Positions 1 through 64,000 of a stretch of DNA of 64,000 nucleotides are shown one piece after another. Position 1 is the first letter of the stretch; the number at the start of each line of letters is the position of its first letter. The translations under genes were made by a program, and so were the position numbers. Below the pieces are notes generated by a model, which was not told the origin of the DNA, searched no databases, and saw only the letters and a program-made list of their open reading frames with translations. Source of the stretch: Rhizobium sp. J15 (lineage in GTDB: Bacteria > Pseudomonadota > Alphaproteobacteria > Rhizobiales > Rhizobiaceae); contig NZ_NWSX01000001.1 in NCBI RefSeq assembly GCF_002531825.1, positions 186,001 to 250,000 of the forward strand, in the 5' to 3' direction.

Positions 1-69
1 CTCGACCGTTTCGCCCGCGGCTATCCGATCGATGAAAAGGGCGTCGGCGCCCAGCCCAATCTGCACTGA
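1..69 (+). CDS. soxB: Sarcosine oxidase beta subunit, C-terminal end (partial)
   Basis: Only the last 22 codons are present, ending LDRFARGYPIDEKGVGAQPNLH and TGA at 67-69. The F..G..IDE.G pattern is typical of the C-terminus of heterotetrameric sarcosine oxidase beta subunits, and the gene lies 13 bases before soxD in the standard soxBDAG order. The rest of the gene lies outside the window. The assignment rests mainly on gene order. Confidence 0.8.
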   Translation, partial: LDRFARGYPIDEKGVGAQPNLH

Positions 70-82
70 GGACATTTAGACG

Positions 83-364
83 ATGGCAAGCCTGATTTCT
101 TGTCCCCATTGCGGCGTCCGGCCCAAGGAGGAATTCTCGATCCGCGGCGATGCGAACCTGGTCCGGCCGGCGCCGGATGCCGGCGCGGATGCCTGGTACG
201 ACTATGTCTATCTGCGCGACAATCCGAAGGGCCGGCATAGCGAATACTGGCACCATTCCTCCGGATGCCGCCGCTGGCTGATCGTCGAGCGCGATACCGT
301 CACCCATAAGGTTCATGGTGTCAGGGATGCCGCTCTTGCCAAGCTCGGCGGAGAACCGGCATGA
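83..364 (+). CDS. soxD: Sarcosine oxidase delta subunit
   Basis: A 93-residue protein of the usual length for the small delta subunit of heterotetrameric sarcosine oxidase. It carries the N-terminal CPHCG motif and a later H..SGCRRW segment; in the family these Cys/His residues bind a structural zinc ion. The holoenzyme oxidatively demethylates sarcosine to glycine in the cytoplasm and passes the one-carbon unit to tetrahydrofolate. The stop overlaps the soxA start as ATGA (361-364), so the two are probably translationally coupled. Confidence 0.93.
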   Translation: MASLISCPHCGVRPKEEFSIRGDANLVRPAPDAGADAWYDYVYLRDNPKGRHSEYWHHSSGCRRWLIVERDTVTHKVHGVRDAALAKLGGEPA

Positions 365-3312
365 CGAGTTTCCGTCTTTCCTCCGGCGGCCGCATCGACC
401 GGGCCGCGACACTCGGCTTCACCTTCGACGGCAAGGCGCTGGAAGGCCATCCGGGCGACACGCTCGCCTCGGCGCTGCTGGCCAACGGTATCCAGCTCGT
501 CGGCCGCAGCTTCAAATATCACCGCCCGCGCGGCATTCTGACGGCGGGGGCCGCCGAACCGAACGCGCTGGTGACGACAGGCAGCGGCGGGCGCACCGAA
601 CCGAATACGCGCGCGACGATGATCGAGCTTTACCAGGGGCTGACGGCCAAGAGCCAGAACCGCTGGCCTTCGCTCGATTTCGATGTCGGCGCCGTCAACG
701 GCCTGCTCTCGCCTTTCCTCAGCGCCGGTTTCTACTACAAGACCTTCATGTGGCCGGCGGCCCTCTGGGAAAAGCTCTACGAGCCGGTGATCCGCAAGGC
801 GGCGGGCCTCGGCCGCGCCTCCTACGAAGCCGATCCCGACGCCTATGAGAAATGTTGGGCGCATTGCGATCTGTTGGTGATCGGCGCCGGCCCCACCGGT
901 CTTGCCGCGGCACTCACCGCCGGGCGCGCCGGCGCGCGCGTCATTCTTGCCGACGAAGGCGCCGAATTCGGCGGCAGCCTGCTTTCCCGCGGCGCAGTCG
1001 ACGGCAAGCCGGCGGACGCTGTTCTCGGCGAGCTGCTGGCCGAACTCGAAGGGCTGGCGAATGTGCGCCGCCTGCCGCGCATGATCGTGTTCGGCTGGTA
1101 CGACGACAATGTTTTCGGCGCGGTCGAACGTGTGCAGAAGCATGTGGCGCTGCCCGATCCCGAGCGCCCCGTCGAAAGATTGTGGCGCATCGTCGCCCGC
1201 CAGGCGCTTCTGGCGACGGGAGCCGAGGAGCGGCCGCTCGTCTTCGGCGGCAACGATATTCCCGGCGTGATGATGGCAGGCGCCATGCGCAGCTATCTCA
1301 ATCGGCAGGCGGTGGCGCCAGGCCAAAGCACGGTGATCTTCACCACCAACGATACTGCATATGACACCGCCGCCGACCTCGAAGCCGCCGGCCTTCGAGT
1401 TGCCGCGATCGTCGACAGCCGCGCCGATGGCGGCAAGGGCTGGCAGGGCCGCGCTGAGGTTCTGCGGGGCGCCCGGGTCATCGATGCAGAGGGCGGCAAG
1501 CGCCTGCGCGGCGTCAGCATCGAGACCGCAGGCGGCATTCGCCGGATCGACGCGGATGCGCTCGCCATGTCGAGCGGCTGGAGCCCGGTCATTCATCTTG
1601 CCTGCCATCGCGGCGGCAAGCCGCAATGGTCCGAGGAGTCTTCGGCATTTCTGGCGCCGGCATCACAGGACGGCCTTGCCGTTGCCGGCGCAGCCGCCGG
1701 CCTTGCGCAAACCACGGCCTGCCTCGGCGATGGCGCGGCGAAGGCCGCCGCCGCATTGCAGGCAATCGGCTTTTCAGCGGAACCGGCCTTTGTTTCAGCT
1801 CCCGAGACGGCTCCGTATGCAAAGCCGCTCTGGTCGGTGAAAGGCTCGAAGGGCAAGGCCTTCGTCGACTATCAGAACGACGTGCACCTCAAGGACCTCG
1901 GGCTTGCCGTGCGCGAAGGCTACGGCCATGTCGAGCTTGCCAAGCGTTATACCACCAGCGGCATGGCGACCGACCAGGGCAAGCTTTCCAACATCAACGC
2001 CATCGGCATTCTTGCCGAGGCGCGCGGCGTGTCACCCGCCGAAGTGGGAACGACGACCTTCCGGCCCTTTTATACGCCCGTTTCCTTCGGCGCTTTGACC
2101 GGGGCATCGCGCGGCAAAGATTTCCAGCCGGCGCGCAAATCGCCGTTGCACGGCTGGGCGAAAAAGAATGGCGCGATCTTCGTCGAAACCGGGCTCTGGT
2201 ATCGTTCTTCCTGGTTTCCGCGCGCCGGTGAGGCGACATGGCGCGACAGCGTCGACCGCGAAGTGCTGAATATCCGCAAAAATGCCGGCCTCTGCGACGT
2301 CTCGACGCTCGGCAAGATCGAAATCTTCGGTCGCGACGCCGCGACCTTCCTCGATCGCGTCTATTGCAACGGCTTCGCCAAGCTTGCTCTGGGCAAGGCG
2401 CGTTACGGCATCATGCTGCGCGAGGACGGCTTCATCTATGACGACGGCACCACCAGCCGCTTCAGCGACGACCATTTCTTCATGACGACGACGACGGCGC
2501 TTGCCGCCGGCGTGCTGACCCATCTCGAATTCTGCGCCCAGACGCTGTGGCCGGAACTCGACGTCTGCTTCGCCTCCTCGACCGATCAATGGGCGCAGAT
2601 GGCGGTTGCCGGGCCGAAGTCGCGCGCGATCCTCTCGGAAATCGTCGACGAGGATCTTTCCGATGCGGCCTTCCCCTTCATGAGCGCCCGCAAGGTGTCG
2701 CTATTCGCCGGCCACCTCGAAGGCCGGCTCTTCCGGATCTCCTTCTCGGGCGAACTCGCTTACGAACTGGCGGTGCCGGCCGGCTATGGCGAAAGCGTTG
2801 CCGATGCCATCATGGCGTCAGGCGAGAAACACGGCATCTCAGCCTATGGCGTCGAAGCGCTCGGCGTCATGCGCATCGAAAAGGGCCATGTCACCCATGC
2901 CGAGATCAACGGCACGGTAACACCCGGCGATCTCGGCTTCGGCCGCATGGTTTCATCAACCAAGCCGGATTTCATCGGCAAGGCGATGCTTGCCCGCGAA
3001 GGCCTGCAGGATCCCGAGCGCCCGCGCCTCGTCGGCGTCAAGCCGCTCAACCCGGCAAGCGGCTTCCGCACCGGCTCGCATATCCTTGCCGAGGGTGCGG
3101 CGGCGACGCTCGAAAACGATCAGGGCTATGTCACGTCGAGCGCCTTTTCGCCGAGCCTCGGCCATAGGATTGGCCTGGCGCTCGTCCGGCGCGGGCCGGA
3201 GCGCATCGGTGAGAAGGTGACGGTCTGGAACGGCCTGCACAATGAATTCACCGATGCGGTGCTCTGCCATCCCGTCTTCATCGATCCCGAAAACGAGAAG
3301 CTCCATGCCTGA
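361..3312 (+). CDS. soxA: Sarcosine oxidase alpha subunit
   Basis: A 983-residue protein, normal for the alpha subunit. The N-terminus has the ferredoxin-like FDGK...GDTLASALLANG region, followed by a Rossmann FAD/NAD-binding motif GAGPTG at about residues 175-180. The C-terminal 400 residues match the aminomethyltransferase (GcvT) fold that transfers the formaldehyde equivalent to tetrahydrofolate. It starts inside the soxD stop codon and overlaps soxG by 8 bases, so soxB-D-A-G is one operon. Long open frames on the opposite strand of this gene are GC-rich shadows. Confidence 0.96.
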   Translation: MTSFRLSSGGRIDRAATLGFTFDGKALEGHPGDTLASALLANGIQLVGRSFKYHRPRGILTAGAAEPNALVTTGSGGRTEPNTRATMIELYQGLTAKSQNRWPSLDFDVGAVNGLLSPFLSAGFYYKTFMWPAALWEKLYEPVIRKAAGLGRASYEADPDAYEKCWAHCDLLVIGAGPTGLAAALTAGRAGARVILADEGAEFGGSLLSRGAVDGKPADAVLGELLAELEGLANVRRLPRMIVFGWYDDNVFGAVERVQKHVALPDPERPVERLWRIVARQALLATGAEERPLVFGGNDIPGVMMAGAMRSYLNRQAVAPGQSTVIFTTNDTAYDTAADLEAAGLRVAAIVDSRADGGKGWQGRAEVLRGARVIDAEGGKRLRGVSIETAGGIRRIDADALAMSSGWSPVIHLACHRGGKPQWSEESSAFLAPASQDGLAVAGAAAGLAQTTACLGDGAAKAAAALQAIGFSAEPAFVSAPETAPYAKPLWSVKGSKGKAFVDYQNDVHLKDLGLAVREGYGHVELAKRYTTSGMATDQGKLSNINAIGILAEARGVSPAEVGTTTFRPFYTPVSFGALTGASRGKDFQPARKSPLHGWAKKNGAIFVETGLWYRSSWFPRAGEATWRDSVDREVLNIRKNAGLCDVSTLGKIEIFGRDAATFLDRVYCNGFAKLALGKARYGIMLREDGFIYDDGTTSRFSDDHFFMTTTTALAAGVLTHLEFCAQTLWPELDVCFASSTDQWAQMAVAGPKSRAILSEIVDEDLSDAAFPFMSARKVSLFAGHLEGRLFRISFSGELAYELAVPAGYGESVADAIMASGEKHGISAYGVEALGVMRIEKGHVTHAEINGTVTPGDLGFGRMVSSTKPDFIGKAMLAREGLQDPERPRLVGVKPLNPASGFRTGSHILAEGAAATLENDQGYVTSSAFSPSLGHRIGLALVRRGPERIGEKVTVWNGLHNEFTDAVLCHPVFIDPENEKLHA

Positions 3313-3853
3313 TCTTCCCCAGCACCGGCCGGTCCTCGCCGGCGCCAGACACAACGGTGCGGCAGGATCCGCCCTCCGGCTGGAAGCCTTGCCGGAAGGC
3401 CATCTGCTGCACGTGCTCGGCGCGATCGAGCCGGCCGCACTCGCCACCGAACTGGCGAAAGCAGGCCTTGCGAACAGTTCGATCCGCAAGGCCGGTTTCC
3501 GCCAATGGTTCATCGCCGGCGACGAACCGCTCGCGCCCGCAAAGCTCGACACCCTTACCGCAGCGCTTGCCGGAAAAGCCTACGTCATGGACCAGAGCCA
3601 TGGGCGTGTACGCATCGGCATTTCCGGCCGATCCTCGCGCCTGCTTCTTTCAAAAGGCACGGCCGTCGATCTCGATCCCGCCGTCTTTGCGGAGGACGAT
3701 TCGGCCATGACGATGATCGGCCATATCTCCGTGCAGATCGTACGCACCGGCGATGACAGCTTCGAACTCACGGTCCTGCGCAGCTTCGCCGAAAGCCTCT
3801 GGGACGAGCTCAGGCATATGGCGACGAGCGCCGAAAAGGATAGCGGCGCATAA
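3305..3853 (+). CDS. soxG: Sarcosine oxidase gamma subunit
   Basis: A 182-residue protein starting at the ATG at 3305, inside the end of soxA. A further in-frame start at 3242 would extend it deep into soxA and is unlikely. The C-terminal part (SSRLLLSKGTAVDLDP, HISVQIVRTGDDSFELTVLRSFAESLWDEL) is typical of SoxG, which resembles the GcvT fold and helps assemble the folate site. It is the last gene of the operon. Confidence 0.92.
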   Translation: MPDLPQHRPVLAGARHNGAAGSALRLEALPEGHLLHVLGAIEPAALATELAKAGLANSSIRKAGFRQWFIAGDEPLAPAKLDTLTAALAGKAYVMDQSHGRVRIGISGRSSRLLLSKGTAVDLDPAVFAEDDSAMTMIGHISVQIVRTGDDSFELTVLRSFAESLWDELRHMATSAEKDSGA

Positions 3854-4317
3854 GGGCCGCCGTGCCGGCGCAAAGATCGACGATTGAGCGAAAATAGCTG
3901 TAAGGTTCAACTTTCCGGCGCGGTGGCACGCAGCCGTTGACCGTCGAGCCAACACGAGAATTCGCTACAGTGGAGACGGTGGCGGCGAAATTTTTAGGGA
4001 CTGACGAGCAGATGGTAAGCGGTGCCCCAATCAGACCTTGTGGCAGCCTAGATAATGCCGCGAGATAATTCTTTGAGCATGATTGATCGAACCGTTATCT
4101 TGAATCGAATTCACGCTTCGACGCGGGGATCGCGAACGCCAGTAGCGAAATCATTGGCAAAGGCTGTGCGGGGTCCGAACCCAATAGGCGTTGCATCCAT
4201 CAGAGCGGACGATCAAATCTATTAGTAAATCGCGTTTGACGGCGTGGAACGGCTGAACAGTTGATAAATTTAGCCAAAATTAATTCTGAAGGCAGTAAAA
4301 GAGGGTGCTGTGAAAAG
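3854..4317. other. Intergenic region between sox operon and RNA ligase
   Basis: About 460 bases without a convincing gene. The second half is visibly richer in A and T than the sox operon, and this continues into the following ligase gene, which suggests a boundary between core and acquired DNA. No clear repeats, tRNA fragment or promoter motif was recognised. Confidence 0.5.
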
Positions 4318-5448
4318 ATGAACGACCCGATACACCCTGCACGCCAAATCCCGTTTCCCGACCTTATCGCTGGCTTGAAGCGAGCCCAAGGTCTTGGCCA
4401 TGTCCATCGCCGTCAGAACGCAACCGGTACTTTGCAGCTCTACATCTATACCCCCCGGTGCGTATATGAGGATGGTTGGGATCAGTTTTCGCTGATCGCT
4501 CGCGGTCTCATTGTGGACGAGGGCGCTGGTCGGGTCGTTGCCACGCCGTTTCCGAAGTTTTTCAATGTCGGCGAGCGGCATGGTGAAGTACCCGATCTGC
4601 CGTTTGAGGCGTTCGAAAAGCTCGATGGTAGTCTGATAATCGTGTTCAATGATGCTGGCCGTTGGCACGCAGCCACCAAAGGAGCGTTCGACTCCGAACA
4701 GGCCCTATGGGCTCAAGCACGCTTGGATGCCCACGATCTCTCCGGTCTGTCGCCGGATACGACATATCTGTTCGAGGCGGTATATCCGGAAAACAGAATT
4801 GTCGTGCGATATGCGGAGCCTGCCATGGTGATGTTGGCGGCCTACCACGCTTCAGGTCTTGAAGTAACCTACGACGAGGTTCGAACGACCAGCCAAGCGT
4901 TGGGATGGCGTGCGGCCGAACGCCATGAGTTCGGGAATATGGCGGACATGATGCTCCATACTGCAACGCTCCCAAGCGACATCGAGGGATTTGTTGTTAG
5001 ATTCACCAATGGCTTGCGCCTCAAACTCAAAGGCTCCGAGTACCGTCGTATCCATGCGTTGATCTCACGCTGCACGCCATTGGCAATGTGGGAAGCAATG
5101 GCCGCTGGGGACGACATGGCCGCGATTCGTCGTGATTTGCCGGAAGAGTTTTGGAGCGATTTTGACAACATCGTACTCCTCCTGACGAAGGAATACGCGG
5201 CGATGGAAAGGAAGGTCACTGAACTGGCAGCATCTGTCGCCCATCTTTCCGATAAAGAGTTGGGATTGTCGCTCAATTCACTGCCTGCTGACGTGGGTCC
5301 TTACGTTTTTGGCTTGCGAAAAGCAGGCGCAATCGTAGGCAGGTCAAGAGACGCGTTGATGCGTTCCATCAGACCCACTGGCAACGTGTTGCCAGGTTAC
5401 CAGCCCTCATATGCCATGGGGCGTGTGATTGATGAGGCAACATCGTAG
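4318..5448 (+). CDS. T4 Rnl1-like ATP-dependent RNA ligase
   Basis: A 376-residue nucleotidyltransferase of the T4 RNA ligase 1 type. Motif I is EKLDGS (AMP-accepting lysine about residue 101), motif III is TYLFEAVYPENRIV, motif IV is EGFVVRF and motif V is RLKLKGSEY; the upstream SLIARGLIVD and FPKFFNVGE segments are also characteristic. The family joins 5'-phosphate to 3'-hydroxyl RNA ends using ATP, typically to repair broken tRNA. The ATG at 4318 is preferred over an in-frame TTG at 4261 because a GAGGG sits upstream of it. It converges on rtcR, placing it beside an RtcB repair operon with complementary end chemistry. Base composition is less GC-rich than its neighbours, suggesting transfer. 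Confidence 0.85.
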   Translation: MNDPIHPARQIPFPDLIAGLKRAQGLGHVHRRQNATGTLQLYIYTPRCVYEDGWDQFSLIARGLIVDEGAGRVVATPFPKFFNVGERHGEVPDLPFEAFEKLDGSLIIVFNDAGRWHAATKGAFDSEQALWAQARLDAHDLSGLSPDTTYLFEAVYPENRIVVRYAEPAMVMLAAYHASGLEVTYDEVRTTSQALGWRAAERHEFGNMADMMLHTATLPSDIEGFVVRFTNGLRLKLKGSEYRRIHALISRCTPLAMWEAMAAGDDMAAIRRDLPEEFWSDFDNIVLLLTKEYAAMERKVTELAASVAHLSDKELGLSLNSLPADVGPYVFGLRKAGAIVGRSRDALMRSIRPTGNVLPGYQPSYAMGRVIDEATS

Positions 5449-5742
5449 ATTTGCAGCGTACAGTAGCTCTGGCGTGAATGCAGGATTGGAGAAGGCCTCG
5501 GCTGAGAGGTTCCTTCGGCTGTGACATTGAAGCAATAATGCGTTAGATAGCGGCATCAAGTGGAACGTGTGCTTTGCTCCAGAAGGCGTTCGATAGGTGA
5601 ACCTCACGCCCAGACTTCCTGGTCGTGAAAACCTCTAATGTACTCTCCATGGAGAAACTCCCGTTGCTCGTCCATGGAAAGCCGATCACAGATTAGCCCA
5701 GACAGGGCAACGTGGGAGTGGAACACCGGTTACCACAAGCCT

Positions 5743-7350
5743 TTATCCGGCTTTCCTAATATCTTCGAATCTGAGGCCGAAGCGCGCGAGATATTTACTC
5801 AGGCGATCGGCGTCGTTGCTGCTCTTTTTCTCCAGTCGCGACATCGCAAACAGGGCTCTGCCCGCAGCACTTGCCGTGGCATGTTGACGGCAAGTGTGAA
5901 GAACGGTGGCAAGCTGGGCCGTGTCGAAGCGATCGAGGCGAGCGGCCGTCTCTGCACCCAGCACTTCTTCAATGATCAGATCCACCCTGCCGTCGTCACT
6001 TGAGCTGCGCCAAAACGCATTCAGCCGCCGGACTTCATCGTCAACGACGTCGGTCGTGATGCGCCCATGCGGCGCAAGGGTCGCCATGCGGGTCACCGAA
6101 GCCGACAGGTCGCGAAAGTTGGCACTCCAGAGGGCTAACGGGCCAGTTGCGAAACTAAGATAGCGGTCGCGTGCTTCCTTGTTGAAAGTCACATTTTCGC
6201 CTTCTCGTTCCAGATAGCGCCTGAGCTCGAAGTCGAGATTGGGCTCGATGTCCTCCTTGCGCTCGCGCAGGGCCGGCAGCTGGAAAGTCCAGAGGTTCAG
6301 CCGGGCATAGAGATCTTCGCGGAACCTGCCTTTGCGCACATCCTCGCCAAGATCGCGATTGGTGCCGGCAATCAGTTGAAAGTCCGCGGACGCCTCCCGG
6401 TCAGCGCCCACGGGCAGGAACTTCTTTTCCTCGATCGCGCGCAGGCACATGGCCTGTTCGTCGAGGCCGAGTTCGCCAATCTCGTCGAGGAACAGCACGC
6501 CTTTGTCGGCGGACTTGAGCAAGCCGGCACGCTCGCCGGCAGCGCCGGTAAACGCGCCTTTCACATGGCCGAACAAGGTGGACATGGCCTGGTCGCCGCG
6601 CAGGGTCGCGCAGTTGACCTCGATGAACGGACCGCTGACCTTGCGCTGGCTCTTCTTCAGCTCGTAGATCCGGCGGGCGAGTTGCGATTTGCCGGCGCCG
6701 GTCGGGCCGGTCAGCAGAACGGGCGCCGTCGAGCGGATCACCACCCTTTCGATCTCGTTGATCATTCTGTTGAAGGCGGCGCTGCGGGTCGAAATCCCCG
6801 ACTTCAGGAAGGAGGCGGCGTCTTCGCGCTCGGAGGCGAAGCGTTTGGCGATCTCGTCATAACGGGAAAGGTCGAGGTCGATGATCCGATGCGTGCCGGC
6901 GAAATTCTGCTCCGGCTCCCGGTCCCGCGGCGGCGAGAGCTGCAGCAGCTGGCCGGGAATGATGCGGGCTTCGGTCAGCAGGAACCAGCAGATCTGTGCG
7001 ACATGGGTGCCGGTGGTGATGTTGACGAGATAGTCTTCCGTTTCGGGGTCGAAGTTGTAGTTGCGGGCAAAGTCCCTGAGGTTGGTATAGACCTCCGAAA
7101 AATCCCAGGGGTCCTTGAAGTTGATGATGTTGCTCCGCACCTCCGTTGCCGGCGCTACGGTTTCGATGTCGGCGACGATGCGGTGACAGAGAGCTTGCGA
7201 GTGGTTGTCGAGGATCAGTTCCAGCCGGTCGATGAACAGGCCCGGTTGCTGGCAGAGCGCGACATTCGGCCGCCAGCGGCTCCAGCGATTTTCCCATTTC
7301 CCCGCATCCAGGGTGGTTCCCAATATGCTAATGGCGACGCGGCGCTTCAT
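5743..7350 (-). CDS. rtcR: RtcR, CARF-domain sigma-54-dependent activator of the RNA repair operon
   Basis: A 535-residue protein. Residues 1 to about 180 match the RtcR-type CARF ligand-sensing domain (VAISILGTTLD, YLVNITTGTHVAQICWFLL). The central AAA+ domain has Walker A GPTGAGKS (215-222), the sigma-54 contact loop GAFTGA (265-270) and Walker B VLFLDE (285-290). The C-terminal region should bind DNA. In enterobacteria RtcR senses RNA ends and activates rtcBA or rsr-Y RNA-rtcBA from a sigma-54 promoter. Here it is divergent from rsr, with a matching -24/-12 promoter on the rsr side. Its 3' end faces the RNA ligase. Confidence 0.95.
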   Translation of the reverse strand: MKRRVAISILGTTLDAGKWENRWSRWRPNVALCQQPGLFIDRLELILDNHSQALCHRIVADIETVAPATEVRSNIINFKDPWDFSEVYTNLRDFARNYNFDPETEDYLVNITTGTHVAQICWFLLTEARIIPGQLLQLSPPRDREPEQNFAGTHRIIDLDLSRYDEIAKRFASEREDAASFLKSGISTRSAAFNRMINEIERVVIRSTAPVLLTGPTGAGKSQLARRIYELKKSQRKVSGPFIEVNCATLRGDQAMSTLFGHVKGAFTGAAGERAGLLKSADKGVLFLDEIGELGLDEQAMCLRAIEEKKFLPVGADREASADFQLIAGTNRDLGEDVRKGRFREDLYARLNLWTFQLPALRERKEDIEPNLDFELRRYLEREGENVTFNKEARDRYLSFATGPLALWSANFRDLSASVTRMATLAPHGRITTDVVDDEVRRLNAFWRSSSDDGRVDLIIEEVLGAETAARLDRFDTAQLATVLHTCRQHATASAAGRALFAMSRLEKKSSNDADRLSKYLARFGLRFEDIRKAG

Positions 7351-7509
7351 CTCTTATCCAAAATTATAAAACAAGCTAGTTTGCGATAATATAATCGGGA
7401 TCGGATTTTTGCAATTCATGATTGCGCTCGACTGAGGCATAAAAATTTATCTTTTAAAAACAGATGGATGAACGAAAATTTCGCCGGTCTCCCGCTCCTT
7501 TCGTCAAAC

Positions 7510-7525
7510 TGGCACGCGTCTTGAA
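7510..7525 (+). promoter_or_regulatory. Sigma-54 (-24/-12) promoter of rsr-Y RNA-rtcB
   Basis: TGGCACG at 7510-7516, four bases, then TTGAA at 7521-7525. This matches the consensus TGGCACG-N4-TTGCW except for one base of the -12 element. It lies 36 bases before the rsr start and downstream of the divergent rtcR, the expected target of that activator. The AT-rich stretch 7351-7500 holds short imperfect palindromes (around 7372, 7440 and 7480) that could be upstream activator sites, but I cannot single one out. Confidence 0.88.
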
Positions 7526-7560
7526 ATGTATCTGGCACGAACCAAACAACAGGTGCTGTC

Positions 7561-9117
7561 ATGGTCAACAAGGCAATCTTCAAAACCTACCTCGGGAAGC
7601 TGCTTCCGGGCGCGGATACAAAAAATCATGAAGCGGCCCCGGCCTACCGGCTGACGCCGCGTGAGGCGCTGGCGCAATATGCCGTTACCGGAACCCTCAA
7701 CGGCACCTTCTATGCTGAAGGAGCTGAGCAGCTCGATGCGGTAAAGACGCTCGCCCTTGAGGTCGAGCCGGAATTTCTCGCCAAGGTGGCTGTTTACGCC
7801 GCTGAGAAGGGTCACATGAAGGACATGCCGGTGACGTTGCTCGCCATGCTCTCCAGCCTTCAGAGCGATGCCTTCGCCTGTGCATTCCCGCGGGTGGTGA
7901 AGAGCGGCAAGATGCTGCGCGGCTTCGTGCAGGTCATGCGCTCTGGCGCCACCGGTCGCAAGTCGCTCGGCACACGCCCGAAAAAGGTGGTGCAGGCGTG
8001 GCTCGAGCGGGCCAGCACCGAGCAGATCCTGCGTGCGATGGTCGGAAACGATCCTTCGCTCGCCGACGTCATCCGCATGGTGCATCCGAAGCCGGCCACA
8101 GGGGAGCGCAAGGCGCTTTATGCCTGGGCGATCGGCAAGCCGCACGACTACGCGGCACTGCCGGAACTCGTCAAGGCATTGGAAGCGTTCCGACGTGACC
8201 GGACGGCGCCAGTGCCTGATGTGCCGTTCCAGATGCTGACCTCGCTGCCGTTGACGCGGGAGCATTGGGTCGAAATCGCCCGCAAGGGCGGCTGGCAGAT
8301 GGTGCGGCAGAACCTCAACACCTTTGCACGCAACCGCGTGTTCGAGGTCAAGGGTTTTGCCGAGACGCTGGCGGCGCGGCTTGCCGATCCGGAGGAAATC
8401 CGCAAGGCAAAGGTCTTCCCCTATCAGTTGATGATGGCGTGGAAGATGGTCGATGGCCAGGTTCCGGATGTCGTGCGGGATGCGCTTCAGGACGCGATGG
8501 ATATCGCCATCGCCAATGTGCCGTCCCTGACGGGCAATGTGGTGCTTTGCCCCGACGTGTCGGGTTCCATGGGCTCGCCCGTGACCGGCTACCGGAAGGG
8601 CGCGACGTCCTCGGTTCGTTGCATCGACGTCGCCGGTCTGATGACCGCGGCGTTCCTGCAGCGCAACCCGAAGGCGCGGGTGCTGCCGTTCGAGAATGAC
8701 GTAGTGCACGTCAGCCTCAACAAGCGGGATTCGGTGATGACCAATGCCGGTAAGCTGGCGAAAATCGGTGGCGGCGGAACCAACTGCTCCGCACCGCTGA
8801 AGATGCTGGCAAACGAGAGGGCCAAGGTCGATCTCGTGGTGTTCATCTCGGACAATGAGTCCTGGGTGGATGCGCGCGGCAGCGGCCAGCCGACGGCGGT
8901 GATGACGGAATGGGCCAGGATCAAGCGGGTCAACCCGGCTGCAAAGCTGGTCTGCCTCGACATCCAGCCCCACGCCACGACGCAGGCGCCGACGCGGGAA
9001 GACGTGCTCAACATCGGTGGCTTCTCGGATGCCGTCTATGGGGTGATTACGGCTTTCGCGGCCAACAGCAAGGGAGCGGATGGCTGGGTGAAAGCCATTG
9101 AGGCAATCGAGTTCTGA
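7561..9117 (+). CDS. rsr: Rsr, bacterial Ro60 orthologue (TROVE plus vWA domains)
   Basis: A 518-residue protein with an N-terminal TROVE HEAT-repeat ring (YRLTPREALAQYAVTGTLNGTFY onward) and a C-terminal von Willebrand A domain with MIDAS motif DVSGSMG (332-338) and GGTNC. Ro60 proteins bind Y RNAs on the outside of the ring and misfolded RNA ends in the centre; in bacteria they work with PNPase in RNA decay and ribosomal RNA maturation. It is the first gene after the sigma-54 promoter and is followed directly by the Y RNA array. All the landmarks of the family are intact. Confidence 0.95.
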   Translation: MVNKAIFKTYLGKLLPGADTKNHEAAPAYRLTPREALAQYAVTGTLNGTFYAEGAEQLDAVKTLALEVEPEFLAKVAVYAAEKGHMKDMPVTLLAMLSSLQSDAFACAFPRVVKSGKMLRGFVQVMRSGATGRKSLGTRPKKVVQAWLERASTEQILRAMVGNDPSLADVIRMVHPKPATGERKALYAWAIGKPHDYAALPELVKALEAFRRDRTAPVPDVPFQMLTSLPLTREHWVEIARKGGWQMVRQNLNTFARNRVFEVKGFAETLAARLADPEEIRKAKVFPYQLMMAWKMVDGQVPDVVRDALQDAMDIAIANVPSLTGNVVLCPDVSGSMGSPVTGYRKGATSSVRCIDVAGLMTAAFLQRNPKARVLPFENDVVHVSLNKRDSVMTNAGKLAKIGGGGTNCSAPLKMLANERAKVDLVVFISDNESWVDARGSGQPTAVMTEWARIKRVNPAAKLVCLDIQPHATTQAPTREDVLNIGGFSDAVYGVITAFAANSKGADGWVKAIEAIEF

Positions 9118-9138
9118 CGGGCTCACAGGAAGCAATAT

Positions 9139-9165
9139 CCCCGCGCCGCCGTGAACGGCGCGGGG
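9139..9165 (+). terminator. GC-rich hairpin between rsr and the first Y RNA
   Basis: CCCCGCGCCG (9139-9148) pairs perfectly with CGGCGCGGGG (9156-9165) around a seven-base loop, 21 bases after the rsr stop. There is no T-run, so it may be an attenuator, a 3'-end protecting or processing structure rather than a full terminator. The first Y RNA stem begins four bases later. Confidence 0.6.
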
Positions 9166-9306
9166 GGGCGTGACGAATGCCGGATGAAACTACAGATCGT
9201 TAATCTCCTGGTCGCGGGTTCGAATCCCGTCGGGTCCTCCAGTTCATGGACCCGTAGCTCAGCGGATAGAGCAGGACGTTTCACCACACCTCGTCGTCAC
9301 GGACCA
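9166..9306 (+). ncRNA. Y RNA unit 1 with permuted tRNA-like module
   Basis: The outer Ro-type stem is CGTGACGA (9169-9176) with TCGTCACG (9294-9301). Just inside comes the array signature CGAATGCCGG...ACTACA. The centre is a tRNA in permuted order: T-arm GCGGG-TTCGAAT-CCCGT (9214-9230), acceptor strand CGGGTCC (9231-9237), a ten-base cap, acceptor strand GGACCCG (9248-9254), then TA and D-arm GCTC-AGCGGATA-GAGC (9257-9272). T-loop and D-loop are canonical. There is no anticodon arm; the Ro stem takes its place. This matches the known tRNA mimicry of YrlA-type bacterial Y RNAs, and the location after rsr supports it. Ends are estimates. Confidence 0.85.
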
Positions 9307-9432
9307 ATGGAATGACATGGCGAATGCAAAGGGAACTACATCTGTGTCGCGAGTTCGAACCTCGCCAGGGCCTGGTCCTGTAGCTCAGTTGGTAGAGCAA
9401 GCTGTTTCCCGGACACTTGTCGTCATGACGAA
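9307..9432 (+). ncRNA. Y RNA unit 2 with permuted tRNA-like module
   Basis: Outer stem CATGGCGA (9316-9323) with TCGTCATG (9420-9427), one G-U pair. The signature CGAATGC...GAACTACA follows. T-arm GCGAG-TTCGAAC-CTCGC (9349-9365) is perfect; the acceptor is shortened to CAGGG/TCCTG (9366-9370 with 9376-9380) capped by CCTGG; D-arm GCTC-AGTTGGTA-GAGC (9383-9398) is perfect. It abuts units 1 and 3 with almost no spacer, so the units probably arise from one precursor. Ends are estimates. Confidence 0.83.
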
Positions 9433-9568
9433 GATTGCAGCGGCGAATGCCGGACGGAACTACAGCTCCAAAGTTGGATGGTCTGGCAGGTTCGACTCCT
9501 CCTGGGCATACGCTCTCTGGCACGAGCGGGGCCATCCGGTTTCGTCCATCCTCGTCGCCGCTGCAAGC
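9433..9568 (+). ncRNA. Y RNA unit 3 with partly decayed tRNA-like module
   Basis: The longest outer stem in the array: TTGCAGCGGCGA (9435-9446) pairs perfectly over 12 bases with TCGCCGCTGCAA (9555-9566). The signature CGAATGCCGGACGGAACTACA follows. A T-loop TTCGACT (9491-9497) sits on a weak stem (AGG/CCT), and a D-arm GCTC-TCTGGCAC-GAGC (9512-9527) keeps its stem and loop GG. The acceptor stem is not clear. The TAGCTCAG box found in units 1, 2 and 4 is lost. Ends are estimates. Confidence 0.78.
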
Positions 9569-9569
9569 T

Positions 9570-9582
9570 CCTGCCACGCAGG
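9570..9582 (+). other. Small hairpin between Y RNA units 3 and 4
   Basis: CCTGC (9570-9574) and GCAGG (9578-9582) can pair around a CAC loop. It lies between two Y RNA units and could be a processing signal or a weak pause site; it is short and may be chance in GC-rich DNA. Confidence 0.35.
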
Positions 9583-9738
9583 AACGGACTACCCCGGCGA
9601 ATGCCGGCAGGACTACAGGGAAAGAGCGGCCCCTCGGATTTCCGGTGGGCAGGTCGGGTGTTCAAATCATCCCGTGTTTCCGAAAGGAGCACGTAGCTCA
9701 GTAAATTGTCCTGTCAGATCTCGTCGTCGGGGTGATGA
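9583..9738 (+). ncRNA. Y RNA unit 4 with tRNA-like module lacking a normal D-stem
   Basis: Outer stem CCCCGGCGA (9592-9600) with TCGTCGGGG (9724-9732), one G-U pair. The signature CGAATGCCGGCAGGACTACA follows. T-arm GGGTG-TTCAAAT-CATCC (9656-9672) is intact with one G-U; the acceptor is an eight-pair stem (9673-9680 with 9686-9693) capped by CGAAA. TAGCTCAG follows at 9694-9701, but the GAGC partner of the D-stem and the D-loop GG are missing. Ends are estimates. Confidence 0.8.
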
Positions 9739-9852
9739 AGACAGCCTGGGCGAATGCCGCCGGTGACTACAGGGGCCGCATCGCGCCATGATCATGGAAT
9801 GCGTGCGGCGAGATGGATCTCCAGCAATGCTCGTCGCCCAGGCGGTGTGAAG
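9739..9852 (+). ncRNA. Y RNA unit 5, no tRNA-like module
   Basis: Outer stem GCCTGGGCGA (9744-9753) pairs perfectly over 10 bases with TCGCCCAGGC (9834-9843). The signature CGAATGCCGCCGGTGACTACA follows. Inside there is no T-loop or D-arm; instead CCGCA (9776-9780) pairs with TGCGG (9804-9808), and CCATGATCATGG (9786-9797) is a perfect palindrome. It therefore resembles a minimal Y RNA. It ends about 40 bases before rtcB. Ends are estimates. Confidence 0.78.
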
Positions 9853-9894
9853 AGACGCAACGGAACAAGAAGGACTGCAGACGCAGAAAAGACG

Positions 9895-11313
9895 ATGATA
9901 GTGGTAATGAGCGGACAGGATTTGATCGATGCCGGCATGAGCCAGGGGAAGTGGTTTCGCCCGGCTCTCGACGCGGCCAACGCGGTTTTGAGCAAGGGTG
10001 GCTCGGTAACCGATGCGCTGGAGGCGGCAAGGGCCTTCCAGCCCGGGCCGACGCTCGCCTTGAGGGCCGATAACGATATCGAGATCTATTCCAATATCCG
10101 CGCCGAGAACGCCTTCGAGCAGGACAATGTCGAGAAGGTCAACGCGACGATGCGGGCGCTGGTGCGCACGCCGGTCGTCCGGGCCGCGGCGATCATGCCG
10201 GACGCCTGCCCGGCCGGTCCGGTTGGAACGATCCCTGTCGGCGGCGTAGTGGCGTCCGAAGCGATCCATCCGGGCATGCATTCGGCCGATATCTGCTGCT
10301 CGATGGCGATCTCGATCTTTCCTGGCGTCGATCCGAAGTCGCTCCTGGATGCCGTGCACGCCGTGACGCATTTCGGTCCCGGCAGCCGTCCCCGCGGTGC
10401 GCAGATCAAGCCGTCCGAAGCGACGCTTTCGGCCTTCCAGCAGAATCCCTATCTGCGCGACGGGGCGCTGAGCGCCGGCATCGAGCATTTCGCCACCCAG
10501 GGCGACGGCAATCATTTCGCCTATGTCGGGACGATGAAGTCGACCGGTGAAACCGCCCTTGTGACCCACCACGGATCGCGAGCGCCGGGCGCACGTCTCT
10601 ACGATAGGGGCATGAAGGTCGCCAACCAGTTTCGGGAGCGCATTTCGCCCGAGACGCATCGGGAAAATGCCTGGATTCCGGCGGATACCGAGGAAGGTGA
10701 CTTCTACTGGTCGGCGCTGCAGACGATCCGCCAGTGGACGAAAGAGAACCACTATGTCCTTCACGACATGGCGACGGAAAAACTCTCGGCCAAGGTCGCG
10801 GACCGCTTCTGGAACGAGCATAATTTCGTCTTCCGGAAGTCGGACGGGCTGTTCTACCACGGAAAGGGTGCCACCCCTGCCTTTGACAACTGGGCGCATG
10901 ACGCGACCGATCTGACCATCATTCCGCTCAATATGGGGGAACCGATCCTGATCGTTCGCGGCTCGAACGCTGCCCATAGCCTCGGCTTCTCGCCGCATGG
11001 CGCTGGCCGCAACTTTTCGCGCAGCGCGCATATGAGGCAGTTGTCTGCGGAGTATGGAGCGGATTCGCGGGGGCTCAGCCCGAACAACATCGCGGCTATT
11101 CTGGAGAAGGAAACGAGCGGTCTGGACGCGCGGTTCTTCTCTGGTTTCGCCGATGTGTCGGAACTGCCGAGCGCCTACAAGAGCGCTGCGAACGTACGGG
11201 CGCAGATCGAGCACTACGGCTTGGCCGAAGTGGTCGACGAGGTGATCCCCTACGGGAGCATCATGGCCGGCGACTGGCAGAAGAACGCGCCCTGGCGCAA
11301 AAAGCGTCAGTGA
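9895..11313 (+). CDS. rtcB: RtcB-family RNA ligase (divergent subtype)
   Basis: A 472-residue RtcB homologue; the alternative start at 9907 removes four residues. RtcB seals 2',3'-cyclic or 3'-phosphate ends to 5'-hydroxyl ends with GTP and Mn. The metal and guanylylation residues seem conserved: D132 and C135 (ADICC), H207 (GDGNHF), H225 (THHGSR), H309 (NEHNFVFRK) and the GMP-accepting H368 in SPHGAGR. The usual MPDVHxGKG motif is replaced by MPDACPAGP and GVDIGCG by SADICCS, so this is a distinct subfamily. It closes the rsr-Y RNA-rtcB operon. No RtcA cyclase is seen next to it. Confidence 0.92.
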   Translation: MIVVMSGQDLIDAGMSQGKWFRPALDAANAVLSKGGSVTDALEAARAFQPGPTLALRADNDIEIYSNIRAENAFEQDNVEKVNATMRALVRTPVVRAAAIMPDACPAGPVGTIPVGGVVASEAIHPGMHSADICCSMAISIFPGVDPKSLLDAVHAVTHFGPGSRPRGAQIKPSEATLSAFQQNPYLRDGALSAGIEHFATQGDGNHFAYVGTMKSTGETALVTHHGSRAPGARLYDRGMKVANQFRERISPETHRENAWIPADTEEGDFYWSALQTIRQWTKENHYVLHDMATEKLSAKVADRFWNEHNFVFRKSDGLFYHGKGATPAFDNWAHDATDLTIIPLNMGEPILIVRGSNAAHSLGFSPHGAGRNFSRSAHMRQLSAEYGADSRGLSPNNIAAILEKETSGLDARFFSGFADVSELPSAYKSAANVRAQIEHYGLAEVVDEVIPYGSIMAGDWQKNAPWRKKRQ

Positions 11314-11318
11314 AGCAT

Positions 11319-11348
11319 GGGGGAAGGCAACCAGGCTTGCCTTCCCCC
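11319..11348. terminator. Strong hairpin between convergent rtcB and cpaF-like gene
   Basis: GGGGGAAGGCAA (11319-11330) pairs perfectly with TTGCCTTCCCCC (11337-11348) around CCAGGC. It begins five bases after the rtcB stop and lies between two convergent genes, so it probably terminates or protects transcripts from both sides. There is no long T-run on either strand. Confidence 0.75.
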
Positions 11349-11398
11349 GACGCACCATGCCGGACAGACAGTTCCCGGGTCGCGTTCGCCAACAGGCT

Positions 11399-12547
11399 TC
11401 AAGCCGTTGCCCGCGCTTCGGCTTCAGCCTTCACCCATTCGGGGTGTTCACCGTCCGCTATCTCTTCCATCGCATCGGCAGCAAAGCTCGGCACCACGCC
11501 GGTCCACAGCAGTGCGCCATCGGAATTGGAATGGCCGTCGCCTTCCAGCTTGTAGATGCTCTCGACGATATACTGGCCGTCGTCGTTGAGGCCCTTGATT
11601 TCGGAAATCTCGATCACCCGGCGTCTGCCGGTACGCTTGAAGCGGGCGATCTGTACGACGACGTCGACGGCGGAGGCGATCTGGGCGCGTAGCGGCCGGA
11701 GCGGCATGTCGATATCGGACATCAGCGCCAGCGTCTCCAGCCGGTGCAGAGCGTCGTAAGGCGTGTTGGCGTGTACCGTCGAAAGGCTGCCGCTGTGACC
11801 GGAGGTCATCGCCTGGATCATATCGAGCGCCTCGCCGCCGCGGCATTCGCCGACGATGATGCGGTCGGGCCGCATGCGCAGCGACGAGCGGAACAGATCG
11901 CGGATGCTGGCGCCGCCGCGGCCGAAGCGGTCGGGTTTGGTCACTTCGAGATAGACCACGTGCTCCTTGCGGATCTGCAGTTCAGAGGTGTCTTCGATGA
12001 CGATGATGCGCTCGTGATCGGCGAAGGCTTCCGATAGCGCGTTCAGCATCGTCGTCTTGCCGGTGCCGGTGCCGCCGGAGATGATGACGTTCTTCTGCAG
12101 CCCGACGGCCGCCTGTAGCAGCGACAGCGACTCCTCGGTCAGGCTGCCCTGAGTGACGAGATCGCGAATGCTGCGATGTTCTTTCAGAAAGCGGCGGATG
12201 GAGATGCAGAGCCCGGTGCGGGCGGCGGGCGGCTGGATCATCTGCACGCGCGAGCCGTCCGGCAGGCGAGCTTCCACGCTCGGCTCCTCCGGCGTCAAGC
12301 GTTTGCCCGAGAACTGCGCGATGCTGCGCGCGGCCGATTCCAGATCCTCGCGGCTGGCAAAACGCGTATCGGCGCGTTCGAGCTTTCCCCGCCGTTCGAC
12401 GAAGATGTCGGAAGTCCCGTTGATCAGGATTTCGGAAACGCTCGGGTCCTCGAGAAGGAAGCGGATCGGCCCGAGCAGCTTGTCCAGCGCCCGGGTCAGG
12501 ACCTGGAAGGTCGCCTGCTCGGCGGCATCGTCGGAAACGGCCTTCAT
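11399..12547 (-). CDS. CpaF/TadA-type secretion ATPase
   Basis: A 382-residue type II/IV secretion ATPase. It has the N-terminal CpaF region (LEDPSVSEILINGTSDIFVERRGKL), Walker A GGTGTGKTT (158-166), the Asp box EDTSELQI, Walker B RPDRIIVGECRGGEALDM and the His box TGHSGSLSTVHANT. The ATG at 12547 overlaps the stop of the upstream small gene as TGATG; an open frame continues upstream but would run through that gene. It is divergent from the Tad cluster, which has its own FHA-fused ATPase, so this is a second motor of unclear partner. Confidence 0.92.
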   Translation of the reverse strand: MKAVSDDAAEQATFQVLTRALDKLLGPIRFLLEDPSVSEILINGTSDIFVERRGKLERADTRFASREDLESAARSIAQFSGKRLTPEEPSVEARLPDGSRVQMIQPPAARTGLCISIRRFLKEHRSIRDLVTQGSLTEESLSLLQAAVGLQKNVIISGGTGTGKTTMLNALSEAFADHERIIVIEDTSELQIRKEHVVYLEVTKPDRFGRGGASIRDLFRSSLRMRPDRIIVGECRGGEALDMIQAMTSGHSGSLSTVHANTPYDALHRLETLALMSDIDMPLRPLRAQIASAVDVVVQIARFKRTGRRRVIEISEIKGLNDDGQYIVESIYKLEGDGHSNSDGALLWTGVVPSFAADAMEEIADGEHPEWVKAEAEARATA

Positions 12548-12678
12548 CAGAGCGGCATCCCGACAAGAACAGTGCTCATGCCGAACAGCGTAACCATCAT
12601 CTGAACAGCGGTCGGGAAGAACATCATCAGTGGAATGAGGACCAATGCAAGTATCAAGACGCTGCTCATCGTTTCCAT
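12547..12678 (-). CDS. 43-residue hydrophobic peptide coupled to the CpaF-like ATPase
   Basis: An ATG at 12678 opens a 43-codon frame that starts METMSSVLILALVLIPLMMF and is almost wholly hydrophobic. A good ribosome binding site (GGAG, eight bases before ATG) precedes it, and its TGA overlaps the ATPase start as TGATG. The VLILALVLIPLMMFF core resembles the hydrophobic helix of the Flp-like protein at 13188 (IVLAVALIVIPLMLLLL), so it may be a pilin-like or anchoring peptide. No function is known to me. Confidence 0.65.
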   Translation of the reverse strand: METMSSVLILALVLIPLMMFFPTAVQMMVTLFGMSTVLVGMPL

Positions 12679-13187
12679 GGTTCTTTCTCCGGAACGATTG
12701 AAGGGTCATACCCAATATGTCGGATAAGCTTAATCCAGATCGCTAAGCAACGCCATGGGCGCGTGCCGCGCGGACGGGCGAAACGGCCGATCCGATCCGG
12801 ATATTCTATCGCCTTGAAAGCATTGGCCGATTATGGGTCAGTGGACGATCGTCGGCCAAACTGCGGCGGGACCGGCACTTTGAGGTGAAAAGATAGCTAA
12901 TTCAGCAGGTTAATTGAAAATGGCCTCCGTCAATTCCGTTTCATCAAGAGACGCCTCCAAGTCAGTTGGAACCCTTCGTTTCGTTTGCTTGACGGAGGGC
13001 TGGCCTTGGGCGCACTCTTGGGTCTTAATGGTGTTGCTCAACAAGCGTTGGCCGCCGGGGAAGATAAAACGAAGCAGAAAATATCATTGGAACGAGCAAC
13101 GTGCTGTTTCGAAACGATAGCGTATTCTTGCTTCATCTTCGCCAAGGTCTTCGATCCGAAACAAACCTAGGAACGAGGAATACGCAG
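12679..13187. other. Divergent intergenic region between the two Tad-type modules
   Basis: About 500 bases separating the minus-strand ATPase pair from the plus-strand Tad operon, so it must hold the promoters for both. Composition is more AT-rich in the middle (12890-13160). Short open frames at 12914-13120 and 12985-13170 have weak starts and no recognisable homology. GAACGAGGA just before 13188 is the ribosome binding site of the Flp-like gene. Confidence 0.5.
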
Positions 13188-13391
13188 ATGTTTGAAAACC
13201 TCAAGACTCTCGCAATTGCACTTCACAAGGACGAGCGCGGCGACATGGCCCAGATCGTGCTCGCCGTCGCGCTGATCGTCATTCCGCTGATGCTGCTCCT
13301 GCTCGCATTCGGCAAACAGATCGGCGAATGGTTCAACGAAAAGAACACGGCTCTCTCCGACGCCGAGAGAATTCCTGAGCCGGGTCAATAA
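13188..13391 (+). CDS. Flp/Fap pilin-like small membrane protein
   Basis: A 67-residue protein with a charged N-terminus (HKDERGDMAQ) followed by a long hydrophobic helix (IVLAVALIVIPLMLLLLAF). This is the layout of Flp-type pilins, though the usual G/XXXXEY cleavage context is not evident (G-DMAQIV). It starts at the ATG at 13188 after GAACGAGGA. As first gene of the cluster and directly before the prepilin peptidase, it is the best candidate for the structural subunit. Confidence 0.7.
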   Translation: MFENLKTLAIALHKDERGDMAQIVLAVALIVIPLMLLLLAFGKQIGEWFNEKNTALSDAERIPEPGQ

Positions 13392-13404
13392 ACGGATCCG
13401 TGTC

Positions 13405-13968
13405 ATGGACATGACCTACGATCTGACCCAGATGCCTGCGGCGACGGCTCTTGCCGTCGCCTGCGCCACGACCGCGGCGGTGCTCGATCACCGCCATGGT
13501 CACATCCCGAACGCCGTGACCTATCCCTGCTTGCTCGCCGGCTTCGTGCTGGCGGCAATCAGCGGCGGTCTGGCAGGGATCGGTCTCGCTCTTGCCGGCC
13601 TCATCGCGGCCGGCATGATCTTCATCATCGCCTTCGCGGCCGGAAGCTGCGGCGGCGGCGATGTCAAGCTGATGGCGGCGCTCGGCGCCATTCTCGGCCT
13701 CTGGCCCGCCATCGACGTGATGCTCGCATCGCTCACCGTCGGCGGCGTAATCGCCGTCTTCTCCATGGCGCGGCGGATTCAATGGAGCGGCTTGTTGCGG
13801 GCGGTCGGACTGTTCGCCTTGCTCCTGCCTGCCGGTATCCGCGGCGCTGCTGCAGTGCTGAAGCCGCGCGAAACACATCATACCATCCGCTTCGGCGTCG
13901 CCGCCGCTCTCGGACTCATCTGGTGCCTGTTCATACCCGATTTCACTCCTCTTGCCTTTGTGAGGTAA
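13405..13968 (+). CDS. cpaA: Prepilin peptidase, CpaA/TadV type
   Basis: A 187-residue polytopic membrane protein of the A24 aspartic peptidase family. The catalytic aspartates are visible in LDHRHGHIPNAVT and in GGGDVKLMAALG. It cleaves Flp-type prepilins at the inner membrane. It lies 13 bases after the Flp-like gene and is followed by TadE-like genes. Confidence 0.9.
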   Translation: MDMTYDLTQMPAATALAVACATTAAVLDHRHGHIPNAVTYPCLLAGFVLAAISGGLAGIGLALAGLIAAGMIFIIAFAAGSCGGGDVKLMAALGAILGLWPAIDVMLASLTVGGVIAVFSMARRIQWSGLLRAVGLFALLLPAGIRGAAAVLKPRETHHTIRFGVAAALGLIWCLFIPDFTPLAFVR

Positions 13969-13973
13969 CGGCA

Positions 13974-14771
13974 ATGCGCCCTGAACTCGAACGCCCCATT
14001 TTCGACGGTGCCTTCTGGAGTTCGATCCTGCACTCGCGGACCTTCTGGATCCCTGAGGATCATGGCGCCCTCTTCGGTACCTTTGCGATCGCCGTCGTGC
14101 TCCTCGCCTCGATGCTGCTGCTGCCGCGGCTTTCCGCCCGCCGGCGCCGGATATCGGAGCTCCATGGGGATGCTTCGGGCAGCACCACGATGATGGACTT
14201 CGTGCTTGTCACGCCGGTCTTCGTCTTCTTCATGTTCGTGGTGTTCCAGTTCACCATTCTGGCAAAGAACCACCTCTTCACCCATTATGCCGCCTATGCG
14301 GCAGCGCGCAGCGCCCGCGTCTATTTCTGCCCAGCCCTGCCGATCACCATCCGGAGCCTGATCGACGCCAAGACTTGCGATGACGATGCCGCCGCCGGCA
14401 AGGCCGATCTTGCCGCTCGCCTCGCGCTGATCCCGGCCGCACCCTACGACCAGCTCAAATGCGTCGGCGCCTGCCAACCGCCGGAAGAAGCGCTGAAGAA
14501 CCTCGCCGATGCCTCGGGCCTTTCGAAGAACTGGCGCGCCATGCGCAACCAGGCCCGCTACATGTTCGACCCGCAGAACGTCACCGTGACCGTCGACCGG
14601 GCGCCGATGGCGCTCTATGCCGCCATCAACCGTTCGCCGCACGTGCCCGTCACCGCCAGGGTCGAAGCCCGCTTCCTGCTGCTCGAATATGCCGGCTGGG
14701 TCTTCGCCCGCGGCCAGAGGAAGGACGGCCGCTACTACACGATCTCGACCGCGGAGGTGAACCTGCTATGA
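13974..14771 (+). CDS. TadE-like pseudopilin
   Basis: A 265-residue protein. After a first hydrophobic segment (GTFAIAVVLLASMLLLP) comes the TadE-like motif SGSTTMMDFVLVTPVFVFFMFVVFQF, then a periplasmic domain with paired cysteines. TadE/F pseudopilins join the Tad pilus base. The ATG at 13974 follows the prepilin peptidase stop by five bases, and the stop overlaps the next start as ATGA (14768-14771). Confidence 0.82.
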   Translation: MRPELERPIFDGAFWSSILHSRTFWIPEDHGALFGTFAIAVVLLASMLLLPRLSARRRRISELHGDASGSTTMMDFVLVTPVFVFFMFVVFQFTILAKNHLFTHYAAYAAARSARVYFCPALPITIRSLIDAKTCDDDAAAGKADLAARLALIPAAPYDQLKCVGACQPPEEALKNLADASGLSKNWRAMRNQARYMFDPQNVTVTVDRAPMALYAAINRSPHVPVTARVEARFLLLEYAGWVFARGQRKDGRYYTISTAEVNLL

Positions 14772-16411
14772 CACCGACGTTCTTCAAACGCCTGCACCGC
14801 GACGACCGCGGATTCCTGTCGCCGATCATCCTCTACATGACGATCGCGCTCGCGCTGATGATCGTCTGGATCCTCAACACCGGGCAAATGATTTACGACA
14901 AGCAGCGCACGCAGGATACCGCCGACGCGGCTGCTCTCGTCCATGCCGACTGGGAAGCACGCTATCTCAATATCATGGCGATGAACAATGTCGCCTCCTC
15001 GCAGGCAACCGTGGTCATGGCGACGTCGGTCGCCTACCAGCTCACGACGGCGGAACTGGCCCTGCGCTCGGGCGTCATTCTGGCGAAACTTGCCGAATAT
15101 TCCTTCACGGAAGGCTTCGGCCCGGCATCCCTGCTGCCGCCGCTTCCGCCGATGCCCTACTGCCCCGGCTGGCAGAAGGTGCCCATCGTCGGCGGCATCA
15201 TCTATGGTGCTTGCCTGGCGTTTCAGGGCTTCCGGGCGACCGAAGCCACCAAAGCGCTTGCCTATACGGTGGCCGCGCAAGTCAAATACGATCCCTGGGG
15301 TCTCATCAACAAGTCCAGCGACATCATCGATGCGATGAACGACCTGAACGATTACCTCGTGGAAAGCTTCCCGCAGCGCGTCGGCAACGAGGCCCTGCAT
15401 CTGGTGCGCCTGAACAAGTCGGACCATGTCGTGTTTCATCCGCCGTGCGAATCCTGCAACGACGCCGGAGAAGGCGCAGGCGGCAACCTGCCGGTCGACC
15501 GCGACGGCGCCAATCCCATCGCCGCCTATACCGAAATGTGCCTTGCCATGTCGAATGGCACCCAGGGACAGGATCCGCTCCTCATGCGCGGCGAATTCGC
15601 CAACCGCGGCTTCCCCAACGGCAAGGGTCCGTTGACGGCAGGCGGCGTCGACGGCAGCCATATCCGTGATTGGGTCAATCATGAGAGCGGCATCGACGAT
15701 CAGCTGGTGGAATTCTACATCTTTTATGAAGCCTTCGGCCCGGCCTATCTCAGCAAAGTTCCCTTCAAGGCGATTGTCGAACAATGGGCCGGCGATCTCG
15801 GCTTCTGGGAAGAACTGGCGCTCGATGTCAGCTTCTGGCTCGCCGACAAGGTCTTCGGTGTCGGCTTCGGCATCACCAATCCCTTCCAGCTGCCGATCGA
15901 CGTGCCGCCGCGCTATTCCGACGCGCAGACCAAAGACGAGAACGATTTCACCCGCAAGTTCGACATGATCTGGAACCAGGTCTGCGGCCCGGCGGGCGGC
16001 GCGATCTCGGTGGCGGGTGTCAGCCTGCCCGTGCTCTCCTTCCCGAAGCCTTATTGGCTGAAGGGCCGCATCCCCTTCAACTTCACGCCCTTCGGCGGCG
16101 ACCAGCTCACCGATTACCAGACTCTGGCGGTCGTTTCGCGTGCACCGCGGGCGAGGCTCCAGGTCCGTCTGTTCAAGGACAAGACGCCTTCCGCCTATGC
16201 CTTTGCGCAAAGCTGGGTGCACAATTACACGGCCTTCGATCTCTACACGCAGGACTGGCTTGCATCGCTTGCGCCCGCGACGTTCGCCGACGATATCGGC
16301 GCGGTCTCCAACACCATCAAACAGAGCGAAGCTGCCGACAGTTTCACCGGCTTGACGCGGGTCTTCGACCAGGGAGGGGCCAATGCCTGGGCTGCCGTCA
16401 ACACACACTGA
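14768..16411 (+). CDS. TadG-like pilus assembly protein
   Basis: A 547-residue protein beginning MTPTFFKRLHRDDRGFLSPI, then a membrane helix and the TadG hallmark MIYDKQRTQDTADAAALVHADW. The large C-terminal part is presumably periplasmic; I see no vWA MIDAS motif in it. It starts inside the stop of the preceding gene and overlaps the next gene by up to 29 bases. Confidence 0.82.
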   Translation: MTPTFFKRLHRDDRGFLSPIILYMTIALALMIVWILNTGQMIYDKQRTQDTADAAALVHADWEARYLNIMAMNNVASSQATVVMATSVAYQLTTAELALRSGVILAKLAEYSFTEGFGPASLLPPLPPMPYCPGWQKVPIVGGIIYGACLAFQGFRATEATKALAYTVAAQVKYDPWGLINKSSDIIDAMNDLNDYLVESFPQRVGNEALHLVRLNKSDHVVFHPPCESCNDAGEGAGGNLPVDRDGANPIAAYTEMCLAMSNGTQGQDPLLMRGEFANRGFPNGKGPLTAGGVDGSHIRDWVNHESGIDDQLVEFYIFYEAFGPAYLSKVPFKAIVEQWAGDLGFWEELALDVSFWLADKVFGVGFGITNPFQLPIDVPPRYSDAQTKDENDFTRKFDMIWNQVCGPAGGAISVAGVSLPVLSFPKPYWLKGRIPFNFTPFGGDQLTDYQTLAVVSRAPRARLQVRLFKDKTPSAYAFAQSWVHNYTAFDLYTQDWLASLAPATFADDIGAVSNTIKQSEAADSFTGLTRVFDQGGANAWAAVNTH

Positions 16412-17060
16412 GCATGCCGGCGGCGCTCCGGCCGGCGGCATCTTGATGCGGCTGCACCGCGACAGGCGCGGCCTTGCCTCCATCGAATTCGTGCTCGCCG
16501 CGCCGGTCATTCTGTTAATCGTGATTTTCGTCATCCATGCGAACAGGATTTCGACCAAGAAGGTCGGAACCATGCTCGCCATGCGCAACGCTGCCTTCGC
16601 AGAAGCCAATGGGCTGAACTGCACCTCCGACTTTTCGAATGTCTTCCCGATCCCGGCCCTGCCGGCGCTGCCGGGACGCGATGCCATGAACTGCTCGCGC
16701 ACGCCCTCCCATGAAGGCGACGGCGATCCGCAGCGCACCTTCGTCTGGGACGACGTGCAGAACACCCTGAAGAGCGGCCGCGATTTCGGCGATATGGTCG
16801 GCGACCTCGCCAATGAAAAGCCGCAGCTCGTCACGGCGACGGCAGACCGCGTCTACAAGTTCCGGGACTCCGACGATCTCGATACGATCCGCAGCCTCCG
16901 CTGGAAGGATGCCTTCACGGTGGACGACTCGACGCTCTTTGCCTCCCACAACAACGACACCACGAGCCGAGGCTATGACCCGACCCTGCGCCGGGAAATC
17001 CGCGATGTCGCCAGCGATTCCGGCGATCTCTTCGACGGCGTCTTCCCGGGAGCAAAATAA
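16383..17060 (+). CDS. Second TadE-like protein
   Basis: A 225-residue protein with the TadE signature RDRRGLASIEFVLAAPVILLIVIFVIH and a periplasmic C-terminal region. The RGxxxxEF layout suggests processing by the prepilin peptidase. Translation may begin at 16383, overlapping the previous gene, or at the ATG at 16446 (MRLHRDRRG), which gives a more typical N-terminus. Confidence 0.8.
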   Translation: MPGLPSTHTEHAGGAPAGGILMRLHRDRRGLASIEFVLAAPVILLIVIFVIHANRISTKKVGTMLAMRNAAFAEANGLNCTSDFSNVFPIPALPALPGRDAMNCSRTPSHEGDGDPQRTFVWDDVQNTLKSGRDFGDMVGDLANEKPQLVTATADRVYKFRDSDDLDTIRSLRWKDAFTVDDSTLFASHNNDTTSRGYDPTLRREIRDVASDSGDLFDGVFPGAK

Positions 17061-17061
17061 G

Positions 17062-17979
17062 ATGAAACAGGGCGCGCGCATCTCCCTTCGTCTCCCGCTC
17101 ATGGCTCTCCTCATCGGGCTCGCCGCCTTGGCCGCGGCCACGCCGGGCCGCGCCGAGGTCTACAAGGATTTCAGGGCGACGCTGAATTCGATGTTGGCCG
17201 GCATTCTCGGCGCGCCGGAGCGCTCGCCGCGGGATCTCGTCATCAACGGCCAGCCGCTGCAGTTCACGCCCTATCAGAGCGATCGCAGCATTTCCGATAT
17301 CACCGACGAATGGCTGCGGGTTCTGGCTGCCAATACCCGGCCCGCCTTGCCGAAAAGCAGCGATAAGGAAGAGCTGACGGCCGTCATCGCCGCCAACATG
17401 CTGATCGTCCCGAGGACGAGCCGTATCCGCGACGATCTCGCCGTGGTCGTGCGCTTCTTCGATGGCGACGGCGAAGCCGCGCTTGATTATCTGCGCCGGC
17501 AGGATCCTGAAAATCCGTCGGCACGGGGACCGATACCAGGCGTTTCGATCATGATCCGCCGTCCCGCCGATGCGCCGGCGACCGAGGTGCTGATGAGCCG
17601 CTTCGACGATGTCGCCGCAACGCTGCCGGCCTTTGCCGCTCCCGCCGATACCGGCAAGCTGCCGCCGTCGCTGCGCCCGCCGCCCGGCGTCGAGGTGCTG
17701 AGCGATATCGGCGACCGCGACAATGGCCACATGTCGCGCACGGTCGTCTCGAAAGGCACGCTGTCGGCCGCGCGCTGGTCCGATGCCCGCGCCGATCTTC
17801 TTGCCCGCGACGGTTTCACCATCGAGACGCCGCCGGCCCAGCGCGGCAGGGTGACGGCGCTTTATGGCCGGCGCGGCAGCGTCGAGGCGAATGTTCTCTA
17901 CACCCGCAGCAAAAGCGACGGCAGGACCGTCGAGGTCATTCAAATCAGGCAACCCTTCGTAGAGGGAATAACACCATGA
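17062..17979 (+). CDS. Secreted protein of the Tad cluster, function unknown
   Basis: A 305-residue protein with a clear signal peptide (LRLPLMALLIGLAALAAATPGRAEV). I do not recognise a domain. The middle region contains repeated LAVVVRFFDGDGEAALDYLRR and ARWSDARADLLARDGF segments. It begins one base after the previous stop and overlaps cpaB by ATGA (17976-17979), so it is clearly part of the operon and probably a periplasmic assembly factor. Confidence 0.75.
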   Translation: MKQGARISLRLPLMALLIGLAALAAATPGRAEVYKDFRATLNSMLAGILGAPERSPRDLVINGQPLQFTPYQSDRSISDITDEWLRVLAANTRPALPKSSDKEELTAVIAANMLIVPRTSRIRDDLAVVVRFFDGDGEAALDYLRRQDPENPSARGPIPGVSIMIRRPADAPATEVLMSRFDDVAATLPAFAAPADTGKLPPSLRPPPGVEVLSDIGDRDNGHMSRTVVSKGTLSAARWSDARADLLARDGFTIETPPAQRGRVTALYGRRGSVEANVLYTRSKSDGRTVEVIQIRQPFVEGITP

Positions 17980-18914
17980 ACTGGAAGCTCATTGCGGCTG
18001 TCATCGTCGGTCTCATCACGGGCGTTCTGCTTTATTTCTGGACCGAGAGCGTCAAGAACGAGCAGACCGCCTATGCCTTCATGCGCCTCCAGCCCGACAG
18101 GAAGGTGACGAGAGGACAGGCGATCACGCCTGATATGCTCGCCGAACCGGTGATGCTGCCGGAAAGCTTCGGGGCGCTCGCCAAACTCGCCGTGCCTGCG
18201 GCGAGCGCCTATCAGGAATGGCTGAAGGATAGGACCGCCGCTGCCGACATTCCGGCCGGTTCCGTGCTGCTCTTCCAATATTTCGACGATGCCGACGGCG
18301 GTCGCCTGACGACGATGATCGCGCCCGGCAAGCGCGCGCTTACGCTTCCGGTCAATGCGGCCGCGGCCGTCGGCCACTTCGTCGAGCCCGGCAGCTATGT
18401 CGATATCATCGGCACGGTCGACGAACCGGTCGAGCCTGTGGCGCCCCCTGCCGCAGCCCAGACGGGAGCCCCCGGCCAGGCGCCTGCCGCGCCCGGACAA
18501 GCGCCTGCTGCGGCCGGACAGCCGCAGGCTCCGGCCCAGCCGGTCTCGCCGGTCGAGCAGATGCTGAAGAACTATCTCACCCAATATCCCGGCGCCGACG
18601 AGAACGATGTCAACGCCTACCGCAAGCAGGCGCAGGACTATAAGCTCGGCATCAGCTCGCGCACCCGCGTCGTCACCCGCACCTTCCTGCAAAACGTCAA
18701 GGTGCTGGCCGTCGGCGCGGCGACGACTGCCGAGGGTGCCATCACCAAGGCCAACAGCACCTACAACAACGTGACTGTCGAGGTGACGCCGTCGGAAGCG
18801 GAAATGCTGATTTTTGCGCTGGGCCAGTCGAATGGCAGCTTGAACCTCGTGTTGCGCAATCCGGCCGACAACAGTGTCGAGGACCTGCCGAGCATCAACT
18901 GGACGCGCATGTGA
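17976..18914 (+). CDS. cpaB: CpaB/RcpC-type pilus assembly protein
   Basis: A 312-residue protein with an N-terminal membrane anchor (LIAAVIVGLITGVLLYFW), an SAF-like domain (RKVTRGQAITPDMLAEPVMLP, IPAGSVLLFQYF, ALTLPVNAAAAVGHFVEPGSYVDIIGT) and a C-terminal RcpC region. A proline/alanine/glutamine-rich low-complexity insert (about residues 150-195) interrupts the domain. CpaB normally works with the CpaC secretin, but no secretin is seen here. Confidence 0.88.
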   Translation: MNWKLIAAVIVGLITGVLLYFWTESVKNEQTAYAFMRLQPDRKVTRGQAITPDMLAEPVMLPESFGALAKLAVPAASAYQEWLKDRTAAADIPAGSVLLFQYFDDADGGRLTTMIAPGKRALTLPVNAAAAVGHFVEPGSYVDIIGTVDEPVEPVAPPAAAQTGAPGQAPAAPGQAPAAAGQPQAPAQPVSPVEQMLKNYLTQYPGADENDVNAYRKQAQDYKLGISSRTRVVTRTFLQNVKVLAVGAATTAEGAITKANSTYNNVTVEVTPSEAEMLIFALGQSNGSLNLVLRNPADNSVEDLPSINWTRM

Positions 18915-18934
18915 CCGCCGCAAGGGAGTGAGCC

Positions 18935-20833
18935 ATGCTGTTGAAGATTTCCTATGAGGACGGCAGCGGACGGGAGGTGATCCCGCTCTCGGCGAACGAG
19001 ACCTATTTCGTCGGCGAAAGCAGCACGCTTTCCCTGCCGGCAGGCGCCGGCGTCGTGCGCCTGCGCGGCAGCCATGTCTCCTCGCCGCAATTCGTGCTGC
19101 GCAAGTCCGGTCAGGGCTGGTCGGTTCAGCATCACGGCCGCAACCCGACGCGTGTCGACGATCAGCCGCTGCGGGCGGGCACGCCGGTCGCGGTCTCGGC
19201 CGGCATGTCGATCTGGGTGCCGAATGTCACCATCGAACTGGTGGAGCCGGCCGCCGCTCCCGAGGCCGTCACGCAGTTTCCCGATCAGGAACGCGTGCTC
19301 GCGCTGCAGATGGAAATCCACGAGCGCCTGCTGAAGGACACACAATACGACCGGCTGGTGAAATCCTCCGATTTCGGCCGCGAGGAGACGCGAAGCCGCA
19401 TTCGCGAACGCCTCGACATGTTCATCAAGGAAGCGCTCGACGCTGCGCCGCAGGACCTCGTCGTCCTCGTCATCCGAAACGCCGTCTATCGATGGCTGGC
19501 AAAACGCATCGCCCGCACGACGCGGCGCGACGCCTCGTCGAATGCGGCAGCCCTGATACGCGAGGAGCAGGAAAACCGCCGCCTCTTCGATGTCGGCAAG
19601 GCGCTGATCTCTGCCCTGCAGCTCAAGCTCAATTTCGAATCCACCCGCTCGGATTTCGCCCAGCTCGACACGCGTTTCAGCGCCGCATTCCAGGCCCGGC
19701 AAGCTCTCTTCAATGCCGGCGACCGCTACGAGATCGCCCATACGCACCTGCGCTCCAATATCGAAGAGCTGATGTACCGCTGGGGCACGATCTCCGAGCT
19801 CATGGATCTCGACGTCATCTCGGAAATCATGGTGACGCGCTACGACGAGATCTATGTCGAGAAATTCGGCCTGTTGGAGCGCTATCCCTTCGCCTTCGCC
19901 AATGAGCGGCAGTTGATGAAGGTGATCGAGCGCATCGCCGTCGATTCCAACCGCTCGATCAACGAGAGCGAAGCGATGGCCGACTTCCGCATGCCGGACG
20001 GTTCGCGCGTCAACGCCGTCATTCCGCCGCTGGCGGTCAGGGGCGCCTGCCTGACCATCCGCAAATTCGGCGGCAAGTCGCGGCTCGACATCAGCAAGCT
20101 GGTTGCGGCTGGCGCGCTGAGCGAGCCGATGCGCGCCTTCCTGGAAGCCGCCGTGCGCGCCCGCAAGAACATCGTCGTCTCAGGCGGCACCGGCTCCGGC
20201 AAGACGACGCTCCTGAACAGCCTGTCGCAGTTCATTCCGGTCGGCGAGCGTGTCGTCGCCGTCGAAGACACATCCGAACTGCAGCTCGACGGCATCCATG
20301 TCGTCTATCTGCAATCGCGGCCGAAGACGGCGGAATCCGAGACCAGCGTCACCATCCGCGATCTCGTGCGCAACGCGCTGCGCATGCGGCCTGACCGCAT
20401 CATCGTCGGCGAGTGCCGCGGTGCGGAGGCGATCGACATGCTGCAGGCGATGAACACCGGCCATGCCGGCTCGATGACGACGGCCCATGCCAACACGCCG
20501 CAGGACATGATGACCCGCCTGGAGGTGATGGTGCTGCAGGGCCAGAGCTCTCTGCCTGTCATGGCGATCCGCCAGCAGATCGTCGCCGCCGTCGAACTCG
20601 TCGTGCAGCTCAACCGCCTGGAAAGCGGCCGGCGCGCCGTGACCGAGATATCGGAAGTGATCGGCATAGATCCCGATACCGGCCTCGTCATCGTCGAGCC
20701 GATCTTCAATCTCGTCGGCCGCGCCGGCGGACAGGCGGTGCATGCCTTCACCGGCTATCTGCCGACCTTCGTCGCCGAGCTCGTCGAGTTCGGGGAAGAC
20801 GGCGAAATCAAGAAACTCGATATGTTCGTCTGA
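18935..20833 (+). CDS. FHA domain fused to CpaF/TadA secretion ATPase
   Basis: A 632-residue protein. Residues 1-105 resemble an FHA phosphothreonine-binding domain (YFVGESS, GSHVSSPQFVL, GWSVQHHGRNPTRVDDQPL), though the usual GR is replaced by VGES. A helical linker leads to the ATPase with Walker A GGTGSGKTT (417-425), EDTSELQLDG, RPDRIIVGECRGAEAIDM and TGHAGSMTTAHANTPQDM. It powers the Tad machine together with TadB and TadC downstream. The FHA part suggests control by phosphorylation. Confidence 0.9.
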   Translation: MLLKISYEDGSGREVIPLSANETYFVGESSTLSLPAGAGVVRLRGSHVSSPQFVLRKSGQGWSVQHHGRNPTRVDDQPLRAGTPVAVSAGMSIWVPNVTIELVEPAAAPEAVTQFPDQERVLALQMEIHERLLKDTQYDRLVKSSDFGREETRSRIRERLDMFIKEALDAAPQDLVVLVIRNAVYRWLAKRIARTTRRDASSNAAALIREEQENRRLFDVGKALISALQLKLNFESTRSDFAQLDTRFSAAFQARQALFNAGDRYEIAHTHLRSNIEELMYRWGTISELMDLDVISEIMVTRYDEIYVEKFGLLERYPFAFANERQLMKVIERIAVDSNRSINESEAMADFRMPDGSRVNAVIPPLAVRGACLTIRKFGGKSRLDISKLVAAGALSEPMRAFLEAAVRARKNIVVSGGTGSGKTTLLNSLSQFIPVGERVVAVEDTSELQLDGIHVVYLQSRPKTAESETSVTIRDLVRNALRMRPDRIIVGECRGAEAIDMLQAMNTGHAGSMTTAHANTPQDMMTRLEVMVLQGQSSLPVMAIRQQIVAAVELVVQLNRLESGRRAVTEISEVIGIDPDTGLVIVEPIFNLVGRAGGQAVHAFTGYLPTFVAELVEFGEDGEIKKLDMFV

Positions 20834-20843
20834 GGGGGAAGCC

Positions 20844-21707
20844 ATGAATATCAGCATTCTGCAGATCTTTACGGTGGCCCTCGGGGCGGTGACGGCGGGA
20901 CTGCTCGTCTGGGGCGCGCCGGTGCGCTGGCCGGCGCCGCTGCTCCGCGCGACCGAGCGCGATATTGCGCTCGCCAGCGAGGCCGCGCAGGTCTTCGGTC
21001 GCGATGCCGTGCCGCCCTATACGATGATCCTTGCCTATCTCATCACGGCGGTCGTCGTCTTCCTCGTGATCTCGCTGATCTTCGGGCCGATCTTCGGCAT
21101 CGTCATCGCGATCCCCGTCGCCTTCTTCCTGCCCAAGGCGATGATCCGCTATTTCCTGCAACGCCGCTGGCTGCAGATCGAATCCCAGCTTCCCTATGCC
21201 GTCGACCAGATCGTCTCGGCGGTGCGAACAGGAAAGCCGCTCGCCGTCGCCGTCAATGCGGTGGCCGACACCGGCCAGATGCCGGCCTCGCGCGAGTTCG
21301 AGCGCATCGCCCGCGAACAGAAGCTCGGCATCGGCCTGGTCGAGGCGCTGGACCGCCACGGCCGCAATGTGCCAAGCCTGCACTTCAAGATGGTCGACGC
21401 CGCGCTTGGCCTTTTTGCCCGCCAGGGCGGCGATATTTCCGAGCCGCTGACGGAAATGTCGAAATCCTTCAAGGAAATCTGGAAGCTCGACCAGAAGATC
21501 ACGACCTCCTCGTCACAGGCGCGCATGAACTTCCGTGTCGTCAATGGCGGCGCGCTGTTCATGATCCTGATGATCTTTTTCGGCCAGCCGGAACTGATCG
21601 ACAAGGTGTTCGGCAACGCCATCGGCATCGTCATCGCGATCGTCGGCGCCATTCTCTACGCAACCGGCTTCTTCTGGATGCGCTCGATGATGAAGGTGTC
21701 GGTATGA
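20844..21707 (+). CDS. tadB: TadB-like inner membrane platform protein
   Basis: A 287-residue type II secretion F-domain protein with an N-terminal helix, paired helices near residues 60-100, the TadB motif LPYAVDQIVSAVRTGKPLAVAV and C-terminal helices. It starts at the ATG at 20844, ten bases after the ATPase, and overlaps tadC by four bases. TadB and TadC form the inner-membrane platform on which the ATPase acts. Confidence 0.9.
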   Translation: MNISILQIFTVALGAVTAGLLVWGAPVRWPAPLLRATERDIALASEAAQVFGRDAVPPYTMILAYLITAVVVFLVISLIFGPIFGIVIAIPVAFFLPKAMIRYFLQRRWLQIESQLPYAVDQIVSAVRTGKPLAVAVNAVADTGQMPASREFERIAREQKLGIGLVEALDRHGRNVPSLHFKMVDAALGLFARQGGDISEPLTEMSKSFKEIWKLDQKITTSSSQARMNFRVVNGGALFMILMIFFGQPELIDKVFGNAIGIVIAIVGAILYATGFFWMRSMMKVSV

Positions 21708-22609
21708 TGTCCCAGATACCTCTCGCCCCGATCGCCATCGTCTTTGCCGGCATCGCTGCCGCGCTCTTCGTCTGGTGGATCGGCGATCTGCTCGGCAGTA
21801 TCCAGGTCGTGCGGCGCAGCGCCGGCGGCGACGGCCCGCCGCCGAATATCGTCGACAGCATCGGCATGCGCACGCCGGTCGAATTCGTACTGCGGCATTT
21901 CGAGCCGCTTCTCGCCGATTTCGGCGCGCAACTCGAGCAGAAACTGATTTACGGCGGCCGGCCCTTCGGCGGCGTGACGGGGCGGGAATATATCGCGCTT
22001 CTCGTCGTCATGAGCATATTCGGCTTCGTCCTGCTCGGCCTGCTGTTCGGCATTGCGAGCGGCAGCGTCATTGGTGGGCTTGCGGCGGGCCTGATCCTCG
22101 GCTTCATCCCCGCCATCTATTTCTGGGTCGTCGCCGACGACAAGATGCAGGACCGCAAGGAACGCATTTCGCGCGAGTTTCCCTATTTCCTCGATCTCGT
22201 CGTCATGACGCAGCAGGCGCAGGCGACCCTGCCGGAAAGCCTGAGGCTCTATGCCGAGGCCGCGCCCGGCACCGTGATGAGTGAGGAGATCGAACAGACA
22301 CTGAAGGACGTGGCGCTCGGCACCGGCATGATCGAGGCGCTGCAGCGCCTGGAGGCCCGCATGACCGCGGAGGAAGTGGTGCGCGTCATCCGCGCCGTCA
22401 TCCAGGGCGAAGTCGAGGGCAGCAACCGCGTCGAGCTGTTGCGCGAACATGCGCGCGACCTGCGCTTCCGCCGCTGGGAGAAGGCGGACAGGGCCAGTGA
22501 AAAGCTGAAAGCCAAGATCGTCATGCCGGCGATGATGATCGTCGTCGCGATCCTCCTTCTGGTGCTGGCGCCGGCAATTGTCGAGATGATGTCGAGTGGG
22601 ATGTTCTGA
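21704..22609 (+). CDS. tadC: TadC-like inner membrane platform protein
   Basis: A 301-residue F-domain protein with the motif FPYFLDLVVMTQQAQATLPESLRLYAE and C-terminal MPAMMIVVAILLLVLAPAIVEMM. Its start overlaps the tadB stop by four bases, and the FHA gene follows two bases after its end. Confidence 0.9.
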   Translation: MMSQIPLAPIAIVFAGIAAALFVWWIGDLLGSIQVVRRSAGGDGPPPNIVDSIGMRTPVEFVLRHFEPLLADFGAQLEQKLIYGGRPFGGVTGREYIALLVVMSIFGFVLLGLLFGIASGSVIGGLAAGLILGFIPAIYFWVVADDKMQDRKERISREFPYFLDLVVMTQQAQATLPESLRLYAEAAPGTVMSEEIEQTLKDVALGTGMIEALQRLEARMTAEEVVRVIRAVIQGEVEGSNRVELLREHARDLRFRRWEKADRASEKLKAKIVMPAMMIVVAILLLVLAPAIVEMMSSGMF

Positions 22610-22611
22610 TC

Positions 22612-23487
22612 ATGGTCTTTTCCTTCTTTCGCGGAAACAAACCAAGCCTTCTGCAGACCGGCCCCGGCGGCCAGAGCCGCAGCCATGTGCTCGACCGGCC
22701 GGAAATGTCGATCGGCCGGGCGGGCAATGCCGATATCGTCGTCGACGATCCGTTCCTGGCGCCGATTCATGCCCGCATCGAAAAACAGAGCGACGGCACC
22801 TTCATCATCCGCCGCATGGGGCTGAACCCGATCATGCTGCGCGGCGAGGCGCTGCTGCAGACGGCCTCGCTGAAAGCCGGCGACAGCTTCCGCCTCGGCA
22901 AGGATGTCGAATTCCAGTTTCTGGAGAAGGCGCCCGCCAAGGATGCGCCGAAGAAGGAGGCCGCCAAGGCGAGCGACGGCAAGCCGAAAAAGCCGCTCTT
23001 CAAGCAGCCGGCCTTCCTCGCCGGTATCGGCGTCGCCTATCTCGCGATCGTCGGCATCGTCGGCTACGTGATCCTGTCCGACAGCGGCAGCACGGAGGGC
23101 GGCCCGACGGCCGAGCGCATCCACGCGGAAGCCGCCCGCATCCCGACATGCATCAAGAACGCCCGCCGCATGCGTCAGGTCTCCGAAGCAAGCTTCAACG
23201 GCGCCGTCGGCGGCCGCGTCGGCCGGGATGGCGACGCCACCTATGCCGCCCTTTCCCTGGCGTCCGAACCCTCCGACGACGCGGCGCTGGCAAAAGCCGC
23301 CGAACCGATCGTCGAGGCTTACAAACGCACGGCGCTGGCGGCGCTGGCATCGGAAAACCGCGGCAACAACACGCTGGCGCAGACGCTCTACCAGCAGACC
23401 TACGATCTCGTGCCCGACGTCAACTGCTCGGCTGCGCGCTTCGCGCTACAGCGGCGGGCGGCAGTGAAGCCACCCGCCCGCCGTTGA
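22612..23487 (+). CDS. FHA-domain membrane protein
   Basis: A 291-residue protein. Residues 30-105 form a well-kept FHA domain (MSIGRAGNADIVVDDPFLAPIHARI, with the GR and the H-A-R core). A transmembrane helix (FLAGIGVAYLAIVGIVGYVIL, about 137-160) follows, then a C-terminal region with several cysteines that should be periplasmic. It is the last gene of the Tad cluster. With the FHA-ATPase it could read phosphothreonine marks. Confidence 0.85.
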   Translation: MVFSFFRGNKPSLLQTGPGGQSRSHVLDRPEMSIGRAGNADIVVDDPFLAPIHARIEKQSDGTFIIRRMGLNPIMLRGEALLQTASLKAGDSFRLGKDVEFQFLEKAPAKDAPKKEAAKASDGKPKKPLFKQPAFLAGIGVAYLAIVGIVGYVILSDSGSTEGGPTAERIHAEAARIPTCIKNARRMRQVSEASFNGAVGGRVGRDGDATYAALSLASEPSDDAALAKAAEPIVEAYKRTALAALASENRGNNTLAQTLYQQTYDLVPDVNCSAARFALQRRAAVKPPARR

Positions 23488-23546
23488 TCGCCGGCCTTAA
23501 AAGGCCGCCGTCTGCTCATCATCGCTCTCTGCGAGCCGCAGGGATG

Positions 23547-23945
23547 TCAGGCGCCTGCCGGAATACGGGCGATCACCTTGATCTCGAAGTCGAAGCCGGA
23601 GAGCCAGGTTACGCCGAGGGCAGTCCAATTCGGATAGGGCGGCTTGCCGAAAACCTCCTGCTTGACCGCCATGATCGTTCCGAACTGGTTTTCAGGGTCG
23701 GTGTGGAAGCTTGTGACATCAACGATATCATCCAGCGTGCAGCCGGCTGCGCTCAGCGTCGCCTTCAGATTTTCAAAGGCCAGCCGCACCTGGCGTTCGA
23801 AGTCGGGCTCGGGTGTTCCATCGGGCCGGCTCCCGACCTGTCCCGATACAAACAGCAGGTCACCGGACCGGATGGCGGCGGAATAGCCATGCTCCTCGTA
23901 AAGGGCATGTCTATTGGCGGGAAAGATTGCTTGGCGTTGGGGCAT
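23547..23945 (-). CDS. RidA/YjgF-family protein
   Basis: A 132-residue member of the YjgF/YER057c/UK114 family (GDLLFVSGQVGSRPDGTPEPDFERQVRLAFENLKATLSAAG, DIVDVTSFH). RidA proteins hydrolyse reactive enamines and imines, though this subgroup is diverse and the exact substrate is unknown. The arginine used by true RidA near the C-terminus appears as KVIARIPAGA. The start MPQRQAIF at 23945 is preferred over an upstream extension that reads through the operator region. It is divergent from a TetR regulator that probably controls it. Confidence 0.85.
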   Translation of the reverse strand: MPQRQAIFPANRHALYEEHGYSAAIRSGDLLFVSGQVGSRPDGTPEPDFERQVRLAFENLKATLSAAGCTLDDIVDVTSFHTDPENQFGTIMAVKQEVFGKPPYPNWTALGVTWLSGFDFEIKVIARIPAGA

Positions 23946-24017
23946 TACGATCTCTCTTTGTTGTTGGCGATGGCGGATGAGGACGGTGCCGTGCTTCACA
24001 AACCCGCCCTTCATTTG

Positions 24018-24084
24018 ATATACGGTACGTATGTGAAATATTGACATACGCACCGTATGTCAAGTCCAGATACGTACCGTATGT
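24018..24084. promoter_or_regulatory. Three TetR-type operator palindromes
   Basis: The region holds three related palindromes: ATACGGTACGTAT (24020-24032), TGACATACG-CAC-CGTATGTCA (24042-24062, perfect nine-base arms) and ATACGTACCGTAT (24070-24082). Their centres are 26 and 24 bases apart. They lie between the divergent ridA-like and tetR genes, and the last is 18 bases before the tetR start, so they are very likely binding sites of that regulator. Confidence 0.85.
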
Positions 24085-24099
24085 GAATTGGAGCTTCGA

Positions 24100-24702
24100 A
24101 TGGCGAAAACACGCAGCGAGACGATGCAGGAAAACCGCGCCAAGCTGATCGCGGCTGCGCGGAAGGCTTTTGCCGAGAAAGGTTACGCCTCGGCATCCAT
24201 GGATGAGCTGACGGCTGACGCCGGCCTGACACGCGGAGCGCTCTACCACAACTTCGGAGACAAGCGCGGGCTGTTGGCGGCGGTGGTCGATCAGATCGAC
24301 ACCGAAATGGCGGCGCGCGCCAAGGAGATCGGCGCTCGGACTGACAATGTTTGGCAGGGCCTGCTCGCCGAGGGAGCAGCCTATATCGAAATGGCGCTCA
24401 ATCCGGAGGTCCAGCGCATCGTTCTGCTCGACGGACCTGCGGTCTTGGGTGATCCCTCACTATGGCCCAGCCAGAACAGTTGTCTGCAGGTGACTAAAGA
24501 TGCTGTGGAGCGCCTTGTCGCGCAGGGCATCTTGAAGCCCGTCGACGCAGAGGCGGCGGCCCGATTGCTCAGCGGCGCAGCCCTCAATGCCGCTCTCTGG
24601 ATCGCCGCGAGCGAAAACCCGCAAAGCGTGCTGCCGAAGGCGGTCGAGGCTTTTCAAGCCTTGGCGACAGGTCTGCTTATGGAGCGTTCGTCATCTGCTT
24701 GA
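24100..24702 (+). CDS. TetR-family transcriptional repressor
   Basis: A 200-residue regulator with a standard N-terminal helix-turn-helix (RAKLIAAARKAFAEKGYASASMDELTADAGLTRGALYHNFGDKRGLLAAVV) and a TetR C-terminal ligand domain (LLSGAALNAALWIAASENP). The ATG at 24100 gives a normal N-terminus; a TTG at 24088 is possible. It is divergent from the RidA-family gene with three operator-like palindromes between them, so it probably represses both. Confidence 0.92.
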   Translation: MAKTRSETMQENRAKLIAAARKAFAEKGYASASMDELTADAGLTRGALYHNFGDKRGLLAAVVDQIDTEMAARAKEIGARTDNVWQGLLAEGAAYIEMALNPEVQRIVLLDGPAVLGDPSLWPSQNSCLQVTKDAVERLVAQGILKPVDAEAAARLLSGAALNAALWIAASENPQSVLPKAVEAFQALATGLLMERSSSA

Positions 24703-24727
24703 GGCCAAAGTGTGCATTTGCAAACCG

Positions 24728-27133
24728 TCACCGCAGCTCAGCCGTCACCCGGAAAATCCCGCCCGCGGACGCGTCCGAGCAGACGACGAAGGTCGAGCCT
24801 TCCTGTGCCATGAAGGCGACGTTGCCGCCGGCTTCGCAGGGGGTGGCGCTCCATTGCAGGATGATATCGCCGTTGTCGGGCAGCTTTTCCGTCGGGATAT
24901 TGACGGCACTCGCCATCCATTCCGTCGCCGACGGCAGGTGGACGGGGGCGTTCAACTGCTTCGACAGCCAGGCGGTATAGTTCTGCGCCACGGCAAGCGG
25001 CACGTCGTCGGCCGGCTGCTGCGGATTGTCGGCATAGGCCTGGGCGGCGGCGGGATCGGAGTTGGCGGTGTAATACTCGGCCATTTCCGCGCGGGTGACG
25101 GCCCGCGTCTGCATGCAGAAGGATTTTTCGACCTTCACGGCGCCATCGGCGACGCCGAGCATGCCGCCAAGCTCCTTCAGCGAGGAGGTCATCAGCCGGA
25201 CATTCTCCAGCGAATAACTACCGGCCGGAACGGTTTCGAAGGCAAGTTTCGGCGAAACCGGGCAGAAGCCCTTCGCCGACAGCGCTTCGAGATCGGCAAG
25301 GATCGGCTGATAGGCTGCGATCGCCAGCTTGTAGGCCTCTGCGGTATAGCGGCCGTCGGCCTCGCCGAGTTTCGGTTGGAGTGCGGCAAGCGTCGGATCG
25401 GCGGCGCCGGCGCGGGTTGAAATCGAGGTATAGAGATCGTCGACCTTCTGCTTCAGCGCCGTCGCCTCGTCCTTCGCCGCCATGACATCGGCAATCAGGG
25501 CGTCGAACAGCTTGCCGGCGTCGCCATAGCCTGCGGTGGCCGCCGGCATCTGCCATTGCTCGGCCTTCGCCTTGGCGTCGGTCATCAGCGCGCTGGCCTT
25601 GGTGAAATCCGGGCCTTCGCCGGCGCCGATGCGAGTGGCCGTTTCGCGCTTCGCCGCAGCGTCTTTTTCCGCCGAGGCCAGGGCTGTCAGCGCCTTGGCG
25701 AGATCGTCGAAGGATGTCTTTGCCGTGTCGTAGCCGCCGACCGCCCCGTGCATCTGCTGGGCGCTGGCGCTCTCGGCGGCAGCCTGCATCTTCTTGTCGG
25801 CCTCGGCAAAAGCGGGGGCCTTTTCGCCGCCTGCGGCGGAGGCTGCGGCTTTCGATTTCTCGGCATTTTCCTTCGAAATGGCGATCAGCGCCTTGCCGAG
25901 GCTGATGGCGGCCTTCTGGTAGCCCGGCAGCGCCTGTTCATAGTCTTCGTCCTTCAGCAGGGCATCGGCCGAGGTCAGCGCCGAGGCGCCGGCGTCATAG
26001 GAAAGCTTGGCCTCGTCCCCGGAGGGACGCTCCGGGGCCTTGGCGGCGATCGCCTTTTCCCGGCGGCTCTCGGCCTCCTTTTTCCAGACGCCGACATCGG
26101 CGACAAGCTTCGGGTCCGGCGCCAGCAGCTTCGGAACGGTGACGATGCCCACGCCGATGCAGATCAGAAGCAGCGCGGCGATCATGGAAATCTTGGCAGG
26201 CGTCCACTTCTTCGGCTTCGGCGTCTCCGGCTGTTGGGTCATGCCGCCGCGCGGGTCCCAGTTCATCGGCTGGATGCCCGTCGTCACGCGGGTATATTCG
26301 CCGAGCGCATCGGCGCCCATGCGCGGCCGCTGCGCCGGATCGCGGCTCAGCATCCTTTCGACCAGGCTGGCAAGCCCTTCGGGAAAGCCGGGGATCAGCA
26401 CGTCGAGGCGCGGGAAGACATTGGAAGGATCGAGATGGATGTTCTTCCAGCTCTGCTCGCGCTGATGTTCGTCCTCCCAGACCATGACGCTGTCGAAGAC
26501 GCTGGCATAGGTCTGCCGCGGCAGGAAGAGCTTGTAGGCGATCATGCCCATCGCATAGATGTCGAGCGCGGCGGAGGCGGAGAAGGTGCCGCTCGCATAA
26601 ATCTCCGGCGCACCGAATTCCGGCACGTAAGGCGGGATGATGTGCTCGCCGATCTTCGAGATCAGGTGCAGATTGCCGATCCGGACCGAGAGGCCGGAAT
26701 AATCCTCCGACACGTAGATGCACTGGTCGGTCAGCGCATTATGGGCGTAACCGGCGCCATGCAGCGTCGCCAGCCCTTCCAGGATATGGCGGCCAATTTC
26801 GACCGCGCGATCGTGAGCCACCATCTCCACTTCGTCGAGATACTGGTGCAGCGTCTTCGACGGCCGCTTTTCGACGATGTAGAAATTATCGTCTTCCGGG
26901 GATGGGGGGATGAGGTCCTCGATTTCGACGAAACGCCGGGCGGTGAGCGATTTCGCCTCGTTGACCGAGGTCCACACCCGCTCGAAACGGGCTTTGTCGA
27001 GTTTCAGCGCCACATCGGGCGCGACGATGTAGACCGAACGGTCCATCCGCTTGTCCTCGGCGGGATAGACGATGAACTCGTTCTCATAGACCGGCTCGCC
27101 GATCGTGTAGCGGGCGATCAGATCACTTCTCAT
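24728..27133 (-). CDS. Membrane pseudokinase with C-terminal FGE-like domain
   Basis: An 801-residue protein. Residues 1-290 form a serine/threonine kinase fold: APE (175-177), D191 in LDIYAMG and the late RP segment are kept, but HRD is replaced by HNALTD (131-136) and DFG by GNL (153-155), so catalysis is doubtful. A transmembrane helix lies at about 312-334, then long alanine-rich coiled-coil segments. The last 150 residues resemble the formylglycine-generating/SUMF1 fold (FCMQTRAVTRAEMAEYY, VHLPSATEWMAS, GGIFRVTAEL). The start at 27133 has a strong AGGGGGA site. It lies downstream of the serpin on the same strand. Confidence 0.8.
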   Translation of the reverse strand: MRSDLIARYTIGEPVYENEFIVYPAEDKRMDRSVYIVAPDVALKLDKARFERVWTSVNEAKSLTARRFVEIEDLIPPSPEDDNFYIVEKRPSKTLHQYLDEVEMVAHDRAVEIGRHILEGLATLHGAGYAHNALTDQCIYVSEDYSGLSVRIGNLHLISKIGEHIIPPYVPEFGAPEIYASGTFSASAALDIYAMGMIAYKLFLPRQTYASVFDSVMVWEDEHQREQSWKNIHLDPSNVFPRLDVLIPGFPEGLASLVERMLSRDPAQRPRMGADALGEYTRVTTGIQPMNWDPRGGMTQQPETPKPKKWTPAKISMIAALLLICIGVGIVTVPKLLAPDPKLVADVGVWKKEAESRREKAIAAKAPERPSGDEAKLSYDAGASALTSADALLKDEDYEQALPGYQKAAISLGKALIAISKENAEKSKAAASAAGGEKAPAFAEADKKMQAAAESASAQQMHGAVGGYDTAKTSFDDLAKALTALASAEKDAAAKRETATRIGAGEGPDFTKASALMTDAKAKAEQWQMPAATAGYGDAGKLFDALIADVMAAKDEATALKQKVDDLYTSISTRAGAADPTLAALQPKLGEADGRYTAEAYKLAIAAYQPILADLEALSAKGFCPVSPKLAFETVPAGSYSLENVRLMTSSLKELGGMLGVADGAVKVEKSFCMQTRAVTRAEMAEYYTANSDPAAAQAYADNPQQPADDVPLAVAQNYTAWLSKQLNAPVHLPSATEWMASAVNIPTEKLPDNGDIILQWSATPCEAGGNVAFMAQEGSTFVVCSDASAGGIFRVTAELR

Positions 27134-27169
27134 GCACGTGTCCCCCTGCAATCATCATGAAACCGAATT

Positions 27170-28351
27170 CTATTCACCTGCCAGTAGCGGATCGCCGATT
27201 AGGCCCGCGGCCAAGAGCAGGCCGCTCCTCGTATCCCGGAGCGCGAAGGCGAAGCGGGCATCGGCCGTTACGCGCACCAGCTTCGGATCTATGCTCCGCT
27301 CGGTGACGACAGCCGTTGCCGCCGCCGCTTCCGTGCCGTTTTCGTCGACCTTGATCATCGTCTTCTGCAGGACGCGCGACAAGCTGATGTTTTCCTTGGT
27401 GAACCCAGGAAAAGCCGCGTCCTTGGCCTTTTCGGGCGCCAGTCCCATCGCATTGAGTATAGGCATCAAATCACGGCCGTCATTCAGCGAAAAGCGGGGG
27501 AGGAAGATTTCGCCCTTGGCGGCCTCGAATTTTTCGCCCTGAAGCCAGGAGGAGAGCGCCTTCAGCTCGGAGGCATCGACGCCCTTGCCGGCGCGCGCTG
27601 AAATGACGACCATGCGGTAGGTTTCGCCCGCATAGGCGAGATCGACGGCGGTGAAATTGTTGTCGACGCGGAATTTCTGTCCGTCGCCGGCAAGATGCAT
27701 CATCGGCACCTGGATCGTCGAACCGTCGGGACGCCGGAAGGGCATCGCCGGGCTTTCCTTTTCGAAGGCGGTTTTCCAGCGCGCCTTGAAGGAGAGAGCG
27801 CCGAGGCTGACGAAGCCGCCGCCGGGCGGCGATTCCAGGATGGCCGGAATGGCGCCGCGCGTCGTCTGGCTGACCCAGGCATTGATATGCTCGACGGATT
27901 TCGGTCCGTCCAGATCCTCGATCGAGGGCTTGATCCGGTGGCCGGCAAGCATGGAAAGGGCATCGGGCACGAGCACCAGCTTGTCGTCGAAGACGATTGC
28001 GGCTCCCGTCGCCAGCGGCGCATCGGCTGCCGGCTTCTCAGGGTTCATCGCGTCGAGCACCTTCTCCGGTCCCCTCACCTCGGCTCCGAAGCCGAGGCTC
28101 TTGGCAATCGCCGCCTTGCCCTCCCCGGAGGCACCGAGAGCCGCTAGGCCAAGGGCGGCGGTCAGGCTTGCCGGCGATACCACGATGTTTGCCGCCCCCT
28201 CTTTCGCCAGCGTGCGGTCGATGAGGTCGACGGCAAGCCCGGCCTGCGCGGCAAGGATCGCCTTGCTGTCGGCGGCCTCGCCTGCATGGGCGGTCGGGGC
28301 AAGCGCCATCAGCGAAGCGGCAAGGCCCGCTAGAAGGATGGATTTCGGCAT
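27170..28351 (-). CDS. Secreted serpin (serine protease inhibitor)
   Basis: A 393-residue protein with a signal peptide (ILLAGLAASLMALAPTAHAGE). Serpin landmarks are NIVVSPASLTAALGLAALGA, the hinge VDENGTEAAAATAVV (335-349) and the C-terminal FAFALRDTRSGLLLAAGLIGDP. Aligning the SIDP after the loop with SIPP of alpha-1-antitrypsin puts the scissile bond at R352-S353, like antithrombin; counting from the hinge shifts it by one. Arg at P1 would target trypsin-like proteases, and the gene upstream encodes one. Serpins are uncommon in alphaproteobacteria. Confidence 0.88.
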   Translation of the reverse strand: MPKSILLAGLAASLMALAPTAHAGEAADSKAILAAQAGLAVDLIDRTLAKEGAANIVVSPASLTAALGLAALGASGEGKAAIAKSLGFGAEVRGPEKVLDAMNPEKPAADAPLATGAAIVFDDKLVLVPDALSMLAGHRIKPSIEDLDGPKSVEHINAWVSQTTRGAIPAILESPPGGGFVSLGALSFKARWKTAFEKESPAMPFRRPDGSTIQVPMMHLAGDGQKFRVDNNFTAVDLAYAGETYRMVVISARAGKGVDASELKALSSWLQGEKFEAAKGEIFLPRFSLNDGRDLMPILNAMGLAPEKAKDAAFPGFTKENISLSRVLQKTMIKVDENGTEAAAATAVVTERSIDPKLVRVTADARFAFALRDTRSGLLLAAGLIGDPLLAGE

Positions 28352-28364
28352 GGCTCCCTCCTCT

Positions 28365-30869
28365 TCAGCGGATGCGATAGAATTTGGAATCGAACGACCA
28401 TTTGCCCTGGGCGCCGGTCTCGTCGTCGCCGACGATCCTGAGGCTCCGGGCAAGGTCGTAAACATAGTTGAAGGCAGCGCGCTGGCCGACGAGCGGTGTC
28501 GGCACATCCGGCAGGTCGAGCACTTCGATCGGCTTGTCGCTGAGAATGGCGACGACCATGCCGACGCCGGCCGGTCCCTCCACCTGATATTCGAAGCCGA
28601 TATAGGGATTGCGCGCATCCGGCACGACGACCGGCCTTGCCGGATCGAGCCGGTTGTCGCCGCCCTTGGCGTTCGGTTTCAGGCCCATGGAGCGCTTGTT
28701 CGGGTAAAGCTGCGTGAGTTTTCCCGCCGCGTCGATATCGACCAGGATGAGATAGCCGGGTTTCTTGGTGGAGACGCGCATCGCCACCTTGTCGCCGATG
28801 CTGACGGAGGTGCCGGGCAGCACGTCGACGGCGACGCCCGCCTCGTTATCGCTCTTCAGCGTATTCTCGACGGCGGCGACCGGCGTCTTCGCCTCCTCGC
28901 CGGTGACGACGTCGCGCCCGAGCGCATCCGGCAGGCCGTAGAATTGCGGCACCGGCGTGAAGCGGCAGTCCTCCGCATGCGCCCGGCAATATTCGTCCGA
29001 TTTGCGCCGGACGTAATCGAGAAGGGCCGCATTGCTGACATTCGGCTTGTCGGCCGCACGCGCCACACCTTCCTGCACGCCTTCGATGAAGCGGCGGGTG
29101 AAGACGCCGAGCGGCGGCTTGGCTTCCTGATCGACGAGCGCCCACTGGCCTGAATTGACGGCCGACCAGACCATCGCGGTTTCGCCGCCGAAGGAGAATT
29201 TCGCTTCCTTGCCTGATTTGTTCGGCGGTTCGAGCCCGGCCAGCGCCGGGCCAAGGCACCGCACGGTGCCGTTGCTCGGCGCGGCCACCGCACTGCGGCT
29301 GCCGGGCCCGACATGGCAGGCGTCGATCAGCAGCGTGACGCGGCGGTCCTTGAGGCTGTTCAGCCGCGCGGCGATTTCCGTTTCCCGGATCTGGTTGGTT
29401 ACGGTCACCTTGCCGCCCTCGCGCACCAGCTTGGCATCGGCCGCGACGAGCGTCGGGCTCGTCGTTGCTTCCGCGCCCATTTCCTCCGAGCCCTGGCCGC
29501 TGAAATAGAGAAAGACGCGGCTGCCGGATTGCGATTGGCGCACCAGCCAGTCGTCGATTTCGGCAAGGATCGCCTCGCGGGTCGCCTTGCGGTTGGTCAG
29601 GACGTGGACCTGTTCCGGACGGTAACCGAGCGTCTTGACGAGAAAGAGCTGCATCGCCTTCACGTCGCTGGCGGAGCCCGTCAGCTTCGCCTCACGCATC
29701 TCGTAATCGTCGATGCCGATCAGCAGGGCGCGGTCGCCGGGCGAGCTTTGGATCCCAGACGTCTCGACGGCAGGAGGCTGGACGGCTGGTTCACTGGTCG
29801 CAGGCTCATCGGCGGCGGGCGTTTCCGTCGTTCCGGCAGGCGCCTTATCGCCGGCGGGCGGAGCGGTGATGGCAAGGTTGGCCAGTTTGTCTCCGGACTG
29901 CTTTTTATTGGTTGCCGCACTGCCGGTGGTCGATGCGACCTGCTCGTCGGCAACTGGTCCTTCGACATCAGGCACGTCGCCATCGGTCTTCGCGGCGATC
30001 CAGCCGCGGAAGGCGGCGACGCGGGTATAGACGCCGTAATGTTCGGCCTCGGCGCAGCCCGCACCCCAACTGACGACGCCGAGCTGGATCCATTTCTTGT
30101 CGGGGCGCTGGGCGACTAGCGGACCGCCGCTATCGCCCTGGCAGGCATCCTTGCCGCCTTCGGCGTAACCGGCGCAGACATTGCGCTCGTCGATCGGGTT
30201 CATGCGCATCGAGCTCTCGCGATAGGCGGCGCGGCAGTCCTCGCGCGAGACGATCGGCAACTCGACTTCCTGCAGCTCGGTCGGCAGGTATTTGTCGTCC
30301 CAGCCGTGATCGGCCTTGGTGTAACCCCAGCCGGTGACGACGGCCGTGTGGCCGGCGGTTTCCACGGCCTCGTCCGAGGCGGAGGCGAGGAGCGCAGGCT
30401 TCGAAACGGCGGGCTGGGCAAGCTTGATGAGGGCGATGTCGTTGGCGAAGACCTTGCGGTCGAAATCCTCGTGGATGATGACGTTTTCCACGGCAAGGCC
30501 CGGCTTGTCGGGCCCGTCGACTGATATCACCTTGTCGATCTTCGACTTGCCCTCGACGATCAGCAGATCGCGGGCGAAGAGATCCTGCTTGCCGGAACGG
30601 CCGCTGGTGACGCAATGGGCAGCCGTCAATATCCAGCGCGGCGCGATCAGCGAGCCGCCGCAATGGCCGCCGAAGCGACCGCGCTGTTCGGGATCGGGGG
30701 CCAGGATCTTCACCTGCCAGGGCCATTCGCCCTTCTTTGCCGCCTGGCCGCCGATGACGCGCCCGCCATCCTCGCCGGCGAAATCCGTATCCTGCTGCGC
30801 AAGGACAGGAGAGGCCAGAAGCAGAAGTGCGGCCGCAACGTTGAGGATGCTGCTGATCGACGTGCTCAT
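28365..30869 (-). CDS. Secreted trypsin-caspase fusion protease with DUF4384-like tail
   Basis: An 834-residue protein with a signal peptide. Residues 38-290 are a complete S1 trypsin domain: activation site R37-VIGG, H85 (TAAHC), D144 (NDIAL), S247 (GDSGGP) and D241 at the base of the specificity pocket, which predicts cleavage after Arg or Lys. A Thr/Ala/Pro linker follows. Residues 378-620 are a caspase-like (C14) domain with the cysteine kept (LLIDAC, C518) but the catalytic histidine replaced by glutamine (YFSGQG, Q459). The C-terminus is DUF4384-like (KKPGYLILVDIDAAGKLTQLYPN). Its start overlaps the end of the next gene upstream by four bases. Confidence 0.9.
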   Translation of the reverse strand: MSTSISSILNVAAALLLLASPVLAQQDTDFAGEDGGRVIGGQAAKKGEWPWQVKILAPDPEQRGRFGGHCGGSLIAPRWILTAAHCVTSGRSGKQDLFARDLLIVEGKSKIDKVISVDGPDKPGLAVENVIIHEDFDRKVFANDIALIKLAQPAVSKPALLASASDEAVETAGHTAVVTGWGYTKADHGWDDKYLPTELQEVELPIVSREDCRAAYRESSMRMNPIDERNVCAGYAEGGKDACQGDSGGPLVAQRPDKKWIQLGVVSWGAGCAEAEHYGVYTRVAAFRGWIAAKTDGDVPDVEGPVADEQVASTTGSAATNKKQSGDKLANLAITAPPAGDKAPAGTTETPAADEPATSEPAVQPPAVETSGIQSSPGDRALLIGIDDYEMREAKLTGSASDVKAMQLFLVKTLGYRPEQVHVLTNRKATREAILAEIDDWLVRQSQSGSRVFLYFSGQGSEEMGAEATTSPTLVAADAKLVREGGKVTVTNQIRETEIAARLNSLKDRRVTLLIDACHVGPGSRSAVAAPSNGTVRCLGPALAGLEPPNKSGKEAKFSFGGETAMVWSAVNSGQWALVDQEAKPPLGVFTRRFIEGVQEGVARAADKPNVSNAALLDYVRRKSDEYCRAHAEDCRFTPVPQFYGLPDALGRDVVTGEEAKTPVAAVENTLKSDNEAGVAVDVLPGTSVSIGDKVAMRVSTKKPGYLILVDIDAAGKLTQLYPNKRSMGLKPNAKGGDNRLDPARPVVVPDARNPYIGFEYQVEGPAGVGMVVAILSDKPIEVLDLPDVPTPLVGQRAAFNYVYDLARSLRIVGDDETGAQGKWSFDSKFYRIR

Positions 30870-32482
30870 AGCTTGGCTCCGGCGGAGGTATAGAGGACGG
30901 TAAATCCGACGCGTGCGCCCTCGGGCAGCAACTCGCCGAGGCGTTTGGCGATATTGCCGGCGGTACGGCGCCTGTCGTTCTGCTTCAGGAATTCCACGAG
31001 TTCGGGCATCGGCGTTTCAGCGGTGACGGCGACAAGCAGGTCCGTGCCGAAGGGAGCGACGACGGAAAGATCGAGATCGAAGGTCGCAGACATCTCGGCA
31101 TCGGTGTCCCTTTCGCCGGGATAGAGGAATTGCACCGTTCCATCGCCGGTAATATCGAACAGCACGAGCTTGCGGCCTGTCAGTTCAGAAACCGTGACGC
31201 CGACGCGCTCGCCTTCGCGGTGAACCGTGTCGGAGGGCATCACGCGCACGGTCTGCGGATTTGTCTCGGACAGCCGCTTCAGCGTGTCGAGCGCGGCCAT
31301 CCGGTCGACGATGAAAGGCATGTCGCCGGCGCCGACGCCGGAGGCGACGACATCGCCGCCGGCGATCGCCTCGCGCTTTTGCGGATCGAAGACGAGTTCC
31401 GCTTCCGCGCCATCCGCCAGCTTGAACGGCGTGATGGCAGGCTCGATCCCCTGGAGCACCGGCTCGGCGCCGAGGACGGCGAGGCTGATCGGTGCGGGCA
31501 CGGCCGGCGGCGGAACGCTTGATTTTTCCGCCGCCGCCTGCGCCCCCGCCCCTTCGTAGCTATAGACGACGGCGCGGTCGAGATCGCTTCCCGGCGGGCT
31601 TTCGGTAAAGACGTTCTGCCGCTGGTCGGTGAACTGATAGACCGACTGGCGGACATATTCGAAGAGTTCGCGGCGGCTGACGGCGGCGTCGCCGTTCCGG
31701 TCGGCGGCGCCTTCGAAGGCGCGGGCGGTCGCATAGCTCAGCGCGCCGCGTTTGACCGGAATGCCGGGAATGGTGATCTCCGGCGATTTGGTGTTGTCGT
31801 CGACGGCACCGAGAAAAGTCAGCCGCTGGTAGTCGAAGCCGGTGGAAAGCGCGTCCGCCGTCGTCGAAATCGGCGCAAGATCGTCTTCCTCGATCGTGTA
31901 GGACGGCGCCTGCCGCCAGGTGATCTCGGCGCCGCGCGGATCGACGTCGCGGGTCATGCCACCGGCATGGCAGGTATCGGCGATGAAGAGGACATCGGCG
32001 CCCTTGGCTTCCAGCTTGTGGATCAGCACCTTGAATTCGTCGCCGAAGATGCGTTCGCGCGATCCCGGCAGGCGTGTGTCGAAACCGGCGAGCACATAGA
32101 CCTCGTCGCGGCCGCTCGGCTTCGAGCCCTTGACCCTCTCCGGTTCGCTCGAGCCGTGGCCGGCAATGCCAAGCACGACGAGATCGCCCTCCCTGGCTCT
32201 TTCGGTGACGGATGCGATCGCCTGGAAAATGCCCTCGCGATCGGCCGCGCCATTCTTCAGGACCGTCATGTCCTCGACGCCGACCGAGCGCAGCGACAGC
32301 GACAGATCCTCGGCATCGGCCACCGCGCCATGCAGCGGCGGGACATTGCGGTAGAGGTCGATGCCGATCAGCACAGCCCTGACGGCGCCGCGTGAAGGAG
32401 CTTCGATCGTCCTCGCCAGGCTCCCGGTCGCCGTCATGGCAAGGAGGGCAAGTGCTGCGGCCATGGAACGGGATGCGGACAT
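30866..32482 (-). CDS. Secreted caspase-family protease with EF-hand loop and DUF4384-like tail
   Basis: About 538 residues with a signal peptide. The caspase-like domain has both catalytic residues, H109 (GIAGHGS) and C171 (IADTCHAGG). A canonical 12-residue EF-hand loop, DRNGDAAVSRRE (about 261-272), follows, hinting at calcium dependence as in some metacaspases. The C-terminal region resembles DUF4384 (LVLFDITGDGTVQFLYPGE). The ATG at 32482 has GGGGAGG in front; a TTG six bases earlier is also in frame. It sits between the OmpA-like and trypsin-caspase genes in one operon. Confidence 0.88.
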   Translation of the reverse strand: MSASRSMAAALALLAMTATGSLARTIEAPSRGAVRAVLIGIDLYRNVPPLHGAVADAEDLSLSLRSVGVEDMTVLKNGAADREGIFQAIASVTERAREGDLVVLGIAGHGSSEPERVKGSKPSGRDEVYVLAGFDTRLPGSRERIFGDEFKVLIHKLEAKGADVLFIADTCHAGGMTRDVDPRGAEITWRQAPSYTIEEDDLAPISTTADALSTGFDYQRLTFLGAVDDNTKSPEITIPGIPVKRGALSYATARAFEGAADRNGDAAVSRRELFEYVRQSVYQFTDQRQNVFTESPPGSDLDRAVVYSYEGAGAQAAAEKSSVPPPAVPAPISLAVLGAEPVLQGIEPAITPFKLADGAEAELVFDPQKREAIAGGDVVASGVGAGDMPFIVDRMAALDTLKRLSETNPQTVRVMPSDTVHREGERVGVTVSELTGRKLVLFDITGDGTVQFLYPGERDTDAEMSATFDLDLSVVAPFGTDLLVAVTAETPMPELVEFLKQNDRRRTAGNIAKRLGELLPEGARVGFTVLYTSAGAKL

Positions 32483-32504
32483 GGCCAAACCTCCCCTCGC
32501 CCGG

Positions 32505-34460
32505 CTACTCGCGGCGCCATTCGACGCGGCGGTTCAGCGCGTCGATATCGTCTTCGGTAAGGTTGGCGGTCGCCGTCACGTCCACCGGCTCGGAGGAGCC
32601 GCGGCCTTCGGCGTCGATCGTCGCGTCGATGCCGTTTTTCTTCAGGAAATCGGCGACGGCCTGGGCGCGGCGCTCGGAGAGTTTCTGGTTATACTCGTCG
32701 CCGCCGCGCCGGTCGGTATGGCCGATCAAGATGATGCGGCCGGGATTCTGCTCCTTCAGCGCTTCCAGCAATTCCTGGGCAGCCTCCGTGCCGATCGAGG
32801 TGAAGGTCGACTTGTCGAAATCGAAGGTGATCGGAACCGGTATGGATACCGGCACGATGCCGCGCACGTTCTCGGAATAGATGCCGCCGAGCACGCCGCT
32901 GCGGTGATCCTTCTCGGCCGGCACGAAGCTGCCCTCAGGATTGTCGCTCGTCGGATTGGCGGCAAGGATGCGGGCCTGGGCGGCGCGCTGGATGAGATCG
33001 GAGATCGTCTCTGCCGGCGGCGCCTTCGGCGTGCGGGTCTCGTTCTTGATGATCTCGATCGCCTGCTGGTAATCGGCGGCGGCATCGGCAAAGCGCCGTG
33101 CAGAGAAATAGATCTCGCCGAGCGTGGCGGAAGCCTGCCACAGCACCTGCGGGCTGTCGGCGGCCACCAGCAGCGGCTCGTAATCGGCGACCGGCTTGTC
33201 GGCGGCCATCATTTCCTGTGCTGCGGCAAGACGAAGCGCGGCGACGCGGCGCTGGGCGTTAATCTGGAACTGGCCGCAATCGGCGCTGACCGCGATCGCA
33301 TCGGCTTCGGTCGCGGCGGCATTGATATCCTTGTCGGCGACGGCGGCGTTCAGCTTGTCGAGAAGCGCGTTGCAAACGGGCGTATCGGCATTGGCCACCT
33401 CGATCTCTTCGCCTTCGCTGGCGGCCTGCGGCTCAGCCGAGCGGCCGAGGTTTATCTGCGGCATCTTGATGCCGAAACCACCGGGAAGCTTGAATTGCGG
33501 CATCTTGATCTGCGGCATCGGCAGCTTCGGCATCTTCGTCTGGGATGACTGGGACGATTGGTAGGATTGCGATGATTGCTTAGGCCTGTTGGACGTGCTG
33601 CCGGTGGCGGGGCCGATCAGCTCCAGCTCGTCGGCTGCAAGCTCCTGGCCGGGCGCCAGATTGGTGACGATCTTGTATTTCTTCGGTGGCTGCGAGGTCG
33701 CCTGCTCGACAGGTTTCGGGGCCGGCTTCTTCGGCTTTTCGATCACAGGCTCCGGCTTCTTGGCGACGTCCTGCTTCACGACAGGTTTCGGCTTGGGGGC
33801 AGCCTTGGGTTTCGTCGGTGCAGCGGGCGGCTTTGCAGCCTGTTCGACCGGTGCGGGTTTGGCTTCGGGAGCCGGCTTTGCCGGCGCGGCGGCGACGGGC
33901 GGAATGGCGCCCATGCTGTCGACCGTCGTCAGTGTCAGCGTCTTGCTGCTGATCTTCGTGCCGAGGCTGCGGGCTTCTTCCAGGCTGCGGGAAACCGCCT
34001 CCATGCCGCCGTCGATCGAACGGAACATGCCGCTGCCGCTGCCGCCGAGATCGGCGAAGATGGTCAGAGGCTTTGAGGAATAGAAGACCTTGATCTGCTC
34101 TTGCCCGACCGGGCCGGACACCTGCAGCCTGGCGCCGCTTGCGGGATCCGGCACCTGCACGCGCTTGCCGGCGGCGACGAGCGCATCGGTCTGGTATTTG
34201 TTCGGGAACAGCTTCACGACGGCGCCGTTCGGCGAGACGTTCAGCACCGTGACATAGGCGTTTTCGCTCGATTGGATGAAGAGGCCGACGACTTCGCCGA
34301 TGGCGTATTTGGCCTCCGCGCGATCGAAGGTGATGCTGACAGGTCCGCTCTGGGCCGGCGCTTCGCTGAGTGTGCGTTCGTTCTGCGCCTCGACGGTGGG
34401 AACCATCGAAAAGAGCGAAAGACATGTGGCTGCGGCTAGGATGGCTTTGCGGCTCAGCAT
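32505..34460 (-). CDS. DUF4384 and OmpA-domain envelope protein
   Basis: A 651-residue protein with a signal peptide. The N-terminal 120 residues are DUF4384-like (YAIGEVVGLFIQSSENAYVTVLNVSPNGAVVKLFPN). A long Pro/Lys/Ala-rich stretch (about 190-265) and a Ser/Gln-Met/Pro/Lys stretch follow, then TPR-like helices, and a C-terminal OmpA peptidoglycan-binding domain (ITFDFDKSTFTSIG, ILIGHTDRRGGDEYNQKLSERRAQAVADFL). It probably spans the periplasm and anchors the neighbouring secreted proteases to the wall. It is the first gene of the operon running down to the pseudokinase. Confidence 0.88.
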   Translation of the reverse strand: MLSRKAILAAATCLSLFSMVPTVEAQNERTLSEAPAQSGPVSITFDRAEAKYAIGEVVGLFIQSSENAYVTVLNVSPNGAVVKLFPNKYQTDALVAAGKRVQVPDPASGARLQVSGPVGQEQIKVFYSSKPLTIFADLGGSGSGMFRSIDGGMEAVSRSLEEARSLGTKISSKTLTLTTVDSMGAIPPVAAAPAKPAPEAKPAPVEQAAKPPAAPTKPKAAPKPKPVVKQDVAKKPEPVIEKPKKPAPKPVEQATSQPPKKYKIVTNLAPGQELAADELELIGPATGSTSNRPKQSSQSYQSSQSSQTKMPKLPMPQIKMPQFKLPGGFGIKMPQINLGRSAEPQAASEGEEIEVANADTPVCNALLDKLNAAVADKDINAAATEADAIAVSADCGQFQINAQRRVAALRLAAAQEMMAADKPVADYEPLLVAADSPQVLWQASATLGEIYFSARRFADAAADYQQAIEIIKNETRTPKAPPAETISDLIQRAAQARILAANPTSDNPEGSFVPAEKDHRSGVLGGIYSENVRGIVPVSIPVPITFDFDKSTFTSIGTEAAQELLEALKEQNPGRIILIGHTDRRGGDEYNQKLSERRAQAVADFLKKNGIDATIDAEGRGSSEPVDVTATANLTEDDIDALNRRVEWRRE

Positions 34461-34670
34461 CGGAACCTCCCCCTTCGAACAATCTCACACTGTGTTGAAG
34501 ATGAGAATAGCACTGACCTGCGAAATTGGGATGGCTTAGCCCGTCTTGCTTGAGGGAGGGTTACAAATTATTTGGAGGCGCGAAGAAACCGTCGCGGCAA
34601 AGACGTGAGCAAGACTCGGCATCGGCTATATCCGATGCCGGATATAGTCCGTTCGGCTGCCGGGCGAAGG

Positions 34671-35066
34671 TTAGTTCTTGGGTTTCTGCCCGGCCGATTT
34701 CAAAATCGAGATCAGGTCGCTCATACCCTCGGGCGAGGAATTATAGAGCCAAAGAATATCCGGATTGTCGGCCGTGAATTCCTTGCCGGGGCCCGAGCCC
34801 ATGTCGCGTCCTGGCGACGTCGCATCGGGCAGCTTGCCTTCGCCCGGCGTCAGCCCCTGGGCGCGCTCGTGTTCGGCGATGATCGCGACGGCGGCGGTAA
34901 AGGCTTTTTCGTCATGCTGGCGCAGTGCGGCAAGCGAGGGATTCCGCGCCGCCAGCGCATCCTCGACCGGCCCGGCAAAGCCGAGCCCAGGAATCTGCAG
35001 CGCCAGCAGAAGGCCGATCGACAGGGTTATGAGCCGGGATTTCGTCATCGTCGTCAAATCCATCAT
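34671..35066 (-). CDS. Small secreted protein, function unknown
   Basis: About 131 residues with a signal peptide (TKSRLITLSIGLLLALQIPGLGFAG). No domain is recognised; the C-terminus has a conserved-looking FTADNPDILWLYNSSPEGMSDLISILKSAG. Several in-frame ATGs (35066, 35063, 35048) make the start uncertain. It lies in the gap between the protease operon and the next unknown gene, on the same strand. Confidence 0.6.
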   Translation of the reverse strand: MMDLTTMTKSRLITLSIGLLLALQIPGLGFAGPVEDALAARNPSLAALRQHDEKAFTAAVAIIAEHERAQGLTPGEGKLPDATSPGRDMGSGPGKEFTADNPDILWLYNSSPEGMSDLISILKSAGQKPKN

Positions 35067-35176
35067 CAACGTGTCACGATAGCGCAGGCAGCACGACAAT
35101 AGGGAGAGGCCGGAAGGAAGGCAACGGCGATCGCCGCCAAACGATTGGGAGGGTGGAAATCGACTGGCCGCGGGGC

Positions 35177-35767
35177 TTAGAGGATCTTCCTTTGCTGCAG
35201 GCCGAGGCGAAGATTGCGCAGCATCTCGCCGAAGATCTCCTCGATCTTGCCGGTCGACCAGACGACCATGGTGCCGTAGGGCGAGCGCCTGCGCTGCATG
35301 AAGCCCGCCGTCTCGAAATCGATCAGCGTCTTGCGGCAGGTCTCGCTCGACATCACCGCGACGAGGAAACGGGCAAGGTTGGACTGGTCGATCGCGCCTG
35401 CCTTTTCCGCCCAGTTCTGGATCAGCCGCGGCTTGGTGTCGGCGGTGAACATCGAAGCGAGCGCGCGATCCTGCGAAAGGCCCAGGCGCTGCAGCTTGGC
35501 CGGATCGCGGGTGAGTGAAACCACATAGTCATTGTGCAGATCGGCGAAGCGCTCGATATCTTCCGCCGTGTTGATGCCGAAGACCTTCATCGAATAGAGG
35601 AACTCTGCCATCAGGTAGGTCGGCTCCGAGCGCAGCTGGGCCAGATGCTTTTCGTCCTTGCTGGCCGAGGCCGCACAGACGCGGTCGGAGAAACCTATCC
35701 TCGCGGCGCGCACTTGCTCCAGCAGGCTGACATCGAGCGCGAGTTCATCACCGTTCCAGTCCAGCAT
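35177..35767 (-). CDS. Conserved-looking protein of unknown function
   Basis: About 196 residues, no signal peptide, mostly helical. The C-terminal third (LARFLVAVMSSETCRKTLIDFETAGFMQRRRSPYGTMVVWSTGKIEEIFGEML) looks like a winged helix, so a regulatory or DNA-binding role is possible. The ATG at 35767 fits an AGGGA site six bases upstream; starts at 35773 and 35794 are also in frame. It is divergent from the NlpC/P60-like gene. Confidence 0.6.
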   Translation of the reverse strand: MLDWNGDELALDVSLLEQVRAARIGFSDRVCAASASKDEKHLAQLRSEPTYLMAEFLYSMKVFGINTAEDIERFADLHNDYVVSLTRDPAKLQRLGLSQDRALASMFTADTKPRLIQNWAEKAGAIDQSNLARFLVAVMSSETCRKTLIDFETAGFMQRRRSPYGTMVVWSTGKIEEIFGEMLRNLRLGLQQRKIL

Positions 35768-35915
35768 GAGCATTCCCTGACAGCAAATCTTCAAGACCCT
35801 GATCTTGTACTATTGCAGGCGCAGATCTCCAAATCGTTTGGAAAGCAACGGCTTGCTGAGGAGGCGCATCTATCCTAACATTTTAAAGACTTTACGGTCA
35901 CTGGGGTTGAAGACA

Positions 35916-37520
35916 ATGCGCAGTTTCGGGTCGCATATTCTGATGGCCGCGGCGATTGCGATCGCCTGGCCTGTCCTCGCCAAAGACACTGTGATAATCG
36001 AGCTTCGCAGCGGCGACGGCGCCCGCTCGGTCGGCATCATTTCCGCCAGCGAGGAAGTGGAGGCATCCGGGCCGGCGGCGATCACCGTCGGCGACGACGG
36101 CACGATCTACATCCTCGATCAGAACAATGGCCGCGTGCTCGCCATCGATGCCGAGCGCTCGCAGGCCGATCCCGAGATTCTGCCACTGCCGGAGAATGCC
36201 GCGCCGGAGGATCTCGCCGTCGTCCATAACGAACTCTACCTCTGGTCGGATGGCGTCGTGCCGCTTCAGCGCTCCACCGCTGCCGACGGCCGGTCGCAGA
36301 CGCTGCGCGCCGTCGATGGCGGCGATGCCGACGACTATACGCGCTCGGTCTTCGCCTCCATGGGCTCGGTGCCGCCAGGCCCGCTGAACAGCATCATCGA
36401 CGAGATCGGCCGCAGCACCAGCCGGCCGGAGGCCCGGCCGCCGGTCATTCAATATGTTCCGAGCCGCGGGCTCGGCGATATCGTCGCGGAGGTCTCGGCT
36501 GCAAACGACAAGGCGGAAATCCTGCTTCGGCGCAGCAGCTCGGAAGAGAATTTCCTCTCGCTGCAGCTCGCCTCCGAAGGGCGGATCGGCACGGTCGAGC
36601 TTCTCGACATCGATACGACGGGCAGGCCCTATGCGCTGATCGAACTCGTGCCCGCCGACCGGCCGGAGCGTACCGGCATGCTGGTGGTGCGCTTCACGCC
36701 GAACGGGATGACGGACCGCGTCTACGATCTGCCGATCGAATCCGGCACGGTGTTTTCAAGACGGTTCGTCGCGATCGGCCCGCGCGGGGACGTGCTCTTT
36801 CTGCGCTCGCAGGAAAGCCGGGCGCAGGTGCTGAGGCTCGACGGCCGCGATCCCGGGCGCAGGCTCGCCGTCGCCAAGCCCGCCAAACCGCTGAATACGG
36901 GCAAGCCCGGCAAGACGCCGAAAGTGGCGATCGTGCCGAAATCGCGGGGCGACGTCATCGAGCGCGCCATCGGCTTCGAAACCCTGAACTGGCTGGTGAC
37001 GCCGGCGGCCTACGGCCGGGACCCCGGGCCGGGCTGCGCCAACATGAACCGGCTGCGCCGGCCGATCTACCTGATCGGCAAACGCGGCCAGACGGTGAAG
37101 GGCGTCCCCTATTGCTGGGGCTGCAAGACGCCGCTCGAGGCTTTTGTGAGCGGCGTGGAAAACGGCCAGACCGCCGGCAATGTCTGCACCAAGAGCGCGC
37201 CGCAATCCAACATTCTCGGCGTCGACTGCTCCGGCTTCGTCAGCGACGCCTGGGGGCTGAAGATGCATGTGTCGACGCGCGCCATTCCGGGGATTACCAA
37301 GCGCCTCTCCGACCCCTGGTCTCTGCGGCCGGGCGACGCGCTGAACAAGCCGGGCTCGCATGTGCTGTTGTTCATGCGCTTCACGGACGACAAGAAGGTG
37401 GAGGTCATGGAGGCCTCGCCGAACACCTGCAAGGGCCGCGTCTGCCGCAACACCTATTCGCTCGGCAATCTTCTGATGCGCGGCTACCAGCCGGTTCGCT
37501 TCAGGGGGCTGGACGGCTGA
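35916..37520 (+). CDS. Secreted NlpC/P60-like protein with N-terminal propeller-like region
   Basis: A 534-residue protein with a signal peptide (HILMAAAIAIAWPVLAKD). The N-terminal two thirds contain repeated beta-strand segments (AAITVGDDGTIYILDQNNGRVLAID) resembling a beta-propeller. The C-terminal domain has the papain-like pattern of NlpC/P60 hydrolases: C438 in VDCSGFVSDAWG and H482 in GSHVLLFM. Such enzymes cut cell-wall peptides. It is transcribed opposite to the surrounding genes, and its Cys-rich segment (CWGCKTP, CKGRVC) suggests disulfides. Confidence 0.72.
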   Translation: MRSFGSHILMAAAIAIAWPVLAKDTVIIELRSGDGARSVGIISASEEVEASGPAAITVGDDGTIYILDQNNGRVLAIDAERSQADPEILPLPENAAPEDLAVVHNELYLWSDGVVPLQRSTAADGRSQTLRAVDGGDADDYTRSVFASMGSVPPGPLNSIIDEIGRSTSRPEARPPVIQYVPSRGLGDIVAEVSAANDKAEILLRRSSSEENFLSLQLASEGRIGTVELLDIDTTGRPYALIELVPADRPERTGMLVVRFTPNGMTDRVYDLPIESGTVFSRRFVAIGPRGDVLFLRSQESRAQVLRLDGRDPGRRLAVAKPAKPLNTGKPGKTPKVAIVPKSRGDVIERAIGFETLNWLVTPAAYGRDPGPGCANMNRLRRPIYLIGKRGQTVKGVPYCWGCKTPLEAFVSGVENGQTAGNVCTKSAPQSNILGVDCSGFVSDAWGLKMHVSTRAIPGITKRLSDPWSLRPGDALNKPGSHVLLFMRFTDDKKVEVMEASPNTCKGRVCRNTYSLGNLLMRGYQPVRFRGLDG

Positions 37521-37595
37521 CCGGGGGAGCGGCTTCGGAGCGCTGATCTTGAGGTCACGCGCAGTAAGCGCTGCGCCCAGCACGGGATCTCTCGA

Positions 37596-38258
37596 TCAGA
37601 TTGCCAGCTGAACATCTTGCGGGACGAAATCCGGAAGTCCGATCGAAGGCTGCGTCTTTGCAGCGTTGAGCGAAAGCGCCGCGACTGCAGCGCCTGCCCC
37701 TGGTGAAGCTAGCGAAAGCTCATCCGGTATCGAAATCATTTTGATATCGAGCTTGGCGTAGTCCACTGCGTAATATCCGGTTGCACCCCGAGACACGACA
37801 TCCGGCCTGATCAGTAAAAGATCCTGCGCCATTGTGCCGACAAAGAGTGGGCCGCCCCAGATGTAGCGGAATGCATAGATCGGAATGCCGGCAGGAGAAG
37901 TGCCGACGCGACGAATATCCATCTTCAGACGCCGATCCGACCAACCAGGATCGCCGCCACCGGTATCGCCGCCGTCATTGCCGCCGGAACTGCCGCTGCT
38001 GGAGCCGCCGCCCATCCCGGAGGAACTGCTTGAGCCGCCGGAACTCCTGTCCGAACGAGCAAAAGTCGACTCCCGTTCGTCACTTTTTACGGCGACCTTT
38101 TTCGCGGTCGGGGCCTTGTTGCGTGCGGGCTGCGCCGGCTCCTGATTGGCGAAGAGGGTCTTGCCGCCGGGGTCAAAGACGCAGCCCTGCAGTATGATGC
38201 CGGAGCCGGCGATGAAGGTCGAGCAGAGCAGTACACGTATGAAGACTTTGCTGGTCAT
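37596..38258 (-). CDS. Lipoprotein with S74-type intramolecular chaperone domain
   Basis: A 220-residue protein. The signal ends in lipobox LQGC (C26), predicting a lipid anchor. A Ser/Gly-rich low-complexity linker (about 68-105) precedes SDRRLKMDIRRV (S107, K112) and GIPIYAFRYIWGGPLFVGTMAQDLL, the pattern of the peptidase S74/chaperone of endosialidase domain. That domain trimerises phage tail fibres and can cleave itself at the serine; here nothing else of a phage is nearby. The gene follows the caspase-Sel1 gene by 24 bases and probably shares its transcript. Confidence 0.75.
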   Translation of the reverse strand: MTSKVFIRVLLCSTFIAGSGIILQGCVFDPGGKTLFANQEPAQPARNKAPTAKKVAVKSDERESTFARSDRSSGGSSSSSGMGGGSSSGSSGGNDGGDTGGGDPGWSDRRLKMDIRRVGTSPAGIPIYAFRYIWGGPLFVGTMAQDLLLIRPDVVSRGATGYYAVDYAKLDIKMISIPDELSLASPGAGAAVAALSLNAAKTQPSIGLPDFVPQDVQLAI

Positions 38259-38282
38259 GTTAGGCGCCCCCGGGATCACCGT

Positions 38283-40862
38283 TTAGAAAAGATCATATCG
38301 CGGATTTCGCTTTGCCCACGTCGCCTTCGCAAGAAGCGTCAGCCTCTCGTTGAGTGACTTCGTCTTCGGCAGAGCCTTCAGTTCCTGTGCAGTCAATTCC
38401 GCCGAAAACGCCTCTGCGGCCTTCTTCTTGGCAGAGTCCGCCAAGGATGCGAGCTCTTTCTCAGCCTGCTTTTTGGGGTCGCCGGTTCCGGGCCTGTTGA
38501 GTGCGCTTGCAAGAGCGAAATAGTGGGCGGCGGTCGCTAAGCTTTCCGCATCCGAACCGTTGGCTTTGGCTATCTTGGCCCGCTCGAATGCGCTCCAATA
38601 ATCGCCGCGCTCGGCGCCCATTTCCAGCCAGGAGAGGGCTGCAGCCTCGTCTTTAGGCACTCCTAACCCGTCTCTGTACATAAGGCCGATGTTCCGCGGG
38701 GCATAAGGCTGGCCGCCGTCCGCTGCCTTTTTGAAAAGCTCCAACGCTTTCTCAAGGTCCTGCGGCACGCCTTTGCCGGCGCGATAAATCATCCCGAGGC
38801 TGTTCATCGAATAGATGTCGTCTCTCTTGAGACCTGACTCATAAAAGCGGATGCCGCGTTCCATGTCCGATGGGACGTTGACGCCGTTCGAGAAGATGTA
38901 GCCAAGTTCGTTCATTGCATAGGTATGGCCGAGATCGGCTGCCTGGAGCATAAGCTTCAGGCCTTCCTGGGTGTTGGCTTTCACACCACGGCCATAAAAG
39001 AGATTTTTGCCATAGGCATAGAGCGCGTAAGGATCCCCCTTCTTTGCGCCCATGGCCGCCATCTGGCTCGATTTGTCGAGGCTCGCCTGAACGGATCCGC
39101 CGACCAGATAAAGCGCAGAGAGTTCCGAAATCGCCCTGACATGCCCGGCATCCATCGCCTTCTTGATCGTCGCGAAGGCCGTTTTCGTCTCGCGGTTGGC
39201 GAGCTGGGCGCGGCCGAGTTGATAGACGAAGCGCGCGACTTCGGGATAGGCCTTCATCGCCTCCGTGCAGGCAGATACGGCCACGCTGGGATCGATCTCG
39301 TTCGGCAGCTTGCCCGCGGTGACGCCTTGCAGGTCGAGCGGTGCTGCGGCTGCGCTGTCGCAGGCGTCGAGTGCCGGCTTGAAGGTGACGGTCGCGGGCG
39401 GCAGGTTGTCGTTGGCGGCCTGCAGCGTGACAGTGAAGCTCTGGTTTTCCGTGCCGATCTGCGGCTCGTAGGAAAGTGCCGGGACATCCGCCGCCTCAAG
39501 CACATGGCCGAGGCCGATCACCCGGTCTCCGGCGCGTAGCGTGCCCTTGTCGGGGAGGGCTGCGACCTTGAAGGTCATTTCCGCGGCCGAGGCCGGTACT
39601 TCAGGCAGGTTCGCCTTGACGGGGCCGACGCCGATCGTCGTGTCGATGTCGCGCGGCAACTCCTTCAGATAGGCGCCGGCATCGGCAAGCCGTGTCTGCT
39701 TTTCCTGTTCCAGTTGGGCAAGCTTGGCGCCGGCATCGGCCGAGACGGTGATCGCGACCACGCCCTGCGTCGCCTGGCCGTAAGGGTCGCTGACGGTATA
39801 ACCGATCAGGCCGACGGTGCCGGCGGCAACGCCTGATGAATCATAGGTCAGTGCCGTCAGCGCCGCGGCGGGAAGCTTTGCGCCCTGCTCGACCGGCTTG
39901 CCGTCGAAGCTGAGCTTGCCGGTCTGGGGAAGCTGGTTGATCGTGACGAGCAGCGTCGAGCCGGTCTTGTCATGCGGCGGCGCGATCATCAGCGGTGTGG
40001 CGGCGGCGCCCTCCGGCACGCTCGCCTGCTGCATCGGCTCGACGCTCGGCGGCGGCGGCGCCGGAATGAAATAGAAGCTGTCCATCAAGGAGGAGTTTTC
40101 CCAGGGCACTTGCTTGCCGTTGGTCATGGCGATGACATCGCGGCGCACATCGGTCAGGACCTGGCGGATTTCCTTGTTGGGCTCGCTGGCGCGCTTGATG
40201 AAAGATTCGGAATAGGGGCTGAGTGCCCCCTCGCCGTCGAGCGCCACCTGGCCTGGTTCGGTCGAAAAGGCGATGAGGCTGCCGAGATCGCTGTCGATGC
40301 GGGCAAGACCGCGCGTGGCGCCGACCGGCTCCAGCTTTTCGGCCATCCAGAATTTCTGCGCATTGAAGGGATTGTTGCGGCAGGCATCGAGGAAGATCAG
40401 CTGCACCCGCGAATTCTGCTTGAGATGGTTCAGAATGAGGTCGAGCGGCATGGTCTGCGTTTCGACGTCATAGGGCGTCTCCAGAGTGGCATCGACCGGC
40501 ACGATGAAATTCTGGCCGCCCACCTGGATGCCGTGGCCCGAATAGTAGATGAGCCCGGCCTCGGCATTGCCGGTCGAGCGCAGGAAGCGGCGCACCGTAT
40601 CTTCAAGCCCGATACGGTCGACATTGACACCGATCGTCACGTCGAAGCCGGCCGCGCGCAGCGTATTGGCGACCTCTTCGACATCATTGGCGGGATTGGG
40701 AAGCGAGGGCAGCGTCTTATAGACCGAGTTGCCGATGACGAGGGCGACGCGCCGGCCGCTCTCTTCGGTGACGGCCGCATGCGCGATGCCGACAGACAGC
40801 AGTATTGCCGCAGCGGTCAGCAGATAGGCGCACAGTCTCTTGACGTTGTGAAACTTCGGCAT
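38283..40862 (-). CDS. Secreted caspase-family protein with Sel1 repeats
   Basis: An 859-residue protein with a signal peptide. The N-terminal caspase domain is intact: RRVALVIGNSVY, H110 in YYSGHG and C161 in FLDACRNNPF. Middle segments resemble beta-sandwich repeats (SFDGKPVEQGAKLPAAALTALTYDSSG; GTLRAGDRVIGLGHVLEAADVPALSYEPQ). The C-terminal third has several Sel1-type helical repeats (AYGKNLFYGRGVKANTQEGLKLMLQAAD and similar), which mediate protein contacts. It is the third caspase-fold protein of this locus and the upstream partner of the S74 lipoprotein. Confidence 0.9.
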   Translation of the reverse strand: MPKFHNVKRLCAYLLTAAAILLSVGIAHAAVTEESGRRVALVIGNSVYKTLPSLPNPANDVEEVANTLRAAGFDVTIGVNVDRIGLEDTVRRFLRSTGNAEAGLIYYSGHGIQVGGQNFIVPVDATLETPYDVETQTMPLDLILNHLKQNSRVQLIFLDACRNNPFNAQKFWMAEKLEPVGATRGLARIDSDLGSLIAFSTEPGQVALDGEGALSPYSESFIKRASEPNKEIRQVLTDVRRDVIAMTNGKQVPWENSSLMDSFYFIPAPPPPSVEPMQQASVPEGAAATPLMIAPPHDKTGSTLLVTINQLPQTGKLSFDGKPVEQGAKLPAAALTALTYDSSGVAAGTVGLIGYTVSDPYGQATQGVVAITVSADAGAKLAQLEQEKQTRLADAGAYLKELPRDIDTTIGVGPVKANLPEVPASAAEMTFKVAALPDKGTLRAGDRVIGLGHVLEAADVPALSYEPQIGTENQSFTVTLQAANDNLPPATVTFKPALDACDSAAAAPLDLQGVTAGKLPNEIDPSVAVSACTEAMKAYPEVARFVYQLGRAQLANRETKTAFATIKKAMDAGHVRAISELSALYLVGGSVQASLDKSSQMAAMGAKKGDPYALYAYGKNLFYGRGVKANTQEGLKLMLQAADLGHTYAMNELGYIFSNGVNVPSDMERGIRFYESGLKRDDIYSMNSLGMIYRAGKGVPQDLEKALELFKKAADGGQPYAPRNIGLMYRDGLGVPKDEAAALSWLEMGAERGDYWSAFERAKIAKANGSDAESLATAAHYFALASALNRPGTGDPKKQAEKELASLADSAKKKAAEAFSAELTAQELKALPKTKSLNERLTLLAKATWAKRNPRYDLF

Positions 40863-41104
40863 GGCGCGATTGCAAACATTCTATTGTTTCTGCTCAATAA
40901 AATTTGCTGGCCTGCTGATGCTGGCCCCCTGCGCATTCACAGTTTGAAAATATTCCTGACTGCTAAAAAAAGCAAGCTTCGCTGCCTCCAAGAGAATTGG
41001 AGCAGAGCCATCAATTTGGAAGCCTGTCACCGGCGGGAAAGACTATAGAAACTTGGAAAATGAACATACCGCCGGCGGCGGATACGTTAGTTTCGATGAA
41101 GTTC

Positions 41105-42382
41105 CTATCCGCGAAACGTATAGTTGCTGATCGAGGCCGGTTTCATCTCGATGGAGAAGCCCGGCAGCGTGGGCGGCATATAGGCGGCGTTTTCGATGCG
41201 GCAGGGATCGACGAAATGTTCGTGGAGATGATCGACATATTCGATGACGCGGCCGTCCTTGGTGCCGGATACGGCGATGTAATCGATCATCGACAGGTGC
41301 TGAACATATTCACAGAGGCCCACGCCGCCGGCGTGCGGCCAGACCGGCAGGCCGAACTTCGCGGCGATCAGCAGCACGGCGAGAACCTCGTTCAGTCCGC
41401 CCATGCGGCAGGAATCGATCTGCACGATGTCGATCGCGCCCTCGGCGATGAACTGCTTGAACATGATGCGGTTCTGGCACATTTCGCCGGTCGCGACCTT
41501 CACCGGCGCGATCGCCTGGCGGATCTTGCGATGGCCGGCGACATCGTCAGGGCTGGTTGGCTCTTCGATGAAGAACGGCTTGGCTGATGAAAGCGCCTTG
41601 ACCCAGTCGATCGCCTGGCCGACATCCCAGACCTGGTTGGCGTCGATCATCAGGTAACGATCGGGACCGATCACCTCGCGGGCGAGCCTGAGGCGGCGGA
41701 TATCGTCGTCGAGGTCGCGGCCGACCTTCATCTTGATATGATTGAAGCCGGCATCGATCGCCTCCCGGCAAAGGCGGCGCAGCTTCTCGTCTTCATAACC
41801 CAGCCAGCCGGCCGAGGTCGTGTAGCAGGCGTAACCTTCCTTCTCCAGGACGGCGATGCGCTCCGCCTTGCCGGCTTCCGCTTTCTTCAGAATGGCGATC
41901 GCTTCGTCGCGCGTCAGCACATCGGTGAGATAGCGGTAGTCGACGATATCGGCGATCTCTTCCGGCGACATTTCGGCGACGAGACGCCAGACGGGCTTGC
42001 CGGCCTGCTTGGCGAGCAGATCCCAGACGGCATTGACGACCGCGCCGGTCGCGAGATGAATGGCGCCCTTTTCCGGGCCGATCCAGCGCAATTGGCTGTC
42101 ACTCGTCAGATGCCGCCAGAATTTGCCGGGATGGGCGAGAACCTCGGCCAGATCCATGCCGACGACGAGATGGCGCATCGCTTCGATCGCCATGCAGCAG
42201 ATGTCGTTGCCGCGGCCGATGGTGAAGGTCAGGCCATGGCCGGCAAGATCGGGCGCATCCGTATCGAGAATGACATAGGCGGCCGAATAATCGGGATCGG
42301 GATTCATCGCATCCGAGCCGTCGAGGCTTTGCGACGTGGGAAAACGGAGGTCGAAGACGCGGAGATTGGTGATGCGGGTCAT
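41105..42382 (-). CDS. L-fuconate dehydratase
   Basis: A 425-residue enolase-superfamily enzyme. The segments HIKMKVGRDLDDDIRRL, YLMIDANQVW, FFIEEPTSPDD and VATGEMCQNRIMFKQF supply the catalytic lysine and metal ligands of the mandelate racemase group, and WPHAGGVGLCEYVQHL matches fuconate dehydratases closely. It dehydrates L-fuconate to 2-keto-3-deoxy-L-fuconate. The start MTRITNL at 42382 has GGAGGAAT in front. The neighbouring dehydrogenase and lactonase complete a non-phosphorylating L-fucose pathway. Confidence 0.9.
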   Translation of the reverse strand: MTRITNLRVFDLRFPTSQSLDGSDAMNPDPDYSAAYVILDTDAPDLAGHGLTFTIGRGNDICCMAIEAMRHLVVGMDLAEVLAHPGKFWRHLTSDSQLRWIGPEKGAIHLATGAVVNAVWDLLAKQAGKPVWRLVAEMSPEEIADIVDYRYLTDVLTRDEAIAILKKAEAGKAERIAVLEKEGYACYTTSAGWLGYEDEKLRRLCREAIDAGFNHIKMKVGRDLDDDIRRLRLAREVIGPDRYLMIDANQVWDVGQAIDWVKALSSAKPFFIEEPTSPDDVAGHRKIRQAIAPVKVATGEMCQNRIMFKQFIAEGAIDIVQIDSCRMGGLNEVLAVLLIAAKFGLPVWPHAGGVGLCEYVQHLSMIDYIAVSGTKDGRVIEYVDHLHEHFVDPCRIENAAYMPPTLPGFSIEMKPASISNYTFRG

Positions 42383-42460
42383 GGTATTCCTCCGTGATGG
42401 GCCCGATTGCATGAGCAGCGAGTGCGGCCGGCGGTGTTCCGGCCGCACCGTCGCATGGGG

Positions 42461-43195
42461 TCAGATCGTCCAGCCGCCGTCGATGGCGATCGCCTGGCCC
42501 GAGGTGTAGGTCGCGCCGGCGAGATAGACGGCGAGATCGGCGATCTCCTCCGGCGAGCCGAGCCGACCCATCGGCTGGCGCGCGATGAAGGCGGCGCGCG
42601 CTGTGTCGTAATCGCCTTGTGCGCGCATGCGATCCTGCAGCGACGGGCTTTCCACCGTGCCGGGGCAGATGGCGTTGCAGCGGATTCCTTCCGCGACGTA
42701 ATCGGCGGCCACAGCCTTGGTGAGCCCGATGACCGCCGCCTTGGTGACGCCATAGGCGAAGCGGTTCGGCACGCCCTTGATGCTGGAGGCGACGGAGGCC
42801 ATGTTGATGATCGCCCCGTCCTTGCGCTCCAGCATGCCCGGCAGCACGGCGCGGATGGTGCGGATCATGGCCTTGACGTTGAGATCGAAGGCGAATTCGA
42901 GATCGGAATCCTGCATTTCGAGGATCGAGCCGGCATGGACGAAGCCGGCGCAGTTGAACAGCACGTCGACGGCGCCGATTTCGGCGACCAGGGCTTTGAC
43001 CGCATCCCCGTCAAGCACGTTCAGCTTATGCGTGGAAACGCCGGTTTCCGCGGCAAGGGTGGCAAGCGCATCGGTATTGATGTCAGTCGCGTGGACCTTG
43101 GCGCCGGCCGCGGCAAAGGCTGCCGCCGTTGCCCGGCCGATGCCCTGGCCGGCGGCGGTGATGAGAACGGTCTTGCCGGAAAGTCTGTCTGTCAT
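42461..43195 (-). CDS. SDR dehydrogenase, probable 2-keto-3-deoxy-L-fuconate dehydrogenase
   Basis: A 244-residue short-chain dehydrogenase with the NAD motif ITAAGQGIGRA, D38 for NAD preference (HATDINTD), NCAG and the catalytic S..Y...K (MASVAS, FAYGVTKAA). It resembles the BDH2/DHRS6-like dehydrogenases found in fucose clusters, which oxidise 2-keto-3-deoxy-L-fuconate. It lies upstream of fuconate dehydratase on the same strand and is divergent from the IclR regulator. Confidence 0.85.
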   Translation of the reverse strand: MTDRLSGKTVLITAAGQGIGRATAAAFAAAGAKVHATDINTDALATLAAETGVSTHKLNVLDGDAVKALVAEIGAVDVLFNCAGFVHAGSILEMQDSDLEFAFDLNVKAMIRTIRAVLPGMLERKDGAIINMASVASSIKGVPNRFAYGVTKAAVIGLTKAVAADYVAEGIRCNAICPGTVESPSLQDRMRAQGDYDTARAAFIARQPMGRLGSPEEIADLAVYLAGATYTSGQAIAIDGGWTI

Positions 43196-43496
43196 GTCAC
43201 GGGCCTTTTCTTAATGTGTCTACGCTGGACGATGGAATGCGGCTGTGTCTCCGGTGAAGGCTCGGCCATGATGGAACAGCTCGCGGTCACCGTCTATCGT
43301 TCGCTTTCTTTGCGCGCTTCGACCGGGCTCTGGCAAGGTGCGCGCGGTATGCCATCTTGCGTTCGGGCGGCTTGTCTTCAGCCATGATTTGTCTGTTTAT
43401 AGACAAACAGACGATTGCTCCTGGGTCAAGTGCGAAGTTTTCCTTTTCCGACCGCTGTTCTGCGTATATGCAGAGCAATATTCACAGGAGGAAGGA
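43196..43496. promoter_or_regulatory. Divergent regulatory region of the fucose genes
   Basis: The gap between the divergent dehydrogenase and iclR genes contains a perfect inverted repeat, GTCTGTTT (43391-43398) and AAACAGAC (43405-43412) with six bases between, overlapping another, TTGTCT/AGACAA (43389-43406). A shorter palindrome, TCTGC-GTATAT-GCAGA (43459-43474), lies 23 bases before the iclR start. These are likely binding sites for the IclR regulator. AGGAGGAAGG precedes the iclR start. Confidence 0.7.
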
Positions 43497-44282
43497 ATGG
43501 AGACCGACGAGTCCGACCGCTACCGCGCTCCTGCCCTCGACAAGGGCCTCGATATATTGGAGCTGCTCGCCGGCGTCGACAGCGGCCTCACCCAGGCGGA
43601 GATCGCCAAGCGGCTCGATCGCAGCCCGAATGAATTCTACCGCATGCTCGACCGCCTCGTGCGCCGCGGTTACGTCACCCGGCTGGACGGCGATCGCTAC
43701 TCGCTGACGCTGAAGCTCTTCGGCCTCGCCCAACTGCACGCGCCGGTGCGCCGCCTCGCCTCCTACGCCACGCCGCTGATGCGCGAGCTTGCCCAGCGCA
43801 CCCGCCAGGCCAATCATCTCGCCGTCTTCGATCGCGGCGCGGCCGTCGTCATTGCCCAACAGGAGGCGCCTGACTATTGGGGGTTCTCGATCCGCATCGG
43901 TGCGCATATCAGCCTGTTCGACACCGGCTCGGGCCATGTGCTGCTCGCCTTCCGCAGTGCAGAGGAGCGGGAGATGATGATTTCGGAACATGTGCGCAGC
44001 CGTGCAGACATCGAGCTTGGCGCCGAATTCTACGACCGTCTCGACCAGATCCGCGAGCGCGGCTACGAGATGATGGCGAGTGCCCAGACCGCCGGCGTCT
44101 ATAATCTCTCCGCGCCGGTTCTCGGGCCGGACCGGCGCTGCATCGCCGCCCTCACCTGCCCTTTCATCGCGCTCGTGAATGCGCCTTCGGCACCCGATAT
44201 CAGCCAGACGATCGCGCTGGTGCAGAAGACTGCCGCCCAGCTTTCTCTGCTCGCCGGCGCCGACGTCGCCAACCCCGCCTGA
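43497..44282 (+). CDS. IclR-family transcriptional regulator
   Basis: A 261-residue protein with an N-terminal winged helix (ALDKGLDILELLAGVDSGLTQAEIAKRLDRSPNEFYRMLDRLVRRGYV) and an IclR effector domain (LMRELAQRTRQANHLAVFDRGAAVVIAQ, GSGHVLLAF, SAPVLGPDRRCIAALTCPF). The ATG at 43497 follows a strong ribosome site. It is flanked by fucose genes on both sides, so it probably responds to a fucose pathway intermediate. Confidence 0.93.
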   Translation: METDESDRYRAPALDKGLDILELLAGVDSGLTQAEIAKRLDRSPNEFYRMLDRLVRRGYVTRLDGDRYSLTLKLFGLAQLHAPVRRLASYATPLMRELAQRTRQANHLAVFDRGAAVVIAQQEAPDYWGFSIRIGAHISLFDTGSGHVLLAFRSAEEREMMISEHVRSRADIELGAEFYDRLDQIRERGYEMMASAQTAGVYNLSAPVLGPDRRCIAALTCPFIALVNAPSAPDISQTIALVQKTAAQLSLLAGADVANPA

Positions 44283-44358
44283 GGGCCGGGAATTTCTATT
44301 TGAACAATCCATTCACCGGGGATAGGTTGCCGCAACCACACTCCTGGAGGAGAAGAGC

Positions 44359-45195
44359 GTGCTCATCGATACCCATCTGCACATTATCGACCGGTCGGCG
44401 CTGCCCTATCCGTGGCTTTCAAGCGTGCCCGCTCTCGATCACGATTTCCTCTATGAGACCTACGCGACCGAGGCCCGGCGCTGCGGCATCACCAAAGTCC
44501 TGCACATGGAGGTCGATGTCGATCCTGCCGCCATGCAGGCCGAGACCGATCATGTCAGGAGCATTGCGGCGCGCGAGGGGAGCCTGATTGCCGGCGCCAT
44601 CGTCTCCTGCCGGCCGGAAGAGAAGGACTTTGCCGCCTATCTCGAACGGCAAAAGGCCGATCCCTTCGTCAAGGGGTTTCGCCGCGTGCTGCATGTCGTC
44701 CCCGACGATGTGTCCGAAGGCGCCCTCTTCCGTGAAAACATCCGGCGCATAGGCGGCAGCGGCCTGACCTTCGATCTCTGCACGCTGCCGCATCAGGCGG
44801 GCCGCGTGACCGCGCTTATCGATCTTGCGCCGGATGTGCAGTTCGTGCTCGACCATTGCGGCGTGCCCGATATTCGCTCGGATGCCTTTGAACCCTGGAA
44901 GGCCGGCATATCCGAGATTGCGCGTCGGCCGAACGTCGTCTGCAAAGTGTCCGGCGTCGTCGCCTATGCCGACGCCGAAACATGGGCGGCGCAGACGCTG
45001 AAGCCCTATATCGAACATGTCATCGCAAGCTTCGGCTGGGATCGTGTCGTCTGGGGCAGCGACTGGCCGGTCTGCACGCTCGGCGGCGGGCTTTCCACAT
45101 GGGTGGCTGCGACCCATGCTATACTTTCCCTCAGCAGCGAGGCGGAGCGTTCCAAGCTGCTTTTCGCCAACGCCCAGCGCGTCTGGGCGCTTTGA
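44359..45195 (+). CDS. Amidohydrolase-2 family lactonase, probable L-fuconolactonase
   Basis: A 278-residue TIM-barrel hydrolase with the N-terminal metal motif DTHLHI, FVLDHCGVPD and the C-terminal VVWGSDWPVCTLGG, all typical of L-fuconolactonases and L-rhamnono-lactonases. It would open L-fucono-lactone to L-fuconate for the dehydratase. The start is GTG after GGAGGAG. It follows iclR by 76 bases on the same strand. Confidence 0.87.
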   Translation: MLIDTHLHIIDRSALPYPWLSSVPALDHDFLYETYATEARRCGITKVLHMEVDVDPAAMQAETDHVRSIAAREGSLIAGAIVSCRPEEKDFAAYLERQKADPFVKGFRRVLHVVPDDVSEGALFRENIRRIGGSGLTFDLCTLPHQAGRVTALIDLAPDVQFVLDHCGVPDIRSDAFEPWKAGISEIARRPNVVCKVSGVVAYADAETWAAQTLKPYIEHVIASFGWDRVVWGSDWPVCTLGGGLSTWVAATHAILSLSSEAERSKLLFANAQRVWAL

Positions 45196-45663
45196 AGCAC
45201 GTCGCGATCTTTCAGACGAGCTCGCCGTGCTTCAGGTCTTTGTTCTTACGCGTGTCGTTATCGCAAAACCGCCTACACTTTTGCGCGACACGCTTTAATC
45301 TTCCATTTACGCAGTTTCCGGCAATGCTTCGCGCGTTGCTGGAGAAATCGCTGCGTATGTCTGTGGCTTCCAGGCCTGAGGAATCAAAGCGTTCCGCTTT
45401 GTCTTCGAATCACGGAAGTGCTCTATCGCTTGGTTTTCGCGCAGAACCCCTACACACTTTTACCTAGATCCGCAGAACGACGTATCCCACAAAAGTGCTA
45501 CTTTGGCATGTTTTTTGCTGATGATAGAATGAAGCGTGCCGTTGTTTCGGTTTGGGACGACCTACAACCAAGCAATTGCTAGCTTTATTCATCTCGGGTA
45601 GAAGTTGTCAGGCAGGGATATGGCGAATAACCTCATGTCCACTGTCCTCAGGAGGGAAAAGAA
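45196..45663. other. Intergenic region with rhizobial-type hairpin repeats
   Basis: About 470 bases with no convincing gene. It contains a nested inverted repeat at 45251-45292 (described separately) and a related degenerate stretch near 45434-45475 (TTTTCGCGCAGAACCCCTACACACTTTTA). The last 100 bases are AT-rich and should hold the promoter of the following regulator; CAGGAGGGA precedes its start. Confidence 0.55.
45251..45292. repeat. Nested inverted repeat, rhizobial intergenic type
   Basis: CGTGTCG (45251-45257) pairs with CGACACG (45286-45292), and inside it GCAAAA (45263-45268) pairs with TTTTGC (45279-45284). The core GCAAAACCGC...CACTTTTGCGCGACA resembles a short repeat common between genes in Rhizobiaceae. 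It may also act as a terminator for the lactonase gene 55 bases upstream. Confidence 0.55.
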
Positions 45664-46068
45664 ATGAAAGAAGAACCGCATGCAGTGGATGTTCACGTCG
45701 GAAAGACGATCCGTATACAGCGTCTGCTGAGGAAGGTTTCTCAGACGGAACTGGGCGAACGTGTGGGCGTCACGTTCCAACAGATCCAGAAATACGAAAA
45801 GGGCTCCAACCGCGTTTCCGCCAGCATGCTGGTTGAAATCGCCGGTGCTCTGAAGGTCGATGTCAGAACGTTCTTTGACGATCTGTCCGCTCCTGATACA
45901 GCCAACGATAATCCGGCTCCCAGCGAGGAATTCATTATCTCGCGCGAGGGCGTGCTTCTCAACGCTGCGTTTTTCTCGATCAAGAACGAAGCTCTTCGCA
46001 AGAAGATCCTGAAGCTCGTCCAGGCGATCGCCCACACCGAACAGTTGGAAGGCGACGCGGCCGAATAA
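45664..46068 (+). CDS. PraR-like XRE-family regulator
   Basis: A 134-residue protein with an N-terminal helix-turn-helix of the Cro/CI type (VGKTIRIQRLLRKVSQTELGERVGVTFQQIQKYEKGSNRVSASMLVEIAGALKV) and a short C-terminal extension (REGVLLNAAFFSIKNEALRKKILKLVQAIA). This layout is that of rhizobial PraR-type regulators, which control attachment and quorum sensing; whether this is PraR or a paralogue cannot be decided here. Confidence 0.85.
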   Translation: MKEEPHAVDVHVGKTIRIQRLLRKVSQTELGERVGVTFQQIQKYEKGSNRVSASMLVEIAGALKVDVRTFFDDLSAPDTANDNPAPSEEFIISREGVLLNAAFFSIKNEALRKKILKLVQAIAHTEQLEGDAAE

Positions 46069-46153
46069 ACTGCCTTTCACGCGACCTCACGGACCGCATG
46101 AGAATCAATCGGGGTCAATTGCCATCGATCGGATCAATGTCCGTTGATCGGGT

Positions 46154-46420
46154 TTAATGGCGATCGATCAGGATCAGATTCTCGCTGGCATCCTTCATTG
46201 CGATCTTGGCCTTGCTGCCGAGCAGCTTCTCGAGATTGACGTCAAGCTCCCTGTCGGGATCTATGCCGTCCCAATCGATGACGACCTGCAGCAGTGCCAT
46301 GTTCGTCAGGTGCATCAGATTACGCAGCTGAAGTTTTTCAGCCTCCTCCTTGGCTGCCGACAGCAGCCGGAAGATCCTTGCGTATTCGCTGCCTGTACCC
46401 TCGGTATGTTGTTCAAACAT
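46154..46420 (-). CDS. Small protein of unknown function downstream of tfuA
   Basis: An 88-residue acidic, helical protein (IFRLLSAAKEEAEKLQLRNLMHLTNMALLQVVIDWDGI) with a good ribosome site (GAGGCGGGAACG before ATG). I do not recognise it. It follows the TfuA gene by 66 bases on the same strand, so it may belong to the YcaO-TfuA operon. Its 3' end merges into imperfect GATCGG-rich repeats at about 46105-46190. Confidence 0.6.
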   Translation of the reverse strand: MFEQHTEGTGSEYARIFRLLSAAKEEAEKLQLRNLMHLTNMALLQVVIDWDGIDPDRELDVNLEKLLGSKAKIAMKDASENLILIDRH

Positions 46421-46486
46421 CGTTCCCGCCTCGTTGGTCGTGAAACCCTACGATTCCATCGCCAGTACATCTTTCTGCCGCGACCG

Positions 46487-47233
46487 TTATTCTAGCGTTA
46501 CAGGAGTCACATTCCGCGTGATTTCGGCATGCAAGAGTTCCCAGTGGGAAGTCGCGGCAAAGCGCCAGTCACGGTCGACGGGAAGGAATTCGTCCCGGCG
46601 CAGCCATTCCAGCACCAGCCGGGCATCGTTGCGTTTGCGTTCGACGCGGTTGTTGCGGATAGCGGCGAGGATGTGATCGCGGCGCGGCTTGCGGCCGAAA
46701 TGGCATTCATCGACCGCCTTCGCATAGGTGCGCTCGGAAAAATGCAGGAAGCGGCCGGCAAGCAGCAGTTTCTTGCGCTCGCCGGGTGAGATATCGCCGT
46801 TGGCGTAGAGCGCGTCGATCGTCGGCTCGAAATCGACCCAGGGCACGGAAAGCGGCAGCCAGCCGAGTTCCTGCGGCGCGTGCACCAGGGCGACGGCCTC
46901 GTCGTCGAGCAGCCGTCCGGTCTCGTAATCCTCGAAGATCGAGCCGATCCCGACCATGCCGAAGGGAGCGCATTCGGCTGCCCGCAACGCACCCATGCTG
47001 GCGCCGCCGGCGACGGCGACATTCTGTTCGAGTGCGTAGAGGATTTCCTTGTGCCAGACCGACGGCAGATCACCGAAATAGCCGTCAACGAGGCCGATCG
47101 CGGTGGCGCCGTCCTCGACGGCTTTCAGGATGTCGCCGCAGGCGGCCGGCGGCCGGAAGTCGATGCAGGAAGATCCCGCCCTTGCCGCGGCGAGATCGCT
47201 TCCCAGGCTCGGGCCGACGAACAGCACCTTCAT
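46487..47233 (-). CDS. TfuA-like protein
   Basis: A 248-residue protein matching the TfuA family: MKVLFVGPSLG, the mid-region AIGLVDGYFGDLPSVWHKEILYALEQNVAVAGGASMGALRAAEC and FGMVGIGSIFEDYETGRLLDDEAVALVHAP. TfuA partners YcaO enzymes and is thought to supply sulfide for peptide thioamidation, as in thioviridamide biosynthesis and methyl-CoM reductase modification. Its ATG overlaps the ycaO stop as ATGA (47230-47233). The upstream open frame extension overlaps ycaO entirely and is a shadow. Confidence 0.9.
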   Translation of the reverse strand: MKVLFVGPSLGSDLAAARAGSSCIDFRPPAACGDILKAVEDGATAIGLVDGYFGDLPSVWHKEILYALEQNVAVAGGASMGALRAAECAPFGMVGIGSIFEDYETGRLLDDEAVALVHAPQELGWLPLSVPWVDFEPTIDALYANGDISPGERKKLLLAGRFLHFSERTYAKAVDECHFGRKPRRDHILAAIRNNRVERKRNDARLVLEWLRRDEFLPVDRDWRFAATSHWELLHAEITRNVTPVTLE

Positions 47234-48492
47234 GATTGAGCTCCCCTCATGGTGTTGACCGCGCGCATGCCGAGCTGGATGTACTGGCCCGATATATCGA
47301 CCTCCAGACCCGGTACGATCACCCTGACGACGGAGACCGGCAGGGCCTGGTGGGCAAACGGCACGACGACGATCTGCTCGATGCCGGTGGCCGCCAGCCG
47401 GCCGGCAATATGCGCGTTGGTTTCCTGGATCGTCGCCGGGCGGCGATGACGGGGCTGGAATGCGCGCATCCGGCCGCCGCCTTCGCAAAGCTCGACCACC
47501 TGCTGCATCGCCGCACTTTGATCGAGTCGCTGATAGATGCGCGGCGAGAAATCGTCGCGGCTGCCGGCGATCGCGGTCAGCCGGCTCTGCGCCGCCTCGG
47601 TGATGGCGCGCAGCGCGGCGCGCACGGGATCGGGATGGCAGCCGCAGCCGCCGCAGACATGCGACCAGCGCGCATCGACACGATCGGAAAGATTGCCGGG
47701 CATGATGACGGCGAGAAATGCGGGAACGCCGATGTCGGTGGTCATGTCGAGCAGCAGCAGCCGCATGCCGGCGCGGGCGATCCGGTCGGTCATGATGTCG
47801 ATGACGGTGTCGCCGAAGGAGGCGGGGTCGATGCGGCTTTCCTTCAGGCGTTCCGGCGATTTCAGCTGGGTCAGGGCCCAGGCATCGCGCTCGACCAGTT
47901 CGCAAAGCCCATGCAGGACCGCTTCGGATGGCGTATTGCCGGAGGCAAGACCGTCGCTCGACTGCTCGAAGCCCGGCGGCCTCTCGCCGCGATGGTCGAG
48001 GCCGACGAGCCACCAGGGCACGAAAACGGTGCTGCCGGAAAGGATATCGAGGCCGGAGCACCAGGGAATGGGGCTTTTGCCGATCTCGTCGGGGGCGCAG
48101 CGTGCGACATTGTCGAGATCGATCATGGCGGCGCGCTCGGCCCTCATGCTCTCGACCGTCGCCTGCGTCAGATCGGCGGGCGGAATTTCCGCGATCCGCG
48201 TCTCGATCGCCTCCATGGCAGCCGAGGTCATGGCGGCCTCGTTGTCGATGCCCTTGCCCTGAAAGACCGAGAGCGTATGGCTGTTCGGCCGGGTCGCGAA
48301 GGCGACCGGAATGTTCAGGACATCGAGCGCGGTCAGAAGGCCGACCCGCGTGATGCCGAATTCACGCAGATACGGCCTGATCGCAGCCAGCGTCTGGGCC
48401 GGCGTGACTGCGCGGTCATGATATTCGCTGACGCCGGCCGATGATCGTTTGAGGTCACCGGCAAGCGTCTCAAGATCGGCGAAAGCGGACAT
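47230..48492 (-). CDS. YcaO-domain peptide-modifying enzyme
   Basis: A 420-residue YcaO protein. Recognisable segments are VAFATRPNSHTLSVFQGKGIDNEAAMTSAAMEAIETRIAE, GLASGNTPSEAVLHGLCELVERDAW and AALRAITEAAQSRL, which carry the ATP/Mg-binding residues of the family. YcaO enzymes activate peptide backbone amides with ATP to form azolines, amidines or thioamides. Its ATG lies 12 bases after the small peptide gene, and its ribosome site (TAAGGA) overlaps that gene's stop codon. It is followed by tfuA with a four-base overlap. Confidence 0.92.
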   Translation of the reverse strand: MSAFADLETLAGDLKRSSAGVSEYHDRAVTPAQTLAAIRPYLREFGITRVGLLTALDVLNIPVAFATRPNSHTLSVFQGKGIDNEAAMTSAAMEAIETRIAEIPPADLTQATVESMRAERAAMIDLDNVARCAPDEIGKSPIPWCSGLDILSGSTVFVPWWLVGLDHRGERPPGFEQSSDGLASGNTPSEAVLHGLCELVERDAWALTQLKSPERLKESRIDPASFGDTVIDIMTDRIARAGMRLLLLDMTTDIGVPAFLAVIMPGNLSDRVDARWSHVCGGCGCHPDPVRAALRAITEAAQSRLTAIAGSRDDFSPRIYQRLDQSAAMQQVVELCEGGGRMRAFQPRHRRPATIQETNAHIAGRLAATGIEQIVVVPFAHQALPVSVVRVIVPGLEVDISGQYIQLGMRAVNTMRGAQS

Positions 48493-48504
48493 ACAATATC
48501 GTCC

Positions 48505-48648
48505 TTAGCGGAATTTCAGAGCATGCGTCAGGTTTTCGAGGGCATTGGCGGAAACGTTGAGCTCGTCCTGTTTCATGGCTGCCCTGGCAGCTGCAGAGAA
48601 GCGCAGCGACTGAGCCTGAACTTGGATGGTTTCAGCATTCGTCTTCAT
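48505..48648 (-). CDS. 47-residue peptide, candidate YcaO-TfuA substrate
   Basis: A 47-codon gene from ATG 48648 to TAA 48505, starting MKTNAETIQVQAQSLRFSAA and ending NLTHALKFR. GGAG sits nine bases before the ATG. It is the first gene of the tight peptide-ycaO-tfuA operon, the position of a RiPP precursor. It has no cysteine, only Ser/Thr and many Ala, Gln and Asn, so azole chemistry on Cys is excluded while backbone thioamidation remains possible. No Gly-Gly leader site is seen. Function as a precursor is inferred from position. Confidence 0.72.
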   Translation of the reverse strand: MKTNAETIQVQAQSLRFSAAARAAMKQDELNVSANALENLTHALKFR

Positions 48649-48754
48649 GTTCGATCTCCGATTGTTCGGACAGCTTGTTGCTGTCGTTAGCGGTCGGAGG
48701 GAAACATTGCCCGCGTCATTTAAGCGTTACAGGCTTCGTTAAAAGGCGATGCAA

Positions 48755-50707
48755 TCAGGGTAGACCGGCAAGCTGCAGGCCATGAATCAGCGCTTCCGTG
48801 TAACGGGGATCGCGATCCGGGACGAAGTGGCGGATATCCTCGCTGCGGAAATCCGGGAAATTCTCGAGGACGACCCTGGCGTAATGTCCAGCTTTCTTCA
48901 TATCGCCCGCCATCGCATGGGCGGCGGCGAGCAGGCGAGCGGTCGCCTGTTTGGAGTTTACCGGCTCTAGCGCCTCGATCGTCTTCTTGTAATCTTCACG
49001 GTCGAAATGAATGCCGCCGAGATTCCAGTAATAATAGTCCGGCGGCAGGGGATTCAGTCTGAAGGCGGCTTGGTTCAGCTCCAGTGCCTTGTCGAAATCA
49101 CCATTGTGGCACAGGGCATCGGCATAGTCCGCAAGGATATCGGCATCGTTCGGATTGAGATCCTGGGCCTGCTGGAAATATTCCAGACTCTCGTCGAAAC
49201 GGCGGCGGTAAAGCGCCACGAAGCCGAGTTCGCGATAAGCCCGGCCGCTGTTCGGGTCGGACTGCTGCGCCAGCCGGGCAGCCCCGTTCGCCTCGTCGAG
49301 CAGTTCGGTATCCTGCATGCCGCGGATCAGCCATTCCATGCCGAGCGCGCGTGACACGCCGGCATGGGCGGCCGAGAAGTGTTCATAACGGTTGAGCGAG
49401 GATTTGAACCATTTGCGGGCCTGGCGCAGGTGTTGCAGGTCGGTCTTCGCGATCAGCCGCTTGCCTTCCAGGTAGAGACGGTAGGCGGAGGCCGGCGCAT
49501 CGCCGATCGGCATCGCCAGTTCGTGGCGCTCGATGGTATCGGCGAGCGAGGAGACGATCCGTCGCGTCAGATGCGCGAAGGATTCGCTGATCTTCTGCAT
49601 CACCAGCGGCAGTTCCAGCGCCCAGATCACTTCCGACGTGGTCGTCCGCGTCAGGCGGCAGGTCGCATAGACATCCTCGTCGCGGCCCTGGATGGTGACG
49701 TAGACCGCATAGTCGAAGCTGAGGTCGAGCGGGCCGGGCATGGCGCGCGCCGGATCGACCGAGCGGCTGAGGATCTCGAGGCTGGTATGCGCCGCGATGA
49801 CCTTGAAGCCGCGCTGCTGGCTGAGGCCGATGGTGACGTCTTCGAGAAGCGCCCTGCCGACGCGCTCCATCAGCGGATCGGTAAAGATGCTTTCCGGCGG
49901 CAGGATGATGATGCGCGGCTGGCCGAGCATATCGGCGAACATGCCTGGCGCGGACGGACGCTCCGGCGCTGCGGCTTGTGCTGGCGGGATCAGGCCGAGT
50001 TCGCGGGCGAGCGCCGTGGTGCTTTCCTCCGGCTCGGTGTCGAACTCGTCCTTCAGCTGGCTCTTGCACTTAAGATAGGCCTGACGCGCCGCGGCCGGAT
50101 CGTTCATCCCGACATGCAGGCGCATCAAGGCGCGATAGGCCGTTTCGCTGGCCGGGTCGAGTTCCAGCAGGCGCCTGGCAAGTGCGACCTGCTCCTCATC
50201 CGACCTGTCTTCGGCAGTTTCGACCAGCCGGGTGAGATGGGTCGAACGCAATTCGTCGATACGCTGGCGCTCGAAGGTCAGCCAGTCCTCGGCGCCTTGC
50301 GTCGGCGATTTCGCGCCTTCCAGCAATTCGCCGTTGAGGATACTGCTGTCTTCGGGGGCAAGCGGCCCTTTCTGCTTCAGGATGCGAACGTCGATCTCCC
50401 AGCCGTCGGCAAGGCCGATATGGGTCCTTGTCGCGGCGAGCAGCGGGGGAAGGTCGGCGGGAATGCTCTGCTCGATGCGCGCCAGCAGCTGGCGCAGGCT
50501 GCCCGCCCGCTTTTCCGGCAGTTCGGATTGCCAGAGCTGCCGCCTGATCGTTTCGCGGTCGAGTTCGAGATTGGATTCGGCGGCGAGCATGGCGAGGAGA
50601 AAATAGGATTTCTCCGGCAAGGGGAGCTCTCTCCCCGCCGCCATCAATCGCGGTCTTCCGAGCAGGCAGAGCCTGTTCGTCGACACCTCTGCGGATGTCT
50701 CTTGCAT
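48755..50707 (-). CDS. BTAD/SARP-like regulator with C-terminal TPR repeats
   Basis: A 650-residue protein. The N-terminus (LCLLGRPRLMAAGRELPLPEKSYFLLAMLAAESNLELDRETIRRQLW) is an OmpR-like winged helix of the SARP type, followed by a BTAD domain (ARRLLELDPASETAYRALMRLHVGMNDPAAARQAYLKCKSQL). A middle domain (RIIILPPESIFTDPLMERVGRALLEDVTIGLSQQ) resembles adenylate-cyclase-associated regulators, and the C-terminus has TPR repeats (AYRELGFVALYRRRFDESLEYFQQAQDLNPNDAD). The start MQETSAEV at 50707 is preferred. It lies 106 bases upstream of the peptide gene on the same strand and probably activates it. Confidence 0.85.
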   Translation of the reverse strand: MQETSAEVSTNRLCLLGRPRLMAAGRELPLPEKSYFLLAMLAAESNLELDRETIRRQLWQSELPEKRAGSLRQLLARIEQSIPADLPPLLAATRTHIGLADGWEIDVRILKQKGPLAPEDSSILNGELLEGAKSPTQGAEDWLTFERQRIDELRSTHLTRLVETAEDRSDEEQVALARRLLELDPASETAYRALMRLHVGMNDPAAARQAYLKCKSQLKDEFDTEPEESTTALARELGLIPPAQAAAPERPSAPGMFADMLGQPRIIILPPESIFTDPLMERVGRALLEDVTIGLSQQRGFKVIAAHTSLEILSRSVDPARAMPGPLDLSFDYAVYVTIQGRDEDVYATCRLTRTTTSEVIWALELPLVMQKISESFAHLTRRIVSSLADTIERHELAMPIGDAPASAYRLYLEGKRLIAKTDLQHLRQARKWFKSSLNRYEHFSAAHAGVSRALGMEWLIRGMQDTELLDEANGAARLAQQSDPNSGRAYRELGFVALYRRRFDESLEYFQQAQDLNPNDADILADYADALCHNGDFDKALELNQAAFRLNPLPPDYYYWNLGGIHFDREDYKKTIEALEPVNSKQATARLLAAAHAMAGDMKKAGHYARVVLENFPDFRSEDIRHFVPDRDPRYTEALIHGLQLAGLP

Positions 50708-50989
50708 TTCGGTTCTCACCCCTGAAGCCCAAGGCGCGCAGAAGCGCCGGCCAGTGGATAGCATGTTAGAGCTATAAGGGCGCCGCGCATAGCGGCTTTG
50801 CTATAAAAAGAAGAATTTTCGTCGAATAATTGCATCTTCTCGCACCGTCTGTGGAGGAAAATGCTTACGAACACTTGATGCGAGATCGCCTCGGTGCCTC
50901 ATTTTGGCACATTATTTGAGTTGTCGCCTTTTTTCACAGCCGGCTATTGCCGTTGGCGCGGATTGAAGATCAAGCGGCACGCCCAGGAA

Positions 50990-51889
50990 TTATGGTCCCC
51001 GGGCGATCCGTTTTGCGCCTGCTTCCACCGCGGTTGCAGTCTCGACGAAATCGAGCCCGATATCGAGCACCGGCGCGCTGTGCGTCAGCCAGCCGACGGA
51101 AATGAGGTCGACGCCGGATGCCGCGATTGCGGCTGCCGTTGCCGGCGTGACACGGCCGGATGCTTCGGTGATTACCCGGCCGGCGACGATGGCGACGGCT
51201 TCGCGCAACTGGTCCGGCGTCATATTGTCGAGCAGAACGGCGTCGACGCCGATCTCCATCGCTTCACGCAATTGAGCAAGCGTATCCACTTCGACCTCGA
51301 TCTTCACCATATGGCCGACGCCGGCCCGGGCCCGGCGGATCGCCTCGGCAATGCCGCCGGCGATGGCGACGTGGTTATCCTTGATCAGCACCGCGTCGTA
51401 GAGCGCGAAACGGTGGTTCATGCCGCCGCCGGCCCGCACCGCATATTTCTCCAGCGCCCTTAGCCCCGGCGTCGTCTTGCGCGTGCAGGCGACGGAAGCC
51501 TTGGTGCCGCCGATGGCGGCGGCAATCTCAGCCGTGACGGTAGCGATGCCCGAGAGATGGCCGAGGAAATTCAGAGCGGTACGCTCGGCAGTGAGCAAGC
51601 CGCGCGACGGACCTTCGATCGTGGCGATCACGTCGCCCGGTTTGACAGTGTCGCCGTCTTCGAGATGGCGGCGCACGGTGATCTCGGGATCGACCAGGGA
51701 AAAGGCGAGTTCGGCCGCATCGAGGCCGGCGATCACCCCCGGCTGGCGGGCGGCCATCACCACGGTCGAGCGATGATCCGCCGGAATGACCGATGCCGAG
51801 GTGATGTCGCCGGCAAGGCCGAGATCTTCGAGCAGCGCTGCACGGACCAATGGTTCGACGATCAGGCGCGGAAGGGGAACGAGGCTCAT
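50990..51889 (-). CDS. nadC: Quinolinate phosphoribosyltransferase
   Basis: A 299-residue enzyme that converts quinolinate and PRPP to nicotinate mononucleotide. Characteristic segments are LLEDLGLAGDITSASVIP, RTALNFLGHLSGIAT, CTRKTTPGLRALEKYAVRAGGGMNHRFALYDAVLIKDNH and the C-terminal SGVDLISVGWLTHSAPVLDIGLDF. The start MSLVPLP at 51889 lies one base after the nadB stop. It is the last gene of nadABC. Confidence 0.96.
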   Translation of the reverse strand: MSLVPLPRLIVEPLVRAALLEDLGLAGDITSASVIPADHRSTVVMAARQPGVIAGLDAAELAFSLVDPEITVRRHLEDGDTVKPGDVIATIEGPSRGLLTAERTALNFLGHLSGIATVTAEIAAAIGGTKASVACTRKTTPGLRALEKYAVRAGGGMNHRFALYDAVLIKDNHVAIAGGIAEAIRRARAGVGHMVKIEVEVDTLAQLREAMEIGVDAVLLDNMTPDQLREAVAIVAGRVITEASGRVTPATAAAIAASGVDLISVGWLTHSAPVLDIGLDFVETATAVEAGAKRIARGP

Positions 51890-51890
51890 C

Positions 51891-53432
51891 TCAGGCACTC
51901 CTTGCAATCGAATAGGGCGGTGTCGCGTGGGCGATCTCCAGCGCGTCCGACAGGCGCATCTGCTGCCGCCTTGCATCGGCGTGCTTCAGCGGAAAATCGG
52001 TACGGGCGTGGGCACCGCGCGATTCCATGCGCAGGCTGGCAAAAACGGCGATCAGCAACGCCACGATCGCAGGATCGGCGGCAGAGCCGGTGCTTTCGGC
52101 AAATGGCAGCAATGCGGCGATCGCTCCATCCACCGCGCCGGCGTTGCGCAACACGCCGAGATGGCGCGAGACGATCGGTCGGACGAGCGAGGCATCGGCC
52201 GGCGCCGGCAGGTTTCCGGCGATGATGGAGCCGGCACGATTTGCCGGCGCGCCGGACAGATCGCGTGCCGCCCGCATGCCCATCACCGCTGCCTCCAGCA
52301 GCGAGTTGCTGGCGAGCCGGTTGGCGCCGTGCAGCCCTGTCGCGGCCGCTTCGCCTGCCACCCAGAGACCGGGCACCGAGCTGCGCCCATTTGCATCCGT
52401 CGCGACGCCGCCCATGTGATAGTGAACCGCCGGCCGCACCGGAATGAGGTCTGTCGCCGGGTCGATGCCGGCCTCGCCACAGAGGGCTGCGATCACAGGA
52501 AAGCGTGCCGCGAACCGGTGGCCGAGTGCGTCGCGGGCATCGAGGAAGACCCTGCCGCCCCGGGCGATTTCGGCGCTGATGGCGCGCGCCACCACGTCGC
52601 GCGGAGCAAGCTCGGCGCCTGGGATGCGGGCCATGAAACGTTCGCCCTTCTCGTTGAGGAGCAAAGCCCCCTCCCCGCGCACCGCCTCGCTGACGAGTGC
52701 CAACGGCCTGCGGCGTGAATCGAGCGCCGTCGGATGGAACTGCACGAATTCCATGTCGGCGAGAACAGCGCCCGCCCTTGCCGCGAGCGCGATCCCCTGG
52801 CCGAAATTGCCCATCGGATTGGTGGTCGCATCATAGAGCCCGCCGATGCCGCCGGTGGCGAGCACCACCTTGGACGTCGGAAGGATGACGGCGCCATTGG
52901 CGGTTGCGCAGTGCAGGCCTGCCACATGCTCGCTGTCCATCAGGATCCGCCGCGCCTCGAAGCCTTCGAGCACGGTGATCGAAGGCGTCTGCATCACGGC
53001 CCGCACCAGCGCGGCGGTGATGGCCGCGCCCGAGCCGTCGCCTTCGGCATGGACGATGCGGCGGCGGCAATGTGCGGCTTCGAGCCCGAGCAAAAGCTCG
53101 CCCGCGGCATTCCTGTCGAAACGCACACCGACCCGTTCGAGCGCCGCAATTGCGGCCGGCGCCTCGGCGATAATGCCGGCGGCGACCGCTGGATCAGAGA
53201 GGCCGTCGCCTGCGGCAAGCGTATCGGCAAGGTGCAGTTCGGCGCTATCGTCGGGGCCCATGGCGGCGGCGATGCCGCCCTGCGCCCAGGCGCTCGACGT
53301 TTCCGCGCCAAGAGCTGCGCGGGTCACGATCACGCAGGGTTCCGGCGCCAGCGTCAGCGCGGTCATCAGCCCGGCAAGGCCGCTGCCGACGATCACCGTG
53401 CGCCCGGCAAGATGGTCGAGAAGCTCGGTCAT
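51891..53432 (-). CDS. nadB: L-aspartate oxidase
   Basis: A 513-residue flavoprotein that oxidises L-aspartate to iminoaspartate for NAD synthesis. It shows the FAD motif [16 protein letters not shown], the [14 protein letters not shown] segment, [10 protein letters not shown] and [16 protein letters not shown], and [27 protein letters not shown]. Its start overlaps the nadA stop by four bases (53429-53432). Confidence 0.96.
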
Positions 53433-54400
53433 ATCGCCAGCATCCTCTCGACGGCGCGGCGCGCGGCCACAGCAATCGCCGGGTCGACGGTCACCTCATG
53501 ACGGTTCTCTTCGAGCGCCGCACGGATATTGGCAAGCGTGATCCGCTTCATATGCGGGCAGAGATTGCAGGGGCGGATGAACTCGACGTCCGGATGGTGA
53601 ACGGCGACATTGTCGCTCATCGAGCATTCGGTGAGGAGCACGACCCGCGCCGGCTTCTGCGTGCCGACATAATCCGACATCACGGCGGTCGAGCCGGCAA
53701 AATCGGCTTCCGCCACCACGTCAGGCGGGCACTCCGGGTGGGCCAGCACCGTCACGCCGGGATGATTTTCACGCAGCTGGCGGACGTCTTCGGCGGTGAA
53801 AAGTTCATGCACTTCGCAATGGCCATGCCAGGCGATAATCTCGACATCCGTCTCGCGCGCGACATTGCGCGCCAGATATTCATCCGGGATCATCAGCACC
53901 TTCGGCACGCCGAGCGATTCAACCACCTGCTTGGCATTGCCTGAGGTGCAGCAGATATCGGAGGCGGCCTTCACCGCGGCCGAGGTGTTGACATAGGTGA
54001 TGACCGGGACGCCGGGATGGGCCTGGCGCAGCAGCGCGATGTCCTCGGGCGTGATCGAATCCGCCAGCGAACAGCCGGCGCCGAGATCCGGGATCAGCAC
54101 CGTTTTCTCGGGGTTCAGAAGCTTGGCCGTCTCCGCCATGAAATGCACGCCGGCAAGCACGATGACATCGGCATCGACCTCGATGGCCTTGCGAGCGAGC
54201 GCCAGGCTGTCGCCGACGATATCGGCCACTCCGTGGAAGATCTCCGGCGTCTGGTAATTATGGGCGAGAATGACGGCGTTGCGGCGGCGCTTGAGCTCGA
54301 GGATCGCCTCGACGTCATTTTCGAACATCATCCATTCGGCTTTGGGGATGACGCGGCTGACGCGTTCGTAGAGCGAGGATGCGGAAACAGCGTGATTCAT
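53429..54400 (-). CDS. nadA: Quinolinate synthase
   Basis: A 323-residue [4Fe-4S] enzyme that condenses iminoaspartate with dihydroxyacetone phosphate. Landmarks are [42 protein letters not shown] (cluster cysteine C110), [23 protein letters not shown] and the C-terminal [12 protein letters not shown]. It is the first gene of nadABC and lies 69 bases downstream of nrtR, with two palindromes in the gap. Confidence 0.96.
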
Positions 54401-54414
54401 GACCGGCTCCTAAT

Positions 54415-54469
54415 TATGCTCGAATTGAGCATATCATGGGCAAAGACATATTCTCATGCTGAGCATATG
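54415..54469 (-). promoter_or_regulatory. NrtR-type operator pair upstream of nadA
   Basis: A palindrome TATGCTC-GAATT-GAGCATA (54415-54433) lies 14 bases before the nadA start, and a second, CATATTCTCA-TGC-TGAGCATATG (54447-54469, one mismatch between arms), lies just after the nrtR stop. Both share the TGAGCATA half site. The regulator encoded immediately upstream is NrtR, known to bind such palindromes and repress NAD synthesis genes. Confidence 0.82.
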
Positions 54470-55399
54470 TCAATTGCGGGAGAGCGGTAATTTCGTTCCG
54501 GCGAGCGCGCGTTCTTCAAGCACCGTATGGCGGAAGCGGAAGAGCTTGGCCGGCCGGCCGCCGGTTTCGCTTTCCGTCCCGCCGGTTTCCTCGACCAGTT
54601 CCTGCTGTTCGATCAGGCGGCGGAAATTCTGCTTGTGCAGCGTCAGCCCGGCCAGCGCTTCGATGGTGCGCTGCAGCCTGAGCAGCGTGAAACTGTCAGG
54701 CATCAGCTCGAAGACGACGGGGCGGTATTTGATTTTGGCGCGCAGCCTTGCGATGCCGGTCGCCAGAATGCGGCGGTGATCAGCAAACATCGCCCGGCCG
54801 AGATTGGCTTCGGCGGCGCATCCGGCTTCGGCGACCAGCCCGGCTTCATAGAGCAGTTCATAGCGCTGCAGCGCCAGATCCTCGTTCCAGCCGCCGCCGT
54901 CGAGGCCGAAGGTGAAATCGGCGCGGCGATGACGATGGTCGCGCCGCGCGGGATCGGCATCGGCCCAGTCCCTCAGGCGTGTCATGATCTCGTCGAGCAC
55001 GGCCGGCCGGCCCTGCCGATGGTCTTCCCAAGGGAAATATTCATACCAGCCGTGCCATCCCGGCCGGCCGGCGCCCGACTGCTCGTTGACGAGGCCGAGA
55101 TAGCTGATCGAGATCGTCCGGCCGCCGAGGATCTCGTTGTTCCGGTCGCGATCGGCGAAGGTGTAGAGTTGCTCGAGATAGCCGACCGGGTGCTCCGTCT
55201 GCTCCTGCACCCATTCGCGCAGGCCCGATTGCAGCGTGCGATGGCCCATTTCGAAGGGGCCTGACGGCAGCGCATTGCCGGAACGGATGGTCATGACGCG
55301 CGGCTCGTCCCCCGTCACCGCGACGAGCACCGCAATCAATTCCGCATGCGCAAAGCCTATCGTCACAGGGGACCGAATACTCCGTTCCGAATGGGTCAT
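54470..55399 (-). CDS. nrtR: NrtR, Nudix-related NAD biosynthesis repressor
   Basis: A 309-residue protein with an N-terminal Nudix-like domain (AVLVAVTGDEPRVMTI, ALPSGPFEMGHRTLQSGLREWVQEQT, LEQLYTFADRDR) and a C-terminal winged helix (TLLRLQRTIEALAGLTLHKQNFRRLIEQQELVEETGGT, GGRPAKLFRFR). The Nudix catalytic box is degenerate, as usual for NrtR, which senses ADP-ribose. The start MTHSERS at 55399 is preferred; the upstream extension reads into repeats. It precedes nadABC on the same strand. Confidence 0.92.
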   Translation of the reverse strand: MTHSERSIRSPVTIGFAHAELIAVLVAVTGDEPRVMTIRSGNALPSGPFEMGHRTLQSGLREWVQEQTEHPVGYLEQLYTFADRDRNNEILGGRTISISYLGLVNEQSGAGRPGWHGWYEYFPWEDHRQGRPAVLDEIMTRLRDWADADPARRDHRHRRADFTFGLDGGGWNEDLALQRYELLYEAGLVAEAGCAAEANLGRAMFADHRRILATGIARLRAKIKYRPVVFELMPDSFTLLRLQRTIEALAGLTLHKQNFRRLIEQQELVEETGGTESETGGRPAKLFRFRHTVLEERALAGTKLPLSRN

Positions 55400-55545
55400 T
55401 CCTGACACAGGCGGGGACGGAAGCCAATGGCGGGTTTCCCCTTCTCCCCAGCGGGTTAGAAGGTGCTGTCGGGTGGATGAGCGGGCGGCTGGGCACGCCG
55501 TGTTTGCCTTTCGCTTGCCGCTCAAGGCGTTCGTCGCTGACGCTC

Positions 55546-55600
55546 CTCACCCCCCTCATCTGCCCTGACGGGCATCTTCTCCCCGCTGGGGAGAAGGGGG
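55546..55600. repeat. RIME-like palindromic repeat, copy 1
   Basis: CTCACCCCCCTCATCTGCC...GGCATCTTCTCCCCGCTGGGGAGAAG, a palindrome-bearing rhizobial intergenic element. The inner CTTCTCCCC-GCT-GGGGAGAAG is a perfect hairpin. It is nearly identical to the reverse complement of the copy at 55662-55714. A partial third piece, CCCCTTCTCCCCAGCGGG, lies at 55438-55453. Confidence 0.8.
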
Positions 55601-55661
55601 AGCAAGCTGCACGGTGCCATTCCTACAGCAAAGGTCTCAAGAGGCGCGAGGCGCCGCCACA

Positions 55662-55714
55662 CCCCCCTTCTCCCCAGCGGGGAGAAGATGCCGGCAGGCA
55701 GATGAGGGGGTGAG
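55662..55714. repeat. RIME-like palindromic repeat, copy 2 (inverted)
   Basis: CCCCCCTTCTCCCC-AGC-GGGGAGAAGATGCC...GGCAGATGAGGGGGTGAG, the inverted copy of the element at 55546-55600, with about 60 bases between the two. Together they can form a very long hairpin between nrtR and the panB-like gene. The rest of the gap 55400-55772 shows no gene. Confidence 0.8.
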
Positions 55715-55772
55715 CGACGATAGGAGCGAACGCGCGGAGCGTAAGCGAAGGCAAGGAATAGGTGGGACTACT

Positions 55773-56588
55773 TCAACGATTGCCCGTCTCGCTCGCCAAC
55801 CGATCCAGGAACATCTTCAATTCCGCTTCGTCGATGCCGACGAGATGGCGCTTTTCCGGATAGGCGCCGGATCGGACATCGTCGGCGAACTCGGTAAAGG
55901 CGGCGATGCGCTCGCGCTGCAGCCGGTCGTTTTCGGCGGCGAAGTTGCGATAGACCTTGGCATGGCGCGGATAATGGCCGCGATTGGCGCCGAGCACGTC
56001 GTCGGCGAAGAGATATTGGGCATCACAGCCGCTGCCGGCGCCCATGGAGATCATCAGCATCGAGGTGTTGCTGCTGATGGCGGCGGCGACCTCTCCCGGC
56101 ACGACCTCGATTTCGGCGGCAAACGCGCCGGCCTCTTCCAGCGCCTTGGTCTGCCGCCAGATCTCTGCGGCGCTCGCCGCCGTCTTGCCGACGGCACGGA
56201 AGCCGCCGGTCCAGGTTGCTTTCGAAGGGATCAGCCCGAGATGGCCGCAGACGGGAATGCCTTCATCGCGCATGCGCCGGATCGTCTGCAGGCTTGCGGC
56301 GCAATAGACCGCATCGCCGCCGGCCTTCAGCGCCGCGAAGGCGGCGCGCAGATAATCCTCGGCCGAAACATGGTCGCCATATTCGAGCCCGGGAATGGCA
56401 AAAGGCGTGGGGGCGATTTCGCGGAAGACCGGGCCGAGCAGCGAGGGCGGCACGGAAACGATATCGATCCCGGCCTTTTCGGCGGCCTCTGCCTCCTCCA
56501 GCGAGGTGACGCGCAGCATGGTGAGCTGGCGCTTGCCTTTTTCCGCAAGCAGGTCGGCGACCGTCGCGCGCTTGTGTTTCTTCATCAT
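55773..56588 (-). CDS. PanB-family ketopantoate hydroxymethyltransferase homologue
   Basis: About 271 residues of the PanB/phosphoenolpyruvate mutase-like fold. The segments GHLGLIPSKATWTGGFRAVGKTA, ALEEAGAFAAEIEVVPGEVAAAIS and ISMGAGSGCDAQYLFADDVLG match PanB, which makes ketopantoate for coenzyme A. The N-terminal part (LTMLRVTSLEEAEAAEKAGIDIVSVPPS) departs from the usual TAYD...VGDS, and no panC is adjacent, so this may be a paralogue with another substrate. Start codons at 56588 and 56585 are both plausible after AAAGGA. Confidence 0.78.
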   Translation of the reverse strand: MMKKHKRATVADLLAEKGKRQLTMLRVTSLEEAEAAEKAGIDIVSVPPSLLGPVFREIAPTPFAIPGLEYGDHVSAEDYLRAAFAALKAGGDAVYCAASLQTIRRMRDEGIPVCGHLGLIPSKATWTGGFRAVGKTAASAAEIWRQTKALEEAGAFAAEIEVVPGEVAAAISSNTSMLMISMGAGSGCDAQYLFADDVLGANRGHYPRHAKVYRNFAAENDRLQRERIAAFTEFADDVRSGAYPEKRHLVGIDEAELKMFLDRLASETGNR

Positions 56589-56614
56589 CAATTCCTTTAA
56601 AGAATAGCGGCCGC

Positions 56615-57841
56615 TCAGGCGGCCAACAGGGATTTCAGTTTGACGTTGCTTGATGTCAGCGCGGCCGGGTCGGGGCGGGCGCCTGCTGCAATCAGCATTT
56701 CGGCGAGGCGGATGTCGCGCGCCACCGCATTGCCGGTTCCGATCCCGCTCGCGGCGATCAGCCGGCCATCGCCGTCGAGATGGAAGAGAATGAAGGCGCC
56801 GGCGCCGAGGTCGCGGCGCAAATGCGTCACGGCGCCTTCGGCAAGCCCTGAGATCTGTAGCGTCATGTCATATTGGTCCGACCAGAACCACGGCACTGCG
56901 GAAACGGCTTCATCGAGGTCGAGCATGTTGGCCGCGGCCAATGTGCCCTGCTCCTGGGCGTTGCGCCAGGATTCCAGCCGCACCCGCCGGCCGCCATAGA
57001 TCGGCAGCGGAAAAGAGCAGCAGTCGCCGGCGGCAAAAACGTCAGGTGCCGAGGTCTGGAGATAGGTATCGACGGCAATACCGTTCTCGATTGCGAGGCC
57101 CGCTTTTTCGGCGATCTCGACATTCGGCCGCGCGCCGATGCCGACAAGAGCAAGATCGGCTTCGATCACCTCGCCGGTGGACAGCCTGATCACGGCCTTC
57201 CCGCCTTCCTCGGTCAGTGCCTCGATCGAGACGCCGCAGCGGATATCAACGCCTTCGGCGCGATGGCGCTCGGTGAGGAGATGGGCGATTTCCTCCGGCA
57301 CGCCGCGCTTCAGCACGCGCTCCAGTCCCTCGATGACGGTGACCTCGGCGCCGAGGAGGCGCGCTGTCGCAGCCAGCTCCAGGCCGATGAAGCCGCCGCC
57401 GATAATGGCGATATGACGGCCCGGCTTCATCACATCGCGCAAAGCCGCCGCATCATGATGGGTCCGCAGCGAACGAATATGCGCGCTGCCCTCCGGCGCG
57501 CCTGGAAACGACCGCGCGCTCGCACCGGTCGCCAGCAGCAGCTTGTCGTAGGAGAGTGTCGTCCCGTCGGAAAGCGTGACGGTCCTGGATGCCGTGTCGA
57601 CATCCCTGGCCGCCAGGCCGGTCAGCAGCCGGATGCCGCTTTCGGTATATTTTTCCGCCGCAGCGATGAATTTTGGATCGCTGGCATCGGCGATACCGGC
57701 CTTGGAAAGCGGCGGCCGCTCATAGGGATGGAGGGCTTCGGCGCCGACAAGCGTTATCTCGCCGGCAAAGCCCTTCTCCCGCAAGGCGAAGGCGGCGCGC
57801 GCACCGCATTCGCCGGCACCCAGGATCACGAAATGAGCCAC
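56615..57841 (-). CDS. FAD-dependent ferredoxin reductase, MocF-like
   Basis: A 408-residue pyridine nucleotide-disulfide oxidoreductase of the rubredoxin/ferredoxin reductase type: FVILGAGECGARAAFALRE (FAD), HPYERPPLSK, LLLATGASARSFPG, IAIIGGGFIGLELAATARLLGAEVTVIE (NAD) and VFAAGDCCSFPLPIYGG. It would feed electrons from NADH to the Rieske ferredoxin encoded 11 bases upstream. The trio with the ferredoxin and the desaturase-like oxygenase matches mocDEF of rhizopine catabolism in R. leguminosarum. Confidence 0.87.
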   Translation of the reverse strand: MAHFVILGAGECGARAAFALREKGFAGEITLVGAEALHPYERPPLSKAGIADASDPKFIAAAEKYTESGIRLLTGLAARDVDTASRTVTLSDGTTLSYDKLLLATGASARSFPGAPEGSAHIRSLRTHHDAAALRDVMKPGRHIAIIGGGFIGLELAATARLLGAEVTVIEGLERVLKRGVPEEIAHLLTERHRAEGVDIRCGVSIEALTEEGGKAVIRLSTGEVIEADLALVGIGARPNVEIAEKAGLAIENGIAVDTYLQTSAPDVFAAGDCCSFPLPIYGGRRVRLESWRNAQEQGTLAAANMLDLDEAVSAVPWFWSDQYDMTLQISGLAEGAVTHLRRDLGAGAFILFHLDGDGRLIAASGIGTGNAVARDIRLAEMLIAAGARPDPAALTSSNVKLKSLLAA

Positions 57842-57852
57842 GTCCGCCTCCC

Positions 57853-58167
57853 TCAGACCGAGATGAAGACGGTGTCGCCTTCGACCTTCACGGGATAGGT
57901 CTTGAGATTGATGCAGACCGGCGCGCCCTTGGCTTCGCCCGTCTTGTAGTTGAAGCGGCCGTTATGCTTCGGACATTCGATGATCTCATCCATCACAAGC
58001 CCGTCGGCGAGATGGATATGTTCGTGCGTGCAAAGCCCGTCGGTCGCGAAGAATTCGTCGTCGGGGCTGCGGTAGACCGCGAAGGTGCGCCCGCCATGAT
58101 CGAAGCGGATGACATCCTCTTCGTCGATCTCGTCCTTGCCGCAGACTTCGATCCAGTTTCCGCTCAT
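57853..58167 (-). CDS. Rieske-type [2Fe-2S] ferredoxin, MocE-like
   Basis: A 104-residue protein with both Rieske cluster boxes, CTHEH (C46, H48) and CPKHNGRF (C65, H68). It carries electrons between the reductase downstream and the oxygenase upstream. Position and sequence fit MocE. Confidence 0.9.
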   Translation of the reverse strand: MSGNWIEVCGKDEIDEEDVIRFDHGGRTFAVYRSPDDEFFATDGLCTHEHIHLADGLVMDEIIECPKHNGRFNYKTGEAKGAPVCINLKTYPVKVEGDTVFISV

Positions 58168-58188
58168 CTTATCCTCCCTCGATCGTGA

Positions 58189-59277
58189 TTATTGGGCCGC
58201 CGGGGCCAGTTCGTTGTGGAATTCCTCGCGATAGGGCCGCGCGGTGGCCGGCAGTTCGCGCCGCAGGAAATAATCCTCGTTGCGCAGCTGGCGCAGGAAG
58301 GCCGGGATCATCTCGCGATAGCCGGACCAGATCGAGGCATTCGGCGCCGGCAGGTCGTGCTTGATCATCGCATGCAGCCTGGGCAACGCGTGGTATGGCA
58401 CCATCGGAAACATGTGATGTTCGACGTGGTAGTTCATGTTCCAGTAGATGAAGCGGCTGATCGGGTTCATGTAGACCGTGCGGCTGTTCAGCCGGTGGTC
58501 GATCACATTGTCGGCAAGGCCGCCATGCTGCAGCAGCCCGGTCAGCACATGGTGCCAGGCGCCGTAGAGGCGCGGCAGGCCGATCAGCATCAGCGGCAGG
58601 ATCGAACCCATGGCGATCGCGGCTGCGATCGTAGCGATATAGATGGCGAGCCAGATACGGGCGATGCGGATCGCCTTCGGCTGCTCCATCTCGGGAATGA
58701 AAGTCTTTTCGGCGGCGCTGATGACGCCGAAGGCATTGCGCAGCATGTCGACGACGGCATGCCAGACGTCGAGTATACCGAAGAAATTGAGGATCAGCCG
58801 GAGGAGATCCGGCGGCCGCATCACGGCGATCTCGGGATCGCGGCCGACGATGACGGTATCGGTGTGATGGCGCGTGTGGCTCCAGCGCCAGGTCACCGGA
58901 TTGCGCATGATCATGAAGCAGGCGATCTGATAGACCACATCGTTCATCCAGCGCGTTTTGAAGGCGGTGCCGTGGCCGCATTCGTGCCAGCGGCTGTCGG
59001 AAGCCGAGCCGTAGAGCACGCCATAGGCGAGGAAGAAGGGCACGGCGATCCACGAACCCCAGAAATAGATGCCAAGCCCGGCAAGGACCAGCATGCTGCC
59101 GAGCCAGATGACCGTGTCACGGATTGCCGGCGCGTCCGAACGCTGCATCAGCGCCTTCATCTCCTTGCGCGGAATGTCGGTGTGGTACCATTGCGCTGCC
59201 GCCAGCCCCGTCTCGACGGCGGTGCGGCCGCTTTCGCCGAGCAGGTCGTAGTCACGTTTCTTTGTCTGGGTCGCCAT
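58189..59277 (-). CDS. Membrane desaturase/hydroxylase-family oxygenase, MocD-like
   Basis: A 362-residue membrane di-iron enzyme with three histidine boxes: HECGH (98-102), HTRHH and HVEHH, and several hydrophobic segments. Family members hydroxylate or desaturate alkyl chains; MocD is implicated in rhizopine (3-O-methyl-scyllo-inosamine) use. The start MATQTKKRDY at 59277 is preferred over an upstream extension through the operator region. It heads the mocD-E-F-like operon and is divergent from a LacI regulator. Confidence 0.88.
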   Translation of the reverse strand: MATQTKKRDYDLLGESGRTAVETGLAAAQWYHTDIPRKEMKALMQRSDAPAIRDTVIWLGSMLVLAGLGIYFWGSWIAVPFFLAYGVLYGSASDSRWHECGHGTAFKTRWMNDVVYQIACFMIMRNPVTWRWSHTRHHTDTVIVGRDPEIAVMRPPDLLRLILNFFGILDVWHAVVDMLRNAFGVISAAEKTFIPEMEQPKAIRIARIWLAIYIATIAAAIAMGSILPLMLIGLPRLYGAWHHVLTGLLQHGGLADNVIDHRLNSRTVYMNPISRFIYWNMNYHVEHHMFPMVPYHALPRLHAMIKHDLPAPNASIWSGYREMIPAFLRQLRNEDYFLRRELPATARPYREEFHNELAPAAQ

Positions 59278-59343
59278 CGTCCGCCTCCCGCTATGCTGTT
59301 GGCGGGGAGAATAGGTTGACTTTGACGGGTGCTCAATGCAGGC

Positions 59344-59379
59344 TTGATATATTCTATCAAAAGCCATCAGAAATGGCTT
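59344..59379. promoter_or_regulatory. Two adjacent operator-like palindromes
   Basis: TTGATA-TATTC-TATCAA (59344-59360) is directly followed by AAGCCAT-CAGAA-ATGGCTT (59361-59379), both perfect with five-base spacers. They lie between the divergent mocD-like and lacI genes. A related site, TGATGGAATTCTATCA (60444-60459), occurs after lacI and before the TIM-barrel gene; the shared ATTCTATCA suggests a common regulator. Confidence 0.72.
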
Positions 59380-59410
59380 GCATTCATGATCGAATCTATC
59401 AGGAACGTCC

Positions 59411-60439
59411 ATGCGCCGCCCCACCATATCCGATCTCGCCCGTGCCTCCGGCGTCAGCGTCGCCACCGTCGATCGCGTTCTCAACGCCCGCCATCCCGTG
59501 CGGGAGGAGACGGCGCGGCGGGTTTATGACGCGGCGCAGTCGATCGGCTATCATGCCGTCGGCCTTATCAGGCAGCGCGTCTTTGAGGATTTGCCGCAAT
59601 ACAGGCTGGCTTTCCTGCTGCAGAAGCCGACGCAATCCTTCTACCAGACCTTCGCCCGCGAAATCGAAGCGGCGGCGCGCGCCGTCACCACCGCCCGTCT
59701 CCAGATCCAGATCGAATACCCCTCCGCGACGACCCCTGCCGCGATCATCGAGAAGATCAAGGCACTCGGCGCCCGCAACCAGGCGGTTGCCGTCGTCGGC
59801 CCGGATTATCCGGCGGTGACGACCGCGGTCGAAGAACTGAAGGAGCGCGGTATTCCCGTTTTCTCGCTGCTCTCCGATCTCGCCACGGGCGTGCGCGACG
59901 CCTATGTCGGCGTCAACAACCGCAAGGTCGGGCGCACCGCCGCCTGGATGATCGCCCGGACGGCGCATAGGCCCGGCAAGGTCGCCTGTTTCGTCGGCAG
60001 CCACCGTTTCCACGGCCATGAGCTGCGGGAAATCGGTTTCCGCTCCTATTTCCGGGAAAATGCCCCGGAATTCGATGTCGTGGAAACGCTGATCAATCTG
60101 GAAACCGCCGAGATCACCCACGAGGCGACGCTGACGCTTCTGCAGAAACACCCCGATCTCGTCGGCCTCTATGTCTGCGGTGGCGGCATGGAGGGAGCGA
60201 TTTCGGCGTTTCGCGAGGAGAGTGTCGGCGGCCGGGTCGTGCTTGTCGTCAACGAGCTGACCCCGGAGAGCAAGGCCGGCCTTGCCGACGATATCGTCAC
60301 CATGGTGGTCTCCACGCCGCTGCCGGCTCTTTGCAAGGAGCTTCTAGGGCTGATGACGGGTGCCATCGAACGTGGCGAGGCTGCCGTTCCCGGCCAATCC
60401 TTTCTGCCATTCGATATCCATATCTCCGAAAACATCTGA
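59411..60439 (+). CDS. LacI-family transcriptional regulator
   Basis: A 342-residue regulator with an N-terminal LacI helix-turn-helix (PTISDLARASGVSVATVDRVLNARHPVREETARRVYDAAQSIGY) and a periplasmic-binding-protein-like sensor domain. The VATVDRVLN variant is typical of regulators of inositol and related sugars in rhizobia. It is divergent from the mocDEF-like operon and upstream of an IolE/IolI-like gene, and probably controls both. Confidence 0.92.
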   Translation: MRRPTISDLARASGVSVATVDRVLNARHPVREETARRVYDAAQSIGYHAVGLIRQRVFEDLPQYRLAFLLQKPTQSFYQTFAREIEAAARAVTTARLQIQIEYPSATTPAAIIEKIKALGARNQAVAVVGPDYPAVTTAVEELKERGIPVFSLLSDLATGVRDAYVGVNNRKVGRTAAWMIARTAHRPGKVACFVGSHRFHGHELREIGFRSYFRENAPEFDVVETLINLETAEITHEATLTLLQKHPDLVGLYVCGGGMEGAISAFREESVGGRVVLVVNELTPESKAGLADDIVTMVVSTPLPALCKELLGLMTGAIERGEAAVPGQSFLPFDIHISENI

Positions 60440-60600
60440 GGAATGATGGAATTCTATCATGCCGGCTGAAATTCTCTCACCAATGAGGGCGGCTGCCGGC
60501 GATGACGGATGGATTGGCGGGCGAATTCGGATAGAGATTCGCTCACTCATTCACGAGGAACCGCTCCGCCTGCTGCGGAGCCGAGGAGGATATATCCGTC

Positions 60601-61413
60601 ATGACTTCGATCCGCTTTGCGCTCAACCACATGGCCGCGCCGTCGCTCGCCATCGATAATTTCTTCGCGCTGGCAAAGTCGCTCGGCATCGGAGAGGTCG
60701 AAATCCGCAACGACCTTTCCGGCAACGCAATTCTCGACGGCACCAAGCCCGAAGCGATCAAGCAGGCGGCGGCTCAACATGGCCTGACGATCATTTCGAT
60801 CAATGCTCTGCAGCGTTTCAACGAGTGGAATGAAACACGCGCCAGGGAAGCGCGGGAATTGATCGATTATGCCCGCGCATCCGGCGCGAAGGCGCTCGTT
60901 CTCGTTCCGAAGAACGACGGCACCGGCTGCGCCGACGGTGAACGCCAGGCCAATCTGCGCCAGTCTCTGACGGCGCTGAAGCCGATGCTCGATGAAGCCG
61001 GCATCATCGGTCTCGTCGAGCCGCTCGGTTTCGAGATCTGCTCGCTGCGCTCGAAGACGGAAGCCGCCGAGGCAATCAAGGAACTCGGCGCGCAATCGAC
61101 CTTCAAGCTTGTCCACGACACCTTCCACCATCACCTTGCCGGCGAAGCCGCGACCTTCCCGGAACTTTCCGGCCTCGTGCATATCTCGGGCGTCAGCGAT
61201 CCTGCCGTCTCCGTTGCCGATATGCGCGATTCTCATCGGGTGCTCGTGGGCGGCGACGACCGGCTCGACAATGCCGGGCAGATCAAGGCGCTGCTGCAGG
61301 CCGGTTATGCCGGCCCGTTCTCCTTCGAGCCTTTTGCGGCGGAAGTCCATGCGGTCAAGGATCCGGCCGGCGCGCTCCGCGCCAGCGTGGATTATCTCGC
61401 AGCCCGGGTTTAA
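60601..61413 (+). CDS. Sugar phosphate isomerase/epimerase-type TIM barrel (IolE/IolI/MocC-like)
   Basis: A 270-residue xylose isomerase-like TIM barrel (FFALAKSLGIGEVEIRNDL, GLVEPLGFEICSLRSK, FKLVHDTFHHHLAGE, VHISGVSDP, GPFSFEPFA), with the Glu, Asp and His residues that bind metal in IolI and IolE. It probably isomerises or dehydrates an inosose. GAGGAGG precedes the ATG. The gene follows the LacI regulator and its putative second operator. Confidence 0.82.
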   Translation: MTSIRFALNHMAAPSLAIDNFFALAKSLGIGEVEIRNDLSGNAILDGTKPEAIKQAAAQHGLTIISINALQRFNEWNETRAREARELIDYARASGAKALVLVPKNDGTGCADGERQANLRQSLTALKPMLDEAGIIGLVEPLGFEICSLRSKTEAAEAIKELGAQSTFKLVHDTFHHHLAGEAATFPELSGLVHISGVSDPAVSVADMRDSHRVLVGGDDRLDNAGQIKALLQAGYAGPFSFEPFAAEVHAVKDPAGALRASVDYLAARV

Positions 61414-61448
61414 AAGCCGGGCAAGCTCGCTGTTATCGCTATCCGAGA

Positions 61449-61469
61449 GGCCGCGCCATGAGCGCGGCC
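61449..61469. terminator. Hairpin between convergent TIM-barrel gene and cobM
   Basis: GGCCGCGC (61449-61456) pairs perfectly with GCGCGGCC (61462-61469) around CATGA. It lies between two convergent genes, 35 bases after the first and 13 bases after the second. No T-run is present, so it is a probable rather than certain bidirectional terminator. Confidence 0.6.
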
Positions 61470-61481
61470 GATCATTCGAAG

Positions 61482-62240
61482 CTATTCCCGGCCTCTGAAA
61501 CGGCGCTGATAGGCCGGGTCGTAGAGCGAGCTCTCGCGAAAATCCTCGGCCGAAAGCGAGGGGCCGACGAAGATGATCGCCGTGCGTTCGATCGGTTCGG
61601 CCGCAACCTTTGCTTCGATATCGGACAGCGTGCCGCGCACGATGCGCTCGTCCGGCCATGAGGCCTTGACGACGATCGCGACCGGGCAGCCGGCGCCGTA
61701 AAGCGGTGTCAGTTCCACCACCACCTGCTTCAGCGCATGGATTGCCAGATGTATCGCCAGCGTGGCGCCCGTCGCGCCGAATCTGGCGAGCGTCTCATCG
61801 TTCGGCATCGGTGATGCACGGCCGGAAACGCGGGTGAGCACTAGGCTCTGGGCTACCGAGGGAATTGTCAGCTCGCGCCCGAGCGCCGAGGCGGCGGCGG
61901 CAAAGGCCGGCACGCCCGGCGTCATCGTATAGGCGATACCGTGTTTTTGCAGCCGGCGCACCTGCTCGGCGACCGCACTCCAGACCGAGAGATCGCCGGA
62001 ATGCAGCCGGGCGATATCCTGGCCGGCGGCAGCGGCGCTGAGATATTCGGCCTCGATTTCATCGAGCGACATCGGCGCGGTATCGACGATGCGCGCATCC
62101 GGAGGGCAATATTGCAGCAGTTCCGGCGAGACGATCGATCCGGCATAGAGGCAGACCGGACATGCGCCGATGAGGTTGCGGCCGCGCACCGTGATCAGAT
62201 CCGCCGCGCCAGGCCCAGCGCCGATGAAATGCACCGTCAT
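61482..62240 (-). CDS. cobM: Precorrin-4 C11-methyltransferase
   Basis: A 252-residue SAM-dependent tetrapyrrole methylase ([76 protein letters not shown]). This is the CobM pattern; the enzyme methylates C11 in aerobic cobalamin synthesis. It follows cobL by four bases on the same strand. Confidence 0.95.
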
Positions 62241-62244
62241 CGAA

Positions 62245-63477
62245 TTATCCTTTCGTCCAGCGCCACTGGGTGACCGGCATTGCCGGCCGCCAGCCGCGCA
62301 TGCCGCCGAGGGGCTCGGTGCGCGATATGTCGATCCGCGTAAGCGAACCGCCGCGTTTTGTATATTCTGAGAGCAGCACGGCTTCCATCTCCAGCGTCAC
62401 GGCATTGGCGACGAGCCGCCCTCCCCGCTTCAGCGCGGCAATGGCGCCGTCCATCACATCCGGTTCGCTGCCGCCACCGCCGAGGAAGATCGCATCCGGC
62501 TCCGGCAATCCCCGCAGTGCATCGGGTGCCGAACCTTCGACGACAGCGAGATGCGGAACGCCGAAGGCGGACGCGTTGCGGGCAATGCGCGCTGCCCGCT
62601 CCGGCGACTGCTCGATGGCGATTGCCTTCAGCGACGGGTCGGCCAGCATCCATTCGATGCCGATCGATCCCGCGCCCGCGCCGATATCCCAGAGCAGTTC
62701 GCCGTGACGCGGCGCAAGCGCCGACAGCGTTACCGCCCGAATTTCGCGTTTGGTGATCTGGCCGTCATGCTCGAACAGCGCGTCCTCGAGGCCAGCGGAA
62801 AAGGGCAGGATGCGAGCCCCCTCCCCTGCCGCGAGATCGAGTGCACAGACATTCAGGGGATCGATCTCCGCGAGATCGAAATCCGCAGCCGTCGTACGCC
62901 TCTGCCGTTCCCGGCTGCCGCCAAGCGCCTCGAGCACGGTAAGCCGCGATTGACCGAAACCGGCGGCGGCAAGCAAGGCGGCGAGTTCGCCAGGCCCCTT
63001 CTCGTCCGAGGTCAGCGCGATGATGCGCCGTCCGGGGTGTAGATGCGGCCGGATCAGGTCGAGCGGCCGTCCATGCAGCGAGACCGTAGCGACGTCCTGC
63101 AGCGGCCAGCCGAGGCGGGACGCGGCAAGGCTGAAGGCGGATGGCGCGGGAATGACGTGCATTTCTTCTGCGGCCACGTGGCGGGAAAGCGTCGCTCCGA
63201 CGCCGTAGAGAAAAGGATCGCCGGAGGCGAGCACGACGACAGGCGAGCCACGCCTTTCAACAATGGCGTCGATCGAGCGCTCGAACGGGCTCTGCCAGGA
63301 GAGCTTTTCACCTGTGATCAGCGATGCAGCAAGCGCATGATGCCGCGCCCCGCCGAAAACGGCCGGCGCGCTCGCAATCAGCCTTTTCGCCTCTTCGCCC
63401 AGCCCTGCTGGACCATCTTCGCCGATGCCGATAATAGTCAGCCAGCGCTGGCCGGAAGGGGAAGAAACATCAGCCAT
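62245..63477 (-). CDS. cobL: Precorrin-6Y C5,15-methyltransferase (decarboxylating)
   Basis: A 410-residue two-domain enzyme: an N-terminal CbiE-like methylase ([47 protein letters not shown]) and a C-terminal CbiT-like domain ([41 protein letters not shown]). It methylates C5 and C15 and removes the C12 acetate carboxyl. The start MADVSSPS at 63477 shares CATG with the cobK start on the other strand, so the 5' ends of the two genes overlap. Confidence 0.94.
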
Positions 63478-64000
63478 GGGAAGATCCCGCATCCTGATCC
63501 TCGGCGGCACCGGCGAGGCGCGCCTGCTCGCCGGAGCGCTCGCGACGCGTGACGACTGCGATGTTCTTCTGTCGCTGGCTGGCCGCACCGAAAAACCGGC
63601 CGCGCAGCCGGTTCCGGTTCGCATCGGCGGTTTCGGCGGGGCTGCGGCGCTGGCCGATTTTCTGAAAGCCGGCGAATATGACCTGCTGATCGACGCGACG
63701 CATCCCTTCGCCGAGCGCATCTCCGCCAACGCCGCTTTCGCGGCCGAGACGACGGGCATTGCTGCCATCGCTTTGCGCCGCCCTGCATGGCAACGTCAGC
63801 CAGGCGACCGCTGGCAGGGCGTGCGGAGCATTCCGGCGGCTATTGAAGCGCTCGGGCCCTCGCCCCGCCGTGTGTTCCTGGCGACGGGCCGGCAGGGCGC
63901 GCATCACGCGGAAGCGGCGCCGCAACATTTCTACCTCATCCGCAGCGTCGATCGCGTCGAACCGCCGCTCGCGCTCGCGGGGGTCGAATACATCCTCGAT
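63476..64000 (+). CDS. cobK: Precorrin-6A reductase (partial, runs off the window)
   Basis: An ATG at 63476 opens a frame that stays open for 175 codons to the end of the window. It starts [20 protein letters not shown], with the NADPH-binding GGTGEA motif, and has DLLIDATHPFAERISANA and RRVFLATGRQG, all typical of CobK/CbiJ. The enzyme reduces precorrin-6A. It is divergent from cobL, with overlapping start codons. Confidence 0.93.
   Translation, partial: MGRSRILILGGTGEARLLAGALATRDDCDVLLSLAGRTEKPAAQPVPVRIGGFGGAAALADFLKAGEYDLLIDATHPFAERISANAAFAAETTGIAAIALRRPAWQRQPGDRWQGVRSIPAAIEALGPSPRRVFLATGRQGAHHAEAAPQHFYLIRSVDRVEPPLALAGVEYILD

What the first reader, a model, noticed from the sequence alone, without database searches (positions are those of the whole stretch)
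9160..9855. Tandem array of five Y RNA-like units between rsr and rtcB
Five units each start with a strand ending CGA-ATGC...ACTACA and end with a strand containing TCGTCGYC/TCG that pairs back to the start over 8-12 bases. Compensatory changes between units (for example TTGCAGCGGCGA/TCGCCGCTGCAA against GCCTGGGCGA/TCGCCCAGGC) show that pairing, not sequence, is kept. Ro-Rsr operons in enteric bacteria are known to carry one or two Y RNAs (YrlA, YrlB); five contiguous units on one apparent precursor look unusual and may give Rsr a set of interchangeable gates or tethers.
Basis: partly seen in the sequence, partly recalled or inferred. Interest (0 to 1): 0.92.

Follow-up and report, generated by a model that had tools for sequence, protein, structure and literature searches.

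The report
Ordered array of tRNA-mimicking Y RNAs
Between two RNA-repair genes this rhizobium carries five small RNA genes that share one docking stem but carry five different heads, and one head is a whole tRNA shape cut open at a place not reported in the papers we could search.

Summary
Five Y RNA units lie in tandem at 9169-9846 between rsr and rtcB and share the Rsr-docking stem; 0 of 300 shuffled gaps gave two or more units. Five is not odd here: 40 of 40 rsr-rtcB gaps of Rhizobium and relatives hold 3-7 units, five being commonest. The units are not interchangeable copies. They fall into classes with mostly conserved heads in a nearly fixed order, Y1 to Y5. Y1 and Y2 are YrlA-type, with the docking stem in the anticodon position. 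Y4 is the surprise: a complete cloverleaf with an anticodon-arm-like hairpin, circularly permuted at the D loop, its acceptor end capped. RNAalifold returned this without a structure given; covariation exceeded all 500 shuffles. Rejoined in tRNA order, ARAGORN calls a tRNA in 32 of 38 (anticodon-loop insert allowed; 10 without), against 0 of 38 unrejoined and 0 of 760 shuffles. tRNA tertiary positions are kept, and the type recurs in other families. Rsr binding, processing and function are inferred, not shown. The primary bacterial Y RNA papers were not held.

The parts
7510..7525 (+). sigma-54-type promoter site (TGGCACG-N4-TTGAA), about 51 bases before rsr
   Evidence: Exact pattern match; within 2 mismatches of TGGCACGNNNNTTGCA 50-54 bases before rsr in 41 of 41 loci. 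Alone it is not beyond chance in 64 kb; the conserved place is the evidence.
5743..7350 (-). rtcR, sigma-54 activator of RNA repair, divergent from rsr
   Evidence: PF06956 E 8.4e-79; NCBIfam RNA_repair_RtcR 818.6 bits, cut-off 650; beside rsr in 41 of 41 loci
7561..9117 (+). rsr, Ro60-like ring protein
   Evidence: Pfam vWA_Ro60 E 2.9e-20, TROVE under its cut-off (20.5 of 23); NCBIfam Rsr under its cut-off (85.4 of 900); 2NVO E 5.5e-24; AF2 model pLDDT 81.1, Foldseek best hits Rsr/Ro60
9139..9165 (+). G+C-rich hairpin between rsr and the array, no T tract on this strand
   Evidence: 12-pair stem, reported on the minus strand as terminator-like; a hairpin before Y1 in 15 of 15 loci looked at
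9169..9301 (+). Unit 1 (Y1): YrlA-type Y RNA; docking stem in place of the anticodon arm, then T-arm, capped acceptor hairpin, D-arm (type I)
   Evidence: Rfam YrlA 63.5 bits, under the cut-off of 69; Y1 in 40 of 40 gaps; type I in 41 of 43 Y1 units; fold and covariation
9316..9427 (+). Unit 2 (Y2): canonical YrlA, type I; slot with a variable head among species
   Evidence: Rfam YrlA 82.2 bits, over cut-off; type I in 16 of 44 Y2, T-arm only in 27; head identity 0.59
9432..9569 (+). Unit 3 (Y3): T-arm (GGTTCGACTCC) plus a conserved GCTC-TCTGGCAC-GAGC hairpin, no acceptor stem
   Evidence: Y3 in 40 of 40 gaps; head identity 0.87; fold and covariation; single-sequence z -4.04
9590..9734 (+). 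Unit 4 (Y4): D-loop-opened (type II) permuted cloverleaf Y RNA
   Evidence: Consensus fold, covariation, ARAGORN after rejoining, Y4 in 29 of 40 gaps, type II in 36 of 39 Y4 units
9624..9627 (+). Y4: 3' half of the D-stem (GAGC), 5' of everything else in the head
   Evidence: pairs with 9696-9699; 100% of cells paired in 31 sequences, one A-U to C-G change kept, two such in A7
9629..9650 (+). Y4: anticodon-arm-like hairpin (7-pair stem, 8-nt loop here)
   Evidence: 7 of 7 pairs with changes on both sides, 92.6% of cells paired
9651..9655 (+). Y4: 5-nt variable region AGGTC (tRNA 44-48)
   Evidence: G46 and C48 in 31 of 31
9656..9672 (+). Y4: T-arm, 5 pairs, loop TTCAAAT
   Evidence: T54 and U55 in 31 of 31, C56 and A58 in 30 of 31
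9673..9693 (+). Y4: acceptor-like hairpin capped by GAAA
   Evidence: 7 of 8 pairs with changes on both sides, 92.3% of cells paired
9694..9701 (+). Y4: U8 A9, 5' half of the D-stem (GCTC), A14 G15, at the 3' end of the head
   Evidence: U8, A14 and G15 in 31 of 31
9741..9846 (+). Unit 5 (Y5): docking stem with a non-tRNA head (long hairpin 9775-9809)
   Evidence: No T-arm in 21 of 21 Y5; fold and covariation; in 21 of 40 gaps
9895..11313 (+). rtcB, RNA ligase
   Evidence: PF01139 E 3.6e-29

Best explanation
The rsr-rtcB gap encodes five separate Y RNAs made from one RtcR/sigma-54-driven transcript. All five present the same docking stem to the Rsr ring, so one ring can be fitted with one of five heads. 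Units 1 and 2 are YrlA-type tRNA mimics in which Rsr sits where the anticodon arm would be. Unit 3 keeps a T-arm and a D-like hairpin. Unit 4 is a complete cloverleaf in which Rsr is attached through the D loop, so the anticodon-arm side is free and the ring points in another direction. Unit 5 has a non-tRNA head. In the most likely mechanism the array gives Rsr a fixed set of non-equivalent adaptors, four of them with tRNA-like parts, that couple it to different tRNA-handling partners (PNPase, tRNA-modifying or repair enzymes) while the operon answers broken tRNA. Shown here: sequence, structure by covariation, order, conservation and gene context. Inferred: processing into single RNAs, Rsr binding, partners and the use of the two permutations.
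For: Docking motif and stem in all five units; none of 300 shuffles gave two. 40 of 40 gaps hold 3-7 units, 192 in all; Y1 40, Y2 39, Y3 40, Y4 29, Y5 21 of 40; the order test fails in 2 of 40, by an extra Y1. Heads 0.78-0.87 identical (slot 2: 0.59) against spacers 0.45-0.68. Y4: permuted cloverleaf from RNAalifold with no structure given, 96.0% of cells paired, 21 of 39 pairs with changes on both sides, 0 of 500 shuffles reach any of five measures. Rejoined heads called tRNA 32 of 38, as they stand 0 of 38, mononucleotide shuffles 0 of 760, other cut points 5 of 420. tRNA tertiary positions kept. Type II across families: 22 of 36 pairs with double changes; of 12 units from other loci 7 are called tRNA after rejoining (9 of 14 with the two Rhizobium ones), 0 of 14 as they stand, 0 of 280 shuffles, 40 of which had no cut point to try. 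In the 20 genomes of the order with the strongest model matches, own aside, the match lies beside rsr: 19 just downstream on its strand, 1 upstream. In the window's own genome neither model finds a unit outside the array. Rsr, RtcR, RtcB and promoter. No internal + strand terminator or sigma-70 promoter pattern. Known for YrlA: tether of Rsr to PNPase, modification by DusA and TruB (review PMC8394870, passages); operon induction by tRNA fragments in Salmonella (PMC7790460, passages).
Against: No expression or binding data. Units 1, 3, 4 and 5 do not reach the Rfam YrlA cut-off. The single-sequence minimum-energy fold of window Y4 forms anticodon-like, T and acceptor hairpins but not the D-stem. 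ARAGORN recognises rejoined Y4 mostly only when an anticodon-loop insert is allowed (10 of 38 without), and the anticodon arm is longer than in tRNA; 6 of 38 are not called at all. G18 is kept in only 24 of 31. Y4 is missing in 11 of 40 and Y5 in 19 of 40 gaps, so neither is essential to the system. The slot-2 head drifts almost freely (0.59 against 0.51 shuffled). A parser false hit is expected in about 6-8% of gaps, and a few units rest on weak motifs (e.g. the third unit of L035). Controls on the Y4 fold lean towards it, since the structure came from the same alignment.
Confidence: 0.72

Rival explanations
1. Dosage: the units are redundant YrlA copies that only raise the amount of Rsr-stabilising RNA, and their heads drift.
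For: All share the docking stem; unit number varies from 3 to 7; 11 R. phaseoli plasmid records cover only 69-70% of the gap; the slot-2 head is hardly conserved.
Against: Heads of Y1, Y3, Y4 and Y5 are 0.78-0.87 identical across genera, above spacers, keep covarying helices and nearly keep their order; window units are only 0.52-0.65 identical to each other.
Confidence: 0.13
2. Cis element: the array works in the rsr-rtcB mRNA as an Rsr-binding leader or spacer that controls rtcB, and is not cut into separate RNAs.
For: In the window's genome units are found only in this gap, and rtcB follows it in 40 of 41 loci, the other contig ending; no internal promoter or terminator pattern.
Against: In three loci of another family (L122-L124) the rtcB query found nothing in the 8-8.5 kb held, yet 5-8 units follow rsr; in L132 the match precedes rsr; Salmonella YrlA and YrlB from the same place are separate RNAs (recalled; operon layout in PMC7790460, passages).
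Confidence: 0.1
3. tRNA relics: unit 4 is a decayed or rearranged tRNA gene without a present role.
For: Nearest of the 42 tRNA entries read out of 30 own-genome loci are 65-68% identical to rejoined Y4 (best tRNA-Pro).
Against: Compensatory changes and fixed tertiary positions across families mean selection on structure; the acceptor end is closed, so no tRNA end can be made; the docking stem is kept.
Confidence: 0.03
4. Decoy: the tRNA-shaped heads protect real tRNAs by soaking up a nuclease or tRNA-binding enzyme, independent of an Rsr tether.
For: Y4 adds an anticodon-arm-like hairpin that YrlA lacks; competitive inhibition of the anticodon nuclease was proposed for YrlA (PMC7790460, passage).
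Against: The Y4 anticodon loop is not conserved in sequence or length; the docking stem is kept in all units, so Rsr still matters.
Confidence: 0.15

Closest known systems
YrlA bacterial Y RNA (Rfam RF02553; Salmonella YrlA, PDB 6CU1)
   Same: Docking motifs and stem, place beside rsr and rtcB, circularly permuted tRNA-like head in units 1 and 2. The ARTEMIS paper describes 6CU1 as a circular permutation of tRNA (PMC11472068, passages).
   Different: Units 3, 4 and 5 fall far below the Rfam cut-off. Unit 4 is permuted at the D loop and keeps an anticodon-arm-like hairpin; unit 5 has no tRNA likeness. Five units instead of the two of Salmonella (rsr-yrlBA-rtcBA).
rsr-yrlBA-rtcBA RNA repair operon of Salmonella
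   Same: RtcR activator, sigma-54 promoter, rsr, Y RNAs, rtcB in one transcription unit
   Different: More Y RNAs with class-specific heads; the next identified gene after rtcB is a T2SSE-family ATPase on the other strand; rtcA was not searched for
Deinococcus Rsr-Y RNA-PNPase complex (RYPER)
   Same: An Rsr homologue of the same fold
   Different: PNPase contact not tested; several different heads on one operon
alpha-proteobacterial permuted tmRNA (RF01849)
   Same: Permuted tRNA-like parts
   Different: The true tmRNA lies elsewhere in the genome (304.8 bits); the array matches tmRNA only at 18.4 bits, cut-off 47

Membership tests
bacterial Y RNA (broad: Rsr-docking stem RNA) | Docking motifs CGAATGC / CTACA / CTYGTCG with a closing stem | tested here: met
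   All five units, no motif mismatch; shuffles never give two
bacterial Y RNA (broad: Rsr-docking stem RNA) | Encoded beside rsr | tested here: met
   The window array; found independently of rsr by the Y4 model, the strongest match of 20 other genomes lies beside rsr
bacterial Y RNA (broad: Rsr-docking stem RNA) | Bound and stabilised by Rsr | not testable with these tools
   needs pull-down
YrlA (RF02553), units 1, 3, 4, 5 | Score over the Rfam gathering cut-off of 69 bits | tested here: not met
   63.5, 21.5, 22.6 and no hit
YrlA (RF02553), unit 2 | Score over the Rfam gathering cut-off of 69 bits | tested here: met
   82.2 bits
YrlA (RF02553), units 1 and 2 | tRNA-like head with T-arm and D-arm, docking stem in place of the anticodon arm (type I) | tested here: met
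   Window units 1 and 2 typed I
YrlA (RF02553), unit 4 | Same permutation as YrlA | tested here: not met
   D-stem halves flank the whole head; type II in 36 of 39 Y4
YrlA (RF02553), unit 5 | tRNA-like head | tested here: not met
   No T-arm in 21 of 21
tRNA gene | Cloverleaf in normal order, found by ARAGORN | tested here: not met
   0 in the window; 0 of 38 Y4 as they stand, 32 of 38 after rejoining
tmRNA | Score over the Rfam cut-off | tested here: not met
   18.4 of 47 bits; true alpha_tmRNA elsewhere, 304.8 bits
PNPase tether (RYPER) | Head binds PNPase | not testable with these tools
   needs binding assay

The most novel reading that the evidence does not exclude
Bacteria have evolved at least two different circular permutations of tRNA as Rsr adaptors and keep both side by side in one ordered operon: type I (docking stem in the anticodon position) and type II (docking stem in the D loop, whole cloverleaf with an anticodon-arm-like hairpin, acceptor end capped). 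The two point the Ro ring in different directions on tRNA-shaped bodies, so the array is a programmed set of non-equivalent adaptors that link broken-tRNA sensing (RtcR), RNA surveillance (Rsr) and ligation (RtcB).
Probability: 0.5. Interest if true: 0.85.

Novelty: new variant of a known kind. Interest (0 to 1): 0.72.

Why it matters
What bacterial Y RNAs are for is largely open. YrlA is the form in Rfam, a tRNA shape without its anticodon arm. A second form that is a whole cloverleaf opened at the D loop shows that tRNA shape itself is selected, and which face of the tRNA Rsr covers can be compared directly. A set of five fixed heads on one ring makes head swapping a simple test of whether Y RNAs are tethers, gates or decoys. 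It also suggests that searches with the Rfam model alone undercount Y RNAs: 7 matches at its cut-off in 13 loci where my parser counts 68 units, some of which may be false.

Tried and rejected
Residual anticodon stem in Y1: looked for in tRNA register in 16 distinct Y1 pairs of strands; mean 3.44 of 5 pairs against 3.19 for shuffled partners (highest shuffle 3.50), so not supported; only 3 Y2 could be read.

Folding energy as evidence: weak for the whole array and for units 1 and 2.

T4-RnlA-like RNA ligase (4318-5448) as part of the system: seen in only 2 of 41 loci within the flank held, so left out.

Expression evidence in R. etli tiling-array or RNA-seq papers: only the search listing was seen. 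The strains used there (CFN42/CE3, recalled) are not among the 47 plasmid records listed, so I did not read them.

tmRNA or ordinary tRNA gene: rejected. Pfam TROVE is a poor probe for this Rsr: it missed the window's own copy at E <= 0.001, so the protein was used instead.

Failed or mended steps: the first rejoining script cut Y4 in the wrong place and gave 0 calls, corrected, whose printed totals (39, 761, 421) count ARAGORN's end line; one search confirms 38, 760 and 420 sequences. Of 39 Y4 units, L040 was dropped because a pattern failed. The first distant-family script had faulty patterns (8 of 13, 3 of them without a cut point, and 1 of the 14 left out), redone (9 of 14; two of the five misses, L128 and L149:4007, have no acceptor hairpin to cut). 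Two of those 14 are Rhizobium Y4 units (window and L113), so the distant count is 7 of 12. L113 proved to be the contig of L004 again. It is counted in the 27 further loci, the 113 units and the 10 type II (26, 108 and 9 without it) and in the 20 genomes; it is not in alignment A7. Clustering at 0.42 and 0.36 lumped classes, so 0.32 was used; Y2 joins four clusters partly by position, Y1 two and Y5 two, so the order claim is independent of position only for the main clusters of Y1, Y3, Y4 and Y5. Count one search failed for a wrong structure length and was redone. Alignments used hand-picked subsets to thin out near-copies: A1 26 of 43, A2 30 of 44, A3 28 of 40, A4 31 of 39, A5 20 of 21; A7 holds 10 units from other loci and 4 from the 40 gaps. 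Three of those 10 (L119, L120, L151) were picked by eye because the automatic typing missed them. In one search only the first copy of a class per gap and stretches of 8-89 nt were used (38 of 40 Y1 heads). Weak rsr matches in G305 and G117 and R1 matches weaker than E 3.7e-9 were not fetched.

Literature: the primary bacterial Y RNA papers and reviews (Chen 2013, Chen 2014, Wang 2018, Sim and Wolin 2018, Sim 2020, Burroughs and Aravind 2016) were not held and were not read; what I say of them is recalled or taken from other papers. The statement that a D-loop-opened Y RNA was not met in print rests only on searches, of which I saw listings, and passages of four papers.
Full report
What is there. 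The window holds rtcR (5743-7350, minus), rsr (7561-9117), the array (9169-9846) and rtcB (9895-11313). A sigma-54-type site lies at 7510-7525, about 51 bases before rsr. It is found at 50-54 bases in 41 of 41 loci (window and the 40), and rtcR is beside rsr in 41 of 41. No + strand terminator-like or sigma-70-like pattern was found in 7360-11400, so one transcript is likely (inference). Rsr is divergent: Pfam TROVE and NCBIfam Rsr stay under their cut-offs. It matches D. radiodurans Rsr over most of its length (E 5.5e-24), and its AlphaFold2 model (pLDDT 81.1, pTM 0.76) finds Rsr, Ro60 and TROVE structures in the first 13 places.

The units. Five units share the docking motifs of YrlA and close with stems of 8-14 pairs. 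Rfam YrlA passes its cut-off only for unit 2. The parser finds 192 units in 40 of 40 rsr-rtcB gaps (window plus 39 loci, all 40 gap sequences distinct; L032 was dropped because its contig ends after rsr): 3 units in 9 gaps, 4 in 4, 5 in 16, 6 in 8 and 7 in 3. Shuffled gaps gave one unit in 24 of 300 (window) and 12 of 200 (all gaps), and never two. A multi-unit array is therefore ordinary for Rhizobium and its relatives. In the window's own genome, RF02553 and the Y4 model find nothing outside the array.

Classes and order. Clustering at 0.32 distance, with some clusters joined by position, gives Y1 (43 units), Y2 (44), Y3 (40), Y4 (39), Y5 (21) and five small odd ones. Y1 is in 40, Y2 in 39, Y3 in 40, Y4 in 29 and Y5 in 21 of 40 gaps. 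The order Y1-Y2-Y3-Y4-Y5 (slots may be missing or doubled) is kept in 38 of 40; in L017 and L023 an extra Y1-like unit lies between Y2 and Y3. L029, L035 and L038 also hold odd units that the order test leaves out, and L029 has a second Y1-like unit before Y2. Mean pairwise identity of heads is 0.86, 0.59, 0.87, 0.78 and 0.79 for Y1 to Y5, against 0.45-0.68 for the spacers between classes; shuffled values are 0.51-0.56 for heads and 0.37-0.53 for spacers. Slot 2 is thus a variable slot and the others are constrained.

Heads. Typing by T-arm and D-stem rules gives type I (docking stem in the anticodon position) for 41 of 43 Y1 and 16 of 44 Y2; T-arm only for 27 of 44 Y2 and 39 of 40 Y3; type II (D-stem halves on either side of the T-arm) for 36 of 39 Y4 and 1 of 43 Y1; no T-arm for 21 of 21 Y5. 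Y3 has a T-stem with two covarying pairs and an almost invariant GCTC-TCTGGCAC-GAGC hairpin.

Unit 4. RNAalifold on 31 Y4 sequences, with no structure given, returns the docking stems, a 4-pair D-stem between GAGC at the 5' end and GCTC at the 3' end of the head, one nucleotide, a 7-pair anticodon-like arm, five nucleotides, a 5-pair T-stem with a 7-nt loop, an 8-pair capped acceptor stem and two nucleotides. These are tRNA lengths in permuted order, apart from the longer anticodon arm and an 8-pair instead of 7-pair acceptor. 96.0% of cells pair and 21 of 39 pairs show changes on both sides; no shuffle of 500 reaches these, and sliding partners destroys them. The structure came from the same alignment, so the sliding control leans towards it. 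The tRNA positions U8, A14, G15, G19, A21, G46, C48, T54 and U55 are constant in 31 of 31, C56 and A58 are kept in 30 of 31, and G18 in 24 of 31 (the numbering and roles of these positions are from general tRNA knowledge). The single-sequence fold of the window unit does not form the D-stem. Cut in the acceptor cap and joined at the D loop, 32 of 38 are called tRNA by ARAGORN with an anticodon-loop insert allowed (10 without); 0 of 38 as they stand, 0 of 760 mononucleotide shuffles, 5 of 420 other cut points.

Spread. Model R1 of Y4 matched 70 of 297 genomes of the order at E <= 0.001, many weakly and not followed up. Regions of the 20 genomes with the strongest matches, own aside, were fetched: each match lies near an rsr homologue, 19 downstream on its strand and 1 (L132) upstream of a distant one. 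One of them (L113) is the contig of L004 again. rsr itself is patchy: 19 of 100 genomes of the genus, 6 of 337 in a class sample and 12 of 349 in a phylum sample, each count including the window's own genome. In 27 further loci (19 of the 20, plus 8; 26 without L113) the parser, at a lower score limit than, finds 1-8 units and types 36 as I, 10 as II, 31 as T-arm only and 36 with no T-arm, of 113. Fourteen type II units, 10 of them from these loci and 4 from the 40 gaps, give again a permuted cloverleaf with 22 of 36 pairs changed on both sides and 0 of 500 shuffles reaching it. They come from at least six families by the tool's family labels: the window's own, four more of the order and one of another order of the class. 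After rejoining, 7 of 12 units from loci outside the 40 gaps are called tRNA (9 of 14 with two Rhizobium ones), against 0 of 14 as they stand and 0 of 280 shuffles, 40 of which had no cut point to try.

Mechanism. Known elsewhere: Rsr and YrlA change PNPase substrate choice, and the YrlA head is modified by tRNA enzymes (review PMC8394870, passages read); the Salmonella operon answers tRNA fragments, and its authors note that YrlA might inhibit an anticodon nuclease (PMC7790460, passages read). From this I infer that the array supplies Rsr with a fixed set of heads, and that type I and type II set the ring on different faces of a tRNA shape. The permutation and conservation are shown; processing, binding and partners are not.

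Known or new. YrlA as a circular permutation of tRNA is known (PMC11472068 and PMC13355120, passages read). I met no mention of a D-loop-opened form or of five-unit arrays in searches (listings, plus passages of four papers). The library lacks the primary papers, so this is weak evidence of absence. I file the array as bacterial Y RNAs, unit 2 as YrlA, unit 1 as YrlA-like just under the cut-off, and units 3-5 as new head variants.

Noticed in passing
window 4318-5448: A T4 RnlA-family RNA ligase (PF09511 E 3.1e-14, TIGR02308 under its cut-off) lies just beyond rtcR, but only 2 of 41 loci have it within the flank held.
   Followed up: partly
window 9139-9165: A G+C-rich hairpin without a T tract on the coding strand stands between rsr and unit 1; 15 of 15 loci looked at have a hairpin there. 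It may separate the rsr message from the Y RNAs.
   Followed up: partly
L036 (R. phaseoli), L024 (R. esperanzae) and plasmid hits H46-H56: Eleven R. phaseoli plasmid records cover only 69-70% of the gap while four others (H18-H21) cover all of it. L036 and L024 lack almost all of Y4 and all of Y5, as by a single deletion, so unit content varies within a species.
   Followed up: partly
L029 and L038 units Yj and Yk; L147:3944 and other units with 45-60 nt between the motifs: Very short units with little more than docking stem and a small loop, i.e. Y RNAs almost without a head.
   Followed up: no
L132 (R1 match 3788-3922, rsr 2251-3390, both minus): A Y RNA-like match lies upstream of a distant Rsr (23% identity) instead of downstream.
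   Followed up: no
L128:4304-4458 and L149:4007-4162: A further permuted form: long insert before the D-stem half, D-stem AAGC/GCTT, T-arm, and no clear acceptor hairpin.
   Followed up: partly
L025 Y4 (7183-7325) and L151:3353-3486: The D-stem is GCGC/GCGC as in a tRNA-Pro of the window genome, and rejoined window Y4 is nearest to that tRNA-Pro (68%); a possible origin of type II heads.
   Followed up: partly
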